Program-made: the position numbers and the translations under genes | The notes under the pieces: generated by a model | Database searches by the model: none | Told to the model about the DNA's origin: nothing | Seen by the model: the letters and a program-made list of their open reading frames with translations, nothing else | Assembly: GCF_020165495.1 (NCBI RefSeq) | Contig: NZ_JAIUIE010000009.1 | Coordinates: 1 to 64,000 of the forward strand | DNA: 64,000 nt | DNA from: Mesorhizobium sp. BR1-1-16 | GTDB taxonomy: Bacteria > Pseudomonadota > Alphaproteobacteria > Rhizobiales > Kaistiaceae | Direction of reading: 5' to 3' | In this document: positions 1 through 64,000 of the stretch, in pieces | Numbering within the stretch: position 1 is the first letter of the stretch | Layout: each line of letters begins with the position of its first letter

Positions 1-50
1 GCTTCGGCCGGGGTCCCCCGTCTCCCTTCCGACGTTCCGGAGCGACATCC

Positions 51-998
51 ATGGTCCGCTACATCGTCAAGCGTCTGTTGATCGCCGTGCCGACGATCAT
101 TCTGATCTCGATGTTCGTGTTCTCGCTGCAGAAGCTGCTGCCGGGCGATCCGGCGCTGATCATGGCAGGCGAGCAGCGCGACCCTGCGGCCATCGCATAT
201 TACCGGGCGAAGTATCACCTCATGGAGCCGATCCCGACCCAATATGTCTATTGGGTCAAGGACATGCTGCATGGCGATTTCGGCATGTCGCTGCGCACCA
301 GCCAGCCGGTGCTGACTCTGATCGGCCAGAAACTGCCGATCACCATCCAGCTTGCGGTGATGTCGATGGTCCTCGCGCTGGTCATCGGCATTCCGGCCGG
401 CATCCTGTCGGCGGTCAAGAAGGGCACGGTCACCGATTACGTCGCCAACATCGTTGCCCTTTCGGGGCTATCGATCCCCAATTTCTGGCTCGGGATCATG
501 ATGATCCTGCTGTTTTCCGTGAAGCTCGGCTGGTTGCCGGCCTCGGGCTACGTGTCCTTGTTCGACGATCCGATCCAGTCGCTCAGAACGATGATCATGC
601 CGTCGCTGGCGCTAGGCGCGATGATCGCCTCCGCCTTCATGCGCCATGCCCGCTCGGCGATGCTCACCGTGCTCAAGACCGACTATGTGCGTACAGCGCG
701 CGCCAAGGGGCTCAAGGAATATGTGGTCGTACTCAAGCACGCCTTCCGCAACGCTCTGATCCCGGTTGTCACGGTCGCGGCACTGATCTTCGGTGAGTTG
801 CTCGCCGGCGCCGTTTTGACGGAGCAGGTCTTCACCATCCCCGGCTTCGGCAAGCTGATCGTCGATGCGGTGTTCAACCGCGACTATGCGGTCGTGCAGG
901 GCGTCGTGCTCTGCACGGGCGTGATGTTCATCTTCATGAACCTCATCGCCGACGTCGCTTATATCCTGCTCAATCCACGCCTGAAGGGCTCGCTATGA
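51..998 (+). CDS. Dipeptide/oligopeptide-type ABC transporter permease (DppB/GsiC-like)
   Basis: Inner-membrane permease of a peptide-class ABC importer, 315 aa, a usual length for DppB/OppB. It opens with an amphipathic stretch and a first membrane helix (about residues 9-30), followed by the family signature PGDPA and a block of hydrophobic helices. The cytoplasmic coupling loop (DYVRTARAKGL, near residue 209) contacts the ATPase. The ATG at 51 is preceded by CGGAG. The stop overlaps the start of the next permease by four bases, so the two are one transcription unit. The binding protein and ATPases are not visible and presumably lie left of the window. The gamma-glutamyltransferase downstream hints at glutathione or gamma-glutamyl peptides as substrate, which is inference only. 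Confidence 0.9.
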   Translation: MVRYIVKRLLIAVPTIILISMFVFSLQKLLPGDPALIMAGEQRDPAAIAYYRAKYHLMEPIPTQYVYWVKDMLHGDFGMSLRTSQPVLTLIGQKLPITIQLAVMSMVLALVIGIPAGILSAVKKGTVTDYVANIVALSGLSIPNFWLGIMMILLFSVKLGWLPASGYVSLFDDPIQSLRTMIMPSLALGAMIASAFMRHARSAMLTVLKTDYVRTARAKGLKEYVVVLKHAFRNALIPVVTVAALIFGELLAGAVLTEQVFTIPGFGKLIVDAVFNRDYAVVQGVVLCTGVMFIFMNLIADVAYILLNPRLKGSL

Positions 999-1876
999 CC
1001 AGCATCACGGCGGGCAGCCTCGAAAGCACGGCGACGCCGCGCAGCCCCAATCGCGCGTGGAGGAAGCTGAGGTCGCACAAAAGTGCGCTGTTCGGCTTCG
1101 GCATCGTCTTCTTCTTCGTGCTGGTCGCCGTCCTCGCCCCGGTCCTGCCGATCCCGAGCCCCACCGCCACGGACTGGGGCGCCATCCGCAAGCCGCCATC
1201 GCTGATGCACTGGCTGGGCACGGACGACCTTGGGCGGGACGAGCTGTCGCGCATGATCTGGGGCGCGCAGGCCTCCCTCCTCGCCGGCGTCGTCTCGGTG
1301 ATGATCACCATCGTGATCGCCGTGCCGACTGGCCTGGTCGCGGGCTATTTCGGCGGCTGGATCGATCAGATCGTCTCGCGCGTGACCGACGCTCTGCTCG
1401 CGACGCCGTTCCTGATCCTGGCGATCGCGCTCGCCGCCTTCCTCGGCCCGAGCCTCACCAATGCGATGATCGCCATTGGCGTGTCGGCGATGCCGATCTT
1501 CATCCGCGTCACGCGCGGCCAGGTGCTGGCGGTCAAGACCGAGGATTATGTGGAGGGCGCGCGGGCCATCGGGCTCGGCCATTTCCGCATCATCACGCGC
1601 TACATCCTGCCCAACGTCTTTTCGGCAATCCTGGTGCAATCGACCCTGAGCATTGCGGTGGCGATCATCGCCGAGGCGAGCCTGTCCTTTCTCGGCCTCG
1701 GCCAGCAGCCGCCTGCCCCCAGCTGGGGCTCGATGCTCAACACCGCCAAGAACTTCCTCGAACAGGCAACGTGGATGGCGGTCTGGCCCGGGGTCGCGAT
1801 CTTCCTGGTGGTGATCGGCTTCAACCTCCTGGGCGACGGCCTGCGCGACGCGCTCGATCCACGCGAAACCGAGTGA
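995..1876 (+). CDS. Dipeptide/oligopeptide-type ABC transporter permease (DppC/GsiD-like)
   Basis: Second inner-membrane subunit of the same importer, 293 aa. The N-terminal cytoplasmic segment is followed by a membrane helix near residues 34-55, the typical HWLGTDDLGRD signature of DppC-type permeases and five further helices. The coupling loop reads EDYVEGARAIGLGHFR and the C-terminus ends in GDGLRDALDPR, characteristic of the family. Its ATG overlaps the stop of the preceding permease (ATGA), which implies translational coupling. It is followed after 35 bases by the gamma-glutamyltransferase gene. Confidence 0.92.
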   Translation: MTSITAGSLESTATPRSPNRAWRKLRSHKSALFGFGIVFFFVLVAVLAPVLPIPSPTATDWGAIRKPPSLMHWLGTDDLGRDELSRMIWGAQASLLAGVVSVMITIVIAVPTGLVAGYFGGWIDQIVSRVTDALLATPFLILAIALAAFLGPSLTNAMIAIGVSAMPIFIRVTRGQVLAVKTEDYVEGARAIGLGHFRIITRYILPNVFSAILVQSTLSIAVAIIAEASLSFLGLGQQPPAPSWGSMLNTAKNFLEQATWMAVWPGVAIFLVVIGFNLLGDGLRDALDPRETE

Positions 1877-1911
1877 ATACAAAGACAATTTCGACAAAGG
1901 GAGTAAGCGAG

Positions 1912-3693
1912 ATGGCCGCCAATTCGCCACGCCAGCAAATCGTAGGAACGTTCGGGGTCGTCGCCTCGTCACACTGGATCGCTTCGGCGGTCGGGATGAG
2001 CATGCTGGAAAAGGGCGGCAACGCCTTCGACGCGGCCGTCGCGACGGGCCTGGTCCTCCAGGTCCTCGAGCCTCATCTCAACGGCCCCGGCGGCGACATG
2101 CCGGCGGTGTTCTATTCGAAGAAGACGGACAAGGTTGAGGTGATCTGCGGCCAGGGGCCGGCGCCGGCCGCCGCTTCCATCGCTCATTATCGAGCCGAAG
2201 GGCTCGATCGGATCCCGGGCAACGGACTTCTGGCGACGGTCATTCCCGGCTCGTTCGGCGGCTGGATGCTGATGCTGCGCGATTATGGCCGGCTGTCGCT
2301 CCGCGATGTGCTCTCCCCAGCCCTCCGCTACGCGGAAAACGGCCATCCGATGCTACCGCGCGTCGCCACGACCATCGCTGATCTCGGCGAATTCTTCCGC
2401 GAGGAATGGCCGACCTCGTTCGACACCTGGTTGCCGGGCGGGAAGGCGCCGGCGCCCTGGTCGAAATTCACCAACCCGGCACTGGCACGGACATGGCGCC
2501 GGCTGCTCGACGAGGCCGAGTCGCGGCGCGGCCGGGAGGCGCAGATCGAAGGCGCGCGCGAGGCCTTTTACTCGGGCTTCGTTGCCGAGGCGGTGGATCG
2601 CTTCGTTCGCGACACGGCGCTGATGGATGAAAGCGGCCAGCGGCATAAAGGCGTCCTCACCGGCGCCGACATGGCAGCGTGGCGCGCCACGATCGAGGCA
2701 CCGGCGATCGGCCGATATCACGACTGGATGATCGCCAAGACCGGACCGTGGGGACAGGGACCGGTCTTCCTCGAGGCGCTGGCGATCCTTGAGGAATTCG
2801 ATCTCGCGGCGATGGACCCGAACGGGCCGGACTTCGTCCACACGGTCATCGAAGCAGAGAAGCTCGCCTTCGCCGATCGCGAGGTCTATTACGGCGATCC
2901 AGCCGCCATCGATGTCCCGCTCGCGCATTTGCTGTCGTCCGACTATGCACGCGAGCGTGCCCGGCTAATCAGCGGGCGGGCCTCGGCGGAACTGCGGCCG
3001 GGTGTCATCCCCGGCTATGAAGATCTCGTCGCACGGACCATGGCCATGCTCGCGCCAATGAGCGGCGGCGCCGTCTACGAGCCGACCATGGAGCATCTCA
3101 CGGAGCGACGCGGCGACACGGTTCACCTCGACGTCATCGACGAAGAGGGCAACATGGTGTCGGTCACGCCGTCGGGCGGGTGGCTGCAGTCCTCGCCGGT
3201 CATCCCGGAACTCGGCTTCTGCCTCAACTCGCGCGCCCAGATGTTCTGGTTGACCGAGGGATTGGCGAGTTCGCTCGCGCCGGGCCGGCGGCCGCGCACC
3301 ACCCTCACCCCCTCGCTCGCGCTCAAGAACGGCGTGCCGGCAATGATCTTCGGCACGCCTGGCGGCGACCAGCAGGAGCAGTGGCAGCTGCCGATGTTCC
3401 TGCGCCACGTTCACCACGGTCTCAACCTGCAGGACGCGATCGAGGCCCCCGCCTTCCACACCGCGCATTTCCCGGCCTCCTTCTATCCGCGTACCTCCGA
3501 CCCGGCGAGCCTGATGATCGAACGCGACATCGGGGAAGCAACGCTCGCCGAATTGCGCGCCCGCGGGCATCGCCTGACCGTAGCCGACCCGCAGACCGTC
3601 GGACGCCTGACCGCTGCAGAGCGCGACGCTTCCGGCGTGTTGCGGGCCGGAGCGACCACGCGCCTGCAACAGGCCTATGCGATCGGGCGATGA
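1912..3693 (+). CDS. Gamma-glutamyltransferase family protein
   Basis: Ntn-hydrolase of the gamma-glutamyltranspeptidase family, 593 aa, which hydrolyses or transfers gamma-glutamyl groups from glutathione-like compounds after cleaving itself into two subunits. Visible features are the large-subunit start (ASAVGMSMLEKGGNAFDAAV), the predicted nucleophile Thr403 in GDTVHLDV at the expected start of the small subunit, and a downstream GTPGGD motif. No signal peptide is seen, so unlike secreted GGT it may act in the cytoplasm on imported substrate. The reading frame is open much further upstream, but ATG 1912 is chosen because AAAGGGAG lies just before it and family homology begins there. It follows two peptide permeases, so it probably processes what they import. 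Confidence 0.88.
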   Translation: MAANSPRQQIVGTFGVVASSHWIASAVGMSMLEKGGNAFDAAVATGLVLQVLEPHLNGPGGDMPAVFYSKKTDKVEVICGQGPAPAAASIAHYRAEGLDRIPGNGLLATVIPGSFGGWMLMLRDYGRLSLRDVLSPALRYAENGHPMLPRVATTIADLGEFFREEWPTSFDTWLPGGKAPAPWSKFTNPALARTWRRLLDEAESRRGREAQIEGAREAFYSGFVAEAVDRFVRDTALMDESGQRHKGVLTGADMAAWRATIEAPAIGRYHDWMIAKTGPWGQGPVFLEALAILEEFDLAAMDPNGPDFVHTVIEAEKLAFADREVYYGDPAAIDVPLAHLLSSDYARERARLISGRASAELRPGVIPGYEDLVARTMAMLAPMSGGAVYEPTMEHLTERRGDTVHLDVIDEEGNMVSVTPSGGWLQSSPVIPELGFCLNSRAQMFWLTEGLASSLAPGRRPRTTLTPSLALKNGVPAMIFGTPGGDQQEQWQLPMFLRHVHHGLNLQDAIEAPAFHTAHFPASFYPRTSDPASLMIERDIGEATLAELRARGHRLTVADPQTVGRLTAAERDASGVLRAGATTRLQQAYAIGR

Positions 3694-3785
3694 GACATGA
3701 CCAATATCGCCAATCGATCGGCCGACGCTGATGCCTCCCGAGGCCGTCATGGCCGGTCCGGGGATTATCCTGAACGGAGCGCTAG

Positions 3786-4805
3786 ATGACCATCCCCACC
3801 GAAACCGGGCGTTTTGCCCTCGGCGATCTCAAGCTGCAATCGGGCGAGGTGTTGCCCGACGCGACCTTGAGCTGGAAGAGCTACGGTACGCTGTCGCCGT
3901 CGCGCGACAATGTCATCGTCTATCCCACCAGCTACACCGCCAAGCACAGCGACCAGGAATGGCTGATCGCCCCCGACAAGGTGCTGGACCCCAGCCGCTG
4001 GTTCATCGTCACGCCTGACATGTTCGGCAACGGACTATCGTCGAGCCCGTCGAACACGCCGGACTATCCGAACCTAGTCACCGCCACCGACAATGTCCGC
4101 GCCCAGAGGCGGTTCTTGTCGGAGCAGTTCGGCATCGACCGTATCGCGGCCGTCTATGGCTTCTCGATGGGTGCGCAGCAGGCCTATCACTGGGCGGCGC
4201 TCTATCCCGATGCTGTGGAGCGCGCCATCATCGTCGCTGGCAGCGCCCGCACCTCGACGCACAACAAGGTGTTCCTGCTCTCGTTGTTCGCAGCGTTGGA
4301 AGCGGCGCCGGAATATCTTGGCGGCATCCGCTACGCGTCCGAGCCCGCCAAGGCGCTGCGTACCTTCGCGCGGATCTATGCCGGCTGGGCCATGAGCCAT
4401 TCCTGGTATCGCCAGGACCTGCATCTGAGTGCGACCGGCGCGACCGACCTCGAGGATTTCCTCACCAATAAATGGGCGCCGGATTTCATCGCAGCCGGCG
4501 CCGCCAACCTCCACGCACAGGGGCTGACCTGGCTGAATGGCGATATCAGCGACAACGACCTCTATGGCGGCGATCTGGTCAAGGCGCTGAACGCCATCGA
4601 GGCCAGCATATTGCTGTTGCCGGGGCGTACCGACATGTATTTCCCGCCGGATGACAACGCCCTCGACGTGCCGCACCTCGCCCGGAGCGAGCTGCGGCCG
4701 ATCCCCAGCATTTGGGGACATGTCGCCGGCGCGCCGGAGAACAATCCCCCCGATTTGGCCTTTCTGAGGAATGCCGTTCTGGACTGGCTCGATCGGCCGG
4801 TTTGA
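3786..4805 (+). CDS. Alpha/beta-fold hydrolase, homoserine O-acetyltransferase (MetX)-like
   Basis: 339-aa alpha/beta hydrolase resembling the MetX homoserine O-acetyltransferase family, which also includes many hydrolases that are not acyltransferases. The nucleophile elbow is GFSMG with Ser127; Asp283 (PGRTDMYFP) and His312 (WGHVAGAPE) complete a plausible triad. The start region YGTLSPSRDNVIVYPTSY is typical of the group. A 30-codon open frame (3697-3789) with no recognisable product ends exactly across this ATG (ATGA), so the gene may be translationally coupled to the gene before it. Placement after the gamma-glutamyltransferase suggests an accessory role in the same catabolic unit, perhaps hydrolysing an amide or ester. 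The substrate is unknown. Confidence 0.75.
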   Translation: MTIPTETGRFALGDLKLQSGEVLPDATLSWKSYGTLSPSRDNVIVYPTSYTAKHSDQEWLIAPDKVLDPSRWFIVTPDMFGNGLSSSPSNTPDYPNLVTATDNVRAQRRFLSEQFGIDRIAAVYGFSMGAQQAYHWAALYPDAVERAIIVAGSARTSTHNKVFLLSLFAALEAAPEYLGGIRYASEPAKALRTFARIYAGWAMSHSWYRQDLHLSATGATDLEDFLTNKWAPDFIAAGAANLHAQGLTWLNGDISDNDLYGGDLVKALNAIEASILLLPGRTDMYFPPDDNALDVPHLARSELRPIPSIWGHVAGAPENNPPDLAFLRNAVLDWLDRPV

Positions 4806-4868
4806 CACCGGCACCGCAAGCCGAGCCGGGGATGTTCTGCAGAGATGTGTTCTTCGGCCGGCGCGCCG

Positions 4869-5219
4869 CTATTTCTGGAAGAAGATCGGCCGGAGATCGG
4901 TCCAGCGGCGGCTGCCCTCAACCGTCACCAGCGGAACCTGGCAGGGCCTGCACAGGGCCCACCAGTCCTTCATGACCGGGTTCTGCGCCAGTTCACGAGC
5001 GTCTGCGGCCCGGTCAGCTCCCCTGTACTCGTAGTAGGAGAACAGGAGGTTCTTCTCCGGCATCAGGAAGATCGAATAATTGGATATGCCGGCGCGGCTC
5101 GTCGCCGCCTGAACCTCGGGCCACGGATTGGCGTGCAGATCGCAATAGGTTTCGATGGTTTCGGGCCGTATTCCGACCACCGCGCCGACACGAAGAACGG
5201 ATTCGCGTTCCGAGGTCAT
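4869..5219 (-). CDS. L-rhamnose mutarotase (RhaM) family protein
   Basis: 116-aa protein of the RhaM/DUF718 family, small dimeric ferredoxin-like enzymes that interconvert anomers of 6-deoxy-L-sugars. Family features visible are the leading GAVVGIRPETIETYCDLHANPWPEV with its His, the NYSIFLMPEKNLLFSYYEY strand pair and the trailing double Trp (DWWALC). A strong ribosome site AGGGAGG precedes ATG 5219. It is the last gene of the minus-strand sugar operon, twelve bases after the GntR regulator. In a locus with fuconolactonase and fucosidases the likely substrate is L-fucose (or L-galactose) rather than L-rhamnose, which is inference from context. Confidence 0.85.
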   Translation of the reverse strand: MTSERESVLRVGAVVGIRPETIETYCDLHANPWPEVQAATSRAGISNYSIFLMPEKNLLFSYYEYRGADRAADARELAQNPVMKDWWALCRPCQVPLVTVEGSRRWTDLRPIFFQK

Positions 5220-5231
5220 GGCGAGCCTCCC

Positions 5232-5930
5232 TTAGTTTTCCGGTATGTATTGGCTCATGTTTTCGAAGGCGCGGCGCACATGGTGCTGCGCGGCCGCGAT
5301 GGCTTTGCCAGCATCGCGCGCGCGGATCGCTTCAATGATCATCCAGTGCTCTTCAGAGATTTGGCTGAGGCGGTCGAGGTTGTAGCCGAAGACGTCACGC
5401 AGCGAACTGGTCAGGTTGCTGTAGCGCGCAATCAGGTTGGCGACTTCCCGATTGCGGCAGAGCGCCTCTATGGTTGCATGCAGCAACCGGTTCTGCTCGT
5501 GGCAGGCGGCGATATCCCCACGCTCAACCAGGGCGTCGAAGCGCTTCTGGATCGCGACGAGCGCTTCGTCCAACGCAGCGTCGGCGCCCTTGATCGCATC
5601 GCTATAGATGATCGTGTAGAGCGCGCTCCGGACCTCATAGATGTCGGCAACGAACCTGCGGTCGATGGGCCGGACGCTGGCGCCGCGGTTCGGCGACATG
5701 ATGACGAAGCCCTCGCCCTGCAACTGCTGCAGCGCCTCGCGGATCGGCATCGGGCTCAAGCCGTAGCGCTTCGAGAGCTCGGCCACTTTGAGGCGGGCGC
5801 CGGGCGAATAGACCCCGTTGACGATATCCGCCAGGATCGCCTTATGGACCCTGCGATACGACGTGCCGCCGAGCCCTTCGCCGCTTGCGCTAGCCGGGGA
5901 TGCGGTCTGGGTGAGCATCGTGTCGGTCAC
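5232..5930 (-). CDS. GntR family transcriptional regulator (FCD domain)
   Basis: 232-aa repressor-type regulator. An N-terminal winged helix-turn-helix (about residues 25-90, KVAELSKRYGLSPMPIREALQQL) is followed by an all-helical FCD ligand-binding domain with conserved metal-binding His residues (for example ACHEQNRLLHATIE). FCD regulators commonly sense sugar acids. The frame starts with GTG at 5930; an ATG four codons later (5918) is an alternative. The gene sits inside the sugar operon between the fuconolactonase and mutarotase genes, so it likely controls that operon, perhaps through the palindrome at 12199-12219. The effector might be L-fuconate or 2-keto-3-deoxy-L-fuconate; this is inferred. 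Confidence 0.88.
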   Translation of the reverse strand: MTDTMLTQTASPASASGEGLGGTSYRRVHKAILADIVNGVYSPGARLKVAELSKRYGLSPMPIREALQQLQGEGFVIMSPNRGASVRPIDRRFVADIYEVRSALYTIIYSDAIKGADAALDEALVAIQKRFDALVERGDIAACHEQNRLLHATIEALCRNREVANLIARYSNLTSSLRDVFGYNLDRLSQISEEHWMIIEAIRARDAGKAIAAAQHHVRRAFENMSQYIPEN

Positions 5931-6063
5931 CTTGGATCTCTCGCGATTGTTCTAGCCTCAGCTTGGGCTATGGTTCGGATCTGAGGGGACATCGGGTCAA
6001 ATCGAGCGCTTCGATATCCATCCCCGATGCGACGGTCTCCGATACGCGCGTCCAAAGCAATCA

Positions 6064-6897
6064 TCAGGATTTCTCGCTCTGGCTCAGCCGATAGAAGGCG
6101 GCCGCATTATCACGAAAGATGGACTGCTGCTCGGCGGCGGCCACCAGCGCCTTCATGCCGGCAAAAGCGCTCGCATAGCCGCCTTCCCGCTCGGCGACCG
6201 GCCAGTCGCTTCCCCAGATTAGCCGCTCGGCGCCGTACCAGTTTCTGAGGCGCGTGAAGAGCGCCTGGAGATCAGCCTGCGGATCGGGCGCTCGATGAGC
6301 GAAGGGATACCCCGACAGCTTGACGAAACAATTGGCGTGCCGGGAAAGCGCCTGCATGCCGGCTTCCCAACGGGGGAACAGCGCCGGATGTCGCCAGGGC
6401 TTGCCCATATGGTCGATGACGACGCGCAGCTGCGGCAGCGCCCTGCACAGGGCATCGATGCCGTCCAGATGCCGCGCATCCACCAGCGCATCGAAGGCGA
6501 GGCCGCTCGACCCGATCTCGGAGAGTTCTTGCAGCGCCTCGTCCATCAGGAGCCAGGCGAGATCATCATATTTCTGCAGCATCGGCCGCACACCGACCAG
6601 CCATTCGGCATGGGGCAGCGCCAGCAGGCGCGACGGGCCGCCGTCGATATGCGGATCCCACCAGCCGACAACGCCGGCGACGAAAGGCGTCTCGGCGGCA
6701 AGCCGCAGCAGGAAGCCGGTTTCCTCCAGCGTATCCGTCGCCTGAACCAGGATCGTGGTCGAGACGCCCGATTGGTCAAGCTGCGGCTTCAACTGCGCGG
6801 GCTCGAAATCGCGGTAGAGGACGGAATCCTGCGGCACCGGAAAGCTGTAGTCACCGCGCGACAGGCGCCAGAAATGCTGGTGCGCATCGATGATCAT
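6064..6897 (-). CDS. Amidohydrolase-2 family lactonase, probable L-fuconolactonase
   Basis: 277-aa TIM-barrel metal-dependent hydrolase. The metal-binding HxH motif is at residues 6-8 (IDAHQHFW), followed by the typical start of sugar-lactone hydrolases of the amidohydrolase-2 family. Further signatures are VVIDHMGKP and the late LIWGSDWPV with the catalytic Asp. This group includes L-fuconolactonase, which opens L-fucono-1,4/1,5-lactone to L-fuconate and often also accepts L-galactonolactone. The ATG overlaps the stop of the upstream aldo/keto reductase gene, so the oxidising and lactone-opening steps are made together. No signal peptide, hence cytoplasmic. Confidence 0.85.
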   Translation of the reverse strand: MIIDAHQHFWRLSRGDYSFPVPQDSVLYRDFEPAQLKPQLDQSGVSTTILVQATDTLEETGFLLRLAAETPFVAGVVGWWDPHIDGGPSRLLALPHAEWLVGVRPMLQKYDDLAWLLMDEALQELSEIGSSGLAFDALVDARHLDGIDALCRALPQLRVVIDHMGKPWRHPALFPRWEAGMQALSRHANCFVKLSGYPFAHRAPDPQADLQALFTRLRNWYGAERLIWGSDWPVAEREGGYASAFAGMKALVAAAEQQSIFRDNAAAFYRLSQSEKS

Positions 6898-7892
6898 GAC
6901 GAGGCCTCAATCGGTGGACGGACGGCGTCGGTGATCAGGCCCTCAGCCGCGAGGTCGGCCCACAGCGAGTGCGGGATGTCGCGCTGGAGAAAAGCGACAT
7001 TGCGCTCGACTTCGTCGGCAGAGCGCATGCCGACCAGCACGGCGGCGACAGCCGGATGGCGCAGGGGGAACTGCAGCGCCGCAGCCTCCACCGGGACGCC
7101 ATTCCGCGCGCAGACAGCCCGGAGCCGGGCAATGTCGGCAGCGATGTCGGGCGGGATCGGCCGGTAGCGCCAGGTCGCCCCGCCCGCGAGAGCGCCGGAC
7201 ATATACGGGCCGCCAATCAGGACGGAGACGCCACGTCGCTCACAGAGATCAAGCAGGCCGTCATCATCTTGCCGCAGGACGGAATAGGTACCGGCAAGCA
7301 GGAAGCAGTCCCAGTCGCCGGTGTCGAGCGCCATCCGGCAGGGCTCGGCTGCGTTGACGCCGATGCCGATGGCCGAAACCAGGCCCTCCGCGCGAAGGTC
7401 CGCCAGCGTCCGGTAGGCCTCCGCGATCATCTCCGCGAGCGCCGCGCCGCTCGCCTGGCGATCAGGATCGTGCAGGAAGAGCATGGCGGGTGCCAGCTCG
7501 CCAAGGCGGTGGCGACTATCCTCGACCGACCGGAGAATGCCGGCCCGCGAGGCGTCATAGAGAGTCGAGAATGGCAGTGCCTCGGGCCAGTTGGGCTGCG
7601 ATGGCGCCGCCGGTGCCGCATCGAGCAGCCGGCCGACTTTGGTTGAAAGGGTGAAATCCTTATCACGCAGCGTTGCGAGCCCGACGCCGAGGCGCTGCTC
7701 GGCAAGGCCCTGCCCATAATGCGGCGCGACATCGAAGAGATCGATGCCAGCGGCGGCGGCCGCTTGCACGGTCTCGATTGCCTGCTCCGCCGAGGACGGC
7801 TGGTAAAGGCCGCCGAGCGGCGCAGCGCCAAGGCCGAGGACGCTGACGGAGAGCGCCGTTCCGCCGATCTGCCGCCTTTCCATCGCCGTCAT
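6894..7892 (-). CDS. Aldo/keto reductase, probable L-fucose (L-galactose) dehydrogenase
   Basis: About 332-aa aldo/keto reductase. The tetrad is visible as Asp and Tyr in GIDLFDVAPHYGQG, Lys in LSTKVGRL and His in LFLHDPD. This branch includes D-threo-aldose 1-dehydrogenases, which oxidise L-fucose and L-galactose at C1 to the lactone with NAD(P). Directly upstream of a fuconolactonase-like gene (ATGA overlap), that is the best reading. The start is uncertain: the frame opens with GTG 7910, and ATG 7892 and ATG 7883 are both possible. I chose 7892 from the weak GGA upstream and the family start at ERRQIGGT. Confidence 0.85.
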   Translation of the reverse strand: MTAMERRQIGGTALSVSVLGLGAAPLGGLYQPSSAEQAIETVQAAAAAGIDLFDVAPHYGQGLAEQRLGVGLATLRDKDFTLSTKVGRLLDAAPAAPSQPNWPEALPFSTLYDASRAGILRSVEDSRHRLGELAPAMLFLHDPDRQASGAALAEMIAEAYRTLADLRAEGLVSAIGIGVNAAEPCRMALDTGDWDCFLLAGTYSVLRQDDDGLLDLCERRGVSVLIGGPYMSGALAGGATWRYRPIPPDIAADIARLRAVCARNGVPVEAAALQFPLRHPAVAAVLVGMRSADEVERNVAFLQRDIPHSLWADLAAEGLITDAVRPPIEASS

Positions 7893-7922
7893 GCCATCAA
7901 TTCCAAACACTGCACCATGGCT

Positions 7923-8759
7923 TCATCCCTTGACCGAGCCGACCATGATGCCGCCGAGGATCTTCTTCTGGAAGATCAGGAAAATCGCAATGACGGGTGC
8001 AGCGCCGATGACGACGCAGGCCGCGACGAGCGGGATATCGGCGCCATATTCGCCGCGGAGCGACGCGATCCCGACCATCAGCGTCCTGTCGTCCTGCAGC
8101 ACCAGCAAGGACAGCAGCACATCGTTCCAGCAGCTCAGCGTCGTCAGGATGCCGAGCGTGATCAGGACGGGGCGCGCGAGCGGCAGCATGATGAGGCGGT
8201 AGATCTGCCAATAGGAGGCGCCATCGACCTTGGCCGCTTCGCTGAGCTCGCGCGGGATGGACGCGAAGTAGGACGAGGTCAGATAGATGCCGAACGGCGA
8301 GAAGAAGGCGCCGTAGAGGATGCCGAGCCCGACCCGCGAGTTCAGCATGCCGAGTTCGACGATGATGCGGAACAGCGGCACCATGACGACCTGAACCGGG
8401 ATCATCAGTCCCGAGAGCAGGAAGAAATAGATCGCCTTGCGGAAGCGGAAGCGCATCTGCGCCAGCGCATAGCCGGCGAGCGACGAGACGAGAAGCACCA
8501 GCGTGACGCCGATCACCGTGACGATGGCGGAATTCATGAAATAGGCGTCGAGCTTGATGGTGGTCCAGGCGGTGACGAACTTCTCGAATGTCGGTGCGGT
8601 CGGGATCGAGAAGCCGTGCCGGATGAATTCGCGCGTCGACTTCAGCGCGGTGCTGATGGTGAAGAAGATCGGATAGATCGTGCTGGCGGCGAGGATCAGC
8701 ATGAAGGCGCTGACCAGCCAAAGCCCGATGCGCTCCGATCGTTTCTGTGCGAGGCGCAT
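7923..8759 (-). CDS. Carbohydrate ABC transporter permease (MalG-like)
   Basis: 278-aa inner-membrane permease of a CUT1-type sugar importer. Six hydrophobic helices are apparent, starting with a helix near residues 15-37 (SAFMLILAASTIYPIFFTI). The coupling loop reads LSEAAKVDGASYWQIYRLIMLPLARP. It lies three bases after the partner permease. No ATPase gene is present in this operon, so an ATP-binding subunit encoded elsewhere must serve it. The expected cargo is a fucose-containing saccharide, judged from the neighbours. Confidence 0.92.
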   Translation of the reverse strand: MRLAQKRSERIGLWLVSAFMLILAASTIYPIFFTISTALKSTREFIRHGFSIPTAPTFEKFVTAWTTIKLDAYFMNSAIVTVIGVTLVLLVSSLAGYALAQMRFRFRKAIYFFLLSGLMIPVQVVMVPLFRIIVELGMLNSRVGLGILYGAFFSPFGIYLTSSYFASIPRELSEAAKVDGASYWQIYRLIMLPLARPVLITLGILTTLSCWNDVLLSLLVLQDDRTLMVGIASLRGEYGADIPLVAACVVIGAAPVIAIFLIFQKKILGGIMVGSVKG

Positions 8760-8762
8760 CCC

Positions 8763-9620
8763 CTACTCCCACTCACGCCGCATCATGCGGATTTGGACCA
8801 CGCCGATGCATCCGACGAAGGCGAACAGGACGATGCTCATCGCGGCGGCATAGCCGAGCCGGTTGGATTCGCCCTGCATCAGCCAGATGAGGAATTCGGG
8901 CATGTAGGTCGCGGTGCCGGGGCCACCGCCCGTCATGATGTAGATGAGGCCAAACATCGAGGTGACGACCGTGATCATCGTGATCACCGCCACGAACTCG
9001 ACGATCGGGCGCAGCATCGGGATGATAATGCGGAAGATCACCTGCCAGAGATTGGCGCCATCGACGCGGGCCGCATCGATGATCTCGGGCGGTACGGCCG
9101 AAAGCCCCGACAGGAAGATCAGGACGTTCATCCCGAAATGAGCCCAGATGGCGACGCTCACGACCGAGATCAGCGCAAATCTCTGGTCGCCGAGCCAATC
9201 GACCGGCTCCAGCCCAAGCAGGATGAACAACTGGTTCAAGCTGCCGTCGAACCGCATGATGATGCTGAACATCGTGCCGATGATGATGGAGCTGAGCACG
9301 ATCGGGAAGAAATACGCGGCCCTGAAGAAGGGCGCCCCCGGCACGCCGAGATGAATGAACACCGCGAGGAGCAGCGGCAGGCCAACCCAGATCGGCAGCG
9401 ACAGGATCACCCAGGCTGTGTTCCTCATCGTGTCGCGGAAGACGGGATCGAAAATCAGCTCACGAAAATTGGCGAGTCCGATCCAGCGGGCATCGGCAAT
9501 GCCATTCCAGTCCGTAAAGGCATAGACAGACCCCGCAACAAGCGGAAAGAAGCGAAAGACCAGGAAGAGACCCAGCGCCGGCAGGACAAACAGATAGGCA
9601 ACCACGCGCTCGTTTCGCAT
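8763..9620 (-). CDS. Sugar ABC transporter permease (MalF-like)
   Basis: 285-aa permease, partner of the MalG-like subunit downstream. The reading frame extends further upstream, but homology begins at MRNERVVAYLFVLPALGLFL, and ATG 9620 has CGGAG about ten bases before it. Typical features are YAFTDWNG after the first helix, LANFRELI, and the coupling loop IIDAARVDGANLWQVIFRIIIPMLRP. It follows the sugar-binding protein gene after 73 bases. Confidence 0.92.
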   Translation of the reverse strand: MRNERVVAYLFVLPALGLFLVFRFFPLVAGSVYAFTDWNGIADARWIGLANFRELIFDPVFRDTMRNTAWVILSLPIWVGLPLLLAVFIHLGVPGAPFFRAAYFFPIVLSSIIIGTMFSIIMRFDGSLNQLFILLGLEPVDWLGDQRFALISVVSVAIWAHFGMNVLIFLSGLSAVPPEIIDAARVDGANLWQVIFRIIIPMLRPIVEFVAVITMITVVTSMFGLIYIMTGGGPGTATYMPEFLIWLMQGESNRLGYAAAMSIVLFAFVGCIGVVQIRMMRREWE

Positions 9621-9693
9621 GCGAACGGCTCCGGGCTCGGGAACACTGGAAGAGCGGATCGGGGATGCCGCGACGCAGCATCCCCCTGCCCGG

Positions 9694-10980
9694 CTATTTG
9701 GCGCGGGCAATCTCCGCCTGCCGCACGCTTTCGAGGCTCTGCAGCACCTGGTCGACGGTCGTGTCGCCCGTCAGCAGCAACTGGCCAAGCCGCTGCAACT
9801 CGCGCCGCTCGGCAACCCCGTAATAGGATTTGATGCGCTTGTCGTCGGTGCAGCAATTGAGCAACCGGATGATCTCCTTCGCAGCAGGCGAATCGATCGT
9901 GCTGACGTCCACCGCTTCGTTACTCGGCAGCCCACCTGCTGTTTCCATGAGGACCGCAGCCGCCTCTGGCGATACCGCCGTCTTGATATAGTCGACGGCA
10001 AGGTCCTTGTTCTGGCTCCAGCTCGTGATGCCAAAGCCGATGCCGCCATCGACCTCGAGCCGGTTCGGCTTCTGCTCGGGCGTCTGGCCGATCGCGACCG
10101 GCATTGCAACGCCCACTTCGCCACTGCCGGCGAGGTCCTCGACGTTCTTCCATGAATTTGGCGCGTCAGAGATGAGCCCGAGAATGAGCCCGGTCCGCGC
10201 GCCGGCGAAGATGTTCACGGCGTCCGTATAGGGGGAATAGGAATTCGCGCCCTTCTCCAGCCAGCCCTTGTCGATCATCGTCTGCATCGTCTGGAATACG
10301 GCGCGCATATCGTCGCTCGTCCAGCTGAGGTCATGCGCGATGAACTTGGCCCGCGTCTCCTTGGACCAGGTACCCTCGGCGATCGCGGCGATGACGTTGA
10401 TGAAGTCGACGCCGTCCTTGTTGCCGATCGTCAGGCAGGAGGCCTTGGTCTTGCTCTTGATCGCCTCGCAGACCGCCGTGAAGTCTTCCCAAGTCTGCGG
10501 GACCATGTCGGCATCCAGCCCCGCTTCGCGCAGGACCTCCTTGTTCATGTAGTAGACCGCGCCCTGCACGGTCAGAGGCAGCGCCACATAGGCGCCGTCG
10601 CTGCGCAGAAAGGCCGGCAGACCGGCGAGTTTCGGCACGACATCAGCCACCTCGTCCTTGAGCGGCACAAAGGCGTCGGCGCGGTCGAGCGCCTGGTTGC
10701 CGCCATGCAGGAGGGCCACATCTGGCCCTTGCTTGGCGTTGATGGCTGTTCCGAGCACCGTGTAATAGCTGTCGGCTGGCTGCGCGATCTGCTTGATGAC
10801 GACGCCCGGATGCGCCTTCTCGAAGGTCTCCTTAACGAAATCGAAATAGGGTTTGACGAGCGGGTCAGTGGACTTGAAGTCCCAGACCACCAGCGTCTTG
10901 TCCGCTGCGAAAGCCAACGACGCGCCGGCCGCCAATGCGAGCGACGTGATCGTCGACAGTAGTGCGATCCTCTTGAACAT
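9694..10980 (-). CDS. Extracellular sugar-binding protein of an ABC importer (family 1)
   Basis: 428-aa periplasmic solute-binding protein. It has a clear Sec signal peptide (FKRIALLSTITSLALAAG, cleavage after AFA near residue 23) and the family-1 opening KTLVVWDFKSTDPLVKPYFD. The reading frame is open further upstream over the next gene, but ATG 10980 has an excellent ribosome site (GGGAGGAGAA), so that start is firm. It is the first transport gene of the operon, after the enolase-superfamily gene and before two permeases. It resembles the other two binding proteins in this window less closely than those two resemble each other. Confidence 0.93.
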   Translation of the reverse strand: MFKRIALLSTITSLALAAGASLAFAADKTLVVWDFKSTDPLVKPYFDFVKETFEKAHPGVVIKQIAQPADSYYTVLGTAINAKQGPDVALLHGGNQALDRADAFVPLKDEVADVVPKLAGLPAFLRSDGAYVALPLTVQGAVYYMNKEVLREAGLDADMVPQTWEDFTAVCEAIKSKTKASCLTIGNKDGVDFINVIAAIAEGTWSKETRAKFIAHDLSWTSDDMRAVFQTMQTMIDKGWLEKGANSYSPYTDAVNIFAGARTGLILGLISDAPNSWKNVEDLAGSGEVGVAMPVAIGQTPEQKPNRLEVDGGIGFGITSWSQNKDLAVDYIKTAVSPEAAAVLMETAGGLPSNEAVDVSTIDSPAAKEIIRLLNCCTDDKRIKSYYGVAERRELQRLGQLLLTGDTTVDQVLQSLESVRQAEIARAK

Positions 10981-11023
10981 GGCTTCTCCTCCCGGGGGCG
11001 GCTCGTCGCTGCGAGCCTTGTGA

Positions 11024-12181
11024 TTATTCGAAGACCACAGAATTGGTGGTGTTCTTGCGGATGAACTCCCAGTCATAATCGACGCCGAGCCCGTTTCCGG
11101 TCGGCACCGGGAGCTGGCCATCCTCCCCGATGGCCTCCAGGGCGTCCGAATAGCCGCAGGTGTAGACGCCGGGCTTGGACGAGCCGCATTTCGGCCCGAC
11201 CAGCGCCAGTTCATAGAAATTGGTGTTGCGGAACGCGGCGACGCAGTGGCGATGTGCCGGCCCGGACGAATGCACTTCGACGTCCAGCCCGAGCGATTCC
11301 GCCATCTGCCCGACTTTGAGCGCGCCGGTGATTCCCATGTCGTAGTCGGGATTGACGCGCACGAAGTCGCTGGCGCCGGACACTGCGAAATCGGCCTTGT
11401 TCTCGAGACCGCGAACATGTTCGCCGATCAGGAGCGGCGTCGCGATGCGCTCGCGCAGGAGACGGTGCGCCGACTGCGAGACGCCGGTATCGCGGAACGG
11501 ATCTTCGAGCCAGAAGAATTTGGCTTCGTCGCAGGCCCGGCCAACGGCGAGCGCATCGGCAAAGGTGCGAAGATGGCTGGCCGGATCGAGCATGAGCTTC
11601 ATGTCCGGCCCAAGGCGCTCACGCAGGAGGTGGATCGACGCCACCTCCTCCTCGACGATGCCCTCGCCCCAGCCATGCATCTTGAAGGCCCGATAGCCGA
11701 GGCTACGGCAGTGTTCTGCGAAATCGGCGAAGTCCGCGGGGCTTGAAAGGCCGCCATTGCGATCGCCGTGATAGGTGCTGGCATAGGCGGGAATACGCTG
11801 GCGGCTGGCGCCGATCAGATTGGCGACCGAGGTCTCCAATCGCTTGCCAGCCCAGTCCCAGAGCGCGATGTCCAGCACACCCACGCCCATCTTGTCGAAC
11901 TTGCGCAGCGCGCGTTTGCTTTCCTCGTAGATTTCGAGGCGGTGAAAAGCATCCCGCCCCAGGAGCCGCTGCGCGATATAGGCCGATTGGCGGAACGCAA
12001 GGTTCATTCCGCCGACATATTCGCCAACGACGCCATCCGATGTCTCGATCCGCGTCGCCATCGACGAAAGCCGGCCCGTGCGGTTCGGCACATAAACCGT
12101 GTCGAACCCGTTTTCAGCCGGACCGACATTCTCCACCGGGTAGGTGAACTCCAGGAGTTCGATCTTTCGGATGATTGACAA
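11024..12181 (-). CDS. Mandelate racemase/muconate lactonizing (enolase superfamily) enzyme, probable L-fuconate or related sugar-acid dehydratase
   Basis: 385-aa enolase-superfamily enzyme. Visible elements are the barrel base region FKMHGWG (Lys-x-His), metal ligands in LMLDPASH, FWLEDPF and LLIGEHVRG, the Asp of FVRVNPDYD and the general-base His in VEVHSSGPAHRH. This arrangement suits acid-sugar dehydratases. In a locus with fucose dehydrogenase and fuconolactonase, dehydration of L-fuconate to 2-keto-3-deoxy-L-fuconate is the likeliest reaction, but a related acid such as L-galactonate is possible. No ATG fits the family start. TTG 12181 is chosen because GAGAGG lies about nine bases before it and homology begins at SIIRKIELLEF. 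It is the first gene of the operon and follows the palindromic operator at 12199-12219. Confidence 0.8.
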   Translation of the reverse strand: MSIIRKIELLEFTYPVENVGPAENGFDTVYVPNRTGRLSSMATRIETSDGVVGEYVGGMNLAFRQSAYIAQRLLGRDAFHRLEIYEESKRALRKFDKMGVGVLDIALWDWAGKRLETSVANLIGASRQRIPAYASTYHGDRNGGLSSPADFADFAEHCRSLGYRAFKMHGWGEGIVEEEVASIHLLRERLGPDMKLMLDPASHLRTFADALAVGRACDEAKFFWLEDPFRDTGVSQSAHRLLRERIATPLLIGEHVRGLENKADFAVSGASDFVRVNPDYDMGITGALKVGQMAESLGLDVEVHSSGPAHRHCVAAFRNTNFYELALVGPKCGSSKPGVYTCGYSDALEAIGEDGQLPVPTGNGLGVDYDWEFIRKNTTNSVVFE

Positions 12182-12198
12182 GGAATTGGCCCTCTCAA

Positions 12199-12219
12199 GA
12201 TTTGATATAAAATCAAATC
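12199..12219. promoter_or_regulatory. Perfect palindromic operator over the -10 region of the sugar operon
   Basis: Arms GATTTGAT and ATCAAATC are exact reverse complements, separated by five bases (ATAAA on the plus strand). The element ends 17 bases before the TTG start of the dehydratase gene and covers the predicted -10 hexamer, a classical repressor position. The GntR regulator in the same operon (5232-5930) is the most likely binder, though the second GntR protein (19577-20479) or the LacI protein could be instead. Confidence 0.65.
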
Positions 12220-12240
12220 CCAAAGCACCAGTCCTGTCAA
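12212..12240 (-). promoter_or_regulatory. Predicted sigma70-type promoter of the minus-strand sugar operon
   Basis: On the minus strand a consensus -35 (TTGACA, 12240-12235) is followed after 17 bases by TTTGAT (12217-12212) as -10. The -10 lies inside the palindrome, so binding there would block polymerase. Transcription would run into the dehydratase gene at 12181. Confidence 0.5.
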
Positions 12241-12311
12241 TCCCGCTGTTCTCGTTCGAGCCGCAGGCACACGCGGACAGGGGCGCCACCCTTCACAATC
12301 GGCAAGTTAGT

Positions 12312-12324
12312 TGATAACGTTTCA
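12312..12324. promoter_or_regulatory. LacI-type operator half-palindrome upstream of the orphan binding protein
   Basis: TGATAACGTTTCA is a near-palindrome around AACGTT with a central CG, the pattern favoured by LacI-family regulators. It lies 54 bases before the ATG of the binding protein at 12378 and overlaps a possible -10 (TAACGT). A LacI regulator is encoded at 16094-17155, which makes it the natural candidate binder. Confidence 0.4.
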
Positions 12325-12377
12325 TCATGAGGGCCTGGGGGACCAGCGCCCTCGCCTTTTTTCAAGGAGGAACGACA

Positions 12378-13670
12378 ATGAGAGTTACGAAACGCGCGAT
12401 CGGCCAAAGAGCCGGCGCAGTCATGGTAGGCCTCGTCGCCGCGACGGCGCTGTCGCCACTGGCATATGCGCAGGAGGTAAGCGGCGAACTGGTGTTCCTG
12501 AATTGGGAAACCGGCTCGCAGTTTCAGGTCCTTCAGGACCTCGAAGACGCCTTCATGGCCAAGAACCCGGGCGTGAAATTCCGCAACATCAACCTGACCG
12601 TGTCGGGCGATCAGCGCGGTGCCATTCGTACCGCCCTGATCGGCGGCCAGAAGGCGGATCTTCTCACCAACACCTGGCCGGCCTTCCGCAAGGAACTGGC
12701 CGACGCCAACATGCTGCGCCCGCTCGACAAGCAGTGGGATGAAGGCAAATGGGGCGACAACATCCCCGACACCTGGCGCCAGCTCGGCCAGATCGACGGC
12801 GTGACTTATGGCGTGACCTACACGTTTGGTGATCGCAGCGGCATCTTCTTCCGGCCCGACACGCTGAAGAAGGCCGGCGTCGACGCAGCGCCGAAGACCT
12901 GGGACGAACTCAAGGCCAGCTTCCCCAAGCTGAACGCCGTCGGCGTGACCCCGATCGCGGTGCCGGCGAAAGTCTGGGCTCAGACCGAATGGTTCGAGAG
13001 CATCCTCCTGCGCACGGCCGGCGCCGATGCGGCAGCCAAGTTGGCGCGGCACGAAATCCCCTGGACCGATCCGATCGTCAAGACGACGCTCCAGAAATAT
13101 GCCGAGCTGCTTAAGGCCGGCTGCTGCGGCGACCCCACCGTCATGCTCGCGACCGATTGGGACAATGCTGCCAACAACGTGCTGCGGGCTGCGACGTCCG
13201 GCTATGAGCTGATCGGCATGTGGGTCAACGGAATGGCTCAGTCCGACTTCGGTTTGAAGGAAGGCGTCGATTATTCGCTCTTCCAGTTCCCGGCGATGGG
13301 TGCCGGCCATGACGACACGTCGAGCGTCGACTCGAAGGAATTCGTCGGCTTGAGCTCGGGCGACAACCCGGCCGCGGCCGATGCCTTCCTCGGTTGGCTC
13401 GGCACGGCGGAGGCGGCTGATATTGTCGCCAAGCATGGCTTGGCGTCGCCGAGCAGCAAGGTCGACCAGTCGCTCTACGGCCCCGTCACCAAGATCGCCG
13501 TCGACAATGTCGCCAACGCGAAGGTCCAGTTCGTGCTCGGCGATCTGTTGCCCGGCGACCTCGTCGACGAGTATCGCGTCCAGCTGCAGAAGTTCCTGCA
13601 GAACCCGAGCGATGCCACGATCGATGCGGTGATGGCAGCGCTCGAGGCCAAGGCCGCGACCGTCTACTAA
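12378..13670 (+). CDS. Extracellular sugar-binding protein (orphan, family 1)
   Basis: 430-aa periplasmic sugar-binding protein. The signal peptide covers about residues 1-33 and ends in SPLAYAQ. It starts at ATG 12378 after AAGGAGG. It is closely related to the binding protein at 20590-21861: both carry GDQRG-IRTAL-GGQK, WPAFRKELADA, a KGCC/AGCC element and a C-terminal VLGDLLPGDLVDEYRV block. No permease gene follows, because a terminator hairpin comes directly after it and then the GH151 gene. It probably feeds the permease pair at 21874-23636 and offers an alternative specificity. Confidence 0.92.
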   Translation: MRVTKRAIGQRAGAVMVGLVAATALSPLAYAQEVSGELVFLNWETGSQFQVLQDLEDAFMAKNPGVKFRNINLTVSGDQRGAIRTALIGGQKADLLTNTWPAFRKELADANMLRPLDKQWDEGKWGDNIPDTWRQLGQIDGVTYGVTYTFGDRSGIFFRPDTLKKAGVDAAPKTWDELKASFPKLNAVGVTPIAVPAKVWAQTEWFESILLRTAGADAAAKLARHEIPWTDPIVKTTLQKYAELLKAGCCGDPTVMLATDWDNAANNVLRAATSGYELIGMWVNGMAQSDFGLKEGVDYSLFQFPAMGAGHDDTSSVDSKEFVGLSSGDNPAAADAFLGWLGTAEAADIVAKHGLASPSSKVDQSLYGPVTKIAVDNVANAKVQFVLGDLLPGDLVDEYRVQLQKFLQNPSDATIDAVMAALEAKAATVY

Positions 13671-13731
13671 GCCAGCGGTCGGCGCTTAGGCCCGCCTGTC
13701 GCATCTCCTCCCTGCGCCAGGCGGTGCCACT

Positions 13732-13768
13732 ACCGGGCGGTCGGCTGATCCGGCCGCCCGGTCTTTTC
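13732..13768 (+). terminator. Rho-independent terminator after the orphan binding protein
   Basis: A 13-bp stem (ACCGGGCGGTCGG paired with CCGGCCGCCCGGT, one G-U wobble) with a five-base loop is followed by CTTTTC. It lies about 60 bases after the stop codon of the binding protein and separates it from the glycosidase gene. Confidence 0.75.
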
Positions 13769-13921
13769 ATTTCGATATGATGGCGACACGCCGTTTCAGC
13801 GGCTCGTCACGGCGGGCCAGATAGCGGGTAGATCCCCGCCGCCCGCTCGCGCTGCCCTCTTGTTCGCACTCTCTGCCGACACCGCAATCGTCCCACCGCC
13901 GGCAACCGTTCCCAAGGAGCT

Positions 13922-15976
13922 ATGATGCCTGAGATGACATTCAAACCGCTACGCTATCGCCAGATCCATCTCGACTTTCATACCTCGGAGCATATTCCAG
14001 ATGTCGGCGCCGCATTCGACGCCGAGGACTTCGTGGCGACGCTGAAGGCGGCACATGTCGATTCGATCACCGTCTTCGCCAAGTGCCATCACGGCTGGTC
14101 CTATTACCCGACGAAAGTTGGCAAGCCGCATCCGAACCTCGCGCGCCCCGACCTGATGGGCGAGATGATCGCCGCCTGCGCCGCTGCCGATATCGAGACG
14201 CCGGTCTATATCTCGGTGCAATGGGATGAGCTCTCGGCGCGCGAGCATCCGGAATGGCGCGTGATCAGTGCGACCAACAGCTACTCGCGGGCCAAGGCTA
14301 CCGACCCATCGAGCCTGAAACAGCTGAGCCCCGCCTGGCATACGATCTGCCTCAACCATCAGGGCGCGAAGGACTATATCCTCGATCAGGCACGCGAGGT
14401 GGCCGCCAACTACAAGACGCAGGGTCTGTTCTTCGACATCGTGATGACCCCTGGCTGTGTCTGCCAGAACTGCATCGACAGCATGATTGCCGAAGGTCTG
14501 GACCCCGAGAACCCGGCCGACCGGATGAAGAACGACGAGGCCGTCAACGAAGCGTTTCGCCGCTACGTCTCCGATGCCTTGTTCGCCGAATATCCGGAGC
14601 TGCGCGTCTTCTACAATTGCGGCCACATTCACAAGATGGGACGTCACCGCTTCGAGACATATAGCCATCTCGAGCTCGAGAGCCTGCCGACCGGCGGCTG
14701 GGGCTATGATCACTTCCCTTCGAGCGCCCGCTACGCCGCCACGCTCGGCTTCGATTTCCTCGGCCAGACGGGCAAGTTTCACACCGCATGGGGCGAGTTC
14801 GGCGGCTTCAAACATCCCGAAGCGCTGGTCTATGAGATCGGCCAGATGGCTGCACTCGGCGCGAAATGCCTGGTCGGCGACCAGTTGCATCCGAACGGCG
14901 CCATCAACCACGACACCTACAAGTCGATCGCGCCGGCCTATGAGCGGCTGGAACGGCTCGAGCCTTTCCTGAAGGGCGCCAAGCAGTTGTCGGAAGTCGC
15001 AATCCTCGCGGCCGAGTATTTCCATCCGAATGGCGACCGCAACAATGGCAGCGATGACGGCGCAGCCCAGATGCTGCAGGAATTGAAGCTGCCCTTCGAC
15101 GTCATCGACGGCACGGCATCCTTCGATCCCTATCGTCTCGTGATCCTGCCCGATTCGATCACCATCGACTCTGAATTGGCGGCGCGGCTCGACTCCTATG
15201 TCGCAAAGGGCGGCAAGCTGATCCTGTCGGGAACGTCTGGCCTCAACGCCGACGGCTTTGCGCTCGATCTCGGCCTCGAAGCAGCCAAGGGGCCTGTGGC
15301 CTTCAACCCATCCTATCTTCGCGCCGATCCGGACGCGCTGGATGCAAGCCTGCCGCAGTCACCCTTCGTGATGTATGGCACGGGTCAGACAATCGTCAGC
15401 GGCGAGGCGACCGTGCTCGCCTCGATCGTGCCGTCCTATTTCAACCGCAGCTACAGGCACTTCTGCTCGCACCAGCACACGCCCGATGATCCGAGTGCCG
15501 GAACCATCGGCGCGGGTGTCACGGAATATCGCGGCATCGGTTATGTGGCCTTCCCGATCTTCGAGATGTACCACGCCTATGGCCAGCCGCTTTACAAGTA
15601 CATCATCCGCGGCCTGATCCGCCGCTTGATGCCCGATGCGGTCCTCACGACCGATCTGCCGTCGGGCGCCCGGGCCACGCTGACGCGGCAGCATGCCGAA
15701 GGCCGCCACGTTCTCCATCTGCTCTATGGCGCGCCTCAGGTGCGAGGCAAGGCGATCCCGACCGAGGCTGGCTCGACGCGCGTCCTCGAAATGATTGAGG
15801 ACGTTCCGGCCATCGGTCCGGTCACGGCGAGCCTGCGCCTCGCCCAGCCTCCGTCGCGGGTCTATGACGCGCTGACGGGGGCGGATGTCGACTGGCGCAC
15901 GCTGGATGATGGACGCGTCGAAGTAACCTTGCCGCGCCTTCATATCCACAGCGCGTTGGTCCTTCAGGACGCCTGA
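13922..15976 (+). CDS. GH151-like alpha-L-fucosidase (barrel plus beta-galactosidase-trimerisation-like domain)
   Basis: 684-aa cytoplasmic glycosidase without a signal peptide. The N-terminal half is a TIM-barrel-type domain (RYRQIHLDFHTSEHI, SITVFAKCHHGWSYYPT, TQGLFFDIVMTPGC, RVFYNCGH). From about residue 385 it turns into a Rossmann-like domain (FDVIDGTASFDPYRLVILPD, KGGKLILSGTSGL) of the beta-galactosidase trimerisation type, and a C-terminal beta domain follows. This layout is that of the GH151 group, which contains alpha-L-fucosidases. A GH95 fucosidase and a fucose oxidation operon nearby support the same activity. Two ATGs (13922 and 13925) follow AAGGAG; the second has better spacing. 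Family assignment is by architecture only. Confidence 0.72.
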   Translation: MMPEMTFKPLRYRQIHLDFHTSEHIPDVGAAFDAEDFVATLKAAHVDSITVFAKCHHGWSYYPTKVGKPHPNLARPDLMGEMIAACAAADIETPVYISVQWDELSAREHPEWRVISATNSYSRAKATDPSSLKQLSPAWHTICLNHQGAKDYILDQAREVAANYKTQGLFFDIVMTPGCVCQNCIDSMIAEGLDPENPADRMKNDEAVNEAFRRYVSDALFAEYPELRVFYNCGHIHKMGRHRFETYSHLELESLPTGGWGYDHFPSSARYAATLGFDFLGQTGKFHTAWGEFGGFKHPEALVYEIGQMAALGAKCLVGDQLHPNGAINHDTYKSIAPAYERLERLEPFLKGAKQLSEVAILAAEYFHPNGDRNNGSDDGAAQMLQELKLPFDVIDGTASFDPYRLVILPDSITIDSELAARLDSYVAKGGKLILSGTSGLNADGFALDLGLEAAKGPVAFNPSYLRADPDALDASLPQSPFVMYGTGQTIVSGEATVLASIVPSYFNRSYRHFCSHQHTPDDPSAGTIGAGVTEYRGIGYVAFPIFEMYHAYGQPLYKYIIRGLIRRLMPDAVLTTDLPSGARATLTRQHAEGRHVLHLLYGAPQVRGKAIPTEAGSTRVLEMIEDVPAIGPVTASLRLAQPPSRVYDALTGADVDWRTLDDGRVEVTLPRLHIHSALVLQDA

Positions 15977-15988
15977 TCACATCTCGGA

Positions 15989-16013
15989 GGGGCGCCGTGA
16001 CCAACGGCGCCCC
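15989..16013 (+). terminator. GC-rich hairpin after the GH151-like gene, possible terminator
   Basis: A perfect 10-bp stem (GGGGCGCCGT and ACGGCGCCCC) with a five-base loop starts 12 bases after the stop codon. No T-run follows, so it may act only as an RNA-stabilising end or as a weak terminator before the LacI gene. Confidence 0.4.
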
Positions 16014-16093
16014 GCCTCGCTTGGATCGGGCAGTGTGATCGGCTAGGAAGCGAAGGCGTCCCGCATTCGCTGGAACGAGAGCACGATGGGCCC

Positions 16094-17155
16094 ATGTCCG
16101 ACGAAGATCCGCCAGCAGAAGCCCCGCCGCCCGAGGGCACAAGACGGCGATCCGCGACCATCGCCGACGTCGCTTCGGAAGCGGACGTTGCCATCGGAAC
16201 GGTGTCGCGATTTCTGAACGGACACGAGATCCGCGGCGGCAACCGACAGCGGATCGAGGCCGCGATCGAGAAGCTCTCCTATCGTCGCAATGCAGTGGCC
16301 GCGGCGATGAAGACCGACACGACCCATATGATCGGTCTGCTCATTCCCACATTCGACGAGTTCCACTCCGAGATGGTCGAGCAACTGGCGCGGCTGCTGC
16401 GGAAAACAGGCCGCGCGCTCGTCATCTATTGCCACAATCATGATGCCGGCGTGATCTACGACGCCCTCGACTTCTTCGCGGCGCAGCGTGTCGACGCGCT
16501 GATCATGGACGGCGTCGCCAAGGTCCGCAAAAGGATCGAACAGCTGATCGGCGACGGCGTGCCTGTCGTCTTCTACAACAACGAGATTGCAGGCCTCGCC
16601 TCGGATAGCGTCGTGATCGAGAACCGCGAAGCCAGCTACCGCGCCGTCAGCCATTTGCTCGACCTTGGCCATGAACGGATCGCCATCGCCGTCGGTGCGA
16701 TGCACGATTCTTCTGCCCGGCAGCGCCTCGAAGGCTATGAGGCGGCGCTGCGCGACCGCGGAATCGCTGTCGATCCTGCTTATGTCGCGCAAGGAGACTG
16801 GCGATCCGATAGCGGTTATGAAGCCGCGCGCCGGCTCATGCAGCTTGAAACGCCGCCAACTGCCATCTTCGTTTCCAGCTATGGCATGACCATCGGCGTG
16901 CTGAGCTGGATGAAGGATCACGGCCGGCACATCCCGGCCGATCTGTCGCTGGTCAGCTTTGACGATGTGGCGCTGTTCCGCCTCTATGAACCCGGCATCA
17001 CGTCGATCGCCCAGCCCATCACCGGCCTTGCAGAATCCATCGCTAGCCTGATCGAGGCACGGCTTGGCAAGGACAAGATCCGTACGCCGCGCGCGATCAC
17101 GCTCAAATGCGACATCATCCTGCGCGGCTCGACACGCGCAGCGTCGGCGGATTGA
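16094..17155 (+). CDS. LacI family transcriptional regulator
   Basis: 353-aa regulator. The N-terminal helix-turn-helix with hinge (about residues 18-72, ATIADVASEADVAIGTVSRFL and the following RIEAAIEKLSYRRN) is of LacI type. The remainder is a periplasmic-binding-protein-like effector domain with HMIGLLIPTFDEFHSE at its start and LSLVSFDDVALFRLYEPGITSI near its end. It follows the GH151-like gene on the same strand, and the convergent dehydrogenase gene begins 16 bases after it. Its probable target is the LacI-type site at 12312-12324 and perhaps others; the effector is unknown. Confidence 0.93.
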   Translation: MSDEDPPAEAPPPEGTRRRSATIADVASEADVAIGTVSRFLNGHEIRGGNRQRIEAAIEKLSYRRNAVAAAMKTDTTHMIGLLIPTFDEFHSEMVEQLARLLRKTGRALVIYCHNHDAGVIYDALDFFAAQRVDALIMDGVAKVRKRIEQLIGDGVPVVFYNNEIAGLASDSVVIENREASYRAVSHLLDLGHERIAIAVGAMHDSSARQRLEGYEAALRDRGIAVDPAYVAQGDWRSDSGYEAARRLMQLETPPTAIFVSSYGMTIGVLSWMKDHGRHIPADLSLVSFDDVALFRLYEPGITSIAQPITGLAESIASLIEARLGKDKIRTPRAITLKCDIILRGSTRAASAD

Positions 17156-17171
17156 TTGACGCGGCGGCCGG

Positions 17172-18287
17172 TCACGCGATGCTGGCCAGCTCCGGGAATA
17201 CCGAGAACAGCTGCGGCAAGGCGAGGCCCGGCTGCTGCTGCCGCGCCCAGCGAACGAAGCCACCGGCGCGGCGATCGATCTTCGCCGCATGGTTCTGCGC
17301 GATATCGGCGATGCGGTGATCGAGGAACGGATTGCCGAAACGGTCGACGCAGGTCTGCCAGTAACGCGTCGCGTCAGCCTCGGCATCGCCAAAGGCGGGG
17401 ATGACCTCGCCAACGATGATGCTCTCCAGCCAGGCCTTGACGCCCGCATCCGCGATCATCTCGCGCACCGTCTCACCCTCCGGGCGCCCCGCGCCGCGCC
17501 AGCGTTCCGCCATGAGCGTGTGGCCGAGATTGAGCAGGAACAGTTTCCGGCGTTCGATAAAGCCGAGGTCATCGACGACCTGGATATCGTCATGTACGCA
17601 CGGCGGAATGAGGCGATCGCCACGCTCGATCGCCCAGAGCGCATAAGGCTCGGCGACCGCGCCGATCGGCTCGATCGGGGCTGAGACGATCCGGTCGACC
17701 AGCGAATTCGCCCAAACGCACGACTGCGCCAGCCATGCCCGGAATTCATCGCCGAGCCCGCTCCCTTGCGCCAGGCCGTCGACGATGGATCGCAGGCGAT
17801 CACCGTTCCGCTCGACAAGCTCACAGGGCAGTATCGTCAGCCCCGGGGCGCCGGCGCTGAAGCGGGCATGGAGCAGCGCCGTCAGCAATTCAGGATAGGT
17901 CGTCCAGCCGGCAAACGAGGGCTCCGGGGCGACCGGCAGATCGAAGCCCTTGTCGCCGGTATTGCTGATGACGAAGTCGGCCGCCTCGACGAAGAGAGCA
18001 CGCAGCCGCGCGCCCTCCTCCCGCGCTGACAGGCCATCGACGACGCCCGACACGCTGCGCTCGACATCAACAGGGCGACCATCGACGAGGCCGCGGATGC
18101 GCACCGGGAACGGCCGCCCCGCCTTGAAGGCCTCGATGCGGCGGCGAGACGCCGGTGAGCCGGTCGTCTCCACCACATGGACGGGTCCGACCGATTGCCC
18201 GGACGCGCGCGCCTCCGACAGCATGAGGTCGGCGTGCGCTTGCAGGAAGCGGCTGGTGCCGAACTGGATGATCGCTCCGCCGGTCAT
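17172..18287 (-). CDS. Mannitol dehydrogenase family oxidoreductase, probable tagaturonate reductase (UxaB-like)
   Basis: 371-aa NAD-dependent polyol/uronate dehydrogenase of the long-chain mannitol dehydrogenase family. The N-terminal dinucleotide-binding start IIQFGTSRFLQAHADLML, the ADFVISNTGDKGFDL segment, and the C-terminal helical domain with FLLNLGHTLMAERW are typical of UxaB/UxuB proteins. It overlaps the upstream alcohol dehydrogenase gene by four bases (ATGA). In Escherichia coli, L-galactonate is oxidised to D-tagaturonate by LgoD and reduced to D-altronate by UxaB; the pairing here mirrors those two steps. Mannitol or fructuronate activity cannot be excluded. Confidence 0.78.
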   Translation of the reverse strand: MTGGAIIQFGTSRFLQAHADLMLSEARASGQSVGPVHVVETTGSPASRRRIEAFKAGRPFPVRIRGLVDGRPVDVERSVSGVVDGLSAREEGARLRALFVEAADFVISNTGDKGFDLPVAPEPSFAGWTTYPELLTALLHARFSAGAPGLTILPCELVERNGDRLRSIVDGLAQGSGLGDEFRAWLAQSCVWANSLVDRIVSAPIEPIGAVAEPYALWAIERGDRLIPPCVHDDIQVVDDLGFIERRKLFLLNLGHTLMAERWRGAGRPEGETVREMIADAGVKAWLESIIVGEVIPAFGDAEADATRYWQTCVDRFGNPFLDHRIADIAQNHAAKIDRRAGGFVRWARQQQPGLALPQLFSVFPELASIA

Positions 18288-19294
18288 GGCGCGACAGTGA
18301 CCATGGCCTTGATCACATGGCTGCGATCGGCTGCCCAGGCGGCGATGCTGCCGGGCAACCCTTCGAGGTTAGTCGTGTGGGTGATCAGGCGGCGATAATC
18401 GATGGCACCGCTTTTCAGCGCAGCCACGACGGTCTCGAAGTCCTCGGACGTCGCGTTGCGGCTGCCGAAGAGGCTCATCTCACGCTTGTGAAACTCGGCG
18501 TCGTTGAAAGTGACATCGGCCGGGGTCACGCCGACGAGCACGCATGTCCCGCCATGGGCGACATAGCCAAAGCTCGTCTGCATGGCGGCCGCGCTGCCGG
18601 TCGCATCGAAAACGACGTCGAAGCCGTTGCCGTCCGTGGCAGCCATGAGAGCCTCAGGACCCTCGGCGACGGTGTGAGTGGCTTCGAACCCAAACCGCTC
18701 GGAAACCAGTTGCAGCCGTTCCGGGCTCGCATCGAGAAGATCGACCCTTGCACCGCGAAGCCGCGCGAACAACGCGGCGCCGAGACCGATCGGTCCCGCG
18801 CCGACGACAAGCACATGATCGGACGGACCCATGCCCGATCGCCGAATCGCATGGGCGCCGATCGCCAGGAACTCGACCGTTGCCGCCTCAGGCTGTTCGA
18901 GGCCGTCGGCACTGATGAGGTTGATGGCCGGCACGTTGATTCGGTCGCAGAGCCCGCCGTCGCGGTGAACACCGAGCACGCCGATCCGCATGCAGCAGTT
19001 CGGCTTGCCGCGCAGGCAGGCATGGCAGGTTCCGCAAGCCACATAGGGGTTGATGACCACCCGTGCGCCGCGGCTCCAGCCGGATGCATCGGCAGCGACG
19101 ATGCCGCTCAGCTCATGGCCGATTACGCGCGGATATTGAAGAAACGGGTGCTTCCCCTCGAAGATGTGGTAGTCCGTGCCGCAAATTCCGGCATGGGTGA
19201 TATCGACCGCGACCCAACCTGCATCCGGCTCCGCAGGATCGGGTCGATCGACCAGCGCGATGGACCCTGGTTCCTGGACGACTATTGCACGCAT
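18284..19294 (-). CDS. Zinc-dependent alcohol dehydrogenase family protein, probable L-galactonate 5-dehydrogenase (LgoD/RspB-like)
   Basis: 336-aa medium-chain dehydrogenase. Visible features are the catalytic zinc Cys in HAGICGTDYHIFEGKHPF, the GHELSG motif, the four structural-zinc cysteines in ACGTCHACLRGKPNCC, and the VVGAGPIGLGAA nucleotide-binding loop. The subgroup that includes LgoD (YjjN) and RspB acts on sugar acids. The open frame begins at 19396, but ATG 19294 (MRAIVVQEPG) matches the family start and has GAGG nearby. With the UxaB-like gene it forms a two-gene unit fitting L-galactonate breakdown. Another possible role is oxidation of 2-keto-3-deoxy-L-fuconate. Confidence 0.78.
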   Translation of the reverse strand: MRAIVVQEPGSIALVDRPDPAEPDAGWVAVDITHAGICGTDYHIFEGKHPFLQYPRVIGHELSGIVAADASGWSRGARVVINPYVACGTCHACLRGKPNCCMRIGVLGVHRDGGLCDRINVPAINLISADGLEQPEAATVEFLAIGAHAIRRSGMGPSDHVLVVGAGPIGLGAALFARLRGARVDLLDASPERLQLVSERFGFEATHTVAEGPEALMAATDGNGFDVVFDATGSAAAMQTSFGYVAHGGTCVLVGVTPADVTFNDAEFHKREMSLFGSRNATSEDFETVVAALKSGAIDYRRLITHTTNLEGLPGSIAAWAADRSHVIKAMVTVAP

Positions 19295-19368
19295 CTTGCC
19301 TCGCTTTGGTCTGGCGACCGGACGGCCTTCCCACATCGGTGCTGGCACGGCCAGCATTGACCGCCGAG

Positions 19369-19396
19369 GGAATAGGTTGGGCAGGTACGCTGTCAA
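19369..19396 (-). promoter_or_regulatory. Predicted promoter of the dehydrogenase pair
   Basis: On the minus strand TTGACA (19396-19391) is followed after 16 bases by TATTCC (19374-19369). It points at the ATG at 19294 with an untranslated leader of roughly 70 bases. An 11-bp inverted repeat lies 22 bases upstream of the -35. Confidence 0.42.
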
Positions 19397-19417
19397 ATGT
19401 TTTTATTTTTTTCATGC

Positions 19418-19447
19418 ACGATCGGTGCGAAGACAAGCACCGATCGT
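19418..19447. promoter_or_regulatory. 11-bp perfect inverted repeat in the divergent intergenic region
   Basis: Arms ACGATCGGTGC (19418-19428) and GCACCGATCGT (19437-19447) are exact reverse complements around an eight-base spacer. It lies between the divergent dehydrogenase and GntR genes, next to an AT-rich stretch. There is no T-run in the right place for a terminator on either strand, so a regulator-binding site is more likely. Confidence 0.45.
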
Positions 19448-19507
19448 TACGGACGGCGCGTTCGGATTTGCAGCGACCGGCGACGGGCACCGGGTCAGGG
19501 CGGTCCG

Positions 19508-19536
19508 TTGACCTCGTTCAGCGTACGAATTAATTC
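19508..19536 (+). promoter_or_regulatory. Possible promoter of the second GntR regulator
   Basis: TTGACC (19508-19513) is followed after 17 bases by TAATTC (19531-19536), about 40 bases before the start codon at 19577. The match to consensus is moderate. Confidence 0.33.
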
Positions 19537-19576
19537 TGATCAACGGGCGGGCGAGACGAAGCGTATTGGGGGTTGA

Positions 19577-20479
19577 ATGGCGCGAAGCGACAAGCGGTTC
19601 AGGGAAGCCTATAACAGGCTGATCGATCTATGCTCGACATCGGCGCCAGGAGCCACCCTCCCCTCGGAGAATGCGCTCGCTGAGCAGGCAGGCGTCAGCC
19701 GAACCGTCATTCGCTCAGTGCTGCAACGACTGGAAGAAATCAGCATCGTCGCCTGGCGCGGCCGCGAAAAAACGCTGCTGCGTACGCCGGGGCCCGAAGA
19801 CCGCCTGAGCGTCAACGACAATCTGAGCAAGCCGGCCGATTTCGAGACGGCCTTCCTTGAATGGATCTTGCGTTTCGACGTCCCGGCGGGGACGCCGCTC
19901 AACATCGCCCAACTGTCGAGGGAATTCTCGGTTACCCCTGCGATGCTGCAGGAGTTCCTCGCGAGCCTCAGCCAGTTCGGCCTCGTCGAGCGCGGCAACA
20001 AGGGCGGATGGCTGCTACTCGGCTTCACCGCCGATTTCGCGGTGGAACTCTCGGAATTTCGGACCATCCTCGAGCTGAACGCGATCCACCAGATCATGGC
20101 CTGCCCGGTCAGCCATCCGATCTGGTCGGAACTCGAAGCCCTGCGCATGGCCCATCTTGCCCTCGAAACTAGAATCGACGCCGATTACCATGACTTCTCG
20201 AAGCTCGACGAGCGCTTCCATGTCGCGATCAACTCGGTTGTGAAGAACCGTTTCGCGGCTCAGTTCCAGAAGATCATCTCCCTCATTTTCCACTACCACT
20301 ACATGTGGGATAAACGGGACGAGAAGCACCGCAACGCTGCGGCGATCCGCGAACATCTCATGATCATCTCGGCGCTTCAGTCGCGCGATGACGAGGCTGC
20401 AGCGGCCGCGGCGCGGCGTCACCTGCGGACATCGATGACGACGCTGCTGTCCTCGCTGCGCGACCATCGCCTCGCCTGA
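19577..20479 (+). CDS. GntR family transcriptional regulator (FCD-type), second copy in the sugar locus
   Basis: 300-aa regulator with an unusually long DNA-binding and linker region. Residues about 1-75 form the winged helix-turn-helix (LPSENALAEQAGVSRTVIRSVLQRL). A second winged-helix-like stretch may follow (LNIAQLSREFSVTPAMLQEFLASLSQFGLVERG), and the C-terminal third is a helical FCD-like domain (LEARIDADYHDFSKLDERFHVAI type). It stands divergent from the alcohol dehydrogenase gene and directly upstream of the second sugar importer. It may control either; the effector is unknown. Confidence 0.85.
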   Translation: MARSDKRFREAYNRLIDLCSTSAPGATLPSENALAEQAGVSRTVIRSVLQRLEEISIVAWRGREKTLLRTPGPEDRLSVNDNLSKPADFETAFLEWILRFDVPAGTPLNIAQLSREFSVTPAMLQEFLASLSQFGLVERGNKGGWLLLGFTADFAVELSEFRTILELNAIHQIMACPVSHPIWSELEALRMAHLALETRIDADYHDFSKLDERFHVAINSVVKNRFAAQFQKIISLIFHYHYMWDKRDEKHRNAAAIREHLMIISALQSRDDEAAAAAARRHLRTSMTTLLSSLRDHRLA

Positions 20480-20589
20480 TCGCGCCGAGGTTCGCCTTCC
20501 GTCTAAAACGGTATTGCCGACGGTCCTAAATCGAAATATACCAAATTCATCATTGCGGGCAGCGCGGTCGGCTGCCGTGGAGGACACTG

Positions 20590-21861
20590 ATGAACGGATT
20601 GGGACGAATAGTCGGCGCGCTTGGCGTCGTGATGACGATGGCTTGGCAGCCGGCTTCGGCTCAGCCGACGGGCGAGGTCGAGATCCTGAACTGGCTCGGC
20701 GGCGCTGACGCAGCGGTCATCAACGAGCTCGCCAAAGGCTTCGAGGCCAAGTATCCGGGCGTCACCATCAAGCAGGTTCCGGTCACCACCTCGGGAGACC
20801 AGCGCGGCGGCATCCGCACTGCGCTGCTCGGCGGCCAGAAGGTCGATCTCATCATCAGTGCCTGGCCGGCCTTCCGCAAGGAACTGGCCGATGCCGGTAT
20901 GCTGCGCGACGTTTCAAGCGTCTGGACTGAGAAGAACTGGGACAAGCTGCTGTCGCCGACCTGGCGCGCACTCAGCACGACCGACGGCGCGGTTTACGGC
21001 GTCCCCTACATCTTCGGCTATCGCAGCGGCATCTGGCATGTTCCTGCCGATCTGCAGAAGATCGGCCTGCAGGCATTCCCCGCCGATTGGAACGGCTTTA
21101 CCGGCACGTTCGAGCCGCTCCGGAAGGCCGGTTTCGCCGAGCCGGTCGCCTTGCCCGGCAAGATCTACGCCCATGGCGAATGGTTTGAATCGCTGCTGCT
21201 GCGCGTCGGCGGGCCCGAGGTCATCGACGACCTCGCGGCGCACAAGATCAAGTGGACCGACGAACGCCTCGTCAAGGCGCTGCAATTCTACAGCGATATG
21301 ATGGCAAAGGGCTGCTGCGCCAGCGCGCAGACCATTCTCGCCTCGCACTGGGACGACGCGGCGGACCGGGTCTTCGTCGACCGGACGGCCAACTATCTGC
21401 TGATCGGCATGTGGATCAACGCCCGTGCCCGCTCGCAGTACCATCTCGTGCCCGGCAAGGACTATGCGCTCGGGAAGTTCCCGGCGATCGGCCTCGGGCA
21501 TGACAACGACTCGCTGGTCGACTCGAAGGAAGTGCTGGCGACCAGCCTTGGCGCCAATCCTGAAGGTGCCGACCTGTTCCTCGACTACCTGGTCAACGGC
21601 GAAGGCGCCGGCATCATTGCAAAGGCCGGCTTCACCGTGCCGAGCTCGGCTGTCGACGTCTCCGCCTACGATCCCGTCGCGGCCTCGTCGGTCGACTATG
21701 TCAAGGAAGGCCAGGTCCGGTTCGTCCTCGGCGACATGCTGCCTGGACAGTTGGTCGATGAATATCGCGTGGCGCTGCAGAAGTTTGTCGCCAATCCCGT
21801 CGAAGCCCAGATCATGCCCACGCTTGAGCAGATCGAAGCTGTCGCTGCGCAGTCCTATTGA
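20590..21861 (+). CDS. Extracellular sugar-binding protein of the second ABC importer (family 1)
   Basis: 423-aa periplasmic binding protein with a signal peptide ending in QPASAQ near residue 25 and a start VEILNWLGGADAAVINEL. GGAGG lies just before ATG 20590. It is a close paralogue of the orphan binding protein at 12378-13670: shared blocks include the GDQRG element, WPAFRKELADAGML, KGCC and FVLGDMLPGQLVDEYRVALQKF. Two permease genes follow at once, so this one has its own membrane channel. Context suggests a fucosylated saccharide as ligand. Confidence 0.93.
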   Translation: MNGLGRIVGALGVVMTMAWQPASAQPTGEVEILNWLGGADAAVINELAKGFEAKYPGVTIKQVPVTTSGDQRGGIRTALLGGQKVDLIISAWPAFRKELADAGMLRDVSSVWTEKNWDKLLSPTWRALSTTDGAVYGVPYIFGYRSGIWHVPADLQKIGLQAFPADWNGFTGTFEPLRKAGFAEPVALPGKIYAHGEWFESLLLRVGGPEVIDDLAAHKIKWTDERLVKALQFYSDMMAKGCCASAQTILASHWDDAADRVFVDRTANYLLIGMWINARARSQYHLVPGKDYALGKFPAIGLGHDNDSLVDSKEVLATSLGANPEGADLFLDYLVNGEGAGIIAKAGFTVPSSAVDVSAYDPVAASSVDYVKEGQVRFVLGDMLPGQLVDEYRVALQKFVANPVEAQIMPTLEQIEAVAAQSY

Positions 21862-21873
21862 GATCGGGCCGGC

Positions 21874-22815
21874 ATGAACAGTGGAATCAGCGGCGCGGCC
21901 ATGACGAGCGCCGGCGCGATGGCGGCAGGCCGCAAGCCGAGACGGCAAGTGTCGCAGCCAATGGCGGCCTTCGCCTTGCTGACACCGGTGGTCCTGCTGT
22001 TCGGCCTTTCGGTGATCTATCCGCTTTTCGAGACCATCCGGATCAGCTTCTGGCAGATCCGCGGTCTCGGAAAGCCGAGCTATGTCGGCATCGATAACTA
22101 TGTCCGGCTGTTCACCGATCCGACCTTTCTCGGAACGCTCTGGACGACGCTCATCTTCACGCTGGGCGTCACCATCCTCTCGGTATCGATCGGCTGGTTC
22201 CTGGCTATGCTCTGCGCCTTCGCGCCGAAGCAGACAGCCGTCTTCCGCCTGATGATCTTCGCCACCTTCGGCATCTCCGAAGCGGTCGCCGGCTATATCT
22301 GGATCGGCATCTTCCGCCCTGGCGAATCCGGTCTGCTCAACGGCATGCTGATTGCCGTCGGGCTCGGGGACTGGTCACAGGCCTGGCTCGGATCCGGCAC
22401 TTCGGCGCTCGTCGCGCTGATCGTCGCCGCGTCCTGGAGCGCGGTGGGGTTGCCGCTGCTGCTCAGCTTCGCCGCTGTCCAGACCATTCCGCGCACTGTG
22501 CTGGAAGCGGCGCAGATGGACGGCGCCAAACCGCTGGCCGTCGTCTGGTACATCATGATGCCGCTGTCGACGGCGGGCGCCCGCGTCGCGATCTTCATCA
22601 ACCTGCTCAGCGCGCTGCGCGCGTTCGACATCATCTTCGTGCTCACGAATGGGGGTCCGGCGCGAGCAACGGAGACGGTCGGCTTCTTCATGTACCGGGA
22701 ATCCATGACACAGTTCAATCTCGGCTACGGCGCCGCTGCCACCATCGTCCTGCTCGTCGCCGTTCTCATCGTCGCGATCCCGGCGATTGCCCAGCGCACC
22801 AAGGGTGCCAAATAA
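21874..22815 (+). CDS. Sugar ABC transporter permease (UgpA/MalF-like)
   Basis: 313-aa inner-membrane permease. A roughly 30-residue basic N-terminus precedes the first helix (FALLTPVVLLFGLSVIYPLF); the coupling loop reads VLEAAQMDGAKPLAVVWYIMMPL, and IIFVLTNGGPARATET is typical of the family. It begins 12 bases after the binding protein and its stop overlaps the start of the partner permease (TAATG). Confidence 0.93.
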   Translation: MNSGISGAAMTSAGAMAAGRKPRRQVSQPMAAFALLTPVVLLFGLSVIYPLFETIRISFWQIRGLGKPSYVGIDNYVRLFTDPTFLGTLWTTLIFTLGVTILSVSIGWFLAMLCAFAPKQTAVFRLMIFATFGISEAVAGYIWIGIFRPGESGLLNGMLIAVGLGDWSQAWLGSGTSALVALIVAASWSAVGLPLLLSFAAVQTIPRTVLEAAQMDGAKPLAVVWYIMMPLSTAGARVAIFINLLSALRAFDIIFVLTNGGPARATETVGFFMYRESMTQFNLGYGAAATIVLLVAVLIVAIPAIAQRTKGAK

Positions 22816-23636
22816 TGGTCTATCGCGCCCCCCGCTGGATCATCATCGTTGTCGGCATCATCGCGTGCCTCTGGGTGGTGCCGATCATCGGCATCATCGC
22901 CACCTCTTTCCAGACGCCGGAATCGATTGCCCGCGGCTGGTGGCATTTCAGCCAGAACCAGCTGACGCTGAATGCCTGGAAGAAAGTCTGGAGCGACTAT
23001 CCGCTTGCCAACAGCCTCTGGGTCTCGACCAAAGTGACGCTGCTGGCGACCGTGCTGACCATGCTGACGGCGCCGGCCGCCGCCTATGTGTTCCATTATC
23101 TGCGCTTCCCGTTGCGGCGCACCTCGCTGATCATCATCATCAACGCCTTCGTGCTGCCCCAGCAGGTCGTGATCATTCCGCTGTTCAGGCTCTGGCGCGA
23201 AATGGGCATGCTCGACAATATCTGGGCGGTCATCATCCCCTATGTCGGGCTCAGCTATGCGTGGTCGGTCTTCCTGGTGAAGTCCTTCCTGGAGGATTTT
23301 CCGAACGATTTGATCGAGGCCGCCCGTATCGATGGTTGCGGGCCGATCAGCACCTTCACGCGGGTCGTGCTGCCCAATCTCATCTCGCCGATCTTCGCCT
23401 GCGGCATTCTCCAGTTCCTCTGGTGCTGGAACTCGCTGCTGCTGCCGATGCTGTTCCTCCGCAACGACGTCACGTTGACGGTCCTGCTGGCCCGGATCTC
23501 CGGGACCTATGATCCCAATATCGACCAGCAGGCGGTCGCCGCGATCGTGACGGCCATCGTGCCGCTGCTCGTGTTCCTGATCTTTCAGCGCCAGTTCGCC
23601 GTCGGCAATCGCGTGTCGAGCGGCGGCAAGGAATAG
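22815..23636 (+). CDS. Carbohydrate ABC transporter permease (UgpE/MalG-like)
   Basis: 273-aa permease completing the second importer. Helix 1 spans about residues 8-30 (IIIVVGIIACLWVVPIIGI), the coupling loop reads LIEAARIDGCGPISTFTRVVLP, and the C-terminus ends in the short basic segment usual for MalG-like subunits. No ATP-binding gene follows; a glycosidase gene comes instead, so the importer must borrow an ATPase. The gap to the glycosidase (23637-23737) holds GC-rich dyads but no convincing terminator. Confidence 0.93.
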   Translation: MVYRAPRWIIIVVGIIACLWVVPIIGIIATSFQTPESIARGWWHFSQNQLTLNAWKKVWSDYPLANSLWVSTKVTLLATVLTMLTAPAAAYVFHYLRFPLRRTSLIIIINAFVLPQQVVIIPLFRLWREMGMLDNIWAVIIPYVGLSYAWSVFLVKSFLEDFPNDLIEAARIDGCGPISTFTRVVLPNLISPIFACGILQFLWCWNSLLLPMLFLRNDVTLTVLLARISGTYDPNIDQQAVAAIVTAIVPLLVFLIFQRQFAVGNRVSSGGKE

Positions 23637-23737
23637 GCAGGCGCCGCCTCCCCTTCGGCCGGCGGCGTTCGCAGCCGGCCGCTCCGGCCTGGGTTCCCGA
23701 AGGCCGTGTCGTTCTCACTCCATGCAGGATTGAAGCA

Positions 23738-25960
23738 ATGTCTGACCGGCTCTGGTATCCGAAGGAATCCTGGGTGGACTGGACCGCGGCCATGCCGGTC
23801 GGCAATGGCCGTCTCGGCGCAATGGTCTATGGCAACAGCCGCAAGGAGCGCATCCAGCTCAACGAGGACACGCTGTGGACCGGTTCGCCCTATAGCGCCG
23901 CCAACAAGGGCGCCCATCAGCATCTCGCAGCGCTCCGAAAGCTGTTGCTCGATGGCGAATATGCCGACGCCGAGCGCCTCGCCGATGCGCAGCTCATGGC
24001 CCGTCCTCGCTTCCAGATGACATATCAGCCGGCCGGCTGGATCTTCATCGAGACGCGTCATCGCCCGGACGTCGGGACCTACCGGCGCGAACTCGATCTC
24101 GCGACGGCCATTGCTTCGGTAGACTACCGCCATCACGGCATCCACTATCGCCGCGAAGTCATCGCCTCGGCGCCGGACAATGTCATCGGCATCCGGATGT
24201 GGACGGAAGGCGGCGAAACATTCGACAGCGATATCAGCTACGACATCGAGCAGCCCTTCGCGCCTGTCATGGATGCGGAGCGGGGCGAGATCGTTTGCCG
24301 CGGGCGCAATCGCGCCGAATATGGCGTGCCGTCCGGGCTCGACTGGAGCGTCAGGATGCGCATCGTCCCCGATGGCGGCACGATCAGCGCCTATGACGGC
24401 GGGCTGCGGCTCTCGAAGGTCGCGGGCTTCACGATCTGGGTCGATGTCGGAACCAGCTTCCTGCGCTACGACGATGTGTCCGGTGATCCGGAGGCCGCCA
24501 CCATCGGCCGGCTCGATGCGGTTCAAAAGCGCGGCTGGGATGCCGTGCGGGCGGGTCATGTTGCCGACTATCGCGGTCTCTATGACCGTTTTGCCATCAG
24601 CTTCGGCGATGGCCAGGACGAGAAGCCGACCGATCGCCGGATCGCCGATCCCGCCAAGGAGACCGACCCGTCGCTGGCCGCGCTCTATGTCCAGTATGGT
24701 CGCTATCTGATGATCAGCGCCTCCCGCCCTGGCACGCAGCCGGCCAACCTGCAGGGCATCTGGAATACCGAGTTTCGCCCGGCCTGGAACTCCAAGATCA
24801 CAACCAACATCAATGCGGAGATGAACTACTGGCTGCCGGATCCGACCAACCTTGCCGAATGCTTCGAGCCGCTGATCGCGCTGGTTGAGGATCTGGCCGA
24901 GACCGGCAGCGAGATTGCTCGTGAGCATTACGGCGCGCGTGGGTGGGTCCTGCACCACAACACCGATCTGTGGCGCGCAGCTGGGCCGATCGACCAGGCT
25001 GACCCCGGCCTCTGGCCGATGGGTGGCGTCTGGTTCGCCTGCCAGCTCTGGGACCACTGCGTCTATGCGGGCCAGCCGGAGAGCCTCGTCAGCCGCATCT
25101 ATCCGCTGATGCGCGGGGCGGCCGAGTTCCTCCTCGACTTCCTCGTCGATCTGCCCGGCAGCGACTGGCTCGTCACCATCCCAACCAATTCACCCGAGAA
25201 CGTCCACCCCTTCGGCGCCAGTCTGTCGGTTGGCTGCGCCATGGACAACCAGCTCGGCCGTGATCTCTTCGATGGCATACTGGCCGCCGGCGTCGCCGAG
25301 GACGTAGACTTTCTCAACCGCGTCCGCGCCGCGCGGGCTCGCCTGATGCCGGACCTGATCGGCAAGGCCGGGCAGCTGCAGGAATGGATCGAAGACTGGG
25401 ACCTCGAAGCACGCGACCGGGACCACCGCCACGTCTCGCATCTCTATGCGCTCTATCCGGGGCTGGAGATCGACACCGTCGAGACGCCCGCGCTCGCGGC
25501 GGCTGCGCGCCGATCGCTCGAACTGCGCGGCGATGAGGCCACCGGCTGGGGCATCGGCTGGCGCATCTGCCTCTGGGCGCGGCTCGGCGACGGCGAACGC
25601 GCCTGGACTGTGTTGAAGCGCCAGCTTTCGCCCGATCGAACCTATACCAATCTGTTCGATGCGCATCCGCCCTTCCAGATCGACGGCAATTTCGGCGGGG
25701 CCGCCGGCATCTGCGAAATGATCGCCCACAGTCGGCCGGGCGAAATTCGCCTGCTGCCTGCCCTCCCCAAGGCTCTGTCGACCGGCAGCGTCCGCGGCAT
25801 GCGTCTGCGCGGCGGGATCGAACTCGACATGAGCTGGTCCGATGGCGCCGTCACGAAGTGCCGCATCCTGCCCGCGCAATCCGGGGCGCTGAGGGTGCGC
25901 ATCGGTAACGAAGTCAGATCGGTCGAAGCCGTGGCCGGCGAGTGGAACGAACTGGTCTAG
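23738..25960 (+). CDS. Glycoside hydrolase family 95 protein, probable alpha-L-fucosidase (or alpha-L-galactosidase)
   Basis: 740-aa inverting glycosidase of GH95, with activity toward terminal alpha-1,2-linked L-fucose and, in some members, alpha-L-galactose. The N-terminal beta domain begins with WTAAMPVGNGRLGAMVYGN and LNEDTLWTG, the family hallmark. The helical barrel carries TTNINAEMNYW (Asn357 and Asn359), SPENVHPFG (Glu487, probable acid) and DGNFGG (Asp649, probable partner of the Asn residues). No signal peptide is seen, so it works in the cytoplasm on imported oligosaccharide. It is the last gene of the second importer unit and faces the arsenic operon tail to tail. Confidence 0.92.
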   Translation: MSDRLWYPKESWVDWTAAMPVGNGRLGAMVYGNSRKERIQLNEDTLWTGSPYSAANKGAHQHLAALRKLLLDGEYADAERLADAQLMARPRFQMTYQPAGWIFIETRHRPDVGTYRRELDLATAIASVDYRHHGIHYRREVIASAPDNVIGIRMWTEGGETFDSDISYDIEQPFAPVMDAERGEIVCRGRNRAEYGVPSGLDWSVRMRIVPDGGTISAYDGGLRLSKVAGFTIWVDVGTSFLRYDDVSGDPEAATIGRLDAVQKRGWDAVRAGHVADYRGLYDRFAISFGDGQDEKPTDRRIADPAKETDPSLAALYVQYGRYLMISASRPGTQPANLQGIWNTEFRPAWNSKITTNINAEMNYWLPDPTNLAECFEPLIALVEDLAETGSEIAREHYGARGWVLHHNTDLWRAAGPIDQADPGLWPMGGVWFACQLWDHCVYAGQPESLVSRIYPLMRGAAEFLLDFLVDLPGSDWLVTIPTNSPENVHPFGASLSVGCAMDNQLGRDLFDGILAAGVAEDVDFLNRVRAARARLMPDLIGKAGQLQEWIEDWDLEARDRDHRHVSHLYALYPGLEIDTVETPALAAAARRSLELRGDEATGWGIGWRICLWARLGDGERAWTVLKRQLSPDRTYTNLFDAHPPFQIDGNFGGAAGICEMIAHSRPGEIRLLPALPKALSTGSVRGMRLRGGIELDMSWSDGAVTKCRILPAQSGALRVRIGNEVRSVEAVAGEWNELV

Positions 25961-25982
25961 AAACCCGATGCGAGCTGGATGA

Positions 25983-26402
25983 TCAGGCCCGCGCCGCGCC
26001 GGGAGGCTCCACCACCTCGCCGTCCTCCTTGACGAAGCGGCCGATATGAGGGTTCGGCAAAACCGCCAGCACAGCCTCGGATGGCCGTGCCAGTACGGTA
26101 CCCTTCGGCGTTTCGACGATCGGCCGGTTGATCAGGATCGGATGCGCCAGCATCAGGCCGATGAGTTCCTCGTCGGTCCATTTCGGATCGGCGAGGCCAA
26201 GCTCGGCACAGGGCGTTCCCTTATCGCGCAGAAGCTGCCGAACGGAGATGCCCATCGCGGCGATCAGTTCGGCCAGTCTCTGGCGGCTCGGCGGCGTCTT
26301 CAGATATTCGACGACGACGGGCTCCTCGCCGCTCTGGCGGATCATCGCCAGCGTGTTGCGCGAAGTGCCGCAATCGGGGTTGTGATAGATCGTGATGGTC
26401 AT
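25983..26402 (-). CDS. arsC: Arsenate reductase (glutaredoxin-dependent type)
   Basis: 139-aa thioredoxin-fold arsenate reductase. Catalytic Cys11 lies in YHNPDCGTSRNT, and the later RPIVETPKG supplies the conserved Arg of the ArsC/Spx family. It reduces arsenate to arsenite for export. ATG 26402 overlaps the stop of the ACR3 gene (ATGA), which fixes the start even though the frame is open further upstream. Third and last gene of the arsenic operon. Confidence 0.95.
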   Translation of the reverse strand: MTITIYHNPDCGTSRNTLAMIRQSGEEPVVVEYLKTPPSRQRLAELIAAMGISVRQLLRDKGTPCAELGLADPKWTDEELIGLMLAHPILINRPIVETPKGTVLARPSEAVLAVLPNPHIGRFVKEDGEVVEPPGAARA

Positions 26403-27478
26403 TGCGCAGTCCTCGGCTTGATCGTCGGGTTTCTGGCAGCGACGGACCGGACGGCCGCGCCGCGCTCGTACCAACCCTTCGAGCGGTTGACGATCCAGAC
26501 CACCGACAGCATGACCGGCACTTCGACCAGGACGCCGACCACGGTGGCGAGCGCCGCGCCGGACTGGAAGCCGAACAGGCTGATCGCGGCGGCCACGGCT
26601 AACTCAAAGAAATTGGACGCGCCGATCAGCGCCGACGGGCCCGCGACGCAGTGCTCCTCACCCGACGCGCGGTTGAGGAAATAAGCGAGCCCAGCGTTGA
26701 AATAGACCTGGATCAAGATTGGCACGGCCAGCAACAGGATCACCAGCGGCTGCGCGATGATCTCGCCGCCCTGGAAGCCGAACAGCAGCACCAAAGTTGC
26801 CAGCAGCGCCACCAGCGAGACCGGACCCAGACGCTTCAGTAGGGCATCGAGCGCGCCCCGCCCGCCGGTCGCCAGGAGCCGCCGGCGCAGAACCTGCGCG
26901 ACGATCACCGGAATGACGATGTAGAGCGCGACGGAGAGCACGAGCGTGTCCCAGGGGACGGTGATCGCCGAAAGGCCGAGCAGCAGCGCGACGATCGGCG
27001 CGAAGGCGACGACCATGATGACGTCGTTGAGCGCGACCTGGCTCAGCGTGAAATGCGGCTCGCCCTTGATGAGATTCGACCAAACGAACACCATCGCCGT
27101 ACAGGGCGCCGCGGCCAGGATAATGAGGCCCGCGATATAGCTGTCGATCTGGGCGGCGGGCAGCAGGGGCCGGAACAGCCAGCCGATAAACAGCCAGCCA
27201 AGCAGCGCCATCGAGAACGGCTTGACGGCCCAGTTGACGATCAGCGTCACGCTGATGCCGCGCCAGTGCCGGCCGACCTGCCCGAGCGCGGCGAAGTCGA
27301 TCTTCAAGAGCATCGGGATGATCATCAGCCAGATCAGCACCGCCACCGGCAGGTTGACCCGGGCGACCTCGGCAGCGCCGATGGCATGGAATACGCCGGG
27401 CAGGAAATGCCCGAGCGCAACGCCGGCAATGATGCACAGCGCCACCCAGACGGTGAGATAGCGTTCAAAGAGGGTCAT
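26399..27478 (-). CDS. arsB: ACR3 family arsenite efflux transporter
   Basis: 359-aa inner-membrane exporter with about ten helices. ACR3 features include FERYLTVWVALCIIAGVALGH at the N-terminus, AAPCTAMVFVWSNLIKGEP with the functionally essential Cys, and LIGASNFFELAVAAAISLFG near the end. It extrudes arsenite using the proton gradient. It begins nine bases after the regulator gene and is coupled to the reductase gene. The symbol arsB is used here in its broad sense; acr3 is the stricter family name. Confidence 0.95.
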   Translation of the reverse strand: MTLFERYLTVWVALCIIAGVALGHFLPGVFHAIGAAEVARVNLPVAVLIWLMIIPMLLKIDFAALGQVGRHWRGISVTLIVNWAVKPFSMALLGWLFIGWLFRPLLPAAQIDSYIAGLIILAAAPCTAMVFVWSNLIKGEPHFTLSQVALNDVIMVVAFAPIVALLLGLSAITVPWDTLVLSVALYIVIPVIVAQVLRRRLLATGGRGALDALLKRLGPVSLVALLATLVLLFGFQGGEIIAQPLVILLLAVPILIQVYFNAGLAYFLNRASGEEHCVAGPSALIGASNFFELAVAAAISLFGFQSGAALATVVGVLVEVPVMLSVVWIVNRSKGWYERGAAVRSVAARNPTIKPRTAQ

Positions 27479-27487
27479 GGAGGCGTC

Positions 27488-27892
27488 CTAAGCGACGTTC
27501 GACCGGAGCGTGCTGGTCTCTTCGACCTGATCGACGTCTTTGGTCGGGGCGCAGCAAGAGGTAGCGGACAGCGCATCGATCGCGGGCAGGCACACATCGG
27601 GGTGGCCGTCGCAGCAGTCGCGCATCAGAAATTCGATAAGGGCGGAGAATGCGGAAAAGTCCGCGCTGTAGATGATCGAGCGGGACTCGCGCCGTGATGT
27701 CAGGAGGCCAGCCCGCTCGAGATGCGCGAGATGAAATGATGCGCTCGACGGCGGCACGGCAACCGCTTCGGCGACAGCGCTTGCCGCCATGCCCTCCGCA
27801 CCGGCCTTCACCAGAGCACGCACCATTCGAAGCCGCGTCTCTTGCGACAGGGCGGCGAAGATCTCCAGCGCCTGCGGTTCCTCGAGGTTCAT
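27488..27892 (-). CDS. arsR: ArsR family arsenic-responsive repressor
   Basis: 134-aa winged helix regulator. The recognition region is VPPSSASFHLAHLERAGLL, followed by the wing SRRESRSIIY. Instead of the CxC pair in helix 3, cysteines sit near the C-terminus: Cys93, Cys94, Cys101 and a further Cys113-Cys114. The 93/94/101 cluster closely matches the As(III) site described for Acidithiobacillus-type ArsR (95/96/102). It heads the operon and probably represses it through the inverted repeat directly upstream. Confidence 0.93.
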   Translation of the reverse strand: MNLEEPQALEIFAALSQETRLRMVRALVKAGAEGMAASAVAEAVAVPPSSASFHLAHLERAGLLTSRRESRSIIYSADFSAFSALIEFLMRDCCDGHPDVCLPAIDALSATSCCAPTKDVDQVEETSTLRSNVA

Positions 27893-27924
27893 TTCGATAC
27901 TCCAATGATTCCAGATTTATCGAA
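27893..27924. promoter_or_regulatory. Inverted repeat upstream of arsR, possible operator
   Basis: Arms TTCGATA (27893-27899) and TATCGAA (27918-27924) are exact reverse complements with an 18-base spacer, abutting the arsR start codon. The region is AT-rich compared with its surroundings. It is a plausible autoregulatory ArsR site, though the spacer is longer than in the best-known ArsR operators. Confidence 0.4.
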
Positions 27925-28016
27925 TTGATAGCCGAGGAACGGCTCCTGCACCATCCCTTATTTGGCCGATCCCGACCTATCGGGCCGGAGCCTTTCGACT
28001 GAACGCACTGCCGCGA

Positions 28017-29036
28017 CTAAGGGCCGAACCTTGCCTCGGTCGGTGTCTTGTCGAAGCGGCGCTTGAACATGCGGTTGAAGGTCGGCATGTCGATGAAGCC
28101 GCTTCTGAAGGCGATGTCGGAAACATAGGCGCCGCTTTCGGACGACTCCCGCAGCAGGCCATGGGCGCGATCGAGGCGAGCATTCCAGATCGATCGCGCG
28201 ACGCTCTCGGACTCGGCCGCGAAGATCCGATAGAGCGTCGCTCGTGAGCACCCGACGCGGCTGGCGACGGTCGCCGGATCGAGATCGGGATTCCAGCAGT
28301 AGTGGCGGATCACCGTCATCGCCGCAGCATAGAGGCCGGTCGGGAACTGCTCCTCATCGACAACAGACCGAAATTCCCTCTGGAGCGCCAGCAGCGTCAT
28401 CTCGGATGCCGCCTCGACCATCGCGGCCCGCTCCTTCGCCGACATGTTGCCGGCCTCGACGGAGATCAGCCGCAGATGGGAGCGAAGCATCGCGGCGATG
28501 CCATTGCGCGGCAACAGCCGCCCCGCCAAAGTCGACACGTCCCCCTTCATCGCCTCGGCGAGGACGGAGCGTCGGAACATCAGGGTAATCTCGCGGTTGC
28601 GGCCCTGCCGGTATTCGATCGGCCGTGAGAAATCGGCGATGCAGAGATCGTCCTGGTGGAGGGTCAAGTTTCCTCCATGGCTGAGACGGCTGGGGGCACC
28701 CCCTTCCACCAGGCCGACCAGGATCTCATCGCAATCATCCCTCCTGAGGCGGGCTCGATCGCGCCGGGTATGAATGGACTCGGAAACGTTGTGGACAAAC
28801 GCGCAGGTCGCGCCGGCAATATGAACCAGACGGCCCGCGAAGGGACGGCTCGCGTCGGGTTGCGGGACTGGCTCCATGCGGTGCAGGACCGAATGGCGCC
28901 AATAATCGAGACGCTCGCGCTCCGCGATGCCCTCCGTCGACCGCACGGTCATCACCCCCAGATTTTCGGGGCGGACCTGCCTGTCGGCCAGCAGAGACAC
29001 GTGATCAAGGATCTTGCGGGGGAGCTGAGACGCCAT
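28017..29036 (-). CDS. AraC family transcriptional regulator
   Basis: 339-aa activator-type regulator. An N-terminal AraC-binding-like cupin domain (about residues 30-215, WRHSVLHRMEPVP, DDLCIADFSRPIEY) precedes the double helix-turn-helix DNA-binding domain in the last 100 residues (LDPATVASRVGCSRATLYRIF and SDIAFRSGFIDMPTFNRMFKRRF). The frame begins with TTG 29060; ATG 29036 is preferred, although its ribosome site is weak, and ATG 28952 is another choice. It faces away from the secreted protein gene at 29442. Target and effector are unknown. Confidence 0.88.
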   Translation of the reverse strand: MASQLPRKILDHVSLLADRQVRPENLGVMTVRSTEGIAERERLDYWRHSVLHRMEPVPQPDASRPFAGRLVHIAGATCAFVHNVSESIHTRRDRARLRRDDCDEILVGLVEGGAPSRLSHGGNLTLHQDDLCIADFSRPIEYRQGRNREITLMFRRSVLAEAMKGDVSTLAGRLLPRNGIAAMLRSHLRLISVEAGNMSAKERAAMVEAASEMTLLALQREFRSVVDEEQFPTGLYAAAMTVIRHYCWNPDLDPATVASRVGCSRATLYRIFAAESESVARSIWNARLDRAHGLLRESSESGAYVSDIAFRSGFIDMPTFNRMFKRRFDKTPTEARFGP

Positions 29037-29358
29037 GCCTATCGATTCCGAACAAAGCAACGCTAAACGAGAACAGACACAGGCTTCAAAGCCGCGAGAC
29101 GAATGTTCAACCGGCCCGGTGATTGCGACAATTCAAGAAAAAGCAGCGAGACGATCGCTCTAGACGCGCATGATCAAGCCGAATGGCTGGAGCCCCCGCT
29201 TCAGCCATCGGCAATGATCTACCGAGGCACGATAAGCACTTCCCGGATTTTGGCAATCGACATCGGGTCGGATGCGGGCGCCGGCCGCATCGCGTTCGCG
29301 CGCGAGAGCGGGAAACGGCAAGCCCGGGCATCCGGGTTCACTCGCCGAGGCAGTATTC

Positions 29359-29409
29359 GCTCGGCCGAGGACCTTCGATGCGCGATGCATGGAAGGTCCT
29401 CGGCCGAGC
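29359..29409. repeat. 18-bp perfect inverted repeat forming a long hairpin in the leader of the secreted protein gene
   Basis: GCTCGGCCGAGGACCTTC (29359-29376) and its exact reverse complement (29392-29409) flank a 15-base centre that itself can form four pairs around GCGAT. No T-run follows, so it is not a simple terminator. It sits 32 bases before the start codon of the unknown secreted protein, in a 405-base gap (29037-29441) with no other gene I can support. As RNA it would be a very stable stem-loop next to the ribosome site. Confidence 0.8.
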
Positions 29410-29441
29410 ATTGAATCGAACAACGAGGGAGGGAGCGGACT

Positions 29442-30554
29442 ATGAAAAGACATCGCGACGTTCGCGCGCTAATGGTCTCGACTTTACTGGCATTCACGGC
29501 ACTTGCCGGCGTGTCGAGCGCACGGGCCGAGACCGGCATCCCGTCCTATATGGACGTGATCGTCGGCGCCACGGTCCCGACGCCCGCCGAAACAGCCAAG
29601 CAGAACGTGCTGGCGCTGAATACCGGCATGTTCGCCCTCTATGAGAGCGCCGGCCGCCTGGTGCAGGCGAGCATCCTCGCCCAGCACCCGGTCATCCTCG
29701 GCCTCTTTTCGGGAACGGGCGGACGCTTCACGCTCTACCGTCCCGGCCAGCCGCCGCTGGAGGCGCCGCCCGTTCCCGAGGTCTATCAGCTGCTGAAGTC
29801 GATCGGCCACAGCGTCATGGCCCTCGGCGTCGTCGTCGGCCCGCATATCGGCAAGGTCGGCGACACGTCCTGGCAGACGCCGGTGCTGGCCTATCGCGTC
29901 CAGCTGAAGGCGGCGCTCGACAGCCTCGACGCCACCTCGATGCCCGAAGCCTGGCGCGCCAACAACAAGGCGCTGATCCAGGAAAATATTGACTTCATCG
30001 ACAAGTCGATCGCCGATGGCGTCATCTCGTTTGCAGCTGTTCAGGACTTCGCCGAGAAGCAGAAGAACCAACTGAAGCTCAACATCAAATGGGCGGCCGA
30101 TACCCAGGTGAAGCACTGGATGGGCGTGCTGGCCGACTGGAAGCAGCAGCTCGGCTCGGACTGGGACAAGGTCTACGCCGCCAGCAACACGATCTATGTG
30201 GCGCGGCAGAACAATGTGCTGTTCAGCGTTCTGGCGCAGTTCTTCCCGCCGGAAGCCATCAATGACCGCCTGATCCTGATCGAGACGGTGTCGTTCACGA
30301 CGACGCAGCAGGACATGCTGGATTCGCTGACCCGCATCATTGCCGATCGCACCGTCGGCGAGACCTTTTTCGGCAGCCCGCATCTTATGGATTACGAGCT
30401 GATGGGAGGCGACGCGCGCGACTCGATCGTGGCCGAGACCAAGGCGCGCGGCATGACCACCTTCCTGCCGCCGAAGGTGCCGTTCGGCTCGCACCAGTGG
30501 CCGACGCTGGTGACGCCCGGACCGGGTGCGGCATCGCTCGCCGATCTGCACTGA
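29442..30554 (+). CDS. Secreted protein of unknown function
   Basis: 370-aa protein that I do not recognise. A Sec signal peptide is clear (MKRHRDVRALMVSTLLAFTA, cleavage after SSARA near residue 29). The mature part looks helical and soluble, with no metal-binding or catalytic motif that stands out; Trp-rich pieces such as IKWAADTQVKHWMGVLADWK recur in the middle. The C-terminus is Pro/Gly-rich. GAGGGAGGGAG precedes the ATG. It stands alone, between a divergent AraC regulator and the host-attachment family gene, and its leader holds a strong hairpin. A periplasmic or exported role is likely; function is not assigned. Confidence 0.85.
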   Translation: MKRHRDVRALMVSTLLAFTALAGVSSARAETGIPSYMDVIVGATVPTPAETAKQNVLALNTGMFALYESAGRLVQASILAQHPVILGLFSGTGGRFTLYRPGQPPLEAPPVPEVYQLLKSIGHSVMALGVVVGPHIGKVGDTSWQTPVLAYRVQLKAALDSLDATSMPEAWRANNKALIQENIDFIDKSIADGVISFAAVQDFAEKQKNQLKLNIKWAADTQVKHWMGVLADWKQQLGSDWDKVYAASNTIYVARQNNVLFSVLAQFFPPEAINDRLILIETVSFTTTQQDMLDSLTRIIADRTVGETFFGSPHLMDYELMGGDARDSIVAETKARGMTTFLPPKVPFGSHQWPTLVTPGPGAASLADLH

Positions 30555-30571
30555 CAGCCGATACCGCGTCT

Positions 30572-30600
30572 GGTGGACCAGCCGAAACGGCCGGTCCACC
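30572..30600 (+). terminator. Strong hairpin after the secreted protein gene, probable terminator
   Basis: GGTGGACC and GGTCCACC pair around an inner GCCG-AAA-CGGC stem, giving 12 pairs with one A/C mismatch. It lies 17 bases after the stop codon. There is no U-tract, so termination efficiency is uncertain. Confidence 0.45.
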
Positions 30601-30712
30601 GCAGATATTGATCGAGCGCAACGCGCCGCTCCCCGATCCGGTTGAAGCTTATCCGGATGTGAGGGGGCGGCGCCGACCATGGGTCGCGGGCCGCCATCGA
30701 AGGGAAACGACG

Positions 30713-31162
30713 ATGGCACGGATCAATATTCCCCACCGCGGATGGGTGCTCGTTTGCGACGGCGCAAAGGCGTTGATTCTGCAGAATGAGGGCACACTCG
30801 AACTGGTCAACCTCAAGCTTGTCGACGTGCTCGAACATGATGGCGCCGCGGCGCATGAACTCGGCAGAGACCGTCCGGGCCGCGTGCATGAATCGCTCGG
30901 AGAAAGCCGCAGCGCGGTCGAGATGGCCGATCCGCATGAACGCGCGGAAGCAGCATTCCTGAAGCGGGTTGCCGATGAGCTCACCGGCATCCTCCAGGAG
31001 CGTCAGGCACGTTCGCTTGTTCTCGTCGCGCCACCGAAGGCGCTCGGGCTGCTGCGCCAGGCCTTCCCGGCGTCGGTACGAACGATCGCGAAGCAAGATC
31101 TTGCCAAGGAACTGACGGGCTTGCCGATATCGCAGATCGAACGCCATCTGGCCGGCGGCTGA
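30713..31162 (+). CDS. Host attachment family protein (AtsE-like)
   Basis: 149-aa protein of the family annotated as required for attachment to host cells, related to the bacterial eRF1-like (baeRF) fold. Recognisable elements are the start WVLVCDGAKALILQNEG, the GRVHESLGESRSAVEMADPHERAEAAF middle, and the end LVLVAPPKALGLLRQAFP followed by AKQDLAKELTGLPISQIERHL. The start ATG 30713 follows GAAGGGAAACG; the frame is open further upstream without homology. The name comes from Agrobacterium attachment work; a direct role in attachment is not shown for most members. Confidence 0.85.
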   Translation: MARINIPHRGWVLVCDGAKALILQNEGTLELVNLKLVDVLEHDGAAAHELGRDRPGRVHESLGESRSAVEMADPHERAEAAFLKRVADELTGILQERQARSLVLVAPPKALGLLRQAFPASVRTIAKQDLAKELTGLPISQIERHLAGG

Positions 31163-31195
31163 TCCATTGTCGTCGCGCGCCTCGAAGCGACGCCG

Positions 31196-31687
31196 CTATC
31201 CTGCGTCGATCACAGCCAAGAGCCGGTCCAGCAAGTCCGATTGAGCGGCGTTGATCTTCGTTCGCGCCGTGGCGAGATCGAACCATTCGGCCCGATCGAC
31301 CTCCGGAAAGCTCTGCATCCGCCCGCTCCGCGGCGGCCACTCCATCTCGAAGACATTGCTGGCGAAACGGGCGAGATCGAAATCGCCTTCCATCGCAAAG
31401 CCATGCACGAGCTTGCCGGCCTTCTGCCGGACGCTGCCAAGCGGCACCAGCCGGCCGGTCGGGATGATGCCGATTTCCTCGGCAAACTCCCGCCGCGCGG
31501 TAAAATCCGGCGGCTCGCCCGGCTCGCATTCGCCTTTCGGGATCGACCACGCGCCAGCATCGCGCTTCCGCCAAAACGGCCCGCCGGGATGCACGAGCAA
31601 CACCTCGATGCCCCCCGCCCCGCGGCGATACATCAAAATGCCGGCGCTTTCGGGTTTCACGGCACGCGCCTTCATCGCGCGCACCAT
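31196..31687 (-). CDS. Nudix hydrolase
   Basis: 163-aa Nudix-fold pyrophosphohydrolase. The Nudix box is complete at residues 52-74: GECEPG, Glu58, then RREFAEEIGI with the metal-binding glutamates. The protein begins SAGILMYRRGAGGIEVLLVHPGGPFW, which is like the NTP pyrophosphohydrolase subgroup that includes diadenosine polyphosphate hydrolases. Substrate cannot be read from sequence. It converges with the host attachment gene. Confidence 0.93.
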   Translation of the reverse strand: MVRAMKARAVKPESAGILMYRRGAGGIEVLLVHPGGPFWRKRDAGAWSIPKGECEPGEPPDFTARREFAEEIGIIPTGRLVPLGSVRQKAGKLVHGFAMEGDFDLARFASNVFEMEWPPRSGRMQSFPEVDRAEWFDLATARTKINAAQSDLLDRLLAVIDAG

Positions 31688-31758
31688 CCGATCGTCTCGG
31701 CATCCAGCCTCATTGATCCCGCCCTTCAGTTTCGGCGCCGGTGGCGCTGAAACTGAAT

Positions 31759-34700
31759 CTAGGCCTTCGGGGGGCTCACGCCAACCGCGCCGCGCCTTTC
31801 ACCACGGAGCGCGACATAGATCGCCGGAATGACGAGGACGGTCAGCGCGGTTGAGGATGCGAGGCCGAACAGCAGTGAAATCGCAAGCCCCTGGAAGATC
31901 GGGTCCGTCAGGATCACCGCCGCGCCGATCATCGCCGCGATCGCGGTGAGAAGGATCGGCTTGAAGCGGATCGACCCAGCCTCAAGCAAAACGTCGAGCA
32001 ACGGCCGACCCGGCGTTCGCGCGTGGCGGATAAAATCGACCAGCAGGATCGAGTTGCGGACGATGATGCCGGCAAGAGCGATGAAGCCGATCATCGAGGT
32101 TGCCGAGAACGGCGCGTCGAACAGCCAGTGGCCGATCATGATGCCGATCAGCGTCAGCGGGATCGGCGTCAGGATGACGAGCGGCAGGCGGAACGAGCCG
32201 AACTGCGCCACGACGAGGATATAGATGCCGAGGATGGCGACGCCAAACGCTGCCCCCATGTCGCGGAACGTCACCCAGGTCACCTCCCATTCTCCGTCCC
32301 ACAGCAGCGTCGGCTTCGTCTCGTCGTCGGGCTGCCCGTGCAAGGCGATGGCCGGCTTGGGTATAGCGCCCCAATCCGCCTTGTCGATTGCGTCGGAGAC
32401 CGCAATCATCCCATAGACAGGAGCTTCGAAAGCACCGGCAAGATCAGCCGTCACCATCTCCGCCGCGCGTCCATTGTGCCGGAAGATCGGGTAGGAAGCC
32501 GGCTCACGGCTGACATGGACGACGTCGCCAAGCTCGACAACACCGCGGCCGCCCGGCAAGGCATTGGCGGGGACGGGCGTTGCCAGCGCGCGGGCATCGA
32601 CGACCCCCTCCTCTTTCGGCAGCGCCATGCGGATCGGGATCGGCTGCCGTCCCTCGCCGCGATGCGAATAGCCAACCGTAGTGCCGGCATAGAGCGCGTT
32701 GATGGCGTCATAAACGTCGCCCTGCTCGACGCGGTAATATTCGAGATTGTCCTGGTCGATCGCGAGCCGCACCCGCTCGGCCGGAATGCCGTAGCTGTCG
32801 TCGACATCGACGATATAGGGCACGCTCGCAAAGGCCTCGCGGACCTTGCCGGCAACGGCACGGCGCGTGCTGGCGTCCGGGCCGTAGATTTCAGCGAGCA
32901 GGGTCGCCATGACCGGAGGTCCCGGCGGCGGCTCAACAACCTTGACGGCCGAACCCTGAGGAAGATCAAGGCCCTTCAAGCGGTCGCGGATTTCAAGCGC
33001 GACGGCATGGCTCGTCAGCTTTCTATCGCCCTTTGGAGTCAGGTTGACGGCGACGTCGCCCTGCTGCGGTCCGGACCGTAGATAGTAGTGCCGCACCAGA
33101 CCGTTGAAATTGAACGGCGCCGCGGTGCCTGCGTAAGTTTCGAACGATGTGATCTCGGGGATGCCCGTGAGGCGGTCGACGATCGCCTGCAGCGCGCGGT
33201 TCGTCTCCTCGACCGAGGCGCCGTTGTTCAGGTCGACAACGACCTGGAGCTCGGCCTTGTTGTCGAAAGGCAGCAGCTTGACCGTCACATGCTTGGTATA
33301 GATCAGCCCCATCGAAGCGATGGTCGCGACGCCGACAAGGATGAGGAACATCCAGGCGCGGCCGCGCGAGGCCAGGATCGGCCGTGCCACCGCGCGATAG
33401 ATCCATCCGAGCCGCCCGCCATCGGCCGCCTCATGCTCGCCATGGCCATGCACGCCCGCCTTGCCGGCGAAACGCAGCATCAGCCACGGCGTCAGGATAA
33501 CCGCGACGAAGAAGGAGAACAGCATCGCCGCCGAGGCATTGGCGGGGATCGGGCTCATATAGGGGCCCATCATGCCCGAGACGAACAGCATGGGCAGCAG
33601 GGCCGCGACGACGGTGAGCGTCGCGACAATGGTTGGATTGCCGACCTCCGCGACCGCTTCGATGGCTGCCTGCGCGCGCGGCCGCCCGTCCTTCATCGCC
33701 CAGTGACGAGCGATGTTCTCGATCACGACGATCGCGTCGTCGACGAGAATGCCGATCGAGAAGATCAGCGCGAACAGGCTCACACGGTTGAGCGTGTAAC
33801 CCATCAGCCGAGACGCGAAGAGCGTCAGCAGGATCGTGGTCGGGATGACGAGCGCAACGACGGCCGCTTCCCGCCAGCCGATCGCGATGGCGACGAGGAC
33901 GACGATCGAGATCGTGGCGAGGCCGAGATGGAACAGAAGCTCGTTCGCCTTCTCGTTGGCGCTTTCGCCATAGTTGCGGGAAACCGTCAGCGTCAGGTCA
34001 TCAGGGACGATGGCTCCGCGCACGGCGTCAAGCCGTTCGGTGATCGCATCGGCGATGACGACCGCGTTGGTGCCGGGCCGCTTGGCCAGCGCGAGCGAAA
34101 CGGTCGGCGTGCGGATCAGGCCATCGCTCGTGCGGGTCACGGCGGTGACCAGCGTCTCGTTCGGGCTGGTGGCCAGCACGATGTTGGCGACGTCGCGGAC
34201 ATAGACCGGCCGGCCGTCGCGTGCGGTGATGACGAGATTGCCGATGTCGCTGAGCTGCTGCAGCGTCTGGCCAGCCACCAGGGTCCGCTGCTGGCCGCCG
34301 TCGCGCACGCGGCCGACCTCGAACGACCGGTTGGCGCCGGTGATCTTCGCCTGTAGCTGCGCGAGCGTCACGCCGTAGAGCGAGAGTTTCTCGCCATCCG
34401 GCTCGACGCGAAACTGTTCGCCTTGCTCGCCGACCAGATAGGTCAGCCCGATATCCGGCAGCTTGGCGAGCTCGACCTGCAATTCGCGCGCGACCCGCGT
34501 CAGTCCGTCGGCGGTCCAGCGCGACGCGGCCTCGGGTTTCGGCGCAATGTTGACGACGACGATGGCGACATCGTCGATGCCGCGACCGACGATCAGCGGC
34601 TCGGGGATGCCGACCGGAATGCGATCGAGATTGGCGCGCACCTTCTCGTGCACCCGCAGCACCGCCGCATCGGACGAGGTACCAACCGCGAAGCGCGCCG

Positions 34701-34989
34701 TGACGAGGACGCCGTCGTCCTCGGTCGTCGAATAGACATGCTCGACGCCGTCGATGCTCTTGACGATTGTCTCGAGCGGCTCGGTGACAAGCTTTTCGGC
34801 ATCGTCCGACTTGAGGCCATTGGCCTCGACGCGGATATCGACCATCGGCACCGAGATCTGCGGCTCCTCCTCACGCGGCAGCGTGATGAGCGCCACCGTG
34901 CCGAGCGCGAATGCTGCCAGCAGGAACAGCGGCGTCAGGGGCGACGCGATGAAGGCGCGCGTGAGCGAGCCGGCCAGACCGAGTTTCAT
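31759..34989 (-). CDS. RND family efflux pump, inner-membrane subunit
   Basis: 1076-aa resistance-nodulation-division transporter. It has the usual duplicated plan: helix 1 near residues 17-37, a large periplasmic loop, helices 2-6 including SIGILVDDAIVVIENIARHW with the paired Asp residues of the proton relay, then a second loop and helices 7-12 (GFIALAGIIVRNSILLVDFI). The N-terminal PREEEPQISVPMVDIRV suggests the group lying between multidrug and metal pumps rather than a typical AcrB. It overlaps the adaptor gene by four bases. It is downstream of a sulfide:quinone oxidoreductase gene, so it may export a toxic sulfur or thiol product; substrate is unproven. Confidence 0.92.
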   Translation of the reverse strand: MKLGLAGSLTRAFIASPLTPLFLLAAFALGTVALITLPREEEPQISVPMVDIRVEANGLKSDDAEKLVTEPLETIVKSIDGVEHVYSTTEDDGVLVTARFAVGTSSDAAVLRVHEKVRANLDRIPVGIPEPLIVGRGIDDVAIVVVNIAPKPEAASRWTADGLTRVARELQVELAKLPDIGLTYLVGEQGEQFRVEPDGEKLSLYGVTLAQLQAKITGANRSFEVGRVRDGGQQRTLVAGQTLQQLSDIGNLVITARDGRPVYVRDVANIVLATSPNETLVTAVTRTSDGLIRTPTVSLALAKRPGTNAVVIADAITERLDAVRGAIVPDDLTLTVSRNYGESANEKANELLFHLGLATISIVVLVAIAIGWREAAVVALVIPTTILLTLFASRLMGYTLNRVSLFALIFSIGILVDDAIVVIENIARHWAMKDGRPRAQAAIEAVAEVGNPTIVATLTVVAALLPMLFVSGMMGPYMSPIPANASAAMLFSFFVAVILTPWLMLRFAGKAGVHGHGEHEAADGGRLGWIYRAVARPILASRGRAWMFLILVGVATIASMGLIYTKHVTVKLLPFDNKAELQVVVDLNNGASVEETNRALQAIVDRLTGIPEITSFETYAGTAAPFNFNGLVRHYYLRSGPQQGDVAVNLTPKGDRKLTSHAVALEIRDRLKGLDLPQGSAVKVVEPPPGPPVMATLLAEIYGPDASTRRAVAGKVREAFASVPYIVDVDDSYGIPAERVRLAIDQDNLEYYRVEQGDVYDAINALYAGTTVGYSHRGEGRQPIPIRMALPKEEGVVDARALATPVPANALPGGRGVVELGDVVHVSREPASYPIFRHNGRAAEMVTADLAGAFEAPVYGMIAVSDAIDKADWGAIPKPAIALHGQPDDETKPTLLWDGEWEVTWVTFRDMGAAFGVAILGIYILVVAQFGSFRLPLVILTPIPLTLIGIMIGHWLFDAPFSATSMIGFIALAGIIVRNSILLVDFIRHARTPGRPLLDVLLEAGSIRFKPILLTAIAAMIGAAVILTDPIFQGLAISLLFGLASSTALTVLVIPAIYVALRGERRGAVGVSPPKA

Positions 34990-36005
34990 TGCGCCGCATC
35001 CGGAAGAGTGACGATGTCGCCGGCCTTGAGACCGGTCAGGATTTCGACGCGCGCGTCGCCATTCGACACGAAATGCTCACCGAGAATGACGGAGATCGCG
35101 TCGCCGGACGCAAGGCGCACTGTGTCGAGACCGTGCCGCGTCTCAACCGCGGCGGGCGGGACGGCAAGCGCGCTACGGCTTCCGATCGGGATCGAGACGA
35201 GCGTCCGTTCGCCGACAAAATAGTCGCCGATATCCGAGACCTCGACATCGGCCGTGACACGGCCGTCGGTGATCTCCGGATAGACCTTGGCGATCCTGCC
35301 GGTGCGCAGCGTGGCCTTGCCTGCGCCATCGGTTGCCGCGAGCCCGCGTCCGCCGATCATGACGCTGTCCCCCTCGCGGATCGAGGCCGCATGACGCTCC
35401 GGCAGCGAGAGGCGGAGATAGTAGCCGCCGCTTGCGACACGGGCGATCGTCTCACCGGCCAAGACCACCGAGCCGAGCGTGATCGGCACGGTCAGGACGC
35501 GCCCGGTAGCGGGAGCAAGGATGTCGCCCTCATTGCTCTGCTGCCGGACGACGGCCTTGTCGGCCTCGGCCGCAGCCAGTTGGTTGACGGCGACATCATA
35601 GGTCGATTGCGCCTGATCGAGCTGGGCCTGGCTGGATACGCCCTTCGAGACAAGCTGCTGCGCGCGATCGAGATCGGCCTTGGCCTTGACCAATTGAGAA
35701 TTGGCTTGCTGCGCCCGCGCTTCGGCCGCCTGGATCTGCAGCGCCAGCTTGTCGTCGACAACTCGTCCGATGACGGCGCCCTCGGTGACCCCGCTGCCTT
35801 CGGTCACGTCGATGGAAGCGATGGTTCCGCCGATGCGCGCCCGCGCCGGAACGACGGTCCGGCTCTCGACCTGCCCGAAGACCGCCTTCATCTCCGGGAT
35901 GGTGATAGCCTCGACGGTGAACTCTCCGGCCAAAGCACCCTGGAGAGACACGCTGAGCCAAAGCGCGGCCAGGACCGGAATTGCGGATTTTGGGCCGAGG
36001 GGCAT
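34986..36005 (-). CDS. RND efflux periplasmic adaptor (HlyD/AcrA-like membrane fusion protein)
   Basis: 339-aa periplasmic adaptor with a signal peptide (ALWLSVSLQGALAG, cleavage near residue 26). The lipoyl halves are visible at ARIGGTIASIDVTEGSGVTEG and ILAPATGRVLTVPITLGSVV, separated by a coiled-coil hairpin (about residues 85-150, rich in Ala, Gln and Lys). Beta-barrel and membrane-proximal segments follow. It bridges the RND pump to an outer-membrane channel, which is not encoded here. It follows the small DUF2892 gene. Confidence 0.92.
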   Translation of the reverse strand: MPLGPKSAIPVLAALWLSVSLQGALAGEFTVEAITIPEMKAVFGQVESRTVVPARARIGGTIASIDVTEGSGVTEGAVIGRVVDDKLALQIQAAEARAQQANSQLVKAKADLDRAQQLVSKGVSSQAQLDQAQSTYDVAVNQLAAAEADKAVVRQQSNEGDILAPATGRVLTVPITLGSVVLAGETIARVASGGYYLRLSLPERHAASIREGDSVMIGGRGLAATDGAGKATLRTGRIAKVYPEITDGRVTADVEVSDIGDYFVGERTLVSIPIGSRSALAVPPAAVETRHGLDTVRLASGDAISVILGEHFVSNGDARVEILTGLKAGDIVTLPDAAQ

Positions 36006-36072
36006 TTCAGGACCTTCTGTTCAATGGATCGGCCGGGCGACGCGAGGCTGGCGCACGGCCGGCGGTCTCGGA

Positions 36073-36276
36073 TCAGCGAAAGGCGACGCCTGGCCGGACG
36101 CCGAGCTTGCGAAACACCATCGCGGCCGGGCAGAAGCCGGTCACCGACGCCTGCATCATGTTGAGCCCGGCAAAGGCAGTGAGCAGGAACCAGTATGTCG
36201 AGACATAGAGCCCGAGCAGAAGCGAGAGGAGCTCGACGGCTCCGGCAAACATCAGGACAGCACGATCAATCGTCAT
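36073..36276 (-). CDS. DUF2892 family small inner-membrane protein
   Basis: 67-aa protein with two hydrophobic helices (VLMFAGAVELLSLLLGLY and WFLLTAFAGLNMMQASVTGF) and the family signature TGFCPAAMVFRKLG, whose Cys is conserved. DUF2892 domains are often attached to or encoded beside rhodaneses and other persulfide enzymes, such as YgaP. It lies between the sulfide:quinone oxidoreductase and the RND adaptor genes. ATG 36276 is chosen because the homology begins there; the open frame extends upstream into the neighbouring gene. Confidence 0.88.
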   Translation of the reverse strand: MTIDRAVLMFAGAVELLSLLLGLYVSTYWFLLTAFAGLNMMQASVTGFCPAAMVFRKLGVRPGVAFR

Positions 36277-36305
36277 GATTATTTCCGTTGTTTCTGTTGA
36301 GCCCA

Positions 36306-37598
36306 TCACTCGACCGTCTCGACTTGAATATCCTTGAGCTTCTTGATGCCGAGGACATCCAGAGCGAGGTTCTCGTAGAAGGTTTCGCTCTTGCCGCGCC
36401 GGACCTTGTGCAGGAAGTACTTCTCGAAACCGATCTTCGCGGCGTGCACCCATTTTCCCTGCGACGACCAGTTGACGTTGCGCGGCGGGATCTGCGGCTG
36501 GGCGACGAAAGCAATCCCCTCATCGCCGAAATCCGCGAGACAGACGGCATTCCATGTCGCGACCGCGCGCGGTGCCTCGCCCTTCAGAAGCGCGGCGATA
36601 TTGGCCGCGGTGGCCGTCACCATCGATTCAATCATGAAGCCGGTCTTGGGAACGCCAACCGCGAGCGGCGTCTTGCCGACCGGCGGGATCGCGACACAGA
36701 CGCCGATCCCGAAGATGTTCGGAAAGGCCGCGTTGCGCTGATGCTTGTCGACAAGAATGAAGCCGCGCGGATTGGTCAGTCCCTCGATGCCGCGCACGGC
36801 CTCGACGCCGCGAAACGCCGGCAGGATCATCGTGTAGCGCGACGCCAGGACGTGGCGCTGCTTGACGGTCCCGTCCTCATTGACCTCTTCGGCCGTGACC
36901 TCGGTCGCTGCGGCAGAGACGACCCGCGCATTGGTGATCCACTTGATATGCCGCTCGCGCATCGCGCTTTCGAGCAGCGACTTGGTATCGCCGACGCCGT
37001 CGAGGCCGAGATGTCCGATATAGGGTTCCGGCGTCACGAAGGTCATCGGAACCTGATCGCGCAGCTTCGCATTGCGGAGCGCAGTATCGAGCAGGAACAC
37101 GAATTCGTAGGCCGGCCCGAAACAGGATGCCCCCGCCGCCGCGCCGACGACGATCGGCCCCGGCTGGCGCTTGAACGCGTCAAACGCGGTCCGCGCCTTC
37201 ACGGCATGATCGAGCGCGCAGATCGACTGCGTATGGCCGGACGGCCCGAGCCCTTCGATCTCATCGAAGGCGAGATCCGGCCCCGTGGCGATCACGAGAT
37301 AGTCATAGTCGAGCATCGAACCGTCATTGAGCTCGACGCGGTTTTCGTGTGGATGAACGCGTCGCGCGCCCTCCGGCCGGAGCGCGATGCCGCGCCGCCC
37401 AAGGACTTCGGCGAGATCGACGGAGATGTCCTCGGGCTCTCGCCATCCGACCGCGACCCAGGGGTTCGAGGGGACGAAAGAGTAGGTCGAACCGAGATTG
37501 ACCACTGTGATCTGGTCGCCTCGCCCCAATTTGTCCTTCATCTCATAGGCCATGATGGTGCCACCAAGCCCGGCACCCAGAACGACGATATGCGCCAT
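36306..37598 (-). CDS. Sulfide:quinone oxidoreductase-like FAD-dependent flavoprotein
   Basis: 430-aa flavoprotein of the disulfide reductase fold. The N-terminal FAD site is HIVVLGAGLGGTIMAYEM; YLVIATGPDLAF and NIFGIGVCVAIPPVGKTPLAVGVPKTG complete the typical SQR/FccB pattern. Cysteines in AGASCFGPAYEF and GVCVAI are candidates for the redox pair, and WSSQGKWVHAAKIGFEKYFL is the usual C-terminal membrane-anchoring segment. It would oxidise sulfide to sulfane sulfur and pass electrons to quinone. ATG 37598 is preceded by GGGAGGAGAAAG. It is the first gene of the operon and divergent from the BigR/SqrR-type regulator. Confidence 0.87.
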   Translation of the reverse strand: MAHIVVLGAGLGGTIMAYEMKDKLGRGDQITVVNLGSTYSFVPSNPWVAVGWREPEDISVDLAEVLGRRGIALRPEGARRVHPHENRVELNDGSMLDYDYLVIATGPDLAFDEIEGLGPSGHTQSICALDHAVKARTAFDAFKRQPGPIVVGAAAGASCFGPAYEFVFLLDTALRNAKLRDQVPMTFVTPEPYIGHLGLDGVGDTKSLLESAMRERHIKWITNARVVSAAATEVTAEEVNEDGTVKQRHVLASRYTMILPAFRGVEAVRGIEGLTNPRGFILVDKHQRNAAFPNIFGIGVCVAIPPVGKTPLAVGVPKTGFMIESMVTATAANIAALLKGEAPRAVATWNAVCLADFGDEGIAFVAQPQIPPRNVNWSSQGKWVHAAKIGFEKYFLHKVRRGKSETFYENLALDVLGIKKLKDIQVETVE

Positions 37599-37741
37599 GA
37601 TGCTTTCTCCTCCCAACGTCTCGACAAGAGCCGATCTTCACCAGCCCGCCTTGATCTCGAACAAGCGGTCGGGAACGCTGGTGGACTCGGGCCGGTATGG
37701 CCCGGCGCGGGCAACATCCCGGCGGCTCCCCGCGATCCGAG

Positions 37742-37768
37742 TTGCACGTAACATTCAAAAGTTATAAA
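37742..37768 (+). promoter_or_regulatory. Predicted promoter of the sulfide-responsive regulator
   Basis: TTGCAC (37742-37747) and TATAAA (37763-37768) are separated by 15 bases. Transcription would begin about three bases before the ATG at 37778, and no ribosome site is visible, so the message is probably leaderless. The stretch is notably AT-rich. Confidence 0.45.
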
Positions 37769-37783
37769 TTCAAGATCATGAAT
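37768..37783. promoter_or_regulatory. SqrR/BigR-type operator (ATTC-N8-GAAT)
   Basis: ATTC AAGATCAT GAAT matches the palindromic ATTC-N8-GAAT consensus that I recall for the sulfide-responsive repressor SqrR. It overlaps the -10 end and the start codon of the regulator gene, so binding would shut off transcription of its own message and, in the divergent arrangement, might also affect the oxidoreductase operon. Confidence 0.6.
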
Positions 37784-38095
37784 GTATCAGAAATGATCCC
37801 TGCCTCCGAACGCGCTGCCGAACTCATGCGCAGCCTGTCGCATCCGCAGCGACTGCTGGCGCTCTGCGCTCTTGGCAGCGAGGAAAAGACGGTGGCCGAG
37901 CTGCGGCACGAACTGGGAATCGAGCAGGTGCCGATGTCGCAGCAGCTCATGCGGCTGCGCGCCGACGGCCTCGTCGCTTCACGGCGCGAGGGCACGACGG
38001 TTTATTACCGGATCACGACGCCTGAGGTCGTCTCGGTGATCGAGGCCCTGCACGCCGCCTTTTGCCCGACGCCAAAGGCGCAGGCCGCCGAATAG
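37778..38095 (+). CDS. ArsR-type persulfide-sensing repressor (BigR/SqrR family)
   Basis: 105-aa winged-helix repressor. The recognition region is EQVPMSQQLMRLRADGLV, with the wing SRREGTTVYYRI. It has exactly two cysteines, Cys30 and Cys96, 66 residues apart, the spacing of the Cys42/Cys108 pair in BigR that forms a polysulfide bridge in response to persulfides. It sits divergent from sulfide:quinone oxidoreductase, the classical arrangement. ATG 37778 is the natural start although there is no ribosome site. Confidence 0.9.
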   Translation: MNVSEMIPASERAAELMRSLSHPQRLLALCALGSEEKTVAELRHELGIEQVPMSQQLMRLRADGLVASRREGTTVYYRITTPEVVSVIEALHAAFCPTPKAQAAE

Positions 38096-38105
38096 GCGAT
38101 CTCGC

Positions 38106-39098
38106 CTACCGCCGCTTGCGGCCGGCCGAGAGCGCCACGGCAACGACGATGATCAGGCCGGTCGTCAGATCCTTGAAGAACGGATTGACGTTCAGGATGT
38201 TGAAGCCATTGCCGATGAGCGCGAGCAGCAGCACGCCGGCGATCGAGCGCCAGACAGCGCCCTTGCCGCCATAGATCGATGTACCGCCGAGGATGACGGC
38301 GGCGATGGCGTCGAGTTCCATGCCGACGCCGGCCTGCGGCTGCCCCATCGAGATGCGCGACACGGCGATGACGCCGGCTAGGCCCGCCGCAAAGCCCGTG
38401 AGACCGAAAGTGGCGATCTTGACGAGGTTGGTGCGGACGCCCGACAGGATCGCCGCCTCCTCATTGCCGCCAACCGCGAAGACGCGGCGGCCGAAGGTGG
38501 TGCGGTTGAGCAGGAAGATCATAGCGGCGGCGAAGACGAGGAAGACGATCACCGCGACATTGACCATCCCGATCTTCCCGCGCCCCAGAAAGGCGAATTC
38601 GGGCATGCGCACGGGGATCAGCGCACCACCGGTGATGAGGATGGCGATGCCGCGGAACACCATGCTGCTGGCCAGCGTCGCAAGGAACGAGTGCACGTTG
38701 AAGCCGGTGATGATCAGCCCGTTGACGATGCCGAGCACGAGGCCAACCAGCGGTCCGGCGACAAGGCCGACAGTCGGATCGACATTGACAGCGAGCCAGG
38801 CCGCCGAAACGGAGGCGACGCCGAAGATCGCGCCAGCCGAGAGATCGAAACCGCCGCCGATGATGACGAGCGTCAGGGCACAGGCGATGATCGCCAGCGG
38901 CGCGCTCTGATTGAGGATGTTCAGAAGATTGAGCGGCGTCAGGAACGAACTCGACTGCGCGGTCAACCCGGCCATCAGCAGTGCGATGATGATGAGAATG
39001 CCATAGGTCTGCAGGAACGCGACGAGGCGGCGGCTGAACGGAACCTCGGCGATGCGGGAGGCGCGGACGGGCGCGGCGGAATGCGAGGTTTCGGTCAT
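38106..39098 (-). CDS. Ribose-type ABC transporter permease (RbsC-like)
   Basis: 330-aa permease of a CUT2-type importer, with about ten hydrophobic helices and the family segments TLVIIGGGFDLSAGAIFGVASV and MELDAIAAVILGGTSIYGGKG. It is the last gene of the long minus-strand run and its start overlaps the ATPase stop by four bases. Though CUT2 systems are usually for sugars, the neighbours are amide-hydrolysing enzymes, so the ligand may be a nucleoside-like or heterocyclic compound. Confidence 0.93.
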   Translation of the reverse strand: MTETSHSAAPVRASRIAEVPFSRRLVAFLQTYGILIIIALLMAGLTAQSSSFLTPLNLLNILNQSAPLAIIACALTLVIIGGGFDLSAGAIFGVASVSAAWLAVNVDPTVGLVAGPLVGLVLGIVNGLIITGFNVHSFLATLASSMVFRGIAILITGGALIPVRMPEFAFLGRGKIGMVNVAVIVFLVFAAAMIFLLNRTTFGRRVFAVGGNEEAAILSGVRTNLVKIATFGLTGFAAGLAGVIAVSRISMGQPQAGVGMELDAIAAVILGGTSIYGGKGAVWRSIAGVLLLALIGNGFNILNVNPFFKDLTTGLIIVVAVALSAGRKRR

Positions 39099-40621
39099 GA
39101 GGACACTCCGAGAGCTGCCGCATCGGCGGCCCGGTCGACATTGAAGAGACGGAAGAGCGCGTCTTCCACGGTCAGGTTGCGGCAGTCGGCCTCGCCGATG
39201 ATGCGGCCGTCGCGCATGAGATAGCCGCGATGCGACAGGCTGATCACCTCTTCCAGCTCGGACGAGATGAGCAGGACCGCGGCGCCGCCTTTGGCCAGTT
39301 CAACGACGAAATCATGGATGCGCCGCCGCGCGCCGATATCGACGCCGCGGCTCGGCTCATCGAGAATGACAACCTTCGGCGCGCCATAGACCCATTTCGA
39401 CAGCAGCACCTTCTGCTGGTTGCCGCCGGAATAATAGGCGACGTCGCCATCGATATGGCCGGGCATGATATTGAAATGCTCGATCATTTCGGCGGTACGC
39501 CGACGCTCTTCGCGCGTGCGCAGAATACCGAGGCGCGAGACGAGGCGAAGATGCGGCAGCGACATGTTCGGCCGCACGGCCTGAACGAGGTCGAGCCCCT
39601 GCTTGCGGCGATCCTCGGGCACAAAGCCGATGCCGCGCCTCACCGAGTGACGTGGGCTGCGATCGTCATAGGCTTCACCGGCAACCCGCACCGTCCCGCG
39701 CGAGGGATCGGCGCCGAAGATCGCGCGGGCGAGTTCGCTGCGGCCGGAACCGACAAGGCCGATCAGCCCGACGATCTCACCGGCGCGCACATCGAGCGAG
39801 ACATCGTCGAGTCCGGTCGCCGCGGAAAGATGCACGACTTCCAGCAGCTTCGGCGCGGTCGTGGCTGGCGGTGCGGGCAAGGGCGGAAAGGCAACATCGG
39901 CCGGCTCGCCGAGCATCGCCTCGATGAGGCTCTGCTTGGTCTCGCCAGCGATCGCTCCGGTGCGGACGATACGGCCGTCGCGCATGATCGTGACCCGATC
40001 GGCCGTTTCGAGCACATGATCCAGAAAGTGGGTGACATAGATGACCGTCCGGCCGTCGTCACGCAGCCAGCGAATGACGCGATGCAGCTTGTCGGTCTCG
40101 TCCGCCGTGAGCGACGAGGTCGGCTCATCCATGATGATGACGCGCGCGTCGCGGGCGATCGCCCGCATGATCTCGACCTTCTGCCGCTCGGCGATGCGCA
40201 GCTCGGCGACCACCGTTCCCGGCGACAGCCCGAAGCCGCAGCGTTCGTCGAGTGCACGGAAGCGCGCCTGTTCAGAGCCTGACAGGACACCACCGCGATT
40301 GCTTTCGATGCCGAGGAAGACGTTTTCGGCCACGGTCAGCTCAGGCACCAGCTGAAGTTCCTGGTGGATCATGGCGATGCCGCTCTGCAACGCCGCGCGC
40401 GGGGACCAGTGGCTTACCGGTTTGCCAAACACGCTGAGCGTGCCGGCATCGAAGGAATAGTAGCCGCCGACGATCTTGCCGAGGCTGGATTTGCCAGCGC
40501 CGTTCTCGCCGATCAGGGCATGAACTTCGCCCCGCGCAAAGGCGAGCGAAATGCCCGCCAGCACGCGCGCGCTGCCAAAGCTCTTGTCGATGCCTTCAAG
40601 GCGGACGGCGTCTTCGGACAT
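39095..40621 (-). CDS. Ribose-type ABC transporter ATP-binding protein (RbsA-like, two nucleotide-binding domains)
   Basis: 508-aa protein with tandem ABC domains. The first has Walker A GENGAGKSSLGKI and Walker B VIIMDEPTSSL; the second has a degenerate Walker A (GLVGSGRSELARAIF), the signature YYSGGNQQKVLLSKW and VVILDEPSRGVD. This is the normal RbsA/MglA pattern. ATG 40621 was chosen because homology begins at MSEDAVRLEGI and a GGAA lies just upstream; earlier starts exist up to 40660. Confidence 0.94.
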   Translation of the reverse strand: MSEDAVRLEGIDKSFGSARVLAGISLAFARGEVHALIGENGAGKSSLGKIVGGYYSFDAGTLSVFGKPVSHWSPRAALQSGIAMIHQELQLVPELTVAENVFLGIESNRGGVLSGSEQARFRALDERCGFGLSPGTVVAELRIAERQKVEIMRAIARDARVIIMDEPTSSLTADETDKLHRVIRWLRDDGRTVIYVTHFLDHVLETADRVTIMRDGRIVRTGAIAGETKQSLIEAMLGEPADVAFPPLPAPPATTAPKLLEVVHLSAATGLDDVSLDVRAGEIVGLIGLVGSGRSELARAIFGADPSRGTVRVAGEAYDDRSPRHSVRRGIGFVPEDRRKQGLDLVQAVRPNMSLPHLRLVSRLGILRTREERRRTAEMIEHFNIMPGHIDGDVAYYSGGNQQKVLLSKWVYGAPKVVILDEPSRGVDIGARRRIHDFVVELAKGGAAVLLISSELEEVISLSHRGYLMRDGRIIGEADCRNLTVEDALFRLFNVDRAADAAALGVSS

Positions 40622-40735
40622 AGCGTTTTCCAACATGCGAGGCAGGCGGGTCGGCGTCATCAGGCGTTTCGACGGCCGTCATCGCCGGGTCTGAGCCAGC
40701 TGTCAGCCTCACTTCTGCGGCCAGCCGAGTCTCTC

Positions 40736-40760
40736 GATGGCCGGGATCGACCCGGCCATC
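40736..40760 (-). repeat. Perfect hairpin between the binding-protein and ATPase genes
   Basis: A perfect 10-bp stem (GATGGCCGGG and CCCGGCCATC) with a five-base loop lies in the 198-base gap between the ribose-type binding protein and its ATPase. No T-run follows in the direction of transcription. Such intercistronic stems commonly protect the upstream message and so raise binding-protein level over that of the membrane parts. I see no gene in this gap. Confidence 0.6.
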
Positions 40761-40819
40761 GCAGTCACAGCAGGCGGTGCATGATCAGCACGCCACCCCA
40801 ATCAGGGGACTGCCGAAAC

Positions 40820-41806
40820 TCAGCCCTGCCACTGCGGCTTGTAGTCCGGGTTTTCGTCCAGCACCTTCTTGGTGATGATCGGCGGAACCTTGCCAAGCGA
40901 CATCTCGTCGGTGAAGGCCGGTGTTGCCTTGCCTTCGAGCGCGTCGACGACGCCGTTCAGCGCATATTCGCCCTCGCTCACCGGCAGCTGCGCCAGCGTG
41001 GCGGTCCAGCGGCCGGCCTTGATGGCGTCGATGGCGATCTGGTTGGCGCCGCCGCCCATCAGATAGAGCTTCGACGTGTCGATGCCGGCGTCCTGCAGGG
41101 CAATCTCGGCGCCGACAAGCTGCTGGTCGGCGTTTGAAAGCACGACGTTGATGTCCTTATGCGCCTGCAGGACGTCCTGCATGCCGGCCATCGACTTGTC
41201 CGGGTCGTAATTCCCCTCAACCGTCGCGACGATCTCGATGTTCTTATGCTCGCCGAGCACCTTCTGGTAGGTCTCGTAGCGCAGGTTGTCGAACGGATAG
41301 ATCTTCTGGCCGATGATGATGGCGACCTTGCAGGGATCCTTGTCGTTACAGAAATCGACGACCGCATCGGCCTGCGCCTTGGCGCCGATCGCCGGGTTCG
41401 AGGCGACAGTCGTGGTGAGGCCTGGCACCTGCGGCTCCAGCACGTCGAGCTTCGGCCCGATCGGGAACAGCGTCGTCGCGACCTTGACATTGGCCTTGAT
41501 CGCCTCTTCGACGGCGGCGGCAATGCCGACGCTGTCATTCGGACAGATCACGATGCCCTGGAACTTGCCGCCGGCGACGATGTCCTCGACCTGCGAGAAC
41601 TGCTTCGTGGCGTCGAATTCGCCATTGAAGATCTCCACCTCGACGCCCCGCGCCTTGGCTGCCTTCTGCACGCCTTCCCAGATGGCCTGATTGAAACCGT
41701 TCTGGCTGGAGGCGGCGAGGAACGCCACCTTGTATTCGGCGGCATGCGCGGCCGTCGAGAGCAGCGCGGCAAGGCCTGCTGCGAGCGCAATGGACTTCAC
41801 ATTCAT
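40820..41806 (-). CDS. Ribose-type periplasmic substrate-binding protein (RbsB-like)
   Basis: 328-aa periplasmic-binding-protein-4 family protein with a signal peptide (NVKSIALAAGLAALLSTAAHAA, cleavage near residue 22) and the typical opening YKVAFLAASSQNGFNQAIWEGVQKAA. Asp-rich ligand loops such as ICPNDSVG and LSNADQQLVG are visible. GAGGAGA precedes the ATG. It is encoded just after the amidohydrolase, pointing to uptake of the compound that the hydrolases degrade. Confidence 0.93.
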   Translation of the reverse strand: MNVKSIALAAGLAALLSTAAHAAEYKVAFLAASSQNGFNQAIWEGVQKAAKARGVEVEIFNGEFDATKQFSQVEDIVAGGKFQGIVICPNDSVGIAAAVEEAIKANVKVATTLFPIGPKLDVLEPQVPGLTTTVASNPAIGAKAQADAVVDFCNDKDPCKVAIIIGQKIYPFDNLRYETYQKVLGEHKNIEIVATVEGNYDPDKSMAGMQDVLQAHKDINVVLSNADQQLVGAEIALQDAGIDTSKLYLMGGGANQIAIDAIKAGRWTATLAQLPVSEGEYALNGVVDALEGKATPAFTDEMSLGKVPPIITKKVLDENPDYKPQWQG

Positions 41807-41909
41807 AATCTTATCTCCTCTTCCGGATTCCGGACTGGACGGCAGGATTGATTGTTCTTTTTGTTCGGCCGGCCGCGACGAGGCGGCTGGCCGGGTCTTA
41901 GGACCGATC

Positions 41910-43142
41910 TCAGTTCAGCGTGTTCTTCGCGAAACAGCCCCGCGCCATGATGGCCGGCATATGAGCGCCGTCGCCGGCAAGGCAGGTGATATCCGCGTAG
42001 GGGTCACCGTCGACAACCAGAAGGTCGGCGAAGGCACCCGGTGCGATCACACCGACATCACCCTCCATCCGGCAGAGCTTCGCGCCGACCAGCGTCGCCG
42101 AGCGGATGATCTCGGCATTGGGCAGGACACGGGCGAGGATCTCGAACTCCATCGTGTGATACTTCTGGAGCTCGCCAAGCAGGTCGGAACCGAACGCCAT
42201 CGGCAGCCCGGCCGCCTGCATGATCGCGAGTGACTGAAGCCCGGCCGACCGCACGGTCTCGATCTTCGCCGCCGCCTCGGGACCAAGCCCGAACTTCTCT
42301 CCTTCAAGCGCCAGTCCCTCATAGGCGACAAGCGTCGGAACGGCGATGCAGCCCGCCTCAGCGGCGATCGCCGCAGTCTCAGGCTGGATCAGATTGCAGT
42401 GCTCGAGCGAGGTAACGCCGCATTCGACGACACGGCGGATCGCCTTGTCGGTATAGACATGCGCCGAGACATAAGTGCCGGCGTTTTCCGCTTCCTCGAC
42501 GATGGCGCGGATCTCATCGCGCGAGTATTGCAGCGAGTGAATCGGGTCGGTCGGCGAGGCCACACCGCCATTCGCCATGATCTTGATGAACTTGGCGCCC
42601 TTGCGCAGTTCTTCGCGCGCAGCGAGACGCACGTTGTCCACGCCGTCCACGATGCGCCCGAGATTGCCGAGCCTCTCCTCCATCATCGAGGTGCGATCAT
42701 CGAGGCGCGGCCGCTGGTCGGCGTGCCCGCCGCTCATCGTGAGGCCCTTGCCGCAGATGACGAGCCTCGGCCCCGCGACGAGACCCTGCTCGATGGCCAT
42801 CACCAGGCCGAGATCGGCGCCGCAGCAATCCCGCACCGTGGTGAAGCCACGCTGCAGGATCGTTTCCATGATCTTGCCGGCCTTGAGCGCCGTCAGCGAC
42901 GACGGCTGTAGCGTATTGGCCGCGCCGTCGACCGTGGTCGAGACGACATGCAGGTGGCAGTCGATGAGGCCCGGCATGAGTGTCCGGCCAGCGAGATCGA
43001 TACGGGTGGCCGAAGCCGCCTTGATCGGCGCCTCCGACACTTCGACGATGCGGCCGCCATCGACCAGCACCTCGAAGCCTTCCAGCAGCGCATCCTGCGC
43101 GGGATCGAGCAGGCGCCCGCCAGTGAAGAGATAGGCGCTCAT
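41910..43142 (-). CDS. Metal-dependent amidohydrolase (prolidase/imidazolonepropionase-like)
   Basis: 410-aa amidohydrolase-1 family enzyme. Metal ligands are the HxH of GLIDCHLHVVSTT, the probable carbamylated Lys in KFIKIMANGG, and downstream His in VSAHVYTDKAIRR and SLEHCNLIQPE; the last metal Asp lies in PMAFGSDLLG. The subgroup holds Xaa-Pro/Xaa-Arg dipeptidases and hydrolases of cyclic amides. The start overlaps the stop of the hydantoinase B gene (four bases). Substrate is not assigned; the operon suggests a ring-opened or N-acyl intermediate. Confidence 0.88.
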   Translation of the reverse strand: MSAYLFTGGRLLDPAQDALLEGFEVLVDGGRIVEVSEAPIKAASATRIDLAGRTLMPGLIDCHLHVVSTTVDGAANTLQPSSLTALKAGKIMETILQRGFTTVRDCCGADLGLVMAIEQGLVAGPRLVICGKGLTMSGGHADQRPRLDDRTSMMEERLGNLGRIVDGVDNVRLAAREELRKGAKFIKIMANGGVASPTDPIHSLQYSRDEIRAIVEEAENAGTYVSAHVYTDKAIRRVVECGVTSLEHCNLIQPETAAIAAEAGCIAVPTLVAYEGLALEGEKFGLGPEAAAKIETVRSAGLQSLAIMQAAGLPMAFGSDLLGELQKYHTMEFEILARVLPNAEIIRSATLVGAKLCRMEGDVGVIAPGAFADLLVVDGDPYADITCLAGDGAHMPAIMARGCFAKNTLN

Positions 43143-44809
43143 CCGGCGGCCTCCGCGCTGTAGCCATAAATCTCGGCGGCGCGCTCGGCCGTCAGATAGC
43201 CATTTTTGAGATCATCGGCGATCGCAGCCGCATCACGCTCAGCCGGATTGCCAAAGCCGCCGCCATTTCCGGTCACGACCTTCACGATATCGTCGGTATT
43301 CAGCGGAATGTCGGTACCGAAGGAATAGCGCTCCGGCGCCTTGCCGGGACGAAGCACCTCGACATAATTCGGCGAACCGTCGAGACCGCCATCGACGCCC
43401 CAGGGCGGCATGCGCGAGCGGGTATAGCCAATCGAGAGGAAGTTGTTGTCGGCGCGGACACGGTAGTGGACATTGATGCCCTTGCCGCCACGCCAGGCCC
43501 CCTCGCCGCCCGCCTCCGGGTTAAGCGCCATCTGGTCGACCGCGAGGCCGTAGCGGGCCTCGGCGACCTCGGCCGGGCAGTTGAACGTGTCACCATGGAA
43601 GCCGGAGAAGATGGCGCTGTTGCCGTCATGGCCACGCCAGGCGCCCCAGCCGCCAAGCTGTGGCTCGACGATCGTGTAGTGACGGCCGTGATCGGGATGC
43701 GGCCCGCCGACGACAGTGCCGCAGATCGACGCGAAATTACCGGCCGGAACAAGACCCGGCAGATGCGGCGCCAGGCAGCGGAGGATCAGGTCGAACAGAC
43801 GGATCTCGACCTCGGAGTAGTAGCCAAGCGCGCCCGGCTCCACGACGTGGAAGATCGTGCCCGGCTTCGTGACGACGCGCAGCGGCTTGAAGAAACCGCC
43901 ATTGCCCGGCGCCTGCGTATCCGTCACCGCCTTGAAGGCAAGCTGCGCTGAGATCTCGACGCCCTCGCGGCTCGAATTCTTGGAGCCCGACTGCTTCGGA
44001 TTGTCGGTCAGATCGATGACGAATTCATCGTCCGTGATCTCGACCGTCACCTTGTGAATGGCCCCGTCGTCCTGCTCTTCCGTGAAATGGAAGATGCCCT
44101 TCGGCAGCGTCTTCAGGGCAGCACGGGCGCGGCGCTCGCCGAGCTCCATGAAGTCGGCCAGCGCCGCCTCGAAGGTCTCGGTGCCGTATTTTTCGACGAG
44201 TTCGAGAATGCGTCGCTCGCCGATCCGCGCACCGGCAATGCCGGCCCAGAGATCGCCCCGCAGATAATCCGGCAGGCGCGAATTTACATAGAGGATGTCG
44301 AACACGGCCTCGTTCGGAACGCCGGCATTGACCAGCTTCACCGCGGGAATGCGAACGCCCTCCTGGAAGATAGAGGTGGCATCTGAAGACATCGACCCCG
44401 GCACCATGCCGCCGACATCGTTCCAATGCGCGATATTCGCGGTCCAGGCGACAATCCGGCCTTCCGAGAAGACCGGCATCGCAAGGATCATGTCGTTCAA
44501 ATGCGTGACGCCGCCCCAATAGGGATCGTTGGAGGCGAAGAGATCGCCGGGCGCAATCGTCTCGGCGGGATGCTTTTCAAGGATGCGCTTCACCGCCTTG
44601 TCGAGCACGCCGACAAAGGCCGGGATGCCGGCACCCGACGAGGCGATTTCGCCCTTTGCGTCGCAGATGCCGGTGCCCATATCGAGCACCTCATAGATGA
44701 TGGCGCTCATCGAGGTCTTGCGCTGCGCCGCGAACATCTCGTCCGCCACGGCCTCCAGCGCGTTCTGAATGATATCGAGGGTAACAGGGTCGAAGGTTTT
44801 GTCGCTCAT
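43139..44809 (-). CDS. Hydantoinase B/oxoprolinase family protein (HyuB-type subunit)
   Basis: 556-aa subunit of an ATP-dependent hydantoinase/oxoprolinase complex. Family features are FDPVTLDIIQNALEAVADEMF at the N-terminus, GDLFASNDPYWGGVTHLNDM, and VTGNGGGFGNPAERD near the C-terminus. With HyuA it hydrolyses a five-membered cyclic amide such as N-methylhydantoin or 5-oxoproline. The start is ATG 44809, after a modest AGGGG, two codons away from the HyuA stop. Confidence 0.93.
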   Translation of the reverse strand: MSDKTFDPVTLDIIQNALEAVADEMFAAQRKTSMSAIIYEVLDMGTGICDAKGEIASSGAGIPAFVGVLDKAVKRILEKHPAETIAPGDLFASNDPYWGGVTHLNDMILAMPVFSEGRIVAWTANIAHWNDVGGMVPGSMSSDATSIFQEGVRIPAVKLVNAGVPNEAVFDILYVNSRLPDYLRGDLWAGIAGARIGERRILELVEKYGTETFEAALADFMELGERRARAALKTLPKGIFHFTEEQDDGAIHKVTVEITDDEFVIDLTDNPKQSGSKNSSREGVEISAQLAFKAVTDTQAPGNGGFFKPLRVVTKPGTIFHVVEPGALGYYSEVEIRLFDLILRCLAPHLPGLVPAGNFASICGTVVGGPHPDHGRHYTIVEPQLGGWGAWRGHDGNSAIFSGFHGDTFNCPAEVAEARYGLAVDQMALNPEAGGEGAWRGGKGINVHYRVRADNNFLSIGYTRSRMPPWGVDGGLDGSPNYVEVLRPGKAPERYSFGTDIPLNTDDIVKVVTGNGGGFGNPAERDAAAIADDLKNGYLTAERAAEIYGYSAEAAG

Positions 44810-44813
44810 CGGT

Positions 44814-46883
44814 TCAGCCCCTGATCTCGATATGGGTGTTGCCGAAATCATCGATCGAAACGCGATTGCCGGGATGGACGATGATGGTCGTGCCCGGATC
44901 CTCGATCACGGCCGGGCCGTTGAAGGCCATGCCCGGCTCCAGCTTCTCGGCATTGTAAATCACTGCCTCGTGCAAGCCTTCGGTCGCATAATCGACCTGG
45001 CGATGGCCCTTCACGGCGTCCTCGAGTTTCGCGCCGGTCTTCGGCAGTGCGACGATCTCGAGCTTGCCGACTTCGGCCGAGGCGATGAGATGGAGGCCGA
45101 CGATCTCGACCGGCGCCTTGAGCCGATAGGTATATTCGCGCTCGTAGATCGCGTGGAACTGCTCAACCATCGTGGCGAGCTTCGCCTCATCGACGGGACC
45201 CGGTTCGATCGGCACCTCGACCGAATGCTCCTGGTTCTGGTAGCGGCATTTCACCATCGGCCGGAAGGTGATCTTGTCGGCGGCAACATCTTCCTCGCCG
45301 AATTGGGCGGTGGCATGGGCGCAGGCTTCGCGCACAAGCGCATCAAGCGCCGCGGTGTCGGTCTCGTCCATCAGACGCGTCAGGAAATAGTCGCGGCGAA
45401 GGTCGGACATCATCATGCCCCAGGCCGAGAACACCGGCGCACCACGCGGCACGACGACTTTCCGCACGCCCAGTTCCTGCCCGAGCGCCACGCCATGCAT
45501 CGCGCCGCCGCCGCCGAAGACGACAAGCGTGAAATCGCGCGGGTCATGGCCACGATTGAGCGACACCAGCTTCAGAGCGTTGACCATGTTGGAATTGGCG
45601 ATGCGGACGATGCCGCGCGCGGCCTCCTCGATCGAGACGCCGAGCGCCTCGGCGAGCGGCGTCATGGCGGCGGTGACGGAGGCCATGTCGGCGATCACCT
45701 CGCCGCCGCAGAAATAGTCGCGGTTGATGCGGCCGAGCACGAGATTGGCGTCGGTCGTCGTCGGCTTGGTGCCGCCGCGGCCATAGGCGGCCGGACCGGG
45801 CGAAGCGCCGGCTGACTGCGGTCCGACATGCAGCTTGCCGAACTCATCGACCCGCGCGATCGAACCGCCGCCATTGCCGATCTCGACCAGATCGACCACC
45901 GGGACCATGATCGGATAGCCGGCCGATTTGCGGCTGCGCTCGATCCAGTAATCGGTCTTGATGCGGACCTGGCCGTTCTCGATCAGCGAGCATTTCGCCG
46001 TGGTGCCGCCGATATCGAGCGCCAGCACATTCGGCTCGCCGATGATGCGGCCAAGCTCCGCCGCGCCCCAGAAGCCGGAAGCCGGGCCCGATTCCACCAT
46101 GGTGATCGGGATCGCCTTCGTCGAGCGCAGCGAGTCGACGCCGCAGTTCGACTGCATGATGTAGAGGCGGCCACCATAATTCGCCGAGGCGAGCCCTTCC
46201 TCGATGCGGGTGAGATAGCGCTCTGCCACAGGCTGGACATAGGCCGAGAGGACAGCCGTGTTGGTCCGCTCGTATTCGCGCCATTCGCGCGTGATCTGGT
46301 GGGAGGCGACGACCGAGACTTCCGGCCAGAGACGGCGGATCTCGGCGGAGACGGCGAGTTCATGCACCGGATTGGCGTATGAATGCAGCAGGCAGACCGC
46401 GACCGCCTCGACGCCCTCGGCGCGGAATCCATCGAGGATCTCCGGCAGGACTGAGAGATCGAGCGGCGTCTTTTCCTCCCCGCGATAGCTGATGCGTCCC
46501 GGCACTTCGCGGCGAAGATAGCGCGGCACGAAGGGCGTCGGCTTCTCATACATGAGATTGAAGAAGTCCGGCCGGTTGCCGCGCGCGATCTCCAGCACGT
46601 CGCGGAAGCCCTCGGTCGTGATCAGCGCCGTCCTGGCGCCCTTGCGCTCGGTCAGCGCGTTGATCACGACGGTGGTGCCATGGGCGAAGAAATCGACCGA
46701 GGCGATGTCGACATCGCCCTTTTTGAGCACGTTGAGCACGCCAGCCTCGAAATTCGGCGGCGTCGTGTCGGATTTCGCGGTGCGGATGGTCTGCTTGCCG
46801 GTCGCGGTATCGGTCTCGAAATAGACGAGGTCGGTGAATGTGCCGCCGACATCCGTCGCTACGCGGAGAGTGGTCTCTGCCAT
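44814..46883 (-). CDS. Hydantoinase A/oxoprolinase family protein (HyuA-type subunit)
   Basis: 689-aa ATP-binding subunit of the complex, of the ASKHA fold. The N-terminal RVATDVGGTFTDLVYFE is the phosphate loop and LALDIGGTTAKCSLIENG the second phosphate-binding motif. VVFGGGGAMHGVALGQELG matches the late conserved glycine-rich segment. It energises ring opening by phosphorylating the cyclic amide. It lies upstream of HyuB and downstream of the GAF protein. Confidence 0.93.
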   Translation of the reverse strand: MAETTLRVATDVGGTFTDLVYFETDTATGKQTIRTAKSDTTPPNFEAGVLNVLKKGDVDIASVDFFAHGTTVVINALTERKGARTALITTEGFRDVLEIARGNRPDFFNLMYEKPTPFVPRYLRREVPGRISYRGEEKTPLDLSVLPEILDGFRAEGVEAVAVCLLHSYANPVHELAVSAEIRRLWPEVSVVASHQITREWREYERTNTAVLSAYVQPVAERYLTRIEEGLASANYGGRLYIMQSNCGVDSLRSTKAIPITMVESGPASGFWGAAELGRIIGEPNVLALDIGGTTAKCSLIENGQVRIKTDYWIERSRKSAGYPIMVPVVDLVEIGNGGGSIARVDEFGKLHVGPQSAGASPGPAAYGRGGTKPTTTDANLVLGRINRDYFCGGEVIADMASVTAAMTPLAEALGVSIEEAARGIVRIANSNMVNALKLVSLNRGHDPRDFTLVVFGGGGAMHGVALGQELGVRKVVVPRGAPVFSAWGMMMSDLRRDYFLTRLMDETDTAALDALVREACAHATAQFGEEDVAADKITFRPMVKCRYQNQEHSVEVPIEPGPVDEAKLATMVEQFHAIYEREYTYRLKAPVEIVGLHLIASAEVGKLEIVALPKTGAKLEDAVKGHRQVDYATEGLHEAVIYNAEKLEPGMAFNGPAVIEDPGTTIIVHPGNRVSIDDFGNTHIEIRG

Positions 46884-46906
46884 GCTCGTGCTTCCGTTCG
46901 TGGAAT

Positions 46907-47428
46907 TCAGGCCGCGCCAGCGGCGTCGCGCGCCGCGGCCTTGTCCGCCGCCATGAAGGCGATGGCTGCAAATGGCCGAAGCTGCATCGCGATGGCCATG
47001 CGCTCGGGCGTGTAGTGGCCCTTGGCATCGAGGAGGTTCAGCGTACCGACGACATCTCCGGCTATAACCACCGGAATATTGCAGCCGCTCTCGCAGCCGA
47101 GCGACTGGATCAGCGGCCAGTCGGCAAAGACCTCGGCGATCTGCTCGATCGTGTTCGAGACATAGGGCTGCTGCTTCTCGATCACTGTCTCTGACCAGAT
47201 GCCGATCGACATCGGCTTGAAGCCGCCAGTCGGATAGGCGGTCTCGTTACCGGAATAGGTGCGGCGCGCGAGACCGGCGATAGAATCATAGGTCATGGCC
47301 GTGAAGAGCTGGGTGCCGACCATCTCCTCGGTGATGCGCTGCAGCACCTCGAATGCACGCCGCGGCTGATCGGCTTCCGCGACCGCCGCCATGAACTCAT
47401 CCCAATAGTCGTTGACGCTGGCCGTCAT
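46907..47428 (-). CDS. GAF domain protein of the hydantoinase operon
   Basis: 173-aa protein that is nearly all one GAF fold (about residues 20-165): LFTAMTYDSIAGLARRTYSG, WSETVIEKQQPYVSNTIEQI, and GCNIPVVIAGDVVGTLNLLDAKGHY. No output domain is attached. Cysteines in LGCESGCNIPV could bind a ligand or metal. The start is ATG 47428 after GAGGAGCAGGA; the frame is open 18 codons further. Placement between M20 and HyuA genes suggests a sensor of, or binding partner for, the pathway substrate. Function is unknown. Confidence 0.83.
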   Translation of the reverse strand: MTASVNDYWDEFMAAVAEADQPRRAFEVLQRITEEMVGTQLFTAMTYDSIAGLARRTYSGNETAYPTGGFKPMSIGIWSETVIEKQQPYVSNTIEQIAEVFADWPLIQSLGCESGCNIPVVIAGDVVGTLNLLDAKGHYTPERMAIAMQLRPFAAIAFMAADKAAARDAAGAA

Positions 47429-47555
47429 GGCATCCTGCTCCTCATTCACCTGAGAATTATCCTGTATCCAGACTGTCGACAAGCCGAAATTGCCCCTTTC
47501 CGCCTGTCTCTTGGGCAGCCGCGGCGTTTTGCACGTTCTGCCCAGGGATTGACCG

Positions 47556-48854
47556 TCAGGCGTGGCCAGAGGCCTTCGGGCGCGTTCCGCACCATTCCGC
47601 GATGAAGAGGGCGATCGCCTTTGTCGTCTCGATCATGCTCGCAAGGTCGGTTCGCTCGGCGGCGCTATGCGCGCCCGATCCGCGCGGCCCGTAGCAGAGC
47701 GTCGGAATGCCGTAATAGAGATCGTATTGGCGCGTATCGCTCGTCGCGGTCATGCTGAAGCGCTCCAACGGAGTGGCGAACACAGCCTCATGGACGCGTT
47801 CGAGGACAGCTTCCGCCTCGGAGCCCGGCTCGAAGACATGGCCGTCGGCCTGGAAGCCGATCCAGGTCAGTGCCGGTGGCGCATCGGCGCCGAGCCGCTC
47901 CGCACAGTCGGCAACGGTTTCCAGCACCCAGGCGCGCATATCCGGCAGCGAATCGCCCGGAAGCACAGAGAGCCGGCATTCGATTTCGCACCAGGCCGGC
48001 ACCGATCCGAGCCAATCACCGCCTCGGATCTTGCCGCAGCTGAACTTCACCGGGTTCTCGATATGACCAAACCAGGGATGAGAGCGCGCGCGCTCGTTGA
48101 TCCGCGCCGTGAGAGCCTGAAGCGCAGTGATGTAGTCATAGGTGGCCAGAATGGCGCTGGCGCCGGCCTGCGCCTGAAGCACATGGACGGGCTTGCCGAG
48201 AATGCGCAGGCGGAACCAGACCGAGCCGAGCTCGGCACGGATGAGCTTGTTGTCCATCGATTCCGGAATGAAGCAAGCATCAGCGCGATAGCCACGCTCA
48301 AGCGTCGCCAGCGCGCCATTGCCGGTGCACTCCTCCTCGCTCACCGTTTCGACGAACACATCCGCCGCCGGCTCGAGGCCGATGGCTGCGAGCGCATCGA
48401 GAGCAAAGATCATCGAGGCCACGCCGACTTTCATGTCGGTGCTGCCGCGGCCATACATGAAGCCGTCCTTGATCACCGGCTCAAACGGGGGATGCGCCCA
48501 TTGCTCCAGCGGCCCGGTCGGCACGACATCGATATGCCCCTGCAGGATCAGGCTGCGGCCGGCGGGCTCAGGCGCGCGGAAGGCGGCAACGACCTGCACC
48601 GCCTTCTCATAATCGACGTCGACGATCGCCGAGGCGCCTGGCTTGCCGGCAATCGGCACTTCGGCAATCGTGAAGCGATCGACGACCCCGCCCCGCGACG
48701 CCAGCTCGCCGGCGATGAAATCCTGGCAGGCGGCTTCCTTGCCGCGGGTCGTATCGAAGGAAACGAGCTTGGCGAGGAATGCCGTCTGCGCTGCAGCGTT
48801 CGCCTCGATAGCGCTAGAGAGAAGCGCGAGCAGCCCGGTTGTATCGGTCGTCAT
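47556..48854 (-). CDS. M20 family metallopeptidase/deacylase (ArgE/DapE-like)
   Basis: 432-aa zinc amidase. The active-site pattern is LQGHIDVVPTG (zinc His), GRGSTDMKVGVASM (bridging Asp) and ETVSEEECTGNGAL (catalytic and zinc Glu), with an ending that carries GPRGSGAHSAAERTDLASM with the last zinc His. Members hydrolyse N-acyl or N-carbamoyl amino acids and dipeptides. The start is ATG 48854. It follows the peptide-type importer genes and probably acts on the imported molecule or the product of the hydantoinase. Confidence 0.92.
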   Translation of the reverse strand: MTTDTTGLLALLSSAIEANAAAQTAFLAKLVSFDTTRGKEAACQDFIAGELASRGGVVDRFTIAEVPIAGKPGASAIVDVDYEKAVQVVAAFRAPEPAGRSLILQGHIDVVPTGPLEQWAHPPFEPVIKDGFMYGRGSTDMKVGVASMIFALDALAAIGLEPAADVFVETVSEEECTGNGALATLERGYRADACFIPESMDNKLIRAELGSVWFRLRILGKPVHVLQAQAGASAILATYDYITALQALTARINERARSHPWFGHIENPVKFSCGKIRGGDWLGSVPAWCEIECRLSVLPGDSLPDMRAWVLETVADCAERLGADAPPALTWIGFQADGHVFEPGSEAEAVLERVHEAVFATPLERFSMTATSDTRQYDLYYGIPTLCYGPRGSGAHSAAERTDLASMIETTKAIALFIAEWCGTRPKASGHA

Positions 48855-48942
48855 GTCGTTTCCAAGCCCTTTTTGTCTCTTTGAATTGGCGACGACGCCG
48901 GGCAGGCCCGACGCGCCACGACCCATTGGATGGGAAGCACCT

Positions 48943-49770
48943 TTACGATGCAGCGGTTCCGGTACCCGGAGCGCCGGCCCGGATTGCCTCGCGCAGTTGC
49001 GCTTCCTCGTCGGTCACAACGGGCACGGCGCCGATGAGCTGGCGCGTGTAAGCGCTTTTGGGATCGGCGAAAATGGCGTCCACGCCGCCTGTCTCGACGA
49101 GCCTGCCCTTCTGGAACACGCTGACCCGGGTCGCGATCGAACGGACGACGGCGAGATCATGCGTGATGAAGAGATAAGTAAGCCCATGCGCGAGCCGCAG
49201 CCGGTGTAGCAATTGCAACACGCGGGCCTGGACCAGCACGTCGAGGGCCGAAGTCGGCTCGTCGAGCACGATCAGCTCGGGCTCGCAGGCGAGCGCCCGC
49301 GCGATTGCGACGCGCTGGCGCTGTCCGCCCGAGAGACCGCGCGGCGAGCGGCTGGCCATATCCGCATCGAGCCCCACCTCGGCAAGCAGCGCCTCGACCC
49401 GCTGCCGACGGTCGGCGCTGACGCCGATCGCATGGACGTCGAGCGGCAGGCGGACGCTGGCGCCGACGCTGCGGCGCGGATTGAGCGCCGAGAGCGGGTT
49501 CTGCTGCACGAGCTGGATCGAACGTTTCTGCGCGTGCGAGCGGTCGCCCGGCAGCGGGACGCCATTGAACAGGATCGCGCCAGATGTCGGCAGCATCAGC
49601 CCGAGCACGAGATTGGCGATCGTCGTCTTGCCGGAGCCGCTCTCGCCGACGATCGCATGGCATTCGCCACGCTCGAAGCCGAGTGAGACATCGTCGAGCG
49701 CCGTCACACGATGGCCGTCGGCCGAGAACACCTTGCCAATTTGGTCGAGCTGGAGAATGGGCGTCGTCAT
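48943..49770 (-). CDS. Peptide-type ABC transporter ATP-binding protein (DppF/OppF-like)
   Basis: 275-aa ATPase. Walker A GESGSGKTTIANLVLG, Q-loop QLVQQNPLSALNPRRSVG, signature LSGGQRQRVAIARAL and Walker B LIVLDEPTSALD are complete. The start at ATG 49770 overlaps the stop of the partner ATPase gene. Last gene of the peptide-type importer cassette. Confidence 0.95.
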   Translation of the reverse strand: MTTPILQLDQIGKVFSADGHRVTALDDVSLGFERGECHAIVGESGSGKTTIANLVLGLMLPTSGAILFNGVPLPGDRSHAQKRSIQLVQQNPLSALNPRRSVGASVRLPLDVHAIGVSADRRQRVEALLAEVGLDADMASRSPRGLSGGQRQRVAIARALACEPELIVLDEPTSALDVLVQARVLQLLHRLRLAHGLTYLFITHDLAVVRSIATRVSVFQKGRLVETGGVDAIFADPKSAYTRQLIGAVPVVTDEEAQLREAIRAGAPGTGTAAS

Positions 49771-50657
49771 GCCGAGAAGCCCTGCGGTTCGCCGCAACCT
49801 TCATGGGTGATCATGGGGCTCTCGAAATCGGGGCTGCGTTCGGGGAGATCCGGCAGGCCGCCGCCCGAGATCTTCGGGATCGCCGCGAGAAGGGCGCGCG
49901 TATAGGGGTGCAGCGGATCGCGGAAGAGCTGCGCCGTGGTGCCATGTTCGACGATACGGCCGCGATAGATGACATAGACGCGGTCGGCGAATTCCCGGAC
50001 GACACCGAGATTATGCGAGATGAGCAGGACCGCTGTGCCGCGCTTCTCGGTCAGATCATGCATCAGCGCCAAAGTCTGCGCCTGCACAGTCACGTCGAGC
50101 GCCGTGCCTGGCTCGTCGGCGATCAGCAGCGCCGGGCGATTGGCGAGCGCCATGGCGATCATCACGCGCTGGTTCATGCCGCCTGAAAGCTGGAAGGCGT
50201 AGGAATCGAGCGCACGCTTCAGATCGGGAATGCTGACCTCGGCAAGTGCCGCTTCAGCGCGCGCATCCGCATCAGCGACGCTGATCCGCCGACCCCCCGA
50301 GCGCAGCACGTCGCGGAACTGGCCGCGGATGCGGAAGGTCGGGTTCAGCGCCGATGTCGGATCCTGGAAGATCATGGCGACACGATTGCCCCTGCGGCGT
50401 GCGATCTCAGGCCCGCCATCGATCGCCTCGATGCCGTCGAAGCGGATCGAGCCTGTCGCGTGAACCTTCGGGCTCTCCTGCAGGAGGCCCATCGCGAGAC
50501 GCGCCGTCACCGACTTGCCGGAGCCGGATTCGCCGACCAGCGCCACCTTTTCGCCAGCGCGCACATGCAGCGAAATGCCGTGCAGCACGGCACTCTGGCT
50601 GCGCCGGCTGCCAAAGGCGAGGCGCAGATCGCGAATGGCGAGAACCGCTTCCGTCAT
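49767..50657 (-). CDS. Peptide-type ABC transporter ATP-binding protein (DppD/OppD-like)
   Basis: 296-aa ATPase. Walker A GESGSGKSVTARLAMG, signature LSGGMNQRVMIAMAL and Walker B LLIADEPGTALD are intact, and the C-terminus carries the short oligopeptide-transporter tail (LHPYTRALLAAIPKISG). Its Walker B has GTALD in place of the common TTALD, a mild departure. It is followed by the DppF-like gene with ATGA overlap. Confidence 0.95.
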   Translation of the reverse strand: MTEAVLAIRDLRLAFGSRRSQSAVLHGISLHVRAGEKVALVGESGSGKSVTARLAMGLLQESPKVHATGSIRFDGIEAIDGGPEIARRRGNRVAMIFQDPTSALNPTFRIRGQFRDVLRSGGRRISVADADARAEAALAEVSIPDLKRALDSYAFQLSGGMNQRVMIAMALANRPALLIADEPGTALDVTVQAQTLALMHDLTEKRGTAVLLISHNLGVVREFADRVYVIYRGRIVEHGTTAQLFRDPLHPYTRALLAAIPKISGGGLPDLPERSPDFESPMITHEGCGEPQGFSA

Positions 50658-50660
50658 CGA

Positions 50661-51533
50661 TCAGCCCTCCGCCTCGAAGGCTTCCCTGAGGCCGTCACCG
50701 ACGAGGTTAAAGCCGAGCACGACGAGCAGGATGGCGATGGCCGGCCAGAGCGACAGCCACCAAGCGTCGGGCATGTATTTCGCGCCATCGGCAACCATCG
50801 AGCCGAGGTCGGGCGTCGGCGGCTGCACGCCGAGGCCGAGAAAGGACAGGGACGACGCCATCAGGATGACGAAGCCGACATCGAGCGTCATCTTGGTGAG
50901 GATCGAGGGCCAGCAATTGGGCAGGATCTCGCGGAAGAGGATATGCGCGGTGGAGGCGCCGACCGTCTCGGCGGCGAGGACATAACCCTCCTGCGCCTCG
51001 GCGCGGGTGACGTTGTAGATGAGCCGCGCATACCACGGCCACCACATCGCGGTGATCGCCAGCATGCCGTTCATCAGCGTCGGCTCAAGAAAGCCCATGA
51101 TTGCCATGGCGAGCACCAGCGGCGGCACGGCCAGGAACACATCGGTCAATCGCATCAGGACATAATCGGTCCATCCGCCTTTGTACCCGGCGACGAGGCC
51201 GACGATGACGCCGATCGGCGTCGCGATCGCCAGCACGACGACCGCCATGATCAGCGACAGGCGATAACCGAAAATGATGCGCGTGAAGAGATCGCGCCCC
51301 ATCGTGTCGGTGCCGAGCTTGTAGGTTTCGCCGGGGCCGGTGTTCATGGCTGCGAAATCGCCGATCGGTCCGACATGGTCTGGAAATGGCGTCACATAGT
51401 CGGCAAGAGCGGCCAGCATCACGATCACAACGACGATCAGGAGCCCGCCGACGGACAGCGGATTGCCGAAATAGGCCGCCACAGCCTTGGAGCCGCCGCG
51501 CTTCGGCAGCACGGGAGAACCGGGCTCGGACAT
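50661..51533 (-). CDS. Peptide-type ABC transporter permease (DppC-like)
   Basis: 290-aa inner-membrane permease. Features include the helix near residues 28-50, YKLGTDTMGRDLFTRIIFG, and the coupling loop AQEGYVLAAETVGASTAHILFREILP. The end is GFNLVGDGLREAFEAEG. It lies three bases after the DppB-like gene. Confidence 0.94.
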   Translation of the reverse strand: MSEPGSPVLPKRGGSKAVAAYFGNPLSVGGLLIVVVIVMLAALADYVTPFPDHVGPIGDFAAMNTGPGETYKLGTDTMGRDLFTRIIFGYRLSLIMAVVVLAIATPIGVIVGLVAGYKGGWTDYVLMRLTDVFLAVPPLVLAMAIMGFLEPTLMNGMLAITAMWWPWYARLIYNVTRAEAQEGYVLAAETVGASTAHILFREILPNCWPSILTKMTLDVGFVILMASSLSFLGLGVQPPTPDLGSMVADGAKYMPDAWWLSLWPAIAILLVVLGFNLVGDGLREAFEAEG

Positions 51534-51536
51534 CGC

Positions 51537-52559
51537 TCAGCCCTTCCCTGCCGCAAGGCGGATGCGCGGATTGATGAATCCAACGAGAATGTCGACGACG
51601 ATGTTCATGATCAGGAAAGCCGCGGCAATGATGAGAACCGTGCCGACGATCGCATCGAGATCCTTGCGGATGATCACCTCGACGCCATAGCGGGACAGGC
51701 CCGGCCAGCCGAACACCTTCTCGACCAGAAACGCATTGCCGAGCATCGCCGCGAATTCGAGCCCGAGAATGGTGAGTGTCGGGATGAAGGCCGGGCGGAA
51801 CGCGTAGCGCGTCGCGATGCGGAACGGCTTGAAGCCGTAGGCGCGCTCCATCTCGACATAGGGCTTGTCATACACATCGATCATGTTGGCCCGCGTCAGG
51901 CGTGCGGTTTGGCCAAGGCCCGACATGGCCAGCGCCAGCGCGGGCAGAATGAGGTGATGCAGCGCGTCGAAGAAGGTCGAGACATTGCCGGTTGCGAGGC
52001 TGTCGATCAGGTAGAAGCCCGTCGGCCCCTGTGGCACTGGCGTCGTTTCAAGCAGCCGCCCCTCGATCGGGAAGATCGGCCAGAAATAACCGAAGAAGAG
52101 CTGCAGGATGACGCCCCAGACGAACGCCGGCGTGCAGACGCCGATGAGCGCGATCAGCCGGCCGAGATGATCGGGCACACGGCCGCGAAAATGCGCCGAC
52201 ATGATGCCGAGCGGCAGGCCGATCAGAACCATGATGATCGCCGACACGACGACGAGTTCCAGCGTCGCCGGCAGGAACTGTGCGATATCGGTCGTGACGG
52301 GACGATTGGTGTAGAGCGACCTGCCGAGATCGCCGCGCGACAGCGCCTTCAGAAACTCGAAATACTGCACCGGCAGGGACGCATCGAGATGGCGTTCAAA
52401 CCGGAGCGCAGCGACCTGCTCGGCGGTGGCGTTCGGCCCGAGTGCGATCCGCGCGGGATCGCCCGGCATCACCCGCGCGATCGCGAAGATCAGCATGGAA
52501 ATGCCGATCATGACGATGAGCGCCGCGCCGATGCGCCTCAATGTGGATTTCAGGATCAT
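51537..52559 (-). CDS. Peptide-type ABC transporter permease (DppB-like)
   Basis: 340-aa inner-membrane permease, first membrane subunit after the binding protein. It has a first helix at residues 10-28 (IGAALIVMIGISMLIFAIA), the VMPGDPARIALG signature and the coupling loop YDKPYVEMERAYGFKPFRIA. It is slightly longer than the DppB-like protein at 51-998 and not a close copy of it. Confidence 0.94.
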   Translation of the reverse strand: MILKSTLRRIGAALIVMIGISMLIFAIARVMPGDPARIALGPNATAEQVAALRFERHLDASLPVQYFEFLKALSRGDLGRSLYTNRPVTTDIAQFLPATLELVVVSAIIMVLIGLPLGIMSAHFRGRVPDHLGRLIALIGVCTPAFVWGVILQLFFGYFWPIFPIEGRLLETTPVPQGPTGFYLIDSLATGNVSTFFDALHHLILPALALAMSGLGQTARLTRANMIDVYDKPYVEMERAYGFKPFRIATRYAFRPAFIPTLTILGLEFAAMLGNAFLVEKVFGWPGLSRYGVEVIIRKDLDAIVGTVLIIAAAFLIMNIVVDILVGFINPRIRLAAGKG

Positions 52560-52646
52560 CGCGGCTCTTGCTCCGTCAGCGACCCGCCAGGCGGATAGTG
52601 GACCCGGCCCCGGCGGATATCCGCCGGGGCCGATAACCGGTGCGCC

Positions 52647-54248
52647 TTACTCGGCGACGCTGATATTGCGGAAGACGAGATTGAAATTGTCCAGCGTCTG
52701 CTTGGACTTGTCTTCGAGCGCCGGGATGCCGATCGCGTCGCGCACCGTGTAGACGCCCGTGAACTCATAGGCGTTGATATCGGGCGCGAGGTCGCGGAGC
52801 ACCGTGTTGAGTTCCTTGTAGATCGCCTCGCGCTTCGCCTCGTCGGGTTCGCTGCGGCCAGCCTCGAGCAGTTCATCGACCTTGGCATCCTTGAGATGCT
52901 CGGCGGACATCCAGGTCGGCGGAACCTTGGACGAGAACATGTTGTAGAGCAGCGAATCCGGGTCAGGCGTCACCGCGGCGACCGCGATCTCGACGGCGTG
53001 CGGCGCCGTGTCCGGCTTGGTCACTTGTTCGGACACCAGCGCCCAGGGCGTCTTGATGACCTTCACAGGGAAGCCGAGTTGCGAGAAGCTTGCCTGCATC
53101 AAGAGCGCGATGCGCTCGCGCGCCGGCACCTCGGCGATCCAGGCGATATCGAGCGGGCTCGTCTTCGGATCATACTTGCACTGCGCGAGCTCTTCCTTGG
53201 CCTTCGCCATGTCCTGCTGGTAGTCCGGCAGGCTCTTGTCATAGCCGAGCAGGCCGCTTGGCAGCGGGCCCTTCATCGGGATGCCCTGAGCATATTTGTC
53301 GTCGATCTTCAGGATCTTCAGGGCCGTCGCATAGTCGAAGGCATAGGTCAGCGCTCGGCGGCAATGGACGTCGTCCAGGGGTGCACGGGTGGTGTTCAGC
53401 TTGATATATTCGCCGGTCGCGCCGCCGGCCTCGGATGCGAGCTTGATCCCCTTCTCGGCTGCGAGCGCACGGATGACTTCCGGCGGCAGCCAGAGATCGG
53501 CGATGTCGTGCTCGCCGCGCGACATCAGCGCGCGCACGGTCGGCGCCTCGATGCCATAGCGATAGCGGACCTTGTCGGGTGCGTTCTCGCCGAAGCCGAG
53601 GAAATAGTCCGGGAACTTGACCATAACGGTCTCGGACTGCGGGTTCTGGCTCTCGACCTTGTAGGCGCCCGAGCCGGCGTCATGGGCCGACATCCACGCA
53701 TCGGCGTAATCGCCGAACTCGCCATATTTTCCGTCGACCTTGTTGGCCATGACGGTCTTGGAATCGACGATCGGCAGACGGACCAGGGCCGCCAGGAACG
53801 GCGCATAAGGCTCCGTCAGCGTGAACTTGACCGTCAGCGGATCAATGGCCTCGGCCTTCTCGACCCGGCCGGCGAAGAGGCTGGAGAAGCCCTGCCCCAT
53901 CGCGATCATGCGATTGAGCGAGAAGACGACATCATCAGCCGTCAGCGAATTGCCGGAGTGAAACTTCACGCCATCCTTCAGCTTGAACGTGAAGGTCTTG
54001 CCGTCGGTGGTCCACTCGGTCGCCAGCAGGGGCTGAACGCCAGGACCGCCCGCCTTCGGGAAGACCAGCGTGTCATAGATGTTCACCGCCAGCACGGTGT
54101 CGGCATAATCCGTCGCCTTGGCCGGATCGATCTCGCCAATCGGCGATTCGTCGAGGCGCAAGATGCGCTCCGCGAAAGACGGCGTCGCCAGCCAGACCGG
54201 CGAGGCGAGGATGAAGGCCGAGGCCAATGCCCTTGCTCGAAAATTCAT
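52647..54248 (-). CDS. Peptide-type ABC transporter substrate-binding protein (family 5)
   Basis: 533-aa DppA/OppA-type periplasmic protein. The signal peptide is ARALASAFILASPVWLATPSFA, with cleavage near residue 26. The mature start RILRLDESPIGEIDPAKATDYADTVLAVNIYDTLVF is typical. GAGGGGAA precedes ATG 54248; the frame is open 26 codons further. It is the first gene of the long minus-strand run, opposite the XRE-cupin regulator. The whole set suggests import of a small peptide-like or cyclic amide compound. Confidence 0.94.
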   Translation of the reverse strand: MNFRARALASAFILASPVWLATPSFAERILRLDESPIGEIDPAKATDYADTVLAVNIYDTLVFPKAGGPGVQPLLATEWTTDGKTFTFKLKDGVKFHSGNSLTADDVVFSLNRMIAMGQGFSSLFAGRVEKAEAIDPLTVKFTLTEPYAPFLAALVRLPIVDSKTVMANKVDGKYGEFGDYADAWMSAHDAGSGAYKVESQNPQSETVMVKFPDYFLGFGENAPDKVRYRYGIEAPTVRALMSRGEHDIADLWLPPEVIRALAAEKGIKLASEAGGATGEYIKLNTTRAPLDDVHCRRALTYAFDYATALKILKIDDKYAQGIPMKGPLPSGLLGYDKSLPDYQQDMAKAKEELAQCKYDPKTSPLDIAWIAEVPARERIALLMQASFSQLGFPVKVIKTPWALVSEQVTKPDTAPHAVEIAVAAVTPDPDSLLYNMFSSKVPPTWMSAEHLKDAKVDELLEAGRSEPDEAKREAIYKELNTVLRDLAPDINAYEFTGVYTVRDAIGIPALEDKSKQTLDNFNLVFRNISVAE

Positions 54249-54355
54249 CGAAATTCCCCTCTGTCCCAGAAGCTGCCGCGTCGCCGCGTCCCCGACTTCG
54301 AGCCGAAGACAGCGCATCGACGCCACTCCGGATGGAAACCATAGCGAGGAAATTT

Positions 54356-54373
54356 ATTTCGTATAGGCGAAAT
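54356..54373. promoter_or_regulatory. Palindrome in the divergent promoter region before the XRE-cupin gene
   Basis: Arms ATTTCG and CGAAAT are exact reverse complements with a six-base spacer (TATAGG). The element lies within the 404-base intergenic region (54249-54652), which is AT-rich around it and has no gene I can support. Its position, about 110 bases from the binding-protein start, suits an operator for the XRE-cupin regulator. Confidence 0.38.
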
Positions 54374-54652
54374 TTAGCGCATTGGCGCCTCGGCGATGCG
54401 CAAACGCTGCATTCTGCTTTCCGGAAGCGCTGATCCGTATCCATACCCGACGCGGCTAAAAACGAACCGAGGCGGTAAATTCCGTGTTTTCTGGCCTATT
54501 CCTGCCGTGGGCGACGCAAAACGAAGTCGCCCGAGCTGTGCGTCGATTGTGCACAATTTGTCGACATTTCTTTCTGGCGATCGATGACCAGCGGGCTTTG
54601 CCAAGGCACCGGGAATCCTGTAGTTCAAAAATGTTTCTGATAGGAATGCCTG

Positions 54653-55294
54653 ATGGCCTCGCCTTCAAAGACTGCCCGCCCTGCAACACCCTCCGGCGTC
54701 GAGCCTGTTCCGCCCCGCGGAAGCGAGCCGATCGCAACCATCCTGCGCCGGCTTCGACGCGAAGCCGGCTTCACGCTGCAGGAACTCGGCGACCGCTGCG
54801 GCCTCGCGTCCTCGACATTGTCGAAGATCGAGAACGGCCAGATGTCTCCGACCTATGATACGATCCTGCGCGTGGCCGGGGGTCTCGGCCTCGACATGGC
54901 CGAACTGTTCACCGGCAAGGTACCGAACGATATCGGCGGCCGCAGGACCGTGACGCGCAGCGGACAGGGCGTCATTCGCAGCACCGCACAATATTCCTAT
55001 GAGATGCTGGCGGCAGAGCTCTCGGGAAAGCAGTTCATCCCTCTACTCACCACGATCGACGCACGGTCGATCAGCGATTTTCCGAGCCTCGTCCGCCATT
55101 CCGGCGAAGAGTTCTTCTATGTCCTCTGCGGACAGGTGACGCTGCATACCGAGCATTACGCCCCCACTGTGCTCAATGTTGGCGACAGTTGCTATTTCGA
55201 CAGCTCGATGGGTCACGCCTGTGTCTCCACGGGATCGGAGCCGGCGCAGATTCTCTGGATCTGCTCGCGCGTGGTGGCCCCGCTGACAGCCTGA
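54653..55294 (+). CDS. XRE family transcriptional regulator with cupin sensor domain
   Basis: 213-aa regulator. Residues about 27-85 form the helix-turn-helix (ILRRLRREAGFTLQELGDRCG, LASSTLSKIENGQMSPTYDTI), and residues about 115-205 a cupin barrel with a metal-binding-like HSGEEFFYVLCGQVTLHTEHY and YFDSSMGHACVS. This architecture often controls amine and amino-acid catabolism. Its divergence from the importer-hydrolase run points to control of that run. AGGA precedes ATG 54653. Confidence 0.92.
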   Translation: MASPSKTARPATPSGVEPVPPRGSEPIATILRRLRREAGFTLQELGDRCGLASSTLSKIENGQMSPTYDTILRVAGGLGLDMAELFTGKVPNDIGGRRTVTRSGQGVIRSTAQYSYEMLAAELSGKQFIPLLTTIDARSISDFPSLVRHSGEEFFYVLCGQVTLHTEHYAPTVLNVGDSCYFDSSMGHACVSTGSEPAQILWICSRVVAPLTA

Positions 55295-55328
55295 GCGACC
55301 CGGCAATTGCCGCGATATCGATTTTCTG

Positions 55329-55339
55329 TTATCAGATAA
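55329..55339. promoter_or_regulatory. Short palindrome just upstream of the ribbon-helix-helix gene
   Basis: TTATC-A-GATAA lies three bases before the start codon at 55343, in place of a recognisable ribosome site. Small RHH proteins usually repress their own genes, so it might be an autoregulatory site; by chance alone such a short palindrome is not rare. Confidence 0.3.
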
Positions 55340-55342
55340 GAC

Positions 55343-55600
55343 ATGAGTTCAGACGGACCTTTCGACCGCAGATTGCGAGGCAGGCCGCGCACAGACGCGA
55401 CGCTTGTCGGCGTACGCATGGCGCCCGAGCTTCTCGGCGCGCTCGACCGATTCATCACGGAAGAGGCGCCGTCGATGTCGCGGCCCGAAGCCTTGCGGGT
55501 CGCCTTCCGTCAATGGGCCGAGAGCCGCGGCTACCTGCCTGCGCTTCCGCCCGATGAAGGCAAGCGGCCATCGGAGCTCAATGCGGGCAATGATGGCTGA
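55343..55600 (+). CDS. Small ribbon-helix-helix-like protein
   Basis: 85-aa protein. The core VGVRMAPELLGALDRFITEE followed by MSRPEALRVAFRQWAE is typical of a ribbon-helix-helix (CopG/Arc-like) DNA-binding fold: one strand and two helices. The N-terminal RRLRGRPRTDA is basic and could also contact DNA. No toxin gene accompanies it, so an antitoxin role is not supported. It precedes the small lipoprotein genes; its function is unknown. Confidence 0.7.
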   Translation: MSSDGPFDRRLRGRPRTDATLVGVRMAPELLGALDRFITEEAPSMSRPEALRVAFRQWAESRGYLPALPPDEGKRPSELNAGNDG

Positions 55601-55644
55601 GGCGGCCGCAGGGCCAGGATGTTTCAACCGGGGGTGAAGTCCAA

Positions 55645-55821
55645 ATGCGTGTTCTTCTTCTGTCACTGGCCGTCGTCGCCAGCCTCTCAGCAATTGCCGG
55701 CTGCTCCAGCACAGGCTCGGGCAACTCGGCAGCCGCCGTCGATATGATGAACAATCCCGTCAATGCCTGCGGCTCGGACGGAAGTTCGAACATCAATGAT
55801 TGCAACGGCGGCCGCCGTTGA
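55645..55821 (+). CDS. Small lipoprotein, copy 1 of a tandem family
   Basis: 58-aa predicted lipoprotein. The signal peptide MRVLLLSLAVVASLSAIAGC ends in a lipobox, with Cys20 as the lipidated residue. The mature part is only about 38 residues, Ser/Asn/Gly-rich, with the motif MMNNPVNACGSDGSSNINDC holding two cysteines. GGGGTGAAG lies upstream. Two paralogues follow at 56299 and 56670. The motif matches no family I know. Confidence 0.72.
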   Translation: MRVLLLSLAVVASLSAIAGCSSTGSGNSAAAVDMMNNPVNACGSDGSSNINDCNGGRR

Positions 55822-55872
55822 TCGAAACGGCGCCGGGTAACCGGCGCCGATTTCTGGGATCGGAGGACACAG

Positions 55873-56217
55873 ATGAAACGGTTCGTTATCGCCGCAGCAC
55901 TCGTCCTCATAGGTTCGATCCCCGCTTTCGCACAATGGGAGCCGGTGACGCCCATCGATCCGGCCCGTTTCCGCAAGCTCTCCTGCGACGAGATCGCAGT
56001 GCGGATTCAGAAGCTGAACGTGCCGATCGGCGACAACAACAGCACGATCGCCGGATTTCGCCGCAGCCCGAGCCTCGAATTTCTGCTGCTCGGTACAGGC
56101 TCGCGGAGCCCGGAATTCACTGCCATGGTTGCCAAGGCACGGGGCGAGCGCAATGCGCTGATCGCCGTTGCCGTCGAAAAGGACTGCGCAGCCAAACGTC
56201 TGGTGCCGATGCGTTGA
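55873..56217 (+). CDS. Small secreted protein of unknown function
   Basis: 114-aa protein with a signal peptide (MKRFVIAAALVLIGSIPAFA, cleaved near residue 20). The mature part is about 94 residues, with SCDEIAVRIQKLNVPIGDNN and a second Cys near the end (VEKDCAAKR), which could form a disulfide. GGAGGACAC precedes the ATG. It lies between the first and second small lipoprotein genes. I do not recognise the family. Confidence 0.75.
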   Translation: MKRFVIAAALVLIGSIPAFAQWEPVTPIDPARFRKLSCDEIAVRIQKLNVPIGDNNSTIAGFRRSPSLEFLLLGTGSRSPEFTAMVAKARGERNALIAVAVEKDCAAKRLVPMR

Positions 56218-56298
56218 GGCCAGCTTTACAGCCTGTGTCGCTCTCTGTCCGCCGGCGCTAGCGCCTTCTGCCCCAATCCCGTGAGCTTGAATCGACCG

Positions 56299-56466
56299 AT
56301 GCGCGCACTCCTCCTCGTCCTCGCGATCGCTGCACCGCTTTGCGGACTTTCGGCGTGCACAGGCGCCGGCGATAATGTCGGGGCGGTGCGGGCGATGAAC
56401 AATCCGCCGAACACCTGCGGCCCTGGCGGCAGCCGCAACGTCGAAGATTGCAAGGGACATCCCTGA
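56299..56466 (+). CDS. Small lipoprotein, copy 2 of a tandem family
   Basis: 55-aa predicted lipoprotein starting at ATG 56299 (an upstream GTG at 56281 is in frame). MRALLLVLAIAAPLCGLSAC is a lipoprotein signal with LSAC as lipobox. The mature part carries AMNNPPNTCGPGGSRNVEDC, the same motif as in copies 1 and 3, again with two cysteines 11 apart. Confidence 0.7.
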   Translation: MRALLLVLAIAAPLCGLSACTGAGDNVGAVRAMNNPPNTCGPGGSRNVEDCKGHP

Positions 56467-56669
56467 ACGGCGCCCTTCCGGCAATCCCCGCGAAACTTCC
56501 GCTCTTTTGCCGACGTTTAAGGTTTATGCCGTCACCTCTGGCAGGGAGCGGCTGTCGTTGCGCTGGGCAAGGCGATGGAAGTTTCGATCTTCTGGCGTTG
56601 GCCGGGAGATATTCGCGCCTGATGTCACGCCGCTGATCTGCTTCATCGATCAAGAAACCGGAGGTTCCG

Positions 56670-56837
56670 ATGCGTCTCTTCTTCCTTTCGCTCGCGATGG
56701 TTGCTGGCCTTGCTGCCGTTTCCGGCTGTTCCAGCACCGGCAACAATGCCGCCGCGATCCAGGCAATGGACAACCCGCCGAATTCCTGCGGCCCCGGCGG
56801 CAGCCAGAACATCGAGGACTGCGACACCATCCGCTGA
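56670..56837 (+). CDS. Small lipoprotein, copy 3 of a tandem family
   Basis: 55-aa predicted lipoprotein. The signal MRLFFLSLAMVAGLAAVSGC ends in the lipobox VSGC, and the mature start SSTGNNAAAI resembles copy 1. The motif AMDNPPNSCGPGGSQNIEDC is nearly that of copy 2. GGAGG lies just upstream of ATG 56670. The 203-base gap before it (56467-56669) and the 233 bases after it hold no gene I can support. Confidence 0.72.
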   Translation: MRLFFLSLAMVAGLAAVSGCSSTGNNAAAIQAMDNPPNSCGPGGSQNIEDCDTIR

Positions 56838-57070
56838 TCCCGCCGCTCATCAGGGCCCGCTTGCTCAAAGGCAGCCGGCCCTGATGATCCCATGCATCGC
56901 AACATCCGATCGTCGTATCGCTGCGGCAGTTTTAGATCCGCGTGGCCTAGCCGCGATGCATTCGCTGATCTCTAAGATTTGATGAAGATAGAGCCGGATT
57001 TAGACGGTCCGATTAACCTTTTGCCGGGCCGCGGGCGCTAATCCTGCCGCATCGACAGGAGCGGAACGCC

Positions 57071-58105
57071 ATGGGTCGCACGGCGCGGACGAAGGCGCGG
57101 GTCGACTGGGTCGACTACGCAAAAGGGTTCTGCATCATCATGGTCGTGATGATGCATTCGACGCTCGGCGTCGAGAAAGCCGCCGGCGCCGAAGGCTGGA
57201 TGACGTATATCGTCGCCTTCGCCAAGCCGTTCCGCATGCCTGATTTCTTCATGATTTCCGGCCTGTTCCTCGCCCAGGTCATCAATCGCGACTGGCGCAC
57301 TTATGGCGACCGCAAGATCGTCCATTTCGGTTATTTCTACGTGCTCTGGCTGGTTATTCAGTTCGCCTTCAAGGCGCCCGGCATGATCGCCGACGAGGGC
57401 GCCATGGGCGCTGTGCGGGAATTCCTGCTGGCATTCATCGATCCGTTCGGCACGCTCTGGTTCATTTTCCTGCTGCCGGTCTTCTTCGCCGTCACCAAGC
57501 TGCTGCGCGGCGTTCCGGTCTGGCTCGTCTGGCTCGCGGCAGCCGCGCTCGAGACGCTGCCAATCCAGACTGGCTGGGTGATCCCGGACGAGTTCGCGGC
57601 ACGCTTCGTCTATTTCTATTCCGGCTACATCTTCGCGCCGCTGATCTTCCGCTTCGCGGCGCGCGTCATCGACCGCCCCGTCGAGGCGGCGGCAGGGCTG
57701 GCGCTCTGGGCCATACTCGAAGGCGTTGCCGTCTTCGGCGGCATTTCCGAAATGCCTATTGTCAGTCTTGGCCTCGGCCTGCTCGGGGCCGCCGCCGTCA
57801 TCGCTTTCTCGGCCCTCCTCTCGAAGAACCACCGCCTCGGCTGGCTACGCTATTGCGGACAGAATTCGATCGTCATCTACCTCGCCTTCTTCCTGCCGAT
57901 GGCCGCGACACGAACGCTCCTGCTCAAGACCGGGGTCATTCCCGACCTCGGCACCGTGTCGCTGATCGTCACCGCCGTCGCCGTGGTCACGCCGATCCTG
58001 TTCTTCTGGCTGGTGCGCGGCACACGCTTCCGCTTCCTGTTCGAACGTCCTGCCTGGGCAAGGCTGGAACGAAGCCCTGCGCCGTCGCTTGCGGCCGCCG
58101 AGTAG
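57071..58105 (+). CDS. Acyltransferase family membrane protein (acyltransferase-3, OpgC-like)
   Basis: 344-aa integral membrane protein with about ten helices. RVDWVDYAKGFCIIMVVMMH is the typical first segment with the conserved His near residue 29, and FRMPDFFMISGLFL is the second conserved motif with the catalytic-region Phe-rich stretch. Members transfer acyl groups (acetyl, succinyl) to surface polysaccharides, glucans or lipids. Substrate is unknown. CAGGAGCGG precedes ATG 57071; the C-terminus is a short basic cytoplasmic tail. Confidence 0.88.
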   Translation: MGRTARTKARVDWVDYAKGFCIIMVVMMHSTLGVEKAAGAEGWMTYIVAFAKPFRMPDFFMISGLFLAQVINRDWRTYGDRKIVHFGYFYVLWLVIQFAFKAPGMIADEGAMGAVREFLLAFIDPFGTLWFIFLLPVFFAVTKLLRGVPVWLVWLAAAALETLPIQTGWVIPDEFAARFVYFYSGYIFAPLIFRFAARVIDRPVEAAAGLALWAILEGVAVFGGISEMPIVSLGLGLLGAAAVIAFSALLSKNHRLGWLRYCGQNSIVIYLAFFLPMAATRTLLLKTGVIPDLGTVSLIVTAVAVVTPILFFWLVRGTRFRFLFERPAWARLERSPAPSLAAAE

Positions 58106-58172
58106 CCAATCTCGCGCCGATCTCTCATCGCCCCCCTCGCCGACTGGGCCCTGCAGCGCTAGTTCAGCGCGG

Positions 58173-59639
58173 ATGACCCATGCCCATGCTCCCGCCCTTG
58201 TCTGGTTTCGCGACGATCTTCGCCTTGCCGACAATCCCGCGCTGACGGCCGCCATCAAAAGCGGCCGTCCGCTCGCACTCGTCTACTGCCTGGACGAGGT
58301 GAGCGATGGCATCCGTCCGCTCGGCGGCGCAACGCGCTGGTGGCTGCATCATTCGCTGGCGCGCCTCTCGGAAGCGCTGGCCGCCAAGGGCCACCGGCTG
58401 ATCCTTCGTCGCGGCCAGGCCACAAAGGTGATCGAGGAGCTTGTCGACGAGGTCGGTGCCGGCGCCGTGTTCTGGAACCGTCGCTATGGCGGCGCCGAGC
58501 GCGCTATCGACGCCGCTCTCAAGGCACGGCTGAAGGAAAAGGCGATCACGGCGGAAAGCCATCAGGCCAACCTTCTGTTTGAGCCGTGGACGATAAGCAC
58601 GAAGGAAGGCCAGCCGTTTCGCGTCTACACGCCATTCTGGCGCGCCTGCCTGAGCGGTCCCCCGCCGCGCCAGCCGATGCCGGCACCCGGCGACTGGCCG
58701 CCAGCAGCGGCCGAGGTCGCCTCCGATAGCCTCGATGACTGGCGGCTGCTGCCGCGCCATCCAGATTGGGCCGGCGGATTGCGTGACGCGTGGACGCCGG
58801 GCGAGGCCGGAGCGCTGGAGCGTCTCTACGAATTTCTCGGCCACGGACTGCGCCTCTATGCGGCTCGTCGCAACGAGCCGGCCATCGATGCGACGTCCCG
58901 GATCTCGCCGTATCTCCGCTTTGGCGAGATCAGCCCGTTCCAGCTCTGGCATGCCGTCGAGGCGGCGTCGCACGCCACCTCGCCCGCCCCGCCGCGACGT
59001 TCGATCGACAAGTTCCTGTCGGAGCTCGGCTGGCGCGAATTCAGCTGGTACCTGCTGTTCCACCAGCCGGACCTCGCAACACGCAACTTCCAGCCGCGCT
59101 TCGATGCCTTCCGGTGGGCACAGCCGGATGCGAGAGCGCTCGAAGCGTGGCAGCGCGGCAGGACAGGGTTTCCCATCGTCGATGCCGGCATGCGGCAGCT
59201 CTGGCAGACGGGATGGATGCACAACCGGGTCCGCATGATCACCGCCTCGTTCCTGATCAAGAACCTTTTGATCGACTGGCGGATCGGCGAGGCCTGGTTC
59301 TGGGATACGCTCGTCGACGCCGACGCCGCCAACAATCCGGCGGGCTGGCAGTGGGTAGCGGGATCAGGCGCCGACGCCGCGCCCTATTTCCGCATCTTCA
59401 ATCCCGTCCGGCAGGGCGAGGAGCACGATCCGAAGGGCGATTATGTCCGCGCCTTCATCCCCGAACTCGCCGACAGCCCGGCGGCGGGGATTCATGCCAC
59501 CAAGAACGGCCAGGCGCAGGGCTATCCCGAACCCATCATCGATCTTGGCGCTTCCCGCCAGCGCGCTCTGGCGGCGTTCGCGGCGCTCAGAAACACCGAT
59601 CGAGGCGATGTTCCAACCGAGCCTGCCTCGACGAAATGA
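58173..59639 (+). CDS. phr: Deoxyribodipyrimidine photo-lyase
   Basis: 488-aa flavoprotein of the photolyase/cryptochrome family, which repairs pyrimidine dimers using blue light. The N-terminal antenna domain begins LVWFRDDLRLADNPAL. The FAD domain holds SRISPYLRFGEISPFQLWH, SELGWREFSWYLLFHQPDL, GFPIVDAGMRQLWQTGWMHNRVRMI and WVAGSGADAAPYFRIFNPVRQGE. Length and motifs fit class I CPD photolyases. ATG 58173 is taken as the start because homology begins just after it; the frame is open a further 28 codons. Confidence 0.95.
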   Translation: MTHAHAPALVWFRDDLRLADNPALTAAIKSGRPLALVYCLDEVSDGIRPLGGATRWWLHHSLARLSEALAAKGHRLILRRGQATKVIEELVDEVGAGAVFWNRRYGGAERAIDAALKARLKEKAITAESHQANLLFEPWTISTKEGQPFRVYTPFWRACLSGPPPRQPMPAPGDWPPAAAEVASDSLDDWRLLPRHPDWAGGLRDAWTPGEAGALERLYEFLGHGLRLYAARRNEPAIDATSRISPYLRFGEISPFQLWHAVEAASHATSPAPPRRSIDKFLSELGWREFSWYLLFHQPDLATRNFQPRFDAFRWAQPDARALEAWQRGRTGFPIVDAGMRQLWQTGWMHNRVRMITASFLIKNLLIDWRIGEAWFWDTLVDADAANNPAGWQWVAGSGADAAPYFRIFNPVRQGEEHDPKGDYVRAFIPELADSPAAGIHATKNGQAQGYPEPIIDLGASRQRALAAFAALRNTDRGDVPTEPASTK

Positions 59640-59748
59640 TTTTCTCCCGTCGAGCCGGATCGCGAGGCAAAGTGCTTTGCGATGCACCGCCGCTTGCAGC
59701 ATCTGTGGACGCTCGCTAGCGTTCTGGCGCCGTCATCCGAAGGACCCC

Positions 59749-60792
59749 ATGGCCGTTTTCCCCTCCGTCATCGAAGCCATCGGCAATACGCCGCTGATCC
59801 GTCTCCGCCGCGCGTCGGAGGAAACCGGCTGCACGATTCTCGGCAAGGCCGAATTCCTCAATCCGGGCCAGTCGGTGAAGGATCGCGCCGCGCTCTACAT
59901 CGTGCAGGATGCGATCGCCAAGGGACAGCTTCGTCCCGGCGGAACCATCGTCGAGGGCACGGCCGGCAATACCGGCATCGGCCTTGCGCTTGTCGCAAGC
60001 GCGCTCGGTTTCAAGACGGTCATCGTCATTCCCGACACGCAGTCGCAGGAGAAGAAGGACGCGCTGCGCCTCGCCGGCGCGACGCTGATCGAAGTGCCGG
60101 CGGTTCCCTACCGCGACCCCAACAACTATGTGCGGCTTTCCGGACGCCTTGCCATGGAACTGGCGAAGAGCGAGGAAAGCGGCGCCATATGGGCCAACCA
60201 GTTCGACAATGTCGCCAATCGCCAAGCGCATATCGACACGACCGGCCCCGAAATCTGGGAACAGACCGACGGCAAGGTCGACGGCTTCGTCGCAGCGGTC
60301 GGCTCGGGCGGGACCTTAGCGGGCGTCGGCATCGCACTGAAATCATTCAATCCGGCCATCCAGATCGCCCTCGCCGATCCCCATGGTGCCTCGCTCTACA
60401 GCTGGTACACGGACGGCGTTTTGAAGGCCGAGGGCTCGTCGATCACCGAGGGGATCGGCCAGGGCCGCATCACCGCTAATCTCGAAGGTGCGCCTGTCGA
60501 CCGGGCCTACCGGATCGACGATGCCGAGGCCCTCGAGATCGTGTTTGACCTTGCCGAGCATGAAGGGCTGATCCTCGGCGGCTCGTCCGGCATCAACATT
60601 GCCGGCGCCATCCGCCTCGCCAAGGATCTCGGGCCCGGCCACACCATCGTGACGATTCTCTGCGATTACGGCACCCGTTATCAATCGAAGCTGTTCAACC
60701 CGGCCTTTCTGCGCGAGAAGGGGCTGCCGGTGCCGGCATGGCTCGAGCGTCCGGTCGATATCGCCATCCCCTACGAAGACGCTGACGCATGA
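59749..60792 (+). CDS. cysK: Cysteine synthase A
   Basis: 347-aa PLP enzyme that makes cysteine from O-acetylserine and sulfide. The PLP Lys is residue 44 (NPGQSVKDRAALYI), GTAGNTGIGLALVA binds the phosphate-side substrate and LGGSSGINIAGAIRLAK is the conserved late motif. It is about 30 residues longer than the E. coli enzyme because of a longer C-terminal half. AAGGACC precedes the ATG at 59749. Its stop overlaps the alaX start (ATGA), which begins a four-gene operon centred on sulfur and cysteine chemistry. Confidence 0.94.
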   Translation: MAVFPSVIEAIGNTPLIRLRRASEETGCTILGKAEFLNPGQSVKDRAALYIVQDAIAKGQLRPGGTIVEGTAGNTGIGLALVASALGFKTVIVIPDTQSQEKKDALRLAGATLIEVPAVPYRDPNNYVRLSGRLAMELAKSEESGAIWANQFDNVANRQAHIDTTGPEIWEQTDGKVDGFVAAVGSGGTLAGVGIALKSFNPAIQIALADPHGASLYSWYTDGVLKAEGSSITEGIGQGRITANLEGAPVDRAYRIDDAEALEIVFDLAEHEGLILGGSSGINIAGAIRLAKDLGPGHTIVTILCDYGTRYQSKLFNPAFLREKGLPVPAWLERPVDIAIPYEDADA

Positions 60793-61505
60793 CAGAAACC
60801 GCCCTCCTCTTCCGCGACGACCCTTATCTCTCCACGGCCGAAGTGGCGGTGGTCGGCCTCACGGACGAGGGCGGCATCCTGCTCGACCGGACGATCTTCT
60901 ATGCGACTGGTGGCGGCCAGCCCGGCGATAAGGACAAGCTCGAGCGCGCCGACGGCACGCTGATCGAGATCGACACGGCGATCTATGGCGCCTCGAAGTC
61001 GGAGATCGTACATGTGCCGGTCGCCGGCTCGGTTCTGCCCGAGATCGGCGAGAAGCTCGTCGCGCATGTCGACTGGCCGACGCGTCACCGCTACATGCGA
61101 ATCCACACCGCGCTGCATCTTCTCACCGTCGCCGTGCCATTTCCGGTTTCCGGCGGCCGCATCGGCGCGGACGAGGGCCATCTCGATTTCGATATCGATG
61201 GCCCCGTGCCCGCGAAGGACGAAATCGATGCGCGCCTTGCGGCGATGATCGCGGCCGATCACCCGGTCACCACCGAATGGATCACGGATGACGAGCTCCT
61301 CGCCAATCCCGGTCTCGTCAAGACGATGAGCGTCAAGCCGCCGATGGGCAGTGGCCGCGTCCGTCTCGTGCGCATCGGTGACATCGATCTGCAGCCTTGC
61401 GGCGGTACCCATGTGCAGGCGACCGCCGAGATTGGCCCGGTCACGGTCGCCAAGATCGAAAACAAGGGCAAGCAGAACCGCCGCATCCGCATTCGCTTTG
61501 CGTGA
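60789..61505 (+). CDS. alaX: Alanyl-tRNA editing protein (AlaX type)
   Basis: 238-aa free-standing editing domain like that of alanyl-tRNA synthetase, which deacylates Ser- or Gly-mischarged tRNA-Ala. Zinc ligands are His106 and His110 (HTALH) and Cys204 and His208 (CGGTH). The start FYATGGGQPGD is typical. It lies in one operon with cysK and sseA, an unusual partnering with sulfur metabolism. Confidence 0.93.
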   Translation: MTETALLFRDDPYLSTAEVAVVGLTDEGGILLDRTIFYATGGGQPGDKDKLERADGTLIEIDTAIYGASKSEIVHVPVAGSVLPEIGEKLVAHVDWPTRHRYMRIHTALHLLTVAVPFPVSGGRIGADEGHLDFDIDGPVPAKDEIDARLAAMIAADHPVTTEWITDDELLANPGLVKTMSVKPPMGSGRVRLVRIGDIDLQPCGGTHVQATAEIGPVTVAKIENKGKQNRRIRIRFA

Positions 61506-61525
61506 GCTTTCCGCGAAAGGCCGTC

Positions 61526-62380
61526 ATGACCAACGCCGCGTCCCCGTTCGTATCCCCGGCCTGGCTGGCTGACCGGCTCGGCGAGCCCGGCCTCTCCGTG
61601 GTCGATGGTTCCTGGTATCTGCCGGCCGATGCGCGTGATCCTGATGCCGAATACGCGGCCGGCCATATCCCGGGCGCTGTCCGCTTCAATATCGACAAGA
61701 TCGCCGACACGACGAGCGGCCTGCCGCATATGCTGCCCTCCCCGGAAGCCTTCGCGGCGGCGGTCGGCCCGCTGGGCATATCCGAGCGGCAGACGATCAT
61801 CATCTATGACGGCGCCGGCCTCTTCTCGGCGCCGCGTGTCCGCTGGACCTTCCGCGTCATGGGCGCGATCGACGTGCGCATCCTCGAAGGCGGATTGCCG
61901 GCCTGGGTCGCGGCGGGATTGCCGCTGGAAACGCATGGTCCGAAACCCGAGCCGGCGATCTTCACGGCAAAGCTCGACCGCGACGCGCTGCGGACGCTCG
62001 ACGAGATGCAGGCCATCGTCGGTTCAACCTCTGCCGCGATCGTCGACGCACGGCCGGCGGCTCGCTTCCGCGGCGAGGCGCCCGAGCCCCGCCCCGGCCT
62101 CCGCTCCGGCCACATGCCGGGCAGCCGCAACGTGCCGGCGAGCGAGCTGATCGCGGAGGGCAGGCTGAAAAGCCCCGACACCGTCGCCGCGGTCTTTGCC
62201 GCGGCCGGTATCGATCCGGCCGCGCCTGTCGTCACGACCTGCGGCTCCGGCGTCACGGCCGCGATCCTTGCCCTCGGCCTCGAGACGATCGGCGCGCAAC
62301 ACGTCGCGCTCTATGACGGCTCCTGGGCCGAATGGGGCAGCCGTCCTGACGTTCCCGTGGCGACCGGCGCGGCAGAATGA
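61526..62380 (+). CDS. sseA: 3-mercaptopyruvate sulfurtransferase
   Basis: 284-aa tandem rhodanese-domain enzyme that transfers sulfur from 3-mercaptopyruvate to a thiol acceptor. The first inactive domain begins WLADRLGEPGLSVVDGSWYL; the active loop in the second is TTCGSGVTAAI with Cys239, the CGSGVT signature distinguishing it from thiosulfate-specific rhodaneses. It starts 21 bases after alaX and overlaps the MOSC gene by four bases. Confidence 0.94.
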   Translation: MTNAASPFVSPAWLADRLGEPGLSVVDGSWYLPADARDPDAEYAAGHIPGAVRFNIDKIADTTSGLPHMLPSPEAFAAAVGPLGISERQTIIIYDGAGLFSAPRVRWTFRVMGAIDVRILEGGLPAWVAAGLPLETHGPKPEPAIFTAKLDRDALRTLDEMQAIVGSTSAAIVDARPAARFRGEAPEPRPGLRSGHMPGSRNVPASELIAEGRLKSPDTVAAVFAAAGIDPAAPVVTTCGSGVTAAILALGLETIGAQHVALYDGSWAEWGSRPDVPVATGAAE

Positions 62381-62922
62381 ACGGAGCCCAGATAGTTGCC
62401 GTCAGCGCGAGCCCCGTCCACGCCTTCTCGAAGGATAACCGGCCATCGATCCAGCTTCTTGCCGGGCTTGGCGTCGAGGGCGACGCGCATCAGGGCGTGA
62501 CCGTCAAGCACCGTTCGCGGGTTGCCGTCGATCCGAGCCAGCCCAATCTGCGGCAGGTCCATCTCGTGCATGCCGAGCTGTTCGATGAACTGGCGGAGAT
62601 GGGCTTCTCGATCGGGCCCGGCGCGATCGGCGAGAACATCACGACCTCAGGCATCGACCTGCTCGCTCTGCCGCGCGGCGCGCGCCTCCATCTCGGCGAG
62701 AGCGCCGAGATCGAAGTCACGGGACTGCGCAATCCCTGCGTCCAGCTCGACCAATATCGCAAGGGGCTGACGGCCGCCGTCCTCGGCCGGAACGCTGATG
62801 GCCAGCTGGTGCGCAAGGCCGGCATCATGGCGATCGTCATCGCCGACGGGATGGTCCAGGCGGGCGACGCCGTCACGGTCACGCTGCCGCCACTGCCTCA
62901 CATTCGGCTCGAACGCGTCTAG
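62377..62922 (+). CDS. MOSC domain-containing protein
   Basis: 181-aa protein. The MOSC fold, related to the C-terminal domain of molybdenum cofactor sulfurases, is supported by GLGVEGDAHQGVTVKHRSR, QVHLVHAELFDEL, GAIGENITTSGIDL and the conserved Cys in GLRNPCVQLDQY. Proteins of this kind are thought to carry sulfur. Its fourth position in a cysK-alaX-sseA operon fits use of sulfur mobilised by SseA. Confidence 0.9.
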   Translation: MNGAQIVAVSASPVHAFSKDNRPSIQLLAGLGVEGDAHQGVTVKHRSRVAVDPSQPNLRQVHLVHAELFDELAEMGFSIGPGAIGENITTSGIDLLALPRGARLHLGESAEIEVTGLRNPCVQLDQYRKGLTAAVLGRNADGQLVRKAGIMAIVIADGMVQAGDAVTVTLPPLPHIRLERV

Positions 62923-63056
62923 TCGCCGAGCCGACCCTCCACCACCGATCTCGCCAATCCGTTCAGCAGCGGTTCATGTGCAGCGCAGCATAAGGCCTCA
63001 CACCCTCGCCGCATTCTGCCGGCGAAATATGCCGTCCGTTCGTGAAGGTCATCCGC

Positions 63057-64000
63057 ATGAAGCTCGCCTCGTTCCTGCTGCTCTCCGCCGTTCTCCCGGT
63101 CGCAACGCTCGCCTCGCTGCTGCCCGCCTATGGCGCGGCGGCTCAATCGATCGTTCTGGCACAGGCCGATGACCCGGTTGCCGCGGCGGAGAAAGCGCTC
63201 AATGCAGCGGAGAAGGCACTGTCCAATGCCGAGGAGACAGGCGGCGACATCCGTGCCGCCCGCCGTTCGGTTGCCAATGCCATGAAGTCGCTGCGCGCCG
63301 CCGAGACAGCCGCGGGCAAGACGCCGGCCGAACCGGCAGCGCCCGCGCCGGCAGCGGCGCAGCCGCCGGCAACGGAGCCCGCTGCACCCGCCACGACGAC
63401 GCCAGCACCGACCGCCGATGCACCGAAGCCCTACCAGCCGCCGAAGATCGAGCAGCCCGCGCCCCCGATACCGGCAGCGGAACCAAAGCCCGCGGCGCAG
63501 CCAAAGCCCGCCGCGCCCGCAAAGCCCGTCGCACCAGTTCCAGCACCCGCTGCCGCGCCGCCCGCGCGCCCGGCTCAGACCGCCAAGCCGTCGCGCCCGG
63601 CGCCCGAGGGCCCCGTCATCGTCCGTCGCGGCAACCTGACGGAGACGCGACAGCGCTACCCGGGCGGGGTGACCGTCATCGACCTTACCGATCGCAACAG
63701 TCGCCTCGTTCGCCGCGTCCAGATCGGGCCGGATGGCACCGAGACCGTGGTCATCGATCGCATGCGCCCGGGCGGCTATGACGAAGACCGCGCAGATTCG
63801 CCGCGCATCTATGATCCGCGCGAGGTTCCCCCGCCCCCCGGCATCGGCGGTCGCGGCGGCCTTGATGGCGGCCGGGCGAGCGAAGCCGAGATCGAGGGGG
63901 CATTACGCGGCCGTCCGGCGGCACCCGGCATGGGCGGCTACTCGATCAATGAAATCCGCCGTTCGGAGCGTCTGCGCGCCCGCGTCCAGGCGGTCGATCT
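63057..64000 (+). CDS. Large Pro/Ala-rich envelope protein, 5' part only (possible OmpA-family protein)
   Basis: The first 314 codons of a gene that runs past the end of the window. A signal peptide (MKLASFLLLSAVLPVATLAS) is followed by an Ala/Glu-rich helix (about residues 40-83, AAEKALNAAEKALSNAEE), then a long Pro/Ala/Lys-rich linker, about residues 84-185, and then a folded segment with VTVIDLTDRNSRLVRRVQIGPDGTETVVIDR. The last residues EIRRSERLRARVQAVD resemble the lead-in to an OmpA peptidoglycan-binding domain in similar rhizobial proteins, but that domain is not in view. CATCCGC precedes the ATG without a clear ribosome site. Confidence 0.75.
   Translation, partial: MKLASFLLLSAVLPVATLASLLPAYGAAAQSIVLAQADDPVAAAEKALNAAEKALSNAEETGGDIRAARRSVANAMKSLRAAETAAGKTPAEPAAPAPAAAQPPATEPAAPATTTPAPTADAPKPYQPPKIEQPAPPIPAAEPKPAAQPKPAAPAKPVAPVPAPAAAPPARPAQTAKPSRPAPEGPVIVRRGNLTETRQRYPGGVTVIDLTDRNSRLVRRVQIGPDGTETVVIDRMRPGGYDEDRADSPRIYDPREVPPPPGIGGRGGLDGGRASEAEIEGALRGRPAAPGMGGYSINEIRRSERLRARVQAVD

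What the first reader, a model, noticed from the sequence alone, without database searches (positions are those of the whole stretch)
55645..56837. A tandem family of three tiny lipoproteins with a shared two-cysteine motif
Three open frames of 55-58 codons each carry a lipoprotein signal and a mature part of about 35 residues ending in the pattern M-(N/D)-N-P-x-N-x-C-G-x-x-G-S-x-N-(I/V)-x-D-C. Copies 2 and 3 are nearly identical in the motif and copy 1 is more distant. The cysteines are 11 apart and could form a disulfide, and the lipid anchor leaves almost nothing but the motif. I know of no described family with this pattern. A 114-aa secreted protein lies between copies 1 and 2 and an RHH protein precedes them. 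The genes are small enough to be missed by standard gene calling.
Basis: partly seen in the sequence, partly recalled or inferred. Interest (0 to 1): 0.72.

Follow-up and report, generated by a model that had tools for sequence, protein, structure and literature searches.

The report
Kaistia-only family of tiny lipoproteins
Three very short genes in this bacterium encode small, probably lipid-anchored proteins of an apparently undescribed family, so far found only in the soil genus Kaistia, that share a precisely spaced two-cysteine loop; what they do is not known.

Summary
The three frames (55645-55821, 56299-56466, 56670-56837, + strand) belong to a real protein family: a profile finds 53 members in 13 of 14 genomes of the window's genus (Kaistia), at several loci. 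All 53 have a lipobox cysteine at residue 19-23 and keep N-x-C-G-x9-C, so the last two cysteines are exactly 11 apart, while the distance from the lipid cysteine varies from 18 to 25. Pooled dN/dS over 19 pairs is 0.15, 0.11 in the mature part. Pfam, NCBIfam, PHROGs, PADLOC and the PDB hold no family that matches beyond the signal peptide or chance. Sampled genomes outside the genus gave only signal-peptide or chance matches. The neighbouring 114-aa secreted protein is not a partner: seven genomes keep it with no lipoprotein gene beside it. Best reading: an outer-membrane lipid anchor, a linker of free length and a disulfide-closed loop that binds a constant envelope or surface partner. Anchor and loop are inferred from sequence; the binding role is a guess.

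The parts
55645..55821 (+). Lipoprotein copy 1 (58 aa; Cys20 lipobox; C-X10-C at residues 42/53)
   Evidence: dN/dS 0.04 against K. soli
56299..56466 (+). Lipoprotein copy 2 (55 aa; Cys20 lipobox; C-X10-C at residues 40/51)
   Evidence: dN/dS 0.09 against K. soli
56670..56837 (+). Lipoprotein copy 3 (55 aa; Cys20 lipobox; C-X10-C at residues 40/51)
   Evidence: dN/dS 0.03 against K. soli
55828..55849 (+). GC-rich hairpin just after copy 1, no clear T run; possible RNA end
   Evidence: sequence; best 40-nt fold -24.8 kcal/mol, 1.5th percentile of 400 random stretches; not listed by the terminator scan
56847..56887 (+). GC-rich hairpin just after copy 3; possible RNA end
   Evidence: best 40-nt fold -26.6 kcal/mol, 0.5th percentile; not listed by the terminator scan
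55343..55600 (+). Small possible ribbon-helix-helix protein (85 aa), 44 bases upstream of copy 1; linked to the lipoproteins in 6 of 7 clade-A loci
   Evidence: (weak Pfam match)
55873..56217 (+). Context, not a part: 114-aa secreted protein of the genus, kept where no lipoprotein gene lies beside it
57071..58105 (+). Context, not a part: acyltransferase-3 family membrane protein, conserved neighbour of the 114-aa gene in the genus

Best explanation
The three genes are members of a Kaistia family of micro-lipoproteins. Each is exported, lipidated on the lipobox cysteine (usually residue 20) and, having no Asp at +2, probably sent to the outer membrane. There it is a lipid anchor, a short polar linker of variable length, and a disulfide-closed 12-residue loop (most often C-G-P-G-G-[ST]-x-[ND]-I-[NE]-[DAQ]-C) as a fixed head. 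The head most likely docks to one conserved partner of the envelope or of a cell or vesicle surface, so the protein works as a tethered binding peptide, broadly like the Agrobacterium lipoprotein Atu8019. Shown: the genes, the family, the selection, the invariant spacing. Inferred from sequence: lipidation, outer-membrane address, disulfide. Guess: docking role and partner.
For: 53 members, all with lipobox Cys, all with the same C-X10-C and N-x-C-G, while the C1-C2 distance ranges 18-25: a fixed head on a length-tolerant tether. Mature part more constrained (dN/dS 0.11) than signal peptide (0.22), and the upstream DNA of orthologous groups diverges. Constancy of the head fits a constant partner better than an arms race. 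+2 residue T/S/Q/A/G in 53 of 53, never D (the +2 rule is recalled and comes from enterobacteria). Mature part mostly neutral or slightly acidic, mean -0.77, 7 of 53 positive. Shine-Dalgarno-like string before 42 of 53 starts against 21% of random stretches. Atu8019 is a studied example of a 32-aa mature, surface-exposed lipoprotein with a docking role (PMC7296081, abstract and passages).
Against: No expression, lipidation or disulfide data. No single neighbour accompanies all loci (only a minority of the neighbours was given to Pfam). AlphaFold models are poor (mean pLDDT 68 and 74, pTM 0.26 and 0.29) and the mature model has no Foldseek match in the PDB. Atu8019 is a comparison by anatomy only. 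One same-genus genome (G007) shows no member, though it is a 720-contig assembly.
Confidence: 0.4

Rival explanations
1. LptM-like assembly helper: a small outer-membrane lipoprotein that binds an outer-membrane machine (for example LptD or BAM) on the periplasmic side and aids its folding or oxidation.
For: Same size class and probable address; LptM is a ~6 kDa lipoprotein that stabilises LptD for disulfide formation (PMC10567701, abstract and passages). Strong constraint and several copies kept suit a needed envelope helper. NCBI's LptM model lists 6 of 53 members, but only at E 0.35 or worse.
Against: PF13627, the LptM motif by that paper, is not among the Pfam families that any of the 53 members match at E 1. 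A genus-only family with 2 to 8 copies per genome is odd for a core machine.
Confidence: 0.22
2. Entericidin-like toxin/antidote lipopeptides: tandem copies, one lytic and one protective.
For: Tandem tiny lipoproteins of the same length class; the entericidin model finds nothing in 14 genus genomes, so the niche could be filled by this family. An Xre/RES toxin-antitoxin-type pair lies near lipoprotein genes in several genomes (RES cluster in 6 stretches, Xre cluster in 5).
Against: No PF08085 match in 53 members. Mature parts are mostly neutral or acidic, unlike a cationic lytic peptide (recalled). Some loci hold one copy only. Entericidin matches are rare in the order anyway (12 of 199 genomes), so the absence is no sign of replacement. 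Atu8019, annotated as entericidin, was not seen to lyse cells (PMC7296081, passages).
Confidence: 0.1
3. Redox-active thiol pair: the C-X10-C opens and closes as an oxidant sink or sensor at the outer membrane.
For: Absolute conservation of both cysteines in 53 of 53.
Against: Not a C-x-x-C motif; residues around the cysteines are conserved as a binding loop would need; no thiol-redox enzyme among the neighbours given to Pfam other than a class II ribonucleotide reductase at locus C, most neighbours not being annotated.
Confidence: 0.1
4. Precursor of a disulfide-closed peptide signal, cut from the anchor and released.
For: Conserved C-terminal block of about 17 residues, variable linker, C-terminal Arg in 36 of 53, several paralogues per genome.
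Against: No neighbour common to all loci that could be protease, exporter or receptor; no conserved cut site seen in the linker.
Confidence: 0.07
5. Not genes: a conserved DNA or RNA feature or decayed repeats.
For: Very short frames; multi-copy.
Against: dN/dS 0.15 over 19 pairs; start, signal peptide and stop in place in 53 of 53 (two with TTG starts); no Rfam match in 54000-58500; upstream DNA not conserved.
Confidence: 0.02

Closest known systems
Atu8019 of Agrobacterium tumefaciens (annotated entericidin A/B family)
   Same: 53-aa precursor, mature 32 aa, lipobox Cys22, small outer-membrane lipoprotein (PMC7296081, passages).
   Different: No member of this family matches the entericidin model, and that model finds nothing in 14 genus genomes. 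Atu8019 itself was not aligned here, and its cysteines beyond C22 were not checked.
LptM (YifL), PF13627 / NF047847
   Same: Tiny outer-membrane lipoprotein with a short conserved motif.
   Different: LptM's conserved motif overlaps the lipobox and the mature N-terminus (PMC10567701, passages); here it lies 18-25 residues further on and holds two cysteines. No PF13627 match; NF047847 only at E 0.35 or worse, 6 of 53.
Rz1-type outer spanins of phages
   Same: Small outer-membrane lipoproteins; weak PHROG hits for 21 of 53 precursors (phrog_3198, best E 2.3e-4).
   Different: No spanin hit among the 52 mature parts scanned, so the likeness is in the signal peptide region. Viral contigs gave no relative.
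YgdI/YgdR (NF033216) and alanine-zipper (NF040598) lipoproteins
   Same: Small lipoproteins; weak NCBIfam matches, 14 of 53 (best E 0.0023) and 5 of 53 (best E 0.011).
   Different: Where positions were shown, the match lies at or near the signal peptide (residues 5-23 of copy 3 for YgdI/YgdR, 4-43 of copy 1 for the zipper), with 12.3 and 15.9 bits against cut-offs of 42 and 43.

Membership tests
Bacterial lipoprotein (generic) | Signal peptide with lipobox ending in Cys | tested here: met
   53 of 53 have a Cys preceded by G, A or S at residue 19-23; by script and eye, no LipoP or SignalP run
Bacterial lipoprotein (generic) | Lipid modification in the cell | not testable with these tools
   needs globomycin or mass spectrometry
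Entericidin (PF08085) | Match to the family model | tested here: not met
   53 members scanned, no PF08085 at E 1; 0 of 14 genus genomes, control rings in E. coli and Caulobacter
Entericidin (PF08085) | Toxin and antidote as a tandem pair | tested here: inconclusive
   tandem copies at several loci, single copies at others; activity not tested
LptM (PF13627) | Match to the lipobox-overlapping motif | tested here: not met
   no PF13627 among families matched by 53 members at E 1; NF047847 in 6 of 53, best E 0.35
LptM (PF13627) | Binding to LptDE | not testable with these tools
   needs pull-down
Phage outer spanin (Rz1) | Similarity outside the signal peptide | tested here: not met
   no spanin family among 52 mature parts at E 1
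Phage outer spanin (Rz1) | Gene nested in or beside Rz in a lysis cassette | not tested
   no prophage search was made; the neighbours annotated are not lysis genes
This family (defined here) | Lipobox Cys, second Cys 18-25 residues on, N-x-C-G, x9, C, short tail | tested here: met
   53 of 53

The most novel reading that the evidence does not exclude
Kaistia carries a genus-specific system of lipid-anchored, disulfide-cyclised peptides, 2 to 8 paralogues per genome, whose constant loop is a ligand for a dedicated receptor on the same or neighbouring cells: a displayed or released peptide signal in a Gram-negative bacterium.
Probability: 0.07. Interest if true: 0.8.

Novelty: new variant of a known kind. 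Interest (0 to 1): 0.5.

Why it matters
It is a well-supported, genus-wide micro-lipoprotein family that none of the family libraries searched here recognises. The head is small enough (about 17 residues) to be synthesised and tested as a peptide, and the genus offers natural contrasts: one clade has the genes at this site and another does not. It is a compact test case for how a short, taxon-restricted gene family becomes fixed and expands.

Tried and rejected
Selenocysteine or stop read-through: several matches were flagged '1 TGA inside'. Reading the family members among them showed TGA as the normal stop right after the last cysteine.

Relatives outside the genus: A1 profile in 61 genomes; full-length profile A2 in 28 family, 397 order and 385 class genomes; mature-part profile A3 in order and class samples of the same size. 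Outside-genus matches at the limits used: 1 (E 0.02), 2 (E 0.002), 7 (E 0.002), 3 (E 0.01), 5 (E 0.01), and many weak ones, best 9.2e-4. I read the best (L021) and all 18 (L082, L099, L100, L104-L110, L125-L127, L134-L138). They are signal peptides of other proteins, stretches in long frames, an antisense frame, or short chance stretches (L138 has an in-frame stop; L134 was judged from all six frames). The order and class runs score only about 16-20 first-look candidates per genome, so a divergent relative could be missed.

Partner gene: the 114-aa protein (rejected); the pentapeptide protein of locus B (7 of 14 genomes: six of clade B, plus a 38% match in G008); phasin and D-Ala-D-Ala carboxypeptidase at locus C. 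An Xre/RES pair lies near both locus B and locus C (RES cluster in 6 stretches) and a class II ribonucleotide reductase is at locus C and in one locus-B stretch, so B and C are probably one ancestral site. The RES gene was not seen at locus A or in five of the eleven B and C stretches.

EcfG-type stress promoter upstream: 0 of 53. Sigma-70-like promoters in 55300-57100: none. Rfam: none in 54000-58500. Structure: two AlphaFold jobs, low confidence; Foldseek on the mature model against PDB, no match. Sequence profile against PDB: one chance match, E 0.89. PHROGs: besides spanin, phrog_542 (no function) matched 10 of 53 precursors, best E 2.1e-4, and none of 52 mature parts. PADLOC: one candidate family, 3 of 53, best E 0.014. 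Plasmids: no match for copy 3; two Paraburkholderia records at E 2 for one other mature part.

Papers: 'Kaistia'+'lipoprotein', 'Kaistia'+'genome' (25 of 96 listed), 'Kaistia'+'small proteins' (none), 'small lipoprotein'+'Alphaproteobacteria'+'disulfide'+'outer membrane', 'taxonomically restricted'+'lipoprotein'+'small proteins'+'Alphaproteobacteria' (none): no listed title or abstract start describes this family. Subscription journals are mostly not held.

Full report
WHAT IS THERE. Each starts ATG-Arg, has a 19-residue hydrophobic signal ending in a lipobox and Cys20, and a mature part of 39, 36 and 36 residues in which the last two cysteines are 11 apart. The neighbours in order are a helix-turn-helix/cupin regulator, a small protein with a weak ribbon-helix-helix match (E 0.03, under the Pfam cut-off), copy 1, a 114-aa secreted protein, copy 2, copy 3 and an acyltransferase-3 membrane protein.

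THE FAMILY. A first profile of the three (A1) over 61 genomes found clear matches only in the window's own genus; the best outside match (E 9.2e-4) is a signal peptide with no cysteine motif. The degenerate scan of the species-genome collection confirmed 6 loci: four in Kaistia soli, K. hirudinis and K. dalseonensis, and two on contigs of a MAG labelled Bosea. Contig lengths equal those of G001, G005, G008 and G013, so the genus is Kaistia, and the 'Bosea' MAG is placed in the same genus here. A profile of 53 members (A2) gives 54 matches in the genus: the 53 members and one weak match in G008 (E 0.012, model positions 1-38, not read). The members lie in 13 of 14 genomes, 2 to 8 per genome. 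The exception, G007, is a 720-contig assembly; by its acyltransferase it falls inside clade B, a seven-genome group with 100/100 support, though the forks within the group around G007 have only 89-91%. The pentapeptide neighbour of the clade-B locus is missing from it too, so loss and assembly gap are both possible.

INVARIANTS. In 53 of 53 the lipobox cysteine is present, N-x-C-G is present and the third cysteine is exactly 11 after the second; the mature part has no further cysteine. The C1-C2 distance varies from 18 to 25, and the tail after the last cysteine from 0 to 20 residues, mostly 4-5. Members were picked by profile, and N-x-C-G and a Cys after G/A/S/N were used to locate the motif and lipobox; the C-X10-C spacing itself was not used as a filter.

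SELECTION. Over 19 pairs of close relatives chosen by me as likely orthologues, Nei-Gojobori counts give pS 0.378 and pN 0.074, dN/dS 0.147; mature part 0.113; signal peptide 0.218; single pairs range from 0.03 to 0.33 over the whole protein. For the window against K. soli the three copies give 0.04, 0.09 and 0.03. Upstream DNA of orthologous groups diverges. A Shine-Dalgarno-like string lies before 42 of 53 starts against 21% of random stretches. No frame of this make-up arose in 10 Markov-2 replicates of 370,671 bases in which 49 real frames match, all family members.

GENOMIC SETTING. Members sit at locus A (this one; 7 genomes), locus B beside a pentapeptide-repeat protein (6 genomes), locus C beside a phasin, a D-Ala-D-Ala carboxypeptidase and a class II ribonucleotide reductase (5 genomes), two further sites each shared by two genomes, and singletons. 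Locus B and C are probably one ancestral site: an Xre/RES toxin-antitoxin-type pair lies near members at both, and the reductase is in one locus-B stretch as well; the second copies of locus B and the copies of locus C from four genomes also group in the tree (14 rows, 92/91, below the starred level), while the two locus-C copies of G008 do not join them. The tree has few columns (57), but copies 1, 2 and 3 each group with counterparts in G001, G006 and G013, so these tandem duplications are older than those species. The 114-aa gene is in 14 of 14 genus genomes and 0 of 14 others of the family. In 7 of 7 clade-B genomes it lies next to the acyltransferase gene, with no lipoprotein motif and no match to the RHH protein in the fetched stretches, which reach about 1 to 1.5 kb upstream. 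In clade A the RHH gene is beside the lipoprotein genes in 6 of 7 loci. So lipoprotein genes, mostly with the RHH gene, were gained or lost at this site, and the 114-aa protein is a bystander. Whether clade B has the RHH gene elsewhere was not searched.

OUTSIDE THE GENUS. Full-length and mature-part profiles over 28 family (full-length only), 397 order and 385 class genomes (samples that overlap in part) gave no convincing relative (reading). The best outside match of the mature profile (E 4.3e-4) is a 20-residue stretch inside a 428-aa frame; one short frame (G143) is antisense to a 200-aa frame. Viral contigs: no relative. Limits are given under Tried and rejected.

KNOWN FAMILIES. For the 53 members: Pfam best E 0.013, NCBIfam best E 0.0021 (25 of 32 families shown), PADLOC 0.014, PHROGs 2.1e-4 (25 of 36 families shown). 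The PHROG matches below E 0.6 disappear when the signal peptide is removed; the best NCBIfam ones were not traced for every member, but the one shown for copy 3 covers residues 5-23. PDB: one chance match. Entericidin: 0 of 14 genus genomes, control positive in E. coli and Caulobacter, but rare in the order at large (12 of 199), so the absence tells little. Closest by anatomy is Atu8019 of Agrobacterium, a 53-aa precursor of a 32-aa lipoprotein that is surface exposed, carried by vesicles and involved in docking, with no lysis seen (PMC7296081: abstract and passages). LptM is the other yardstick (PMC10567701: abstract and passages). A Sinorhizobium small-protein study notes that lipoproteins are often missed in annotation (PMC10117765: passages).

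HOW IT PROBABLY WORKS. A constrained head at variable distance from a lipid anchor reads as a tethered binding peptide; constancy of the head argues for a constant partner rather than an arms race or kin polymorphism. Mostly neutral or acidic charge argues against a lytic peptide. Periplasmic oxidation would close the loop. No step beyond the sequence is shown. AlphaFold gives a short helix before the loop and no confident fold, and no PDB fold matches the mature model.

VERDICT. Observation confirmed; a real, apparently undescribed family, restricted to the genus as far as sampled; function open. Interest moderate: solid and testable, but small orphan lipoprotein families are not in themselves surprising.

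Noticed in passing
window 55873-56217: The 114-aa secreted protein is itself a genus-wide orphan: 14 of 14 Kaistia genomes, 0 of 14 others of the family, no Pfam match at E 1 and no NCBIfam match over a cut-off; in all 14 it lies within about 2.2 kb of the acyltransferase gene.
   Followed up: partly
L050:9229-9816, L053:52-597, L064:4225-5091; also L052, L055, L056: An Xre/MbcA/ParS-type antitoxin gene and a RES-domain gene lie near lipoprotein genes at loci B and C (RES cluster in 6 stretches, Xre cluster in 5), in L064 about 120 bases before the first lipoprotein gene.
   Followed up: partly
L049:5595-5810: One member in G004 has 20 residues after the last cysteine instead of the usual 0-8.
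   Followed up: no
L062, L063, L068, L069, L071 and L057 members: Six members end exactly at the last cysteine; five of them have the variant loop C-G-x-G-F-K-R instead of C-G-P-G-G.
   Followed up: partly
L039, L043 (contigs JAFKFV010000010.1 and JAFKFV010000019.1): A MAG labelled Bosea has contigs of the same length as two of genome G013, which is placed in the window's genus; the public name looks wrong.
   Followed up: partly
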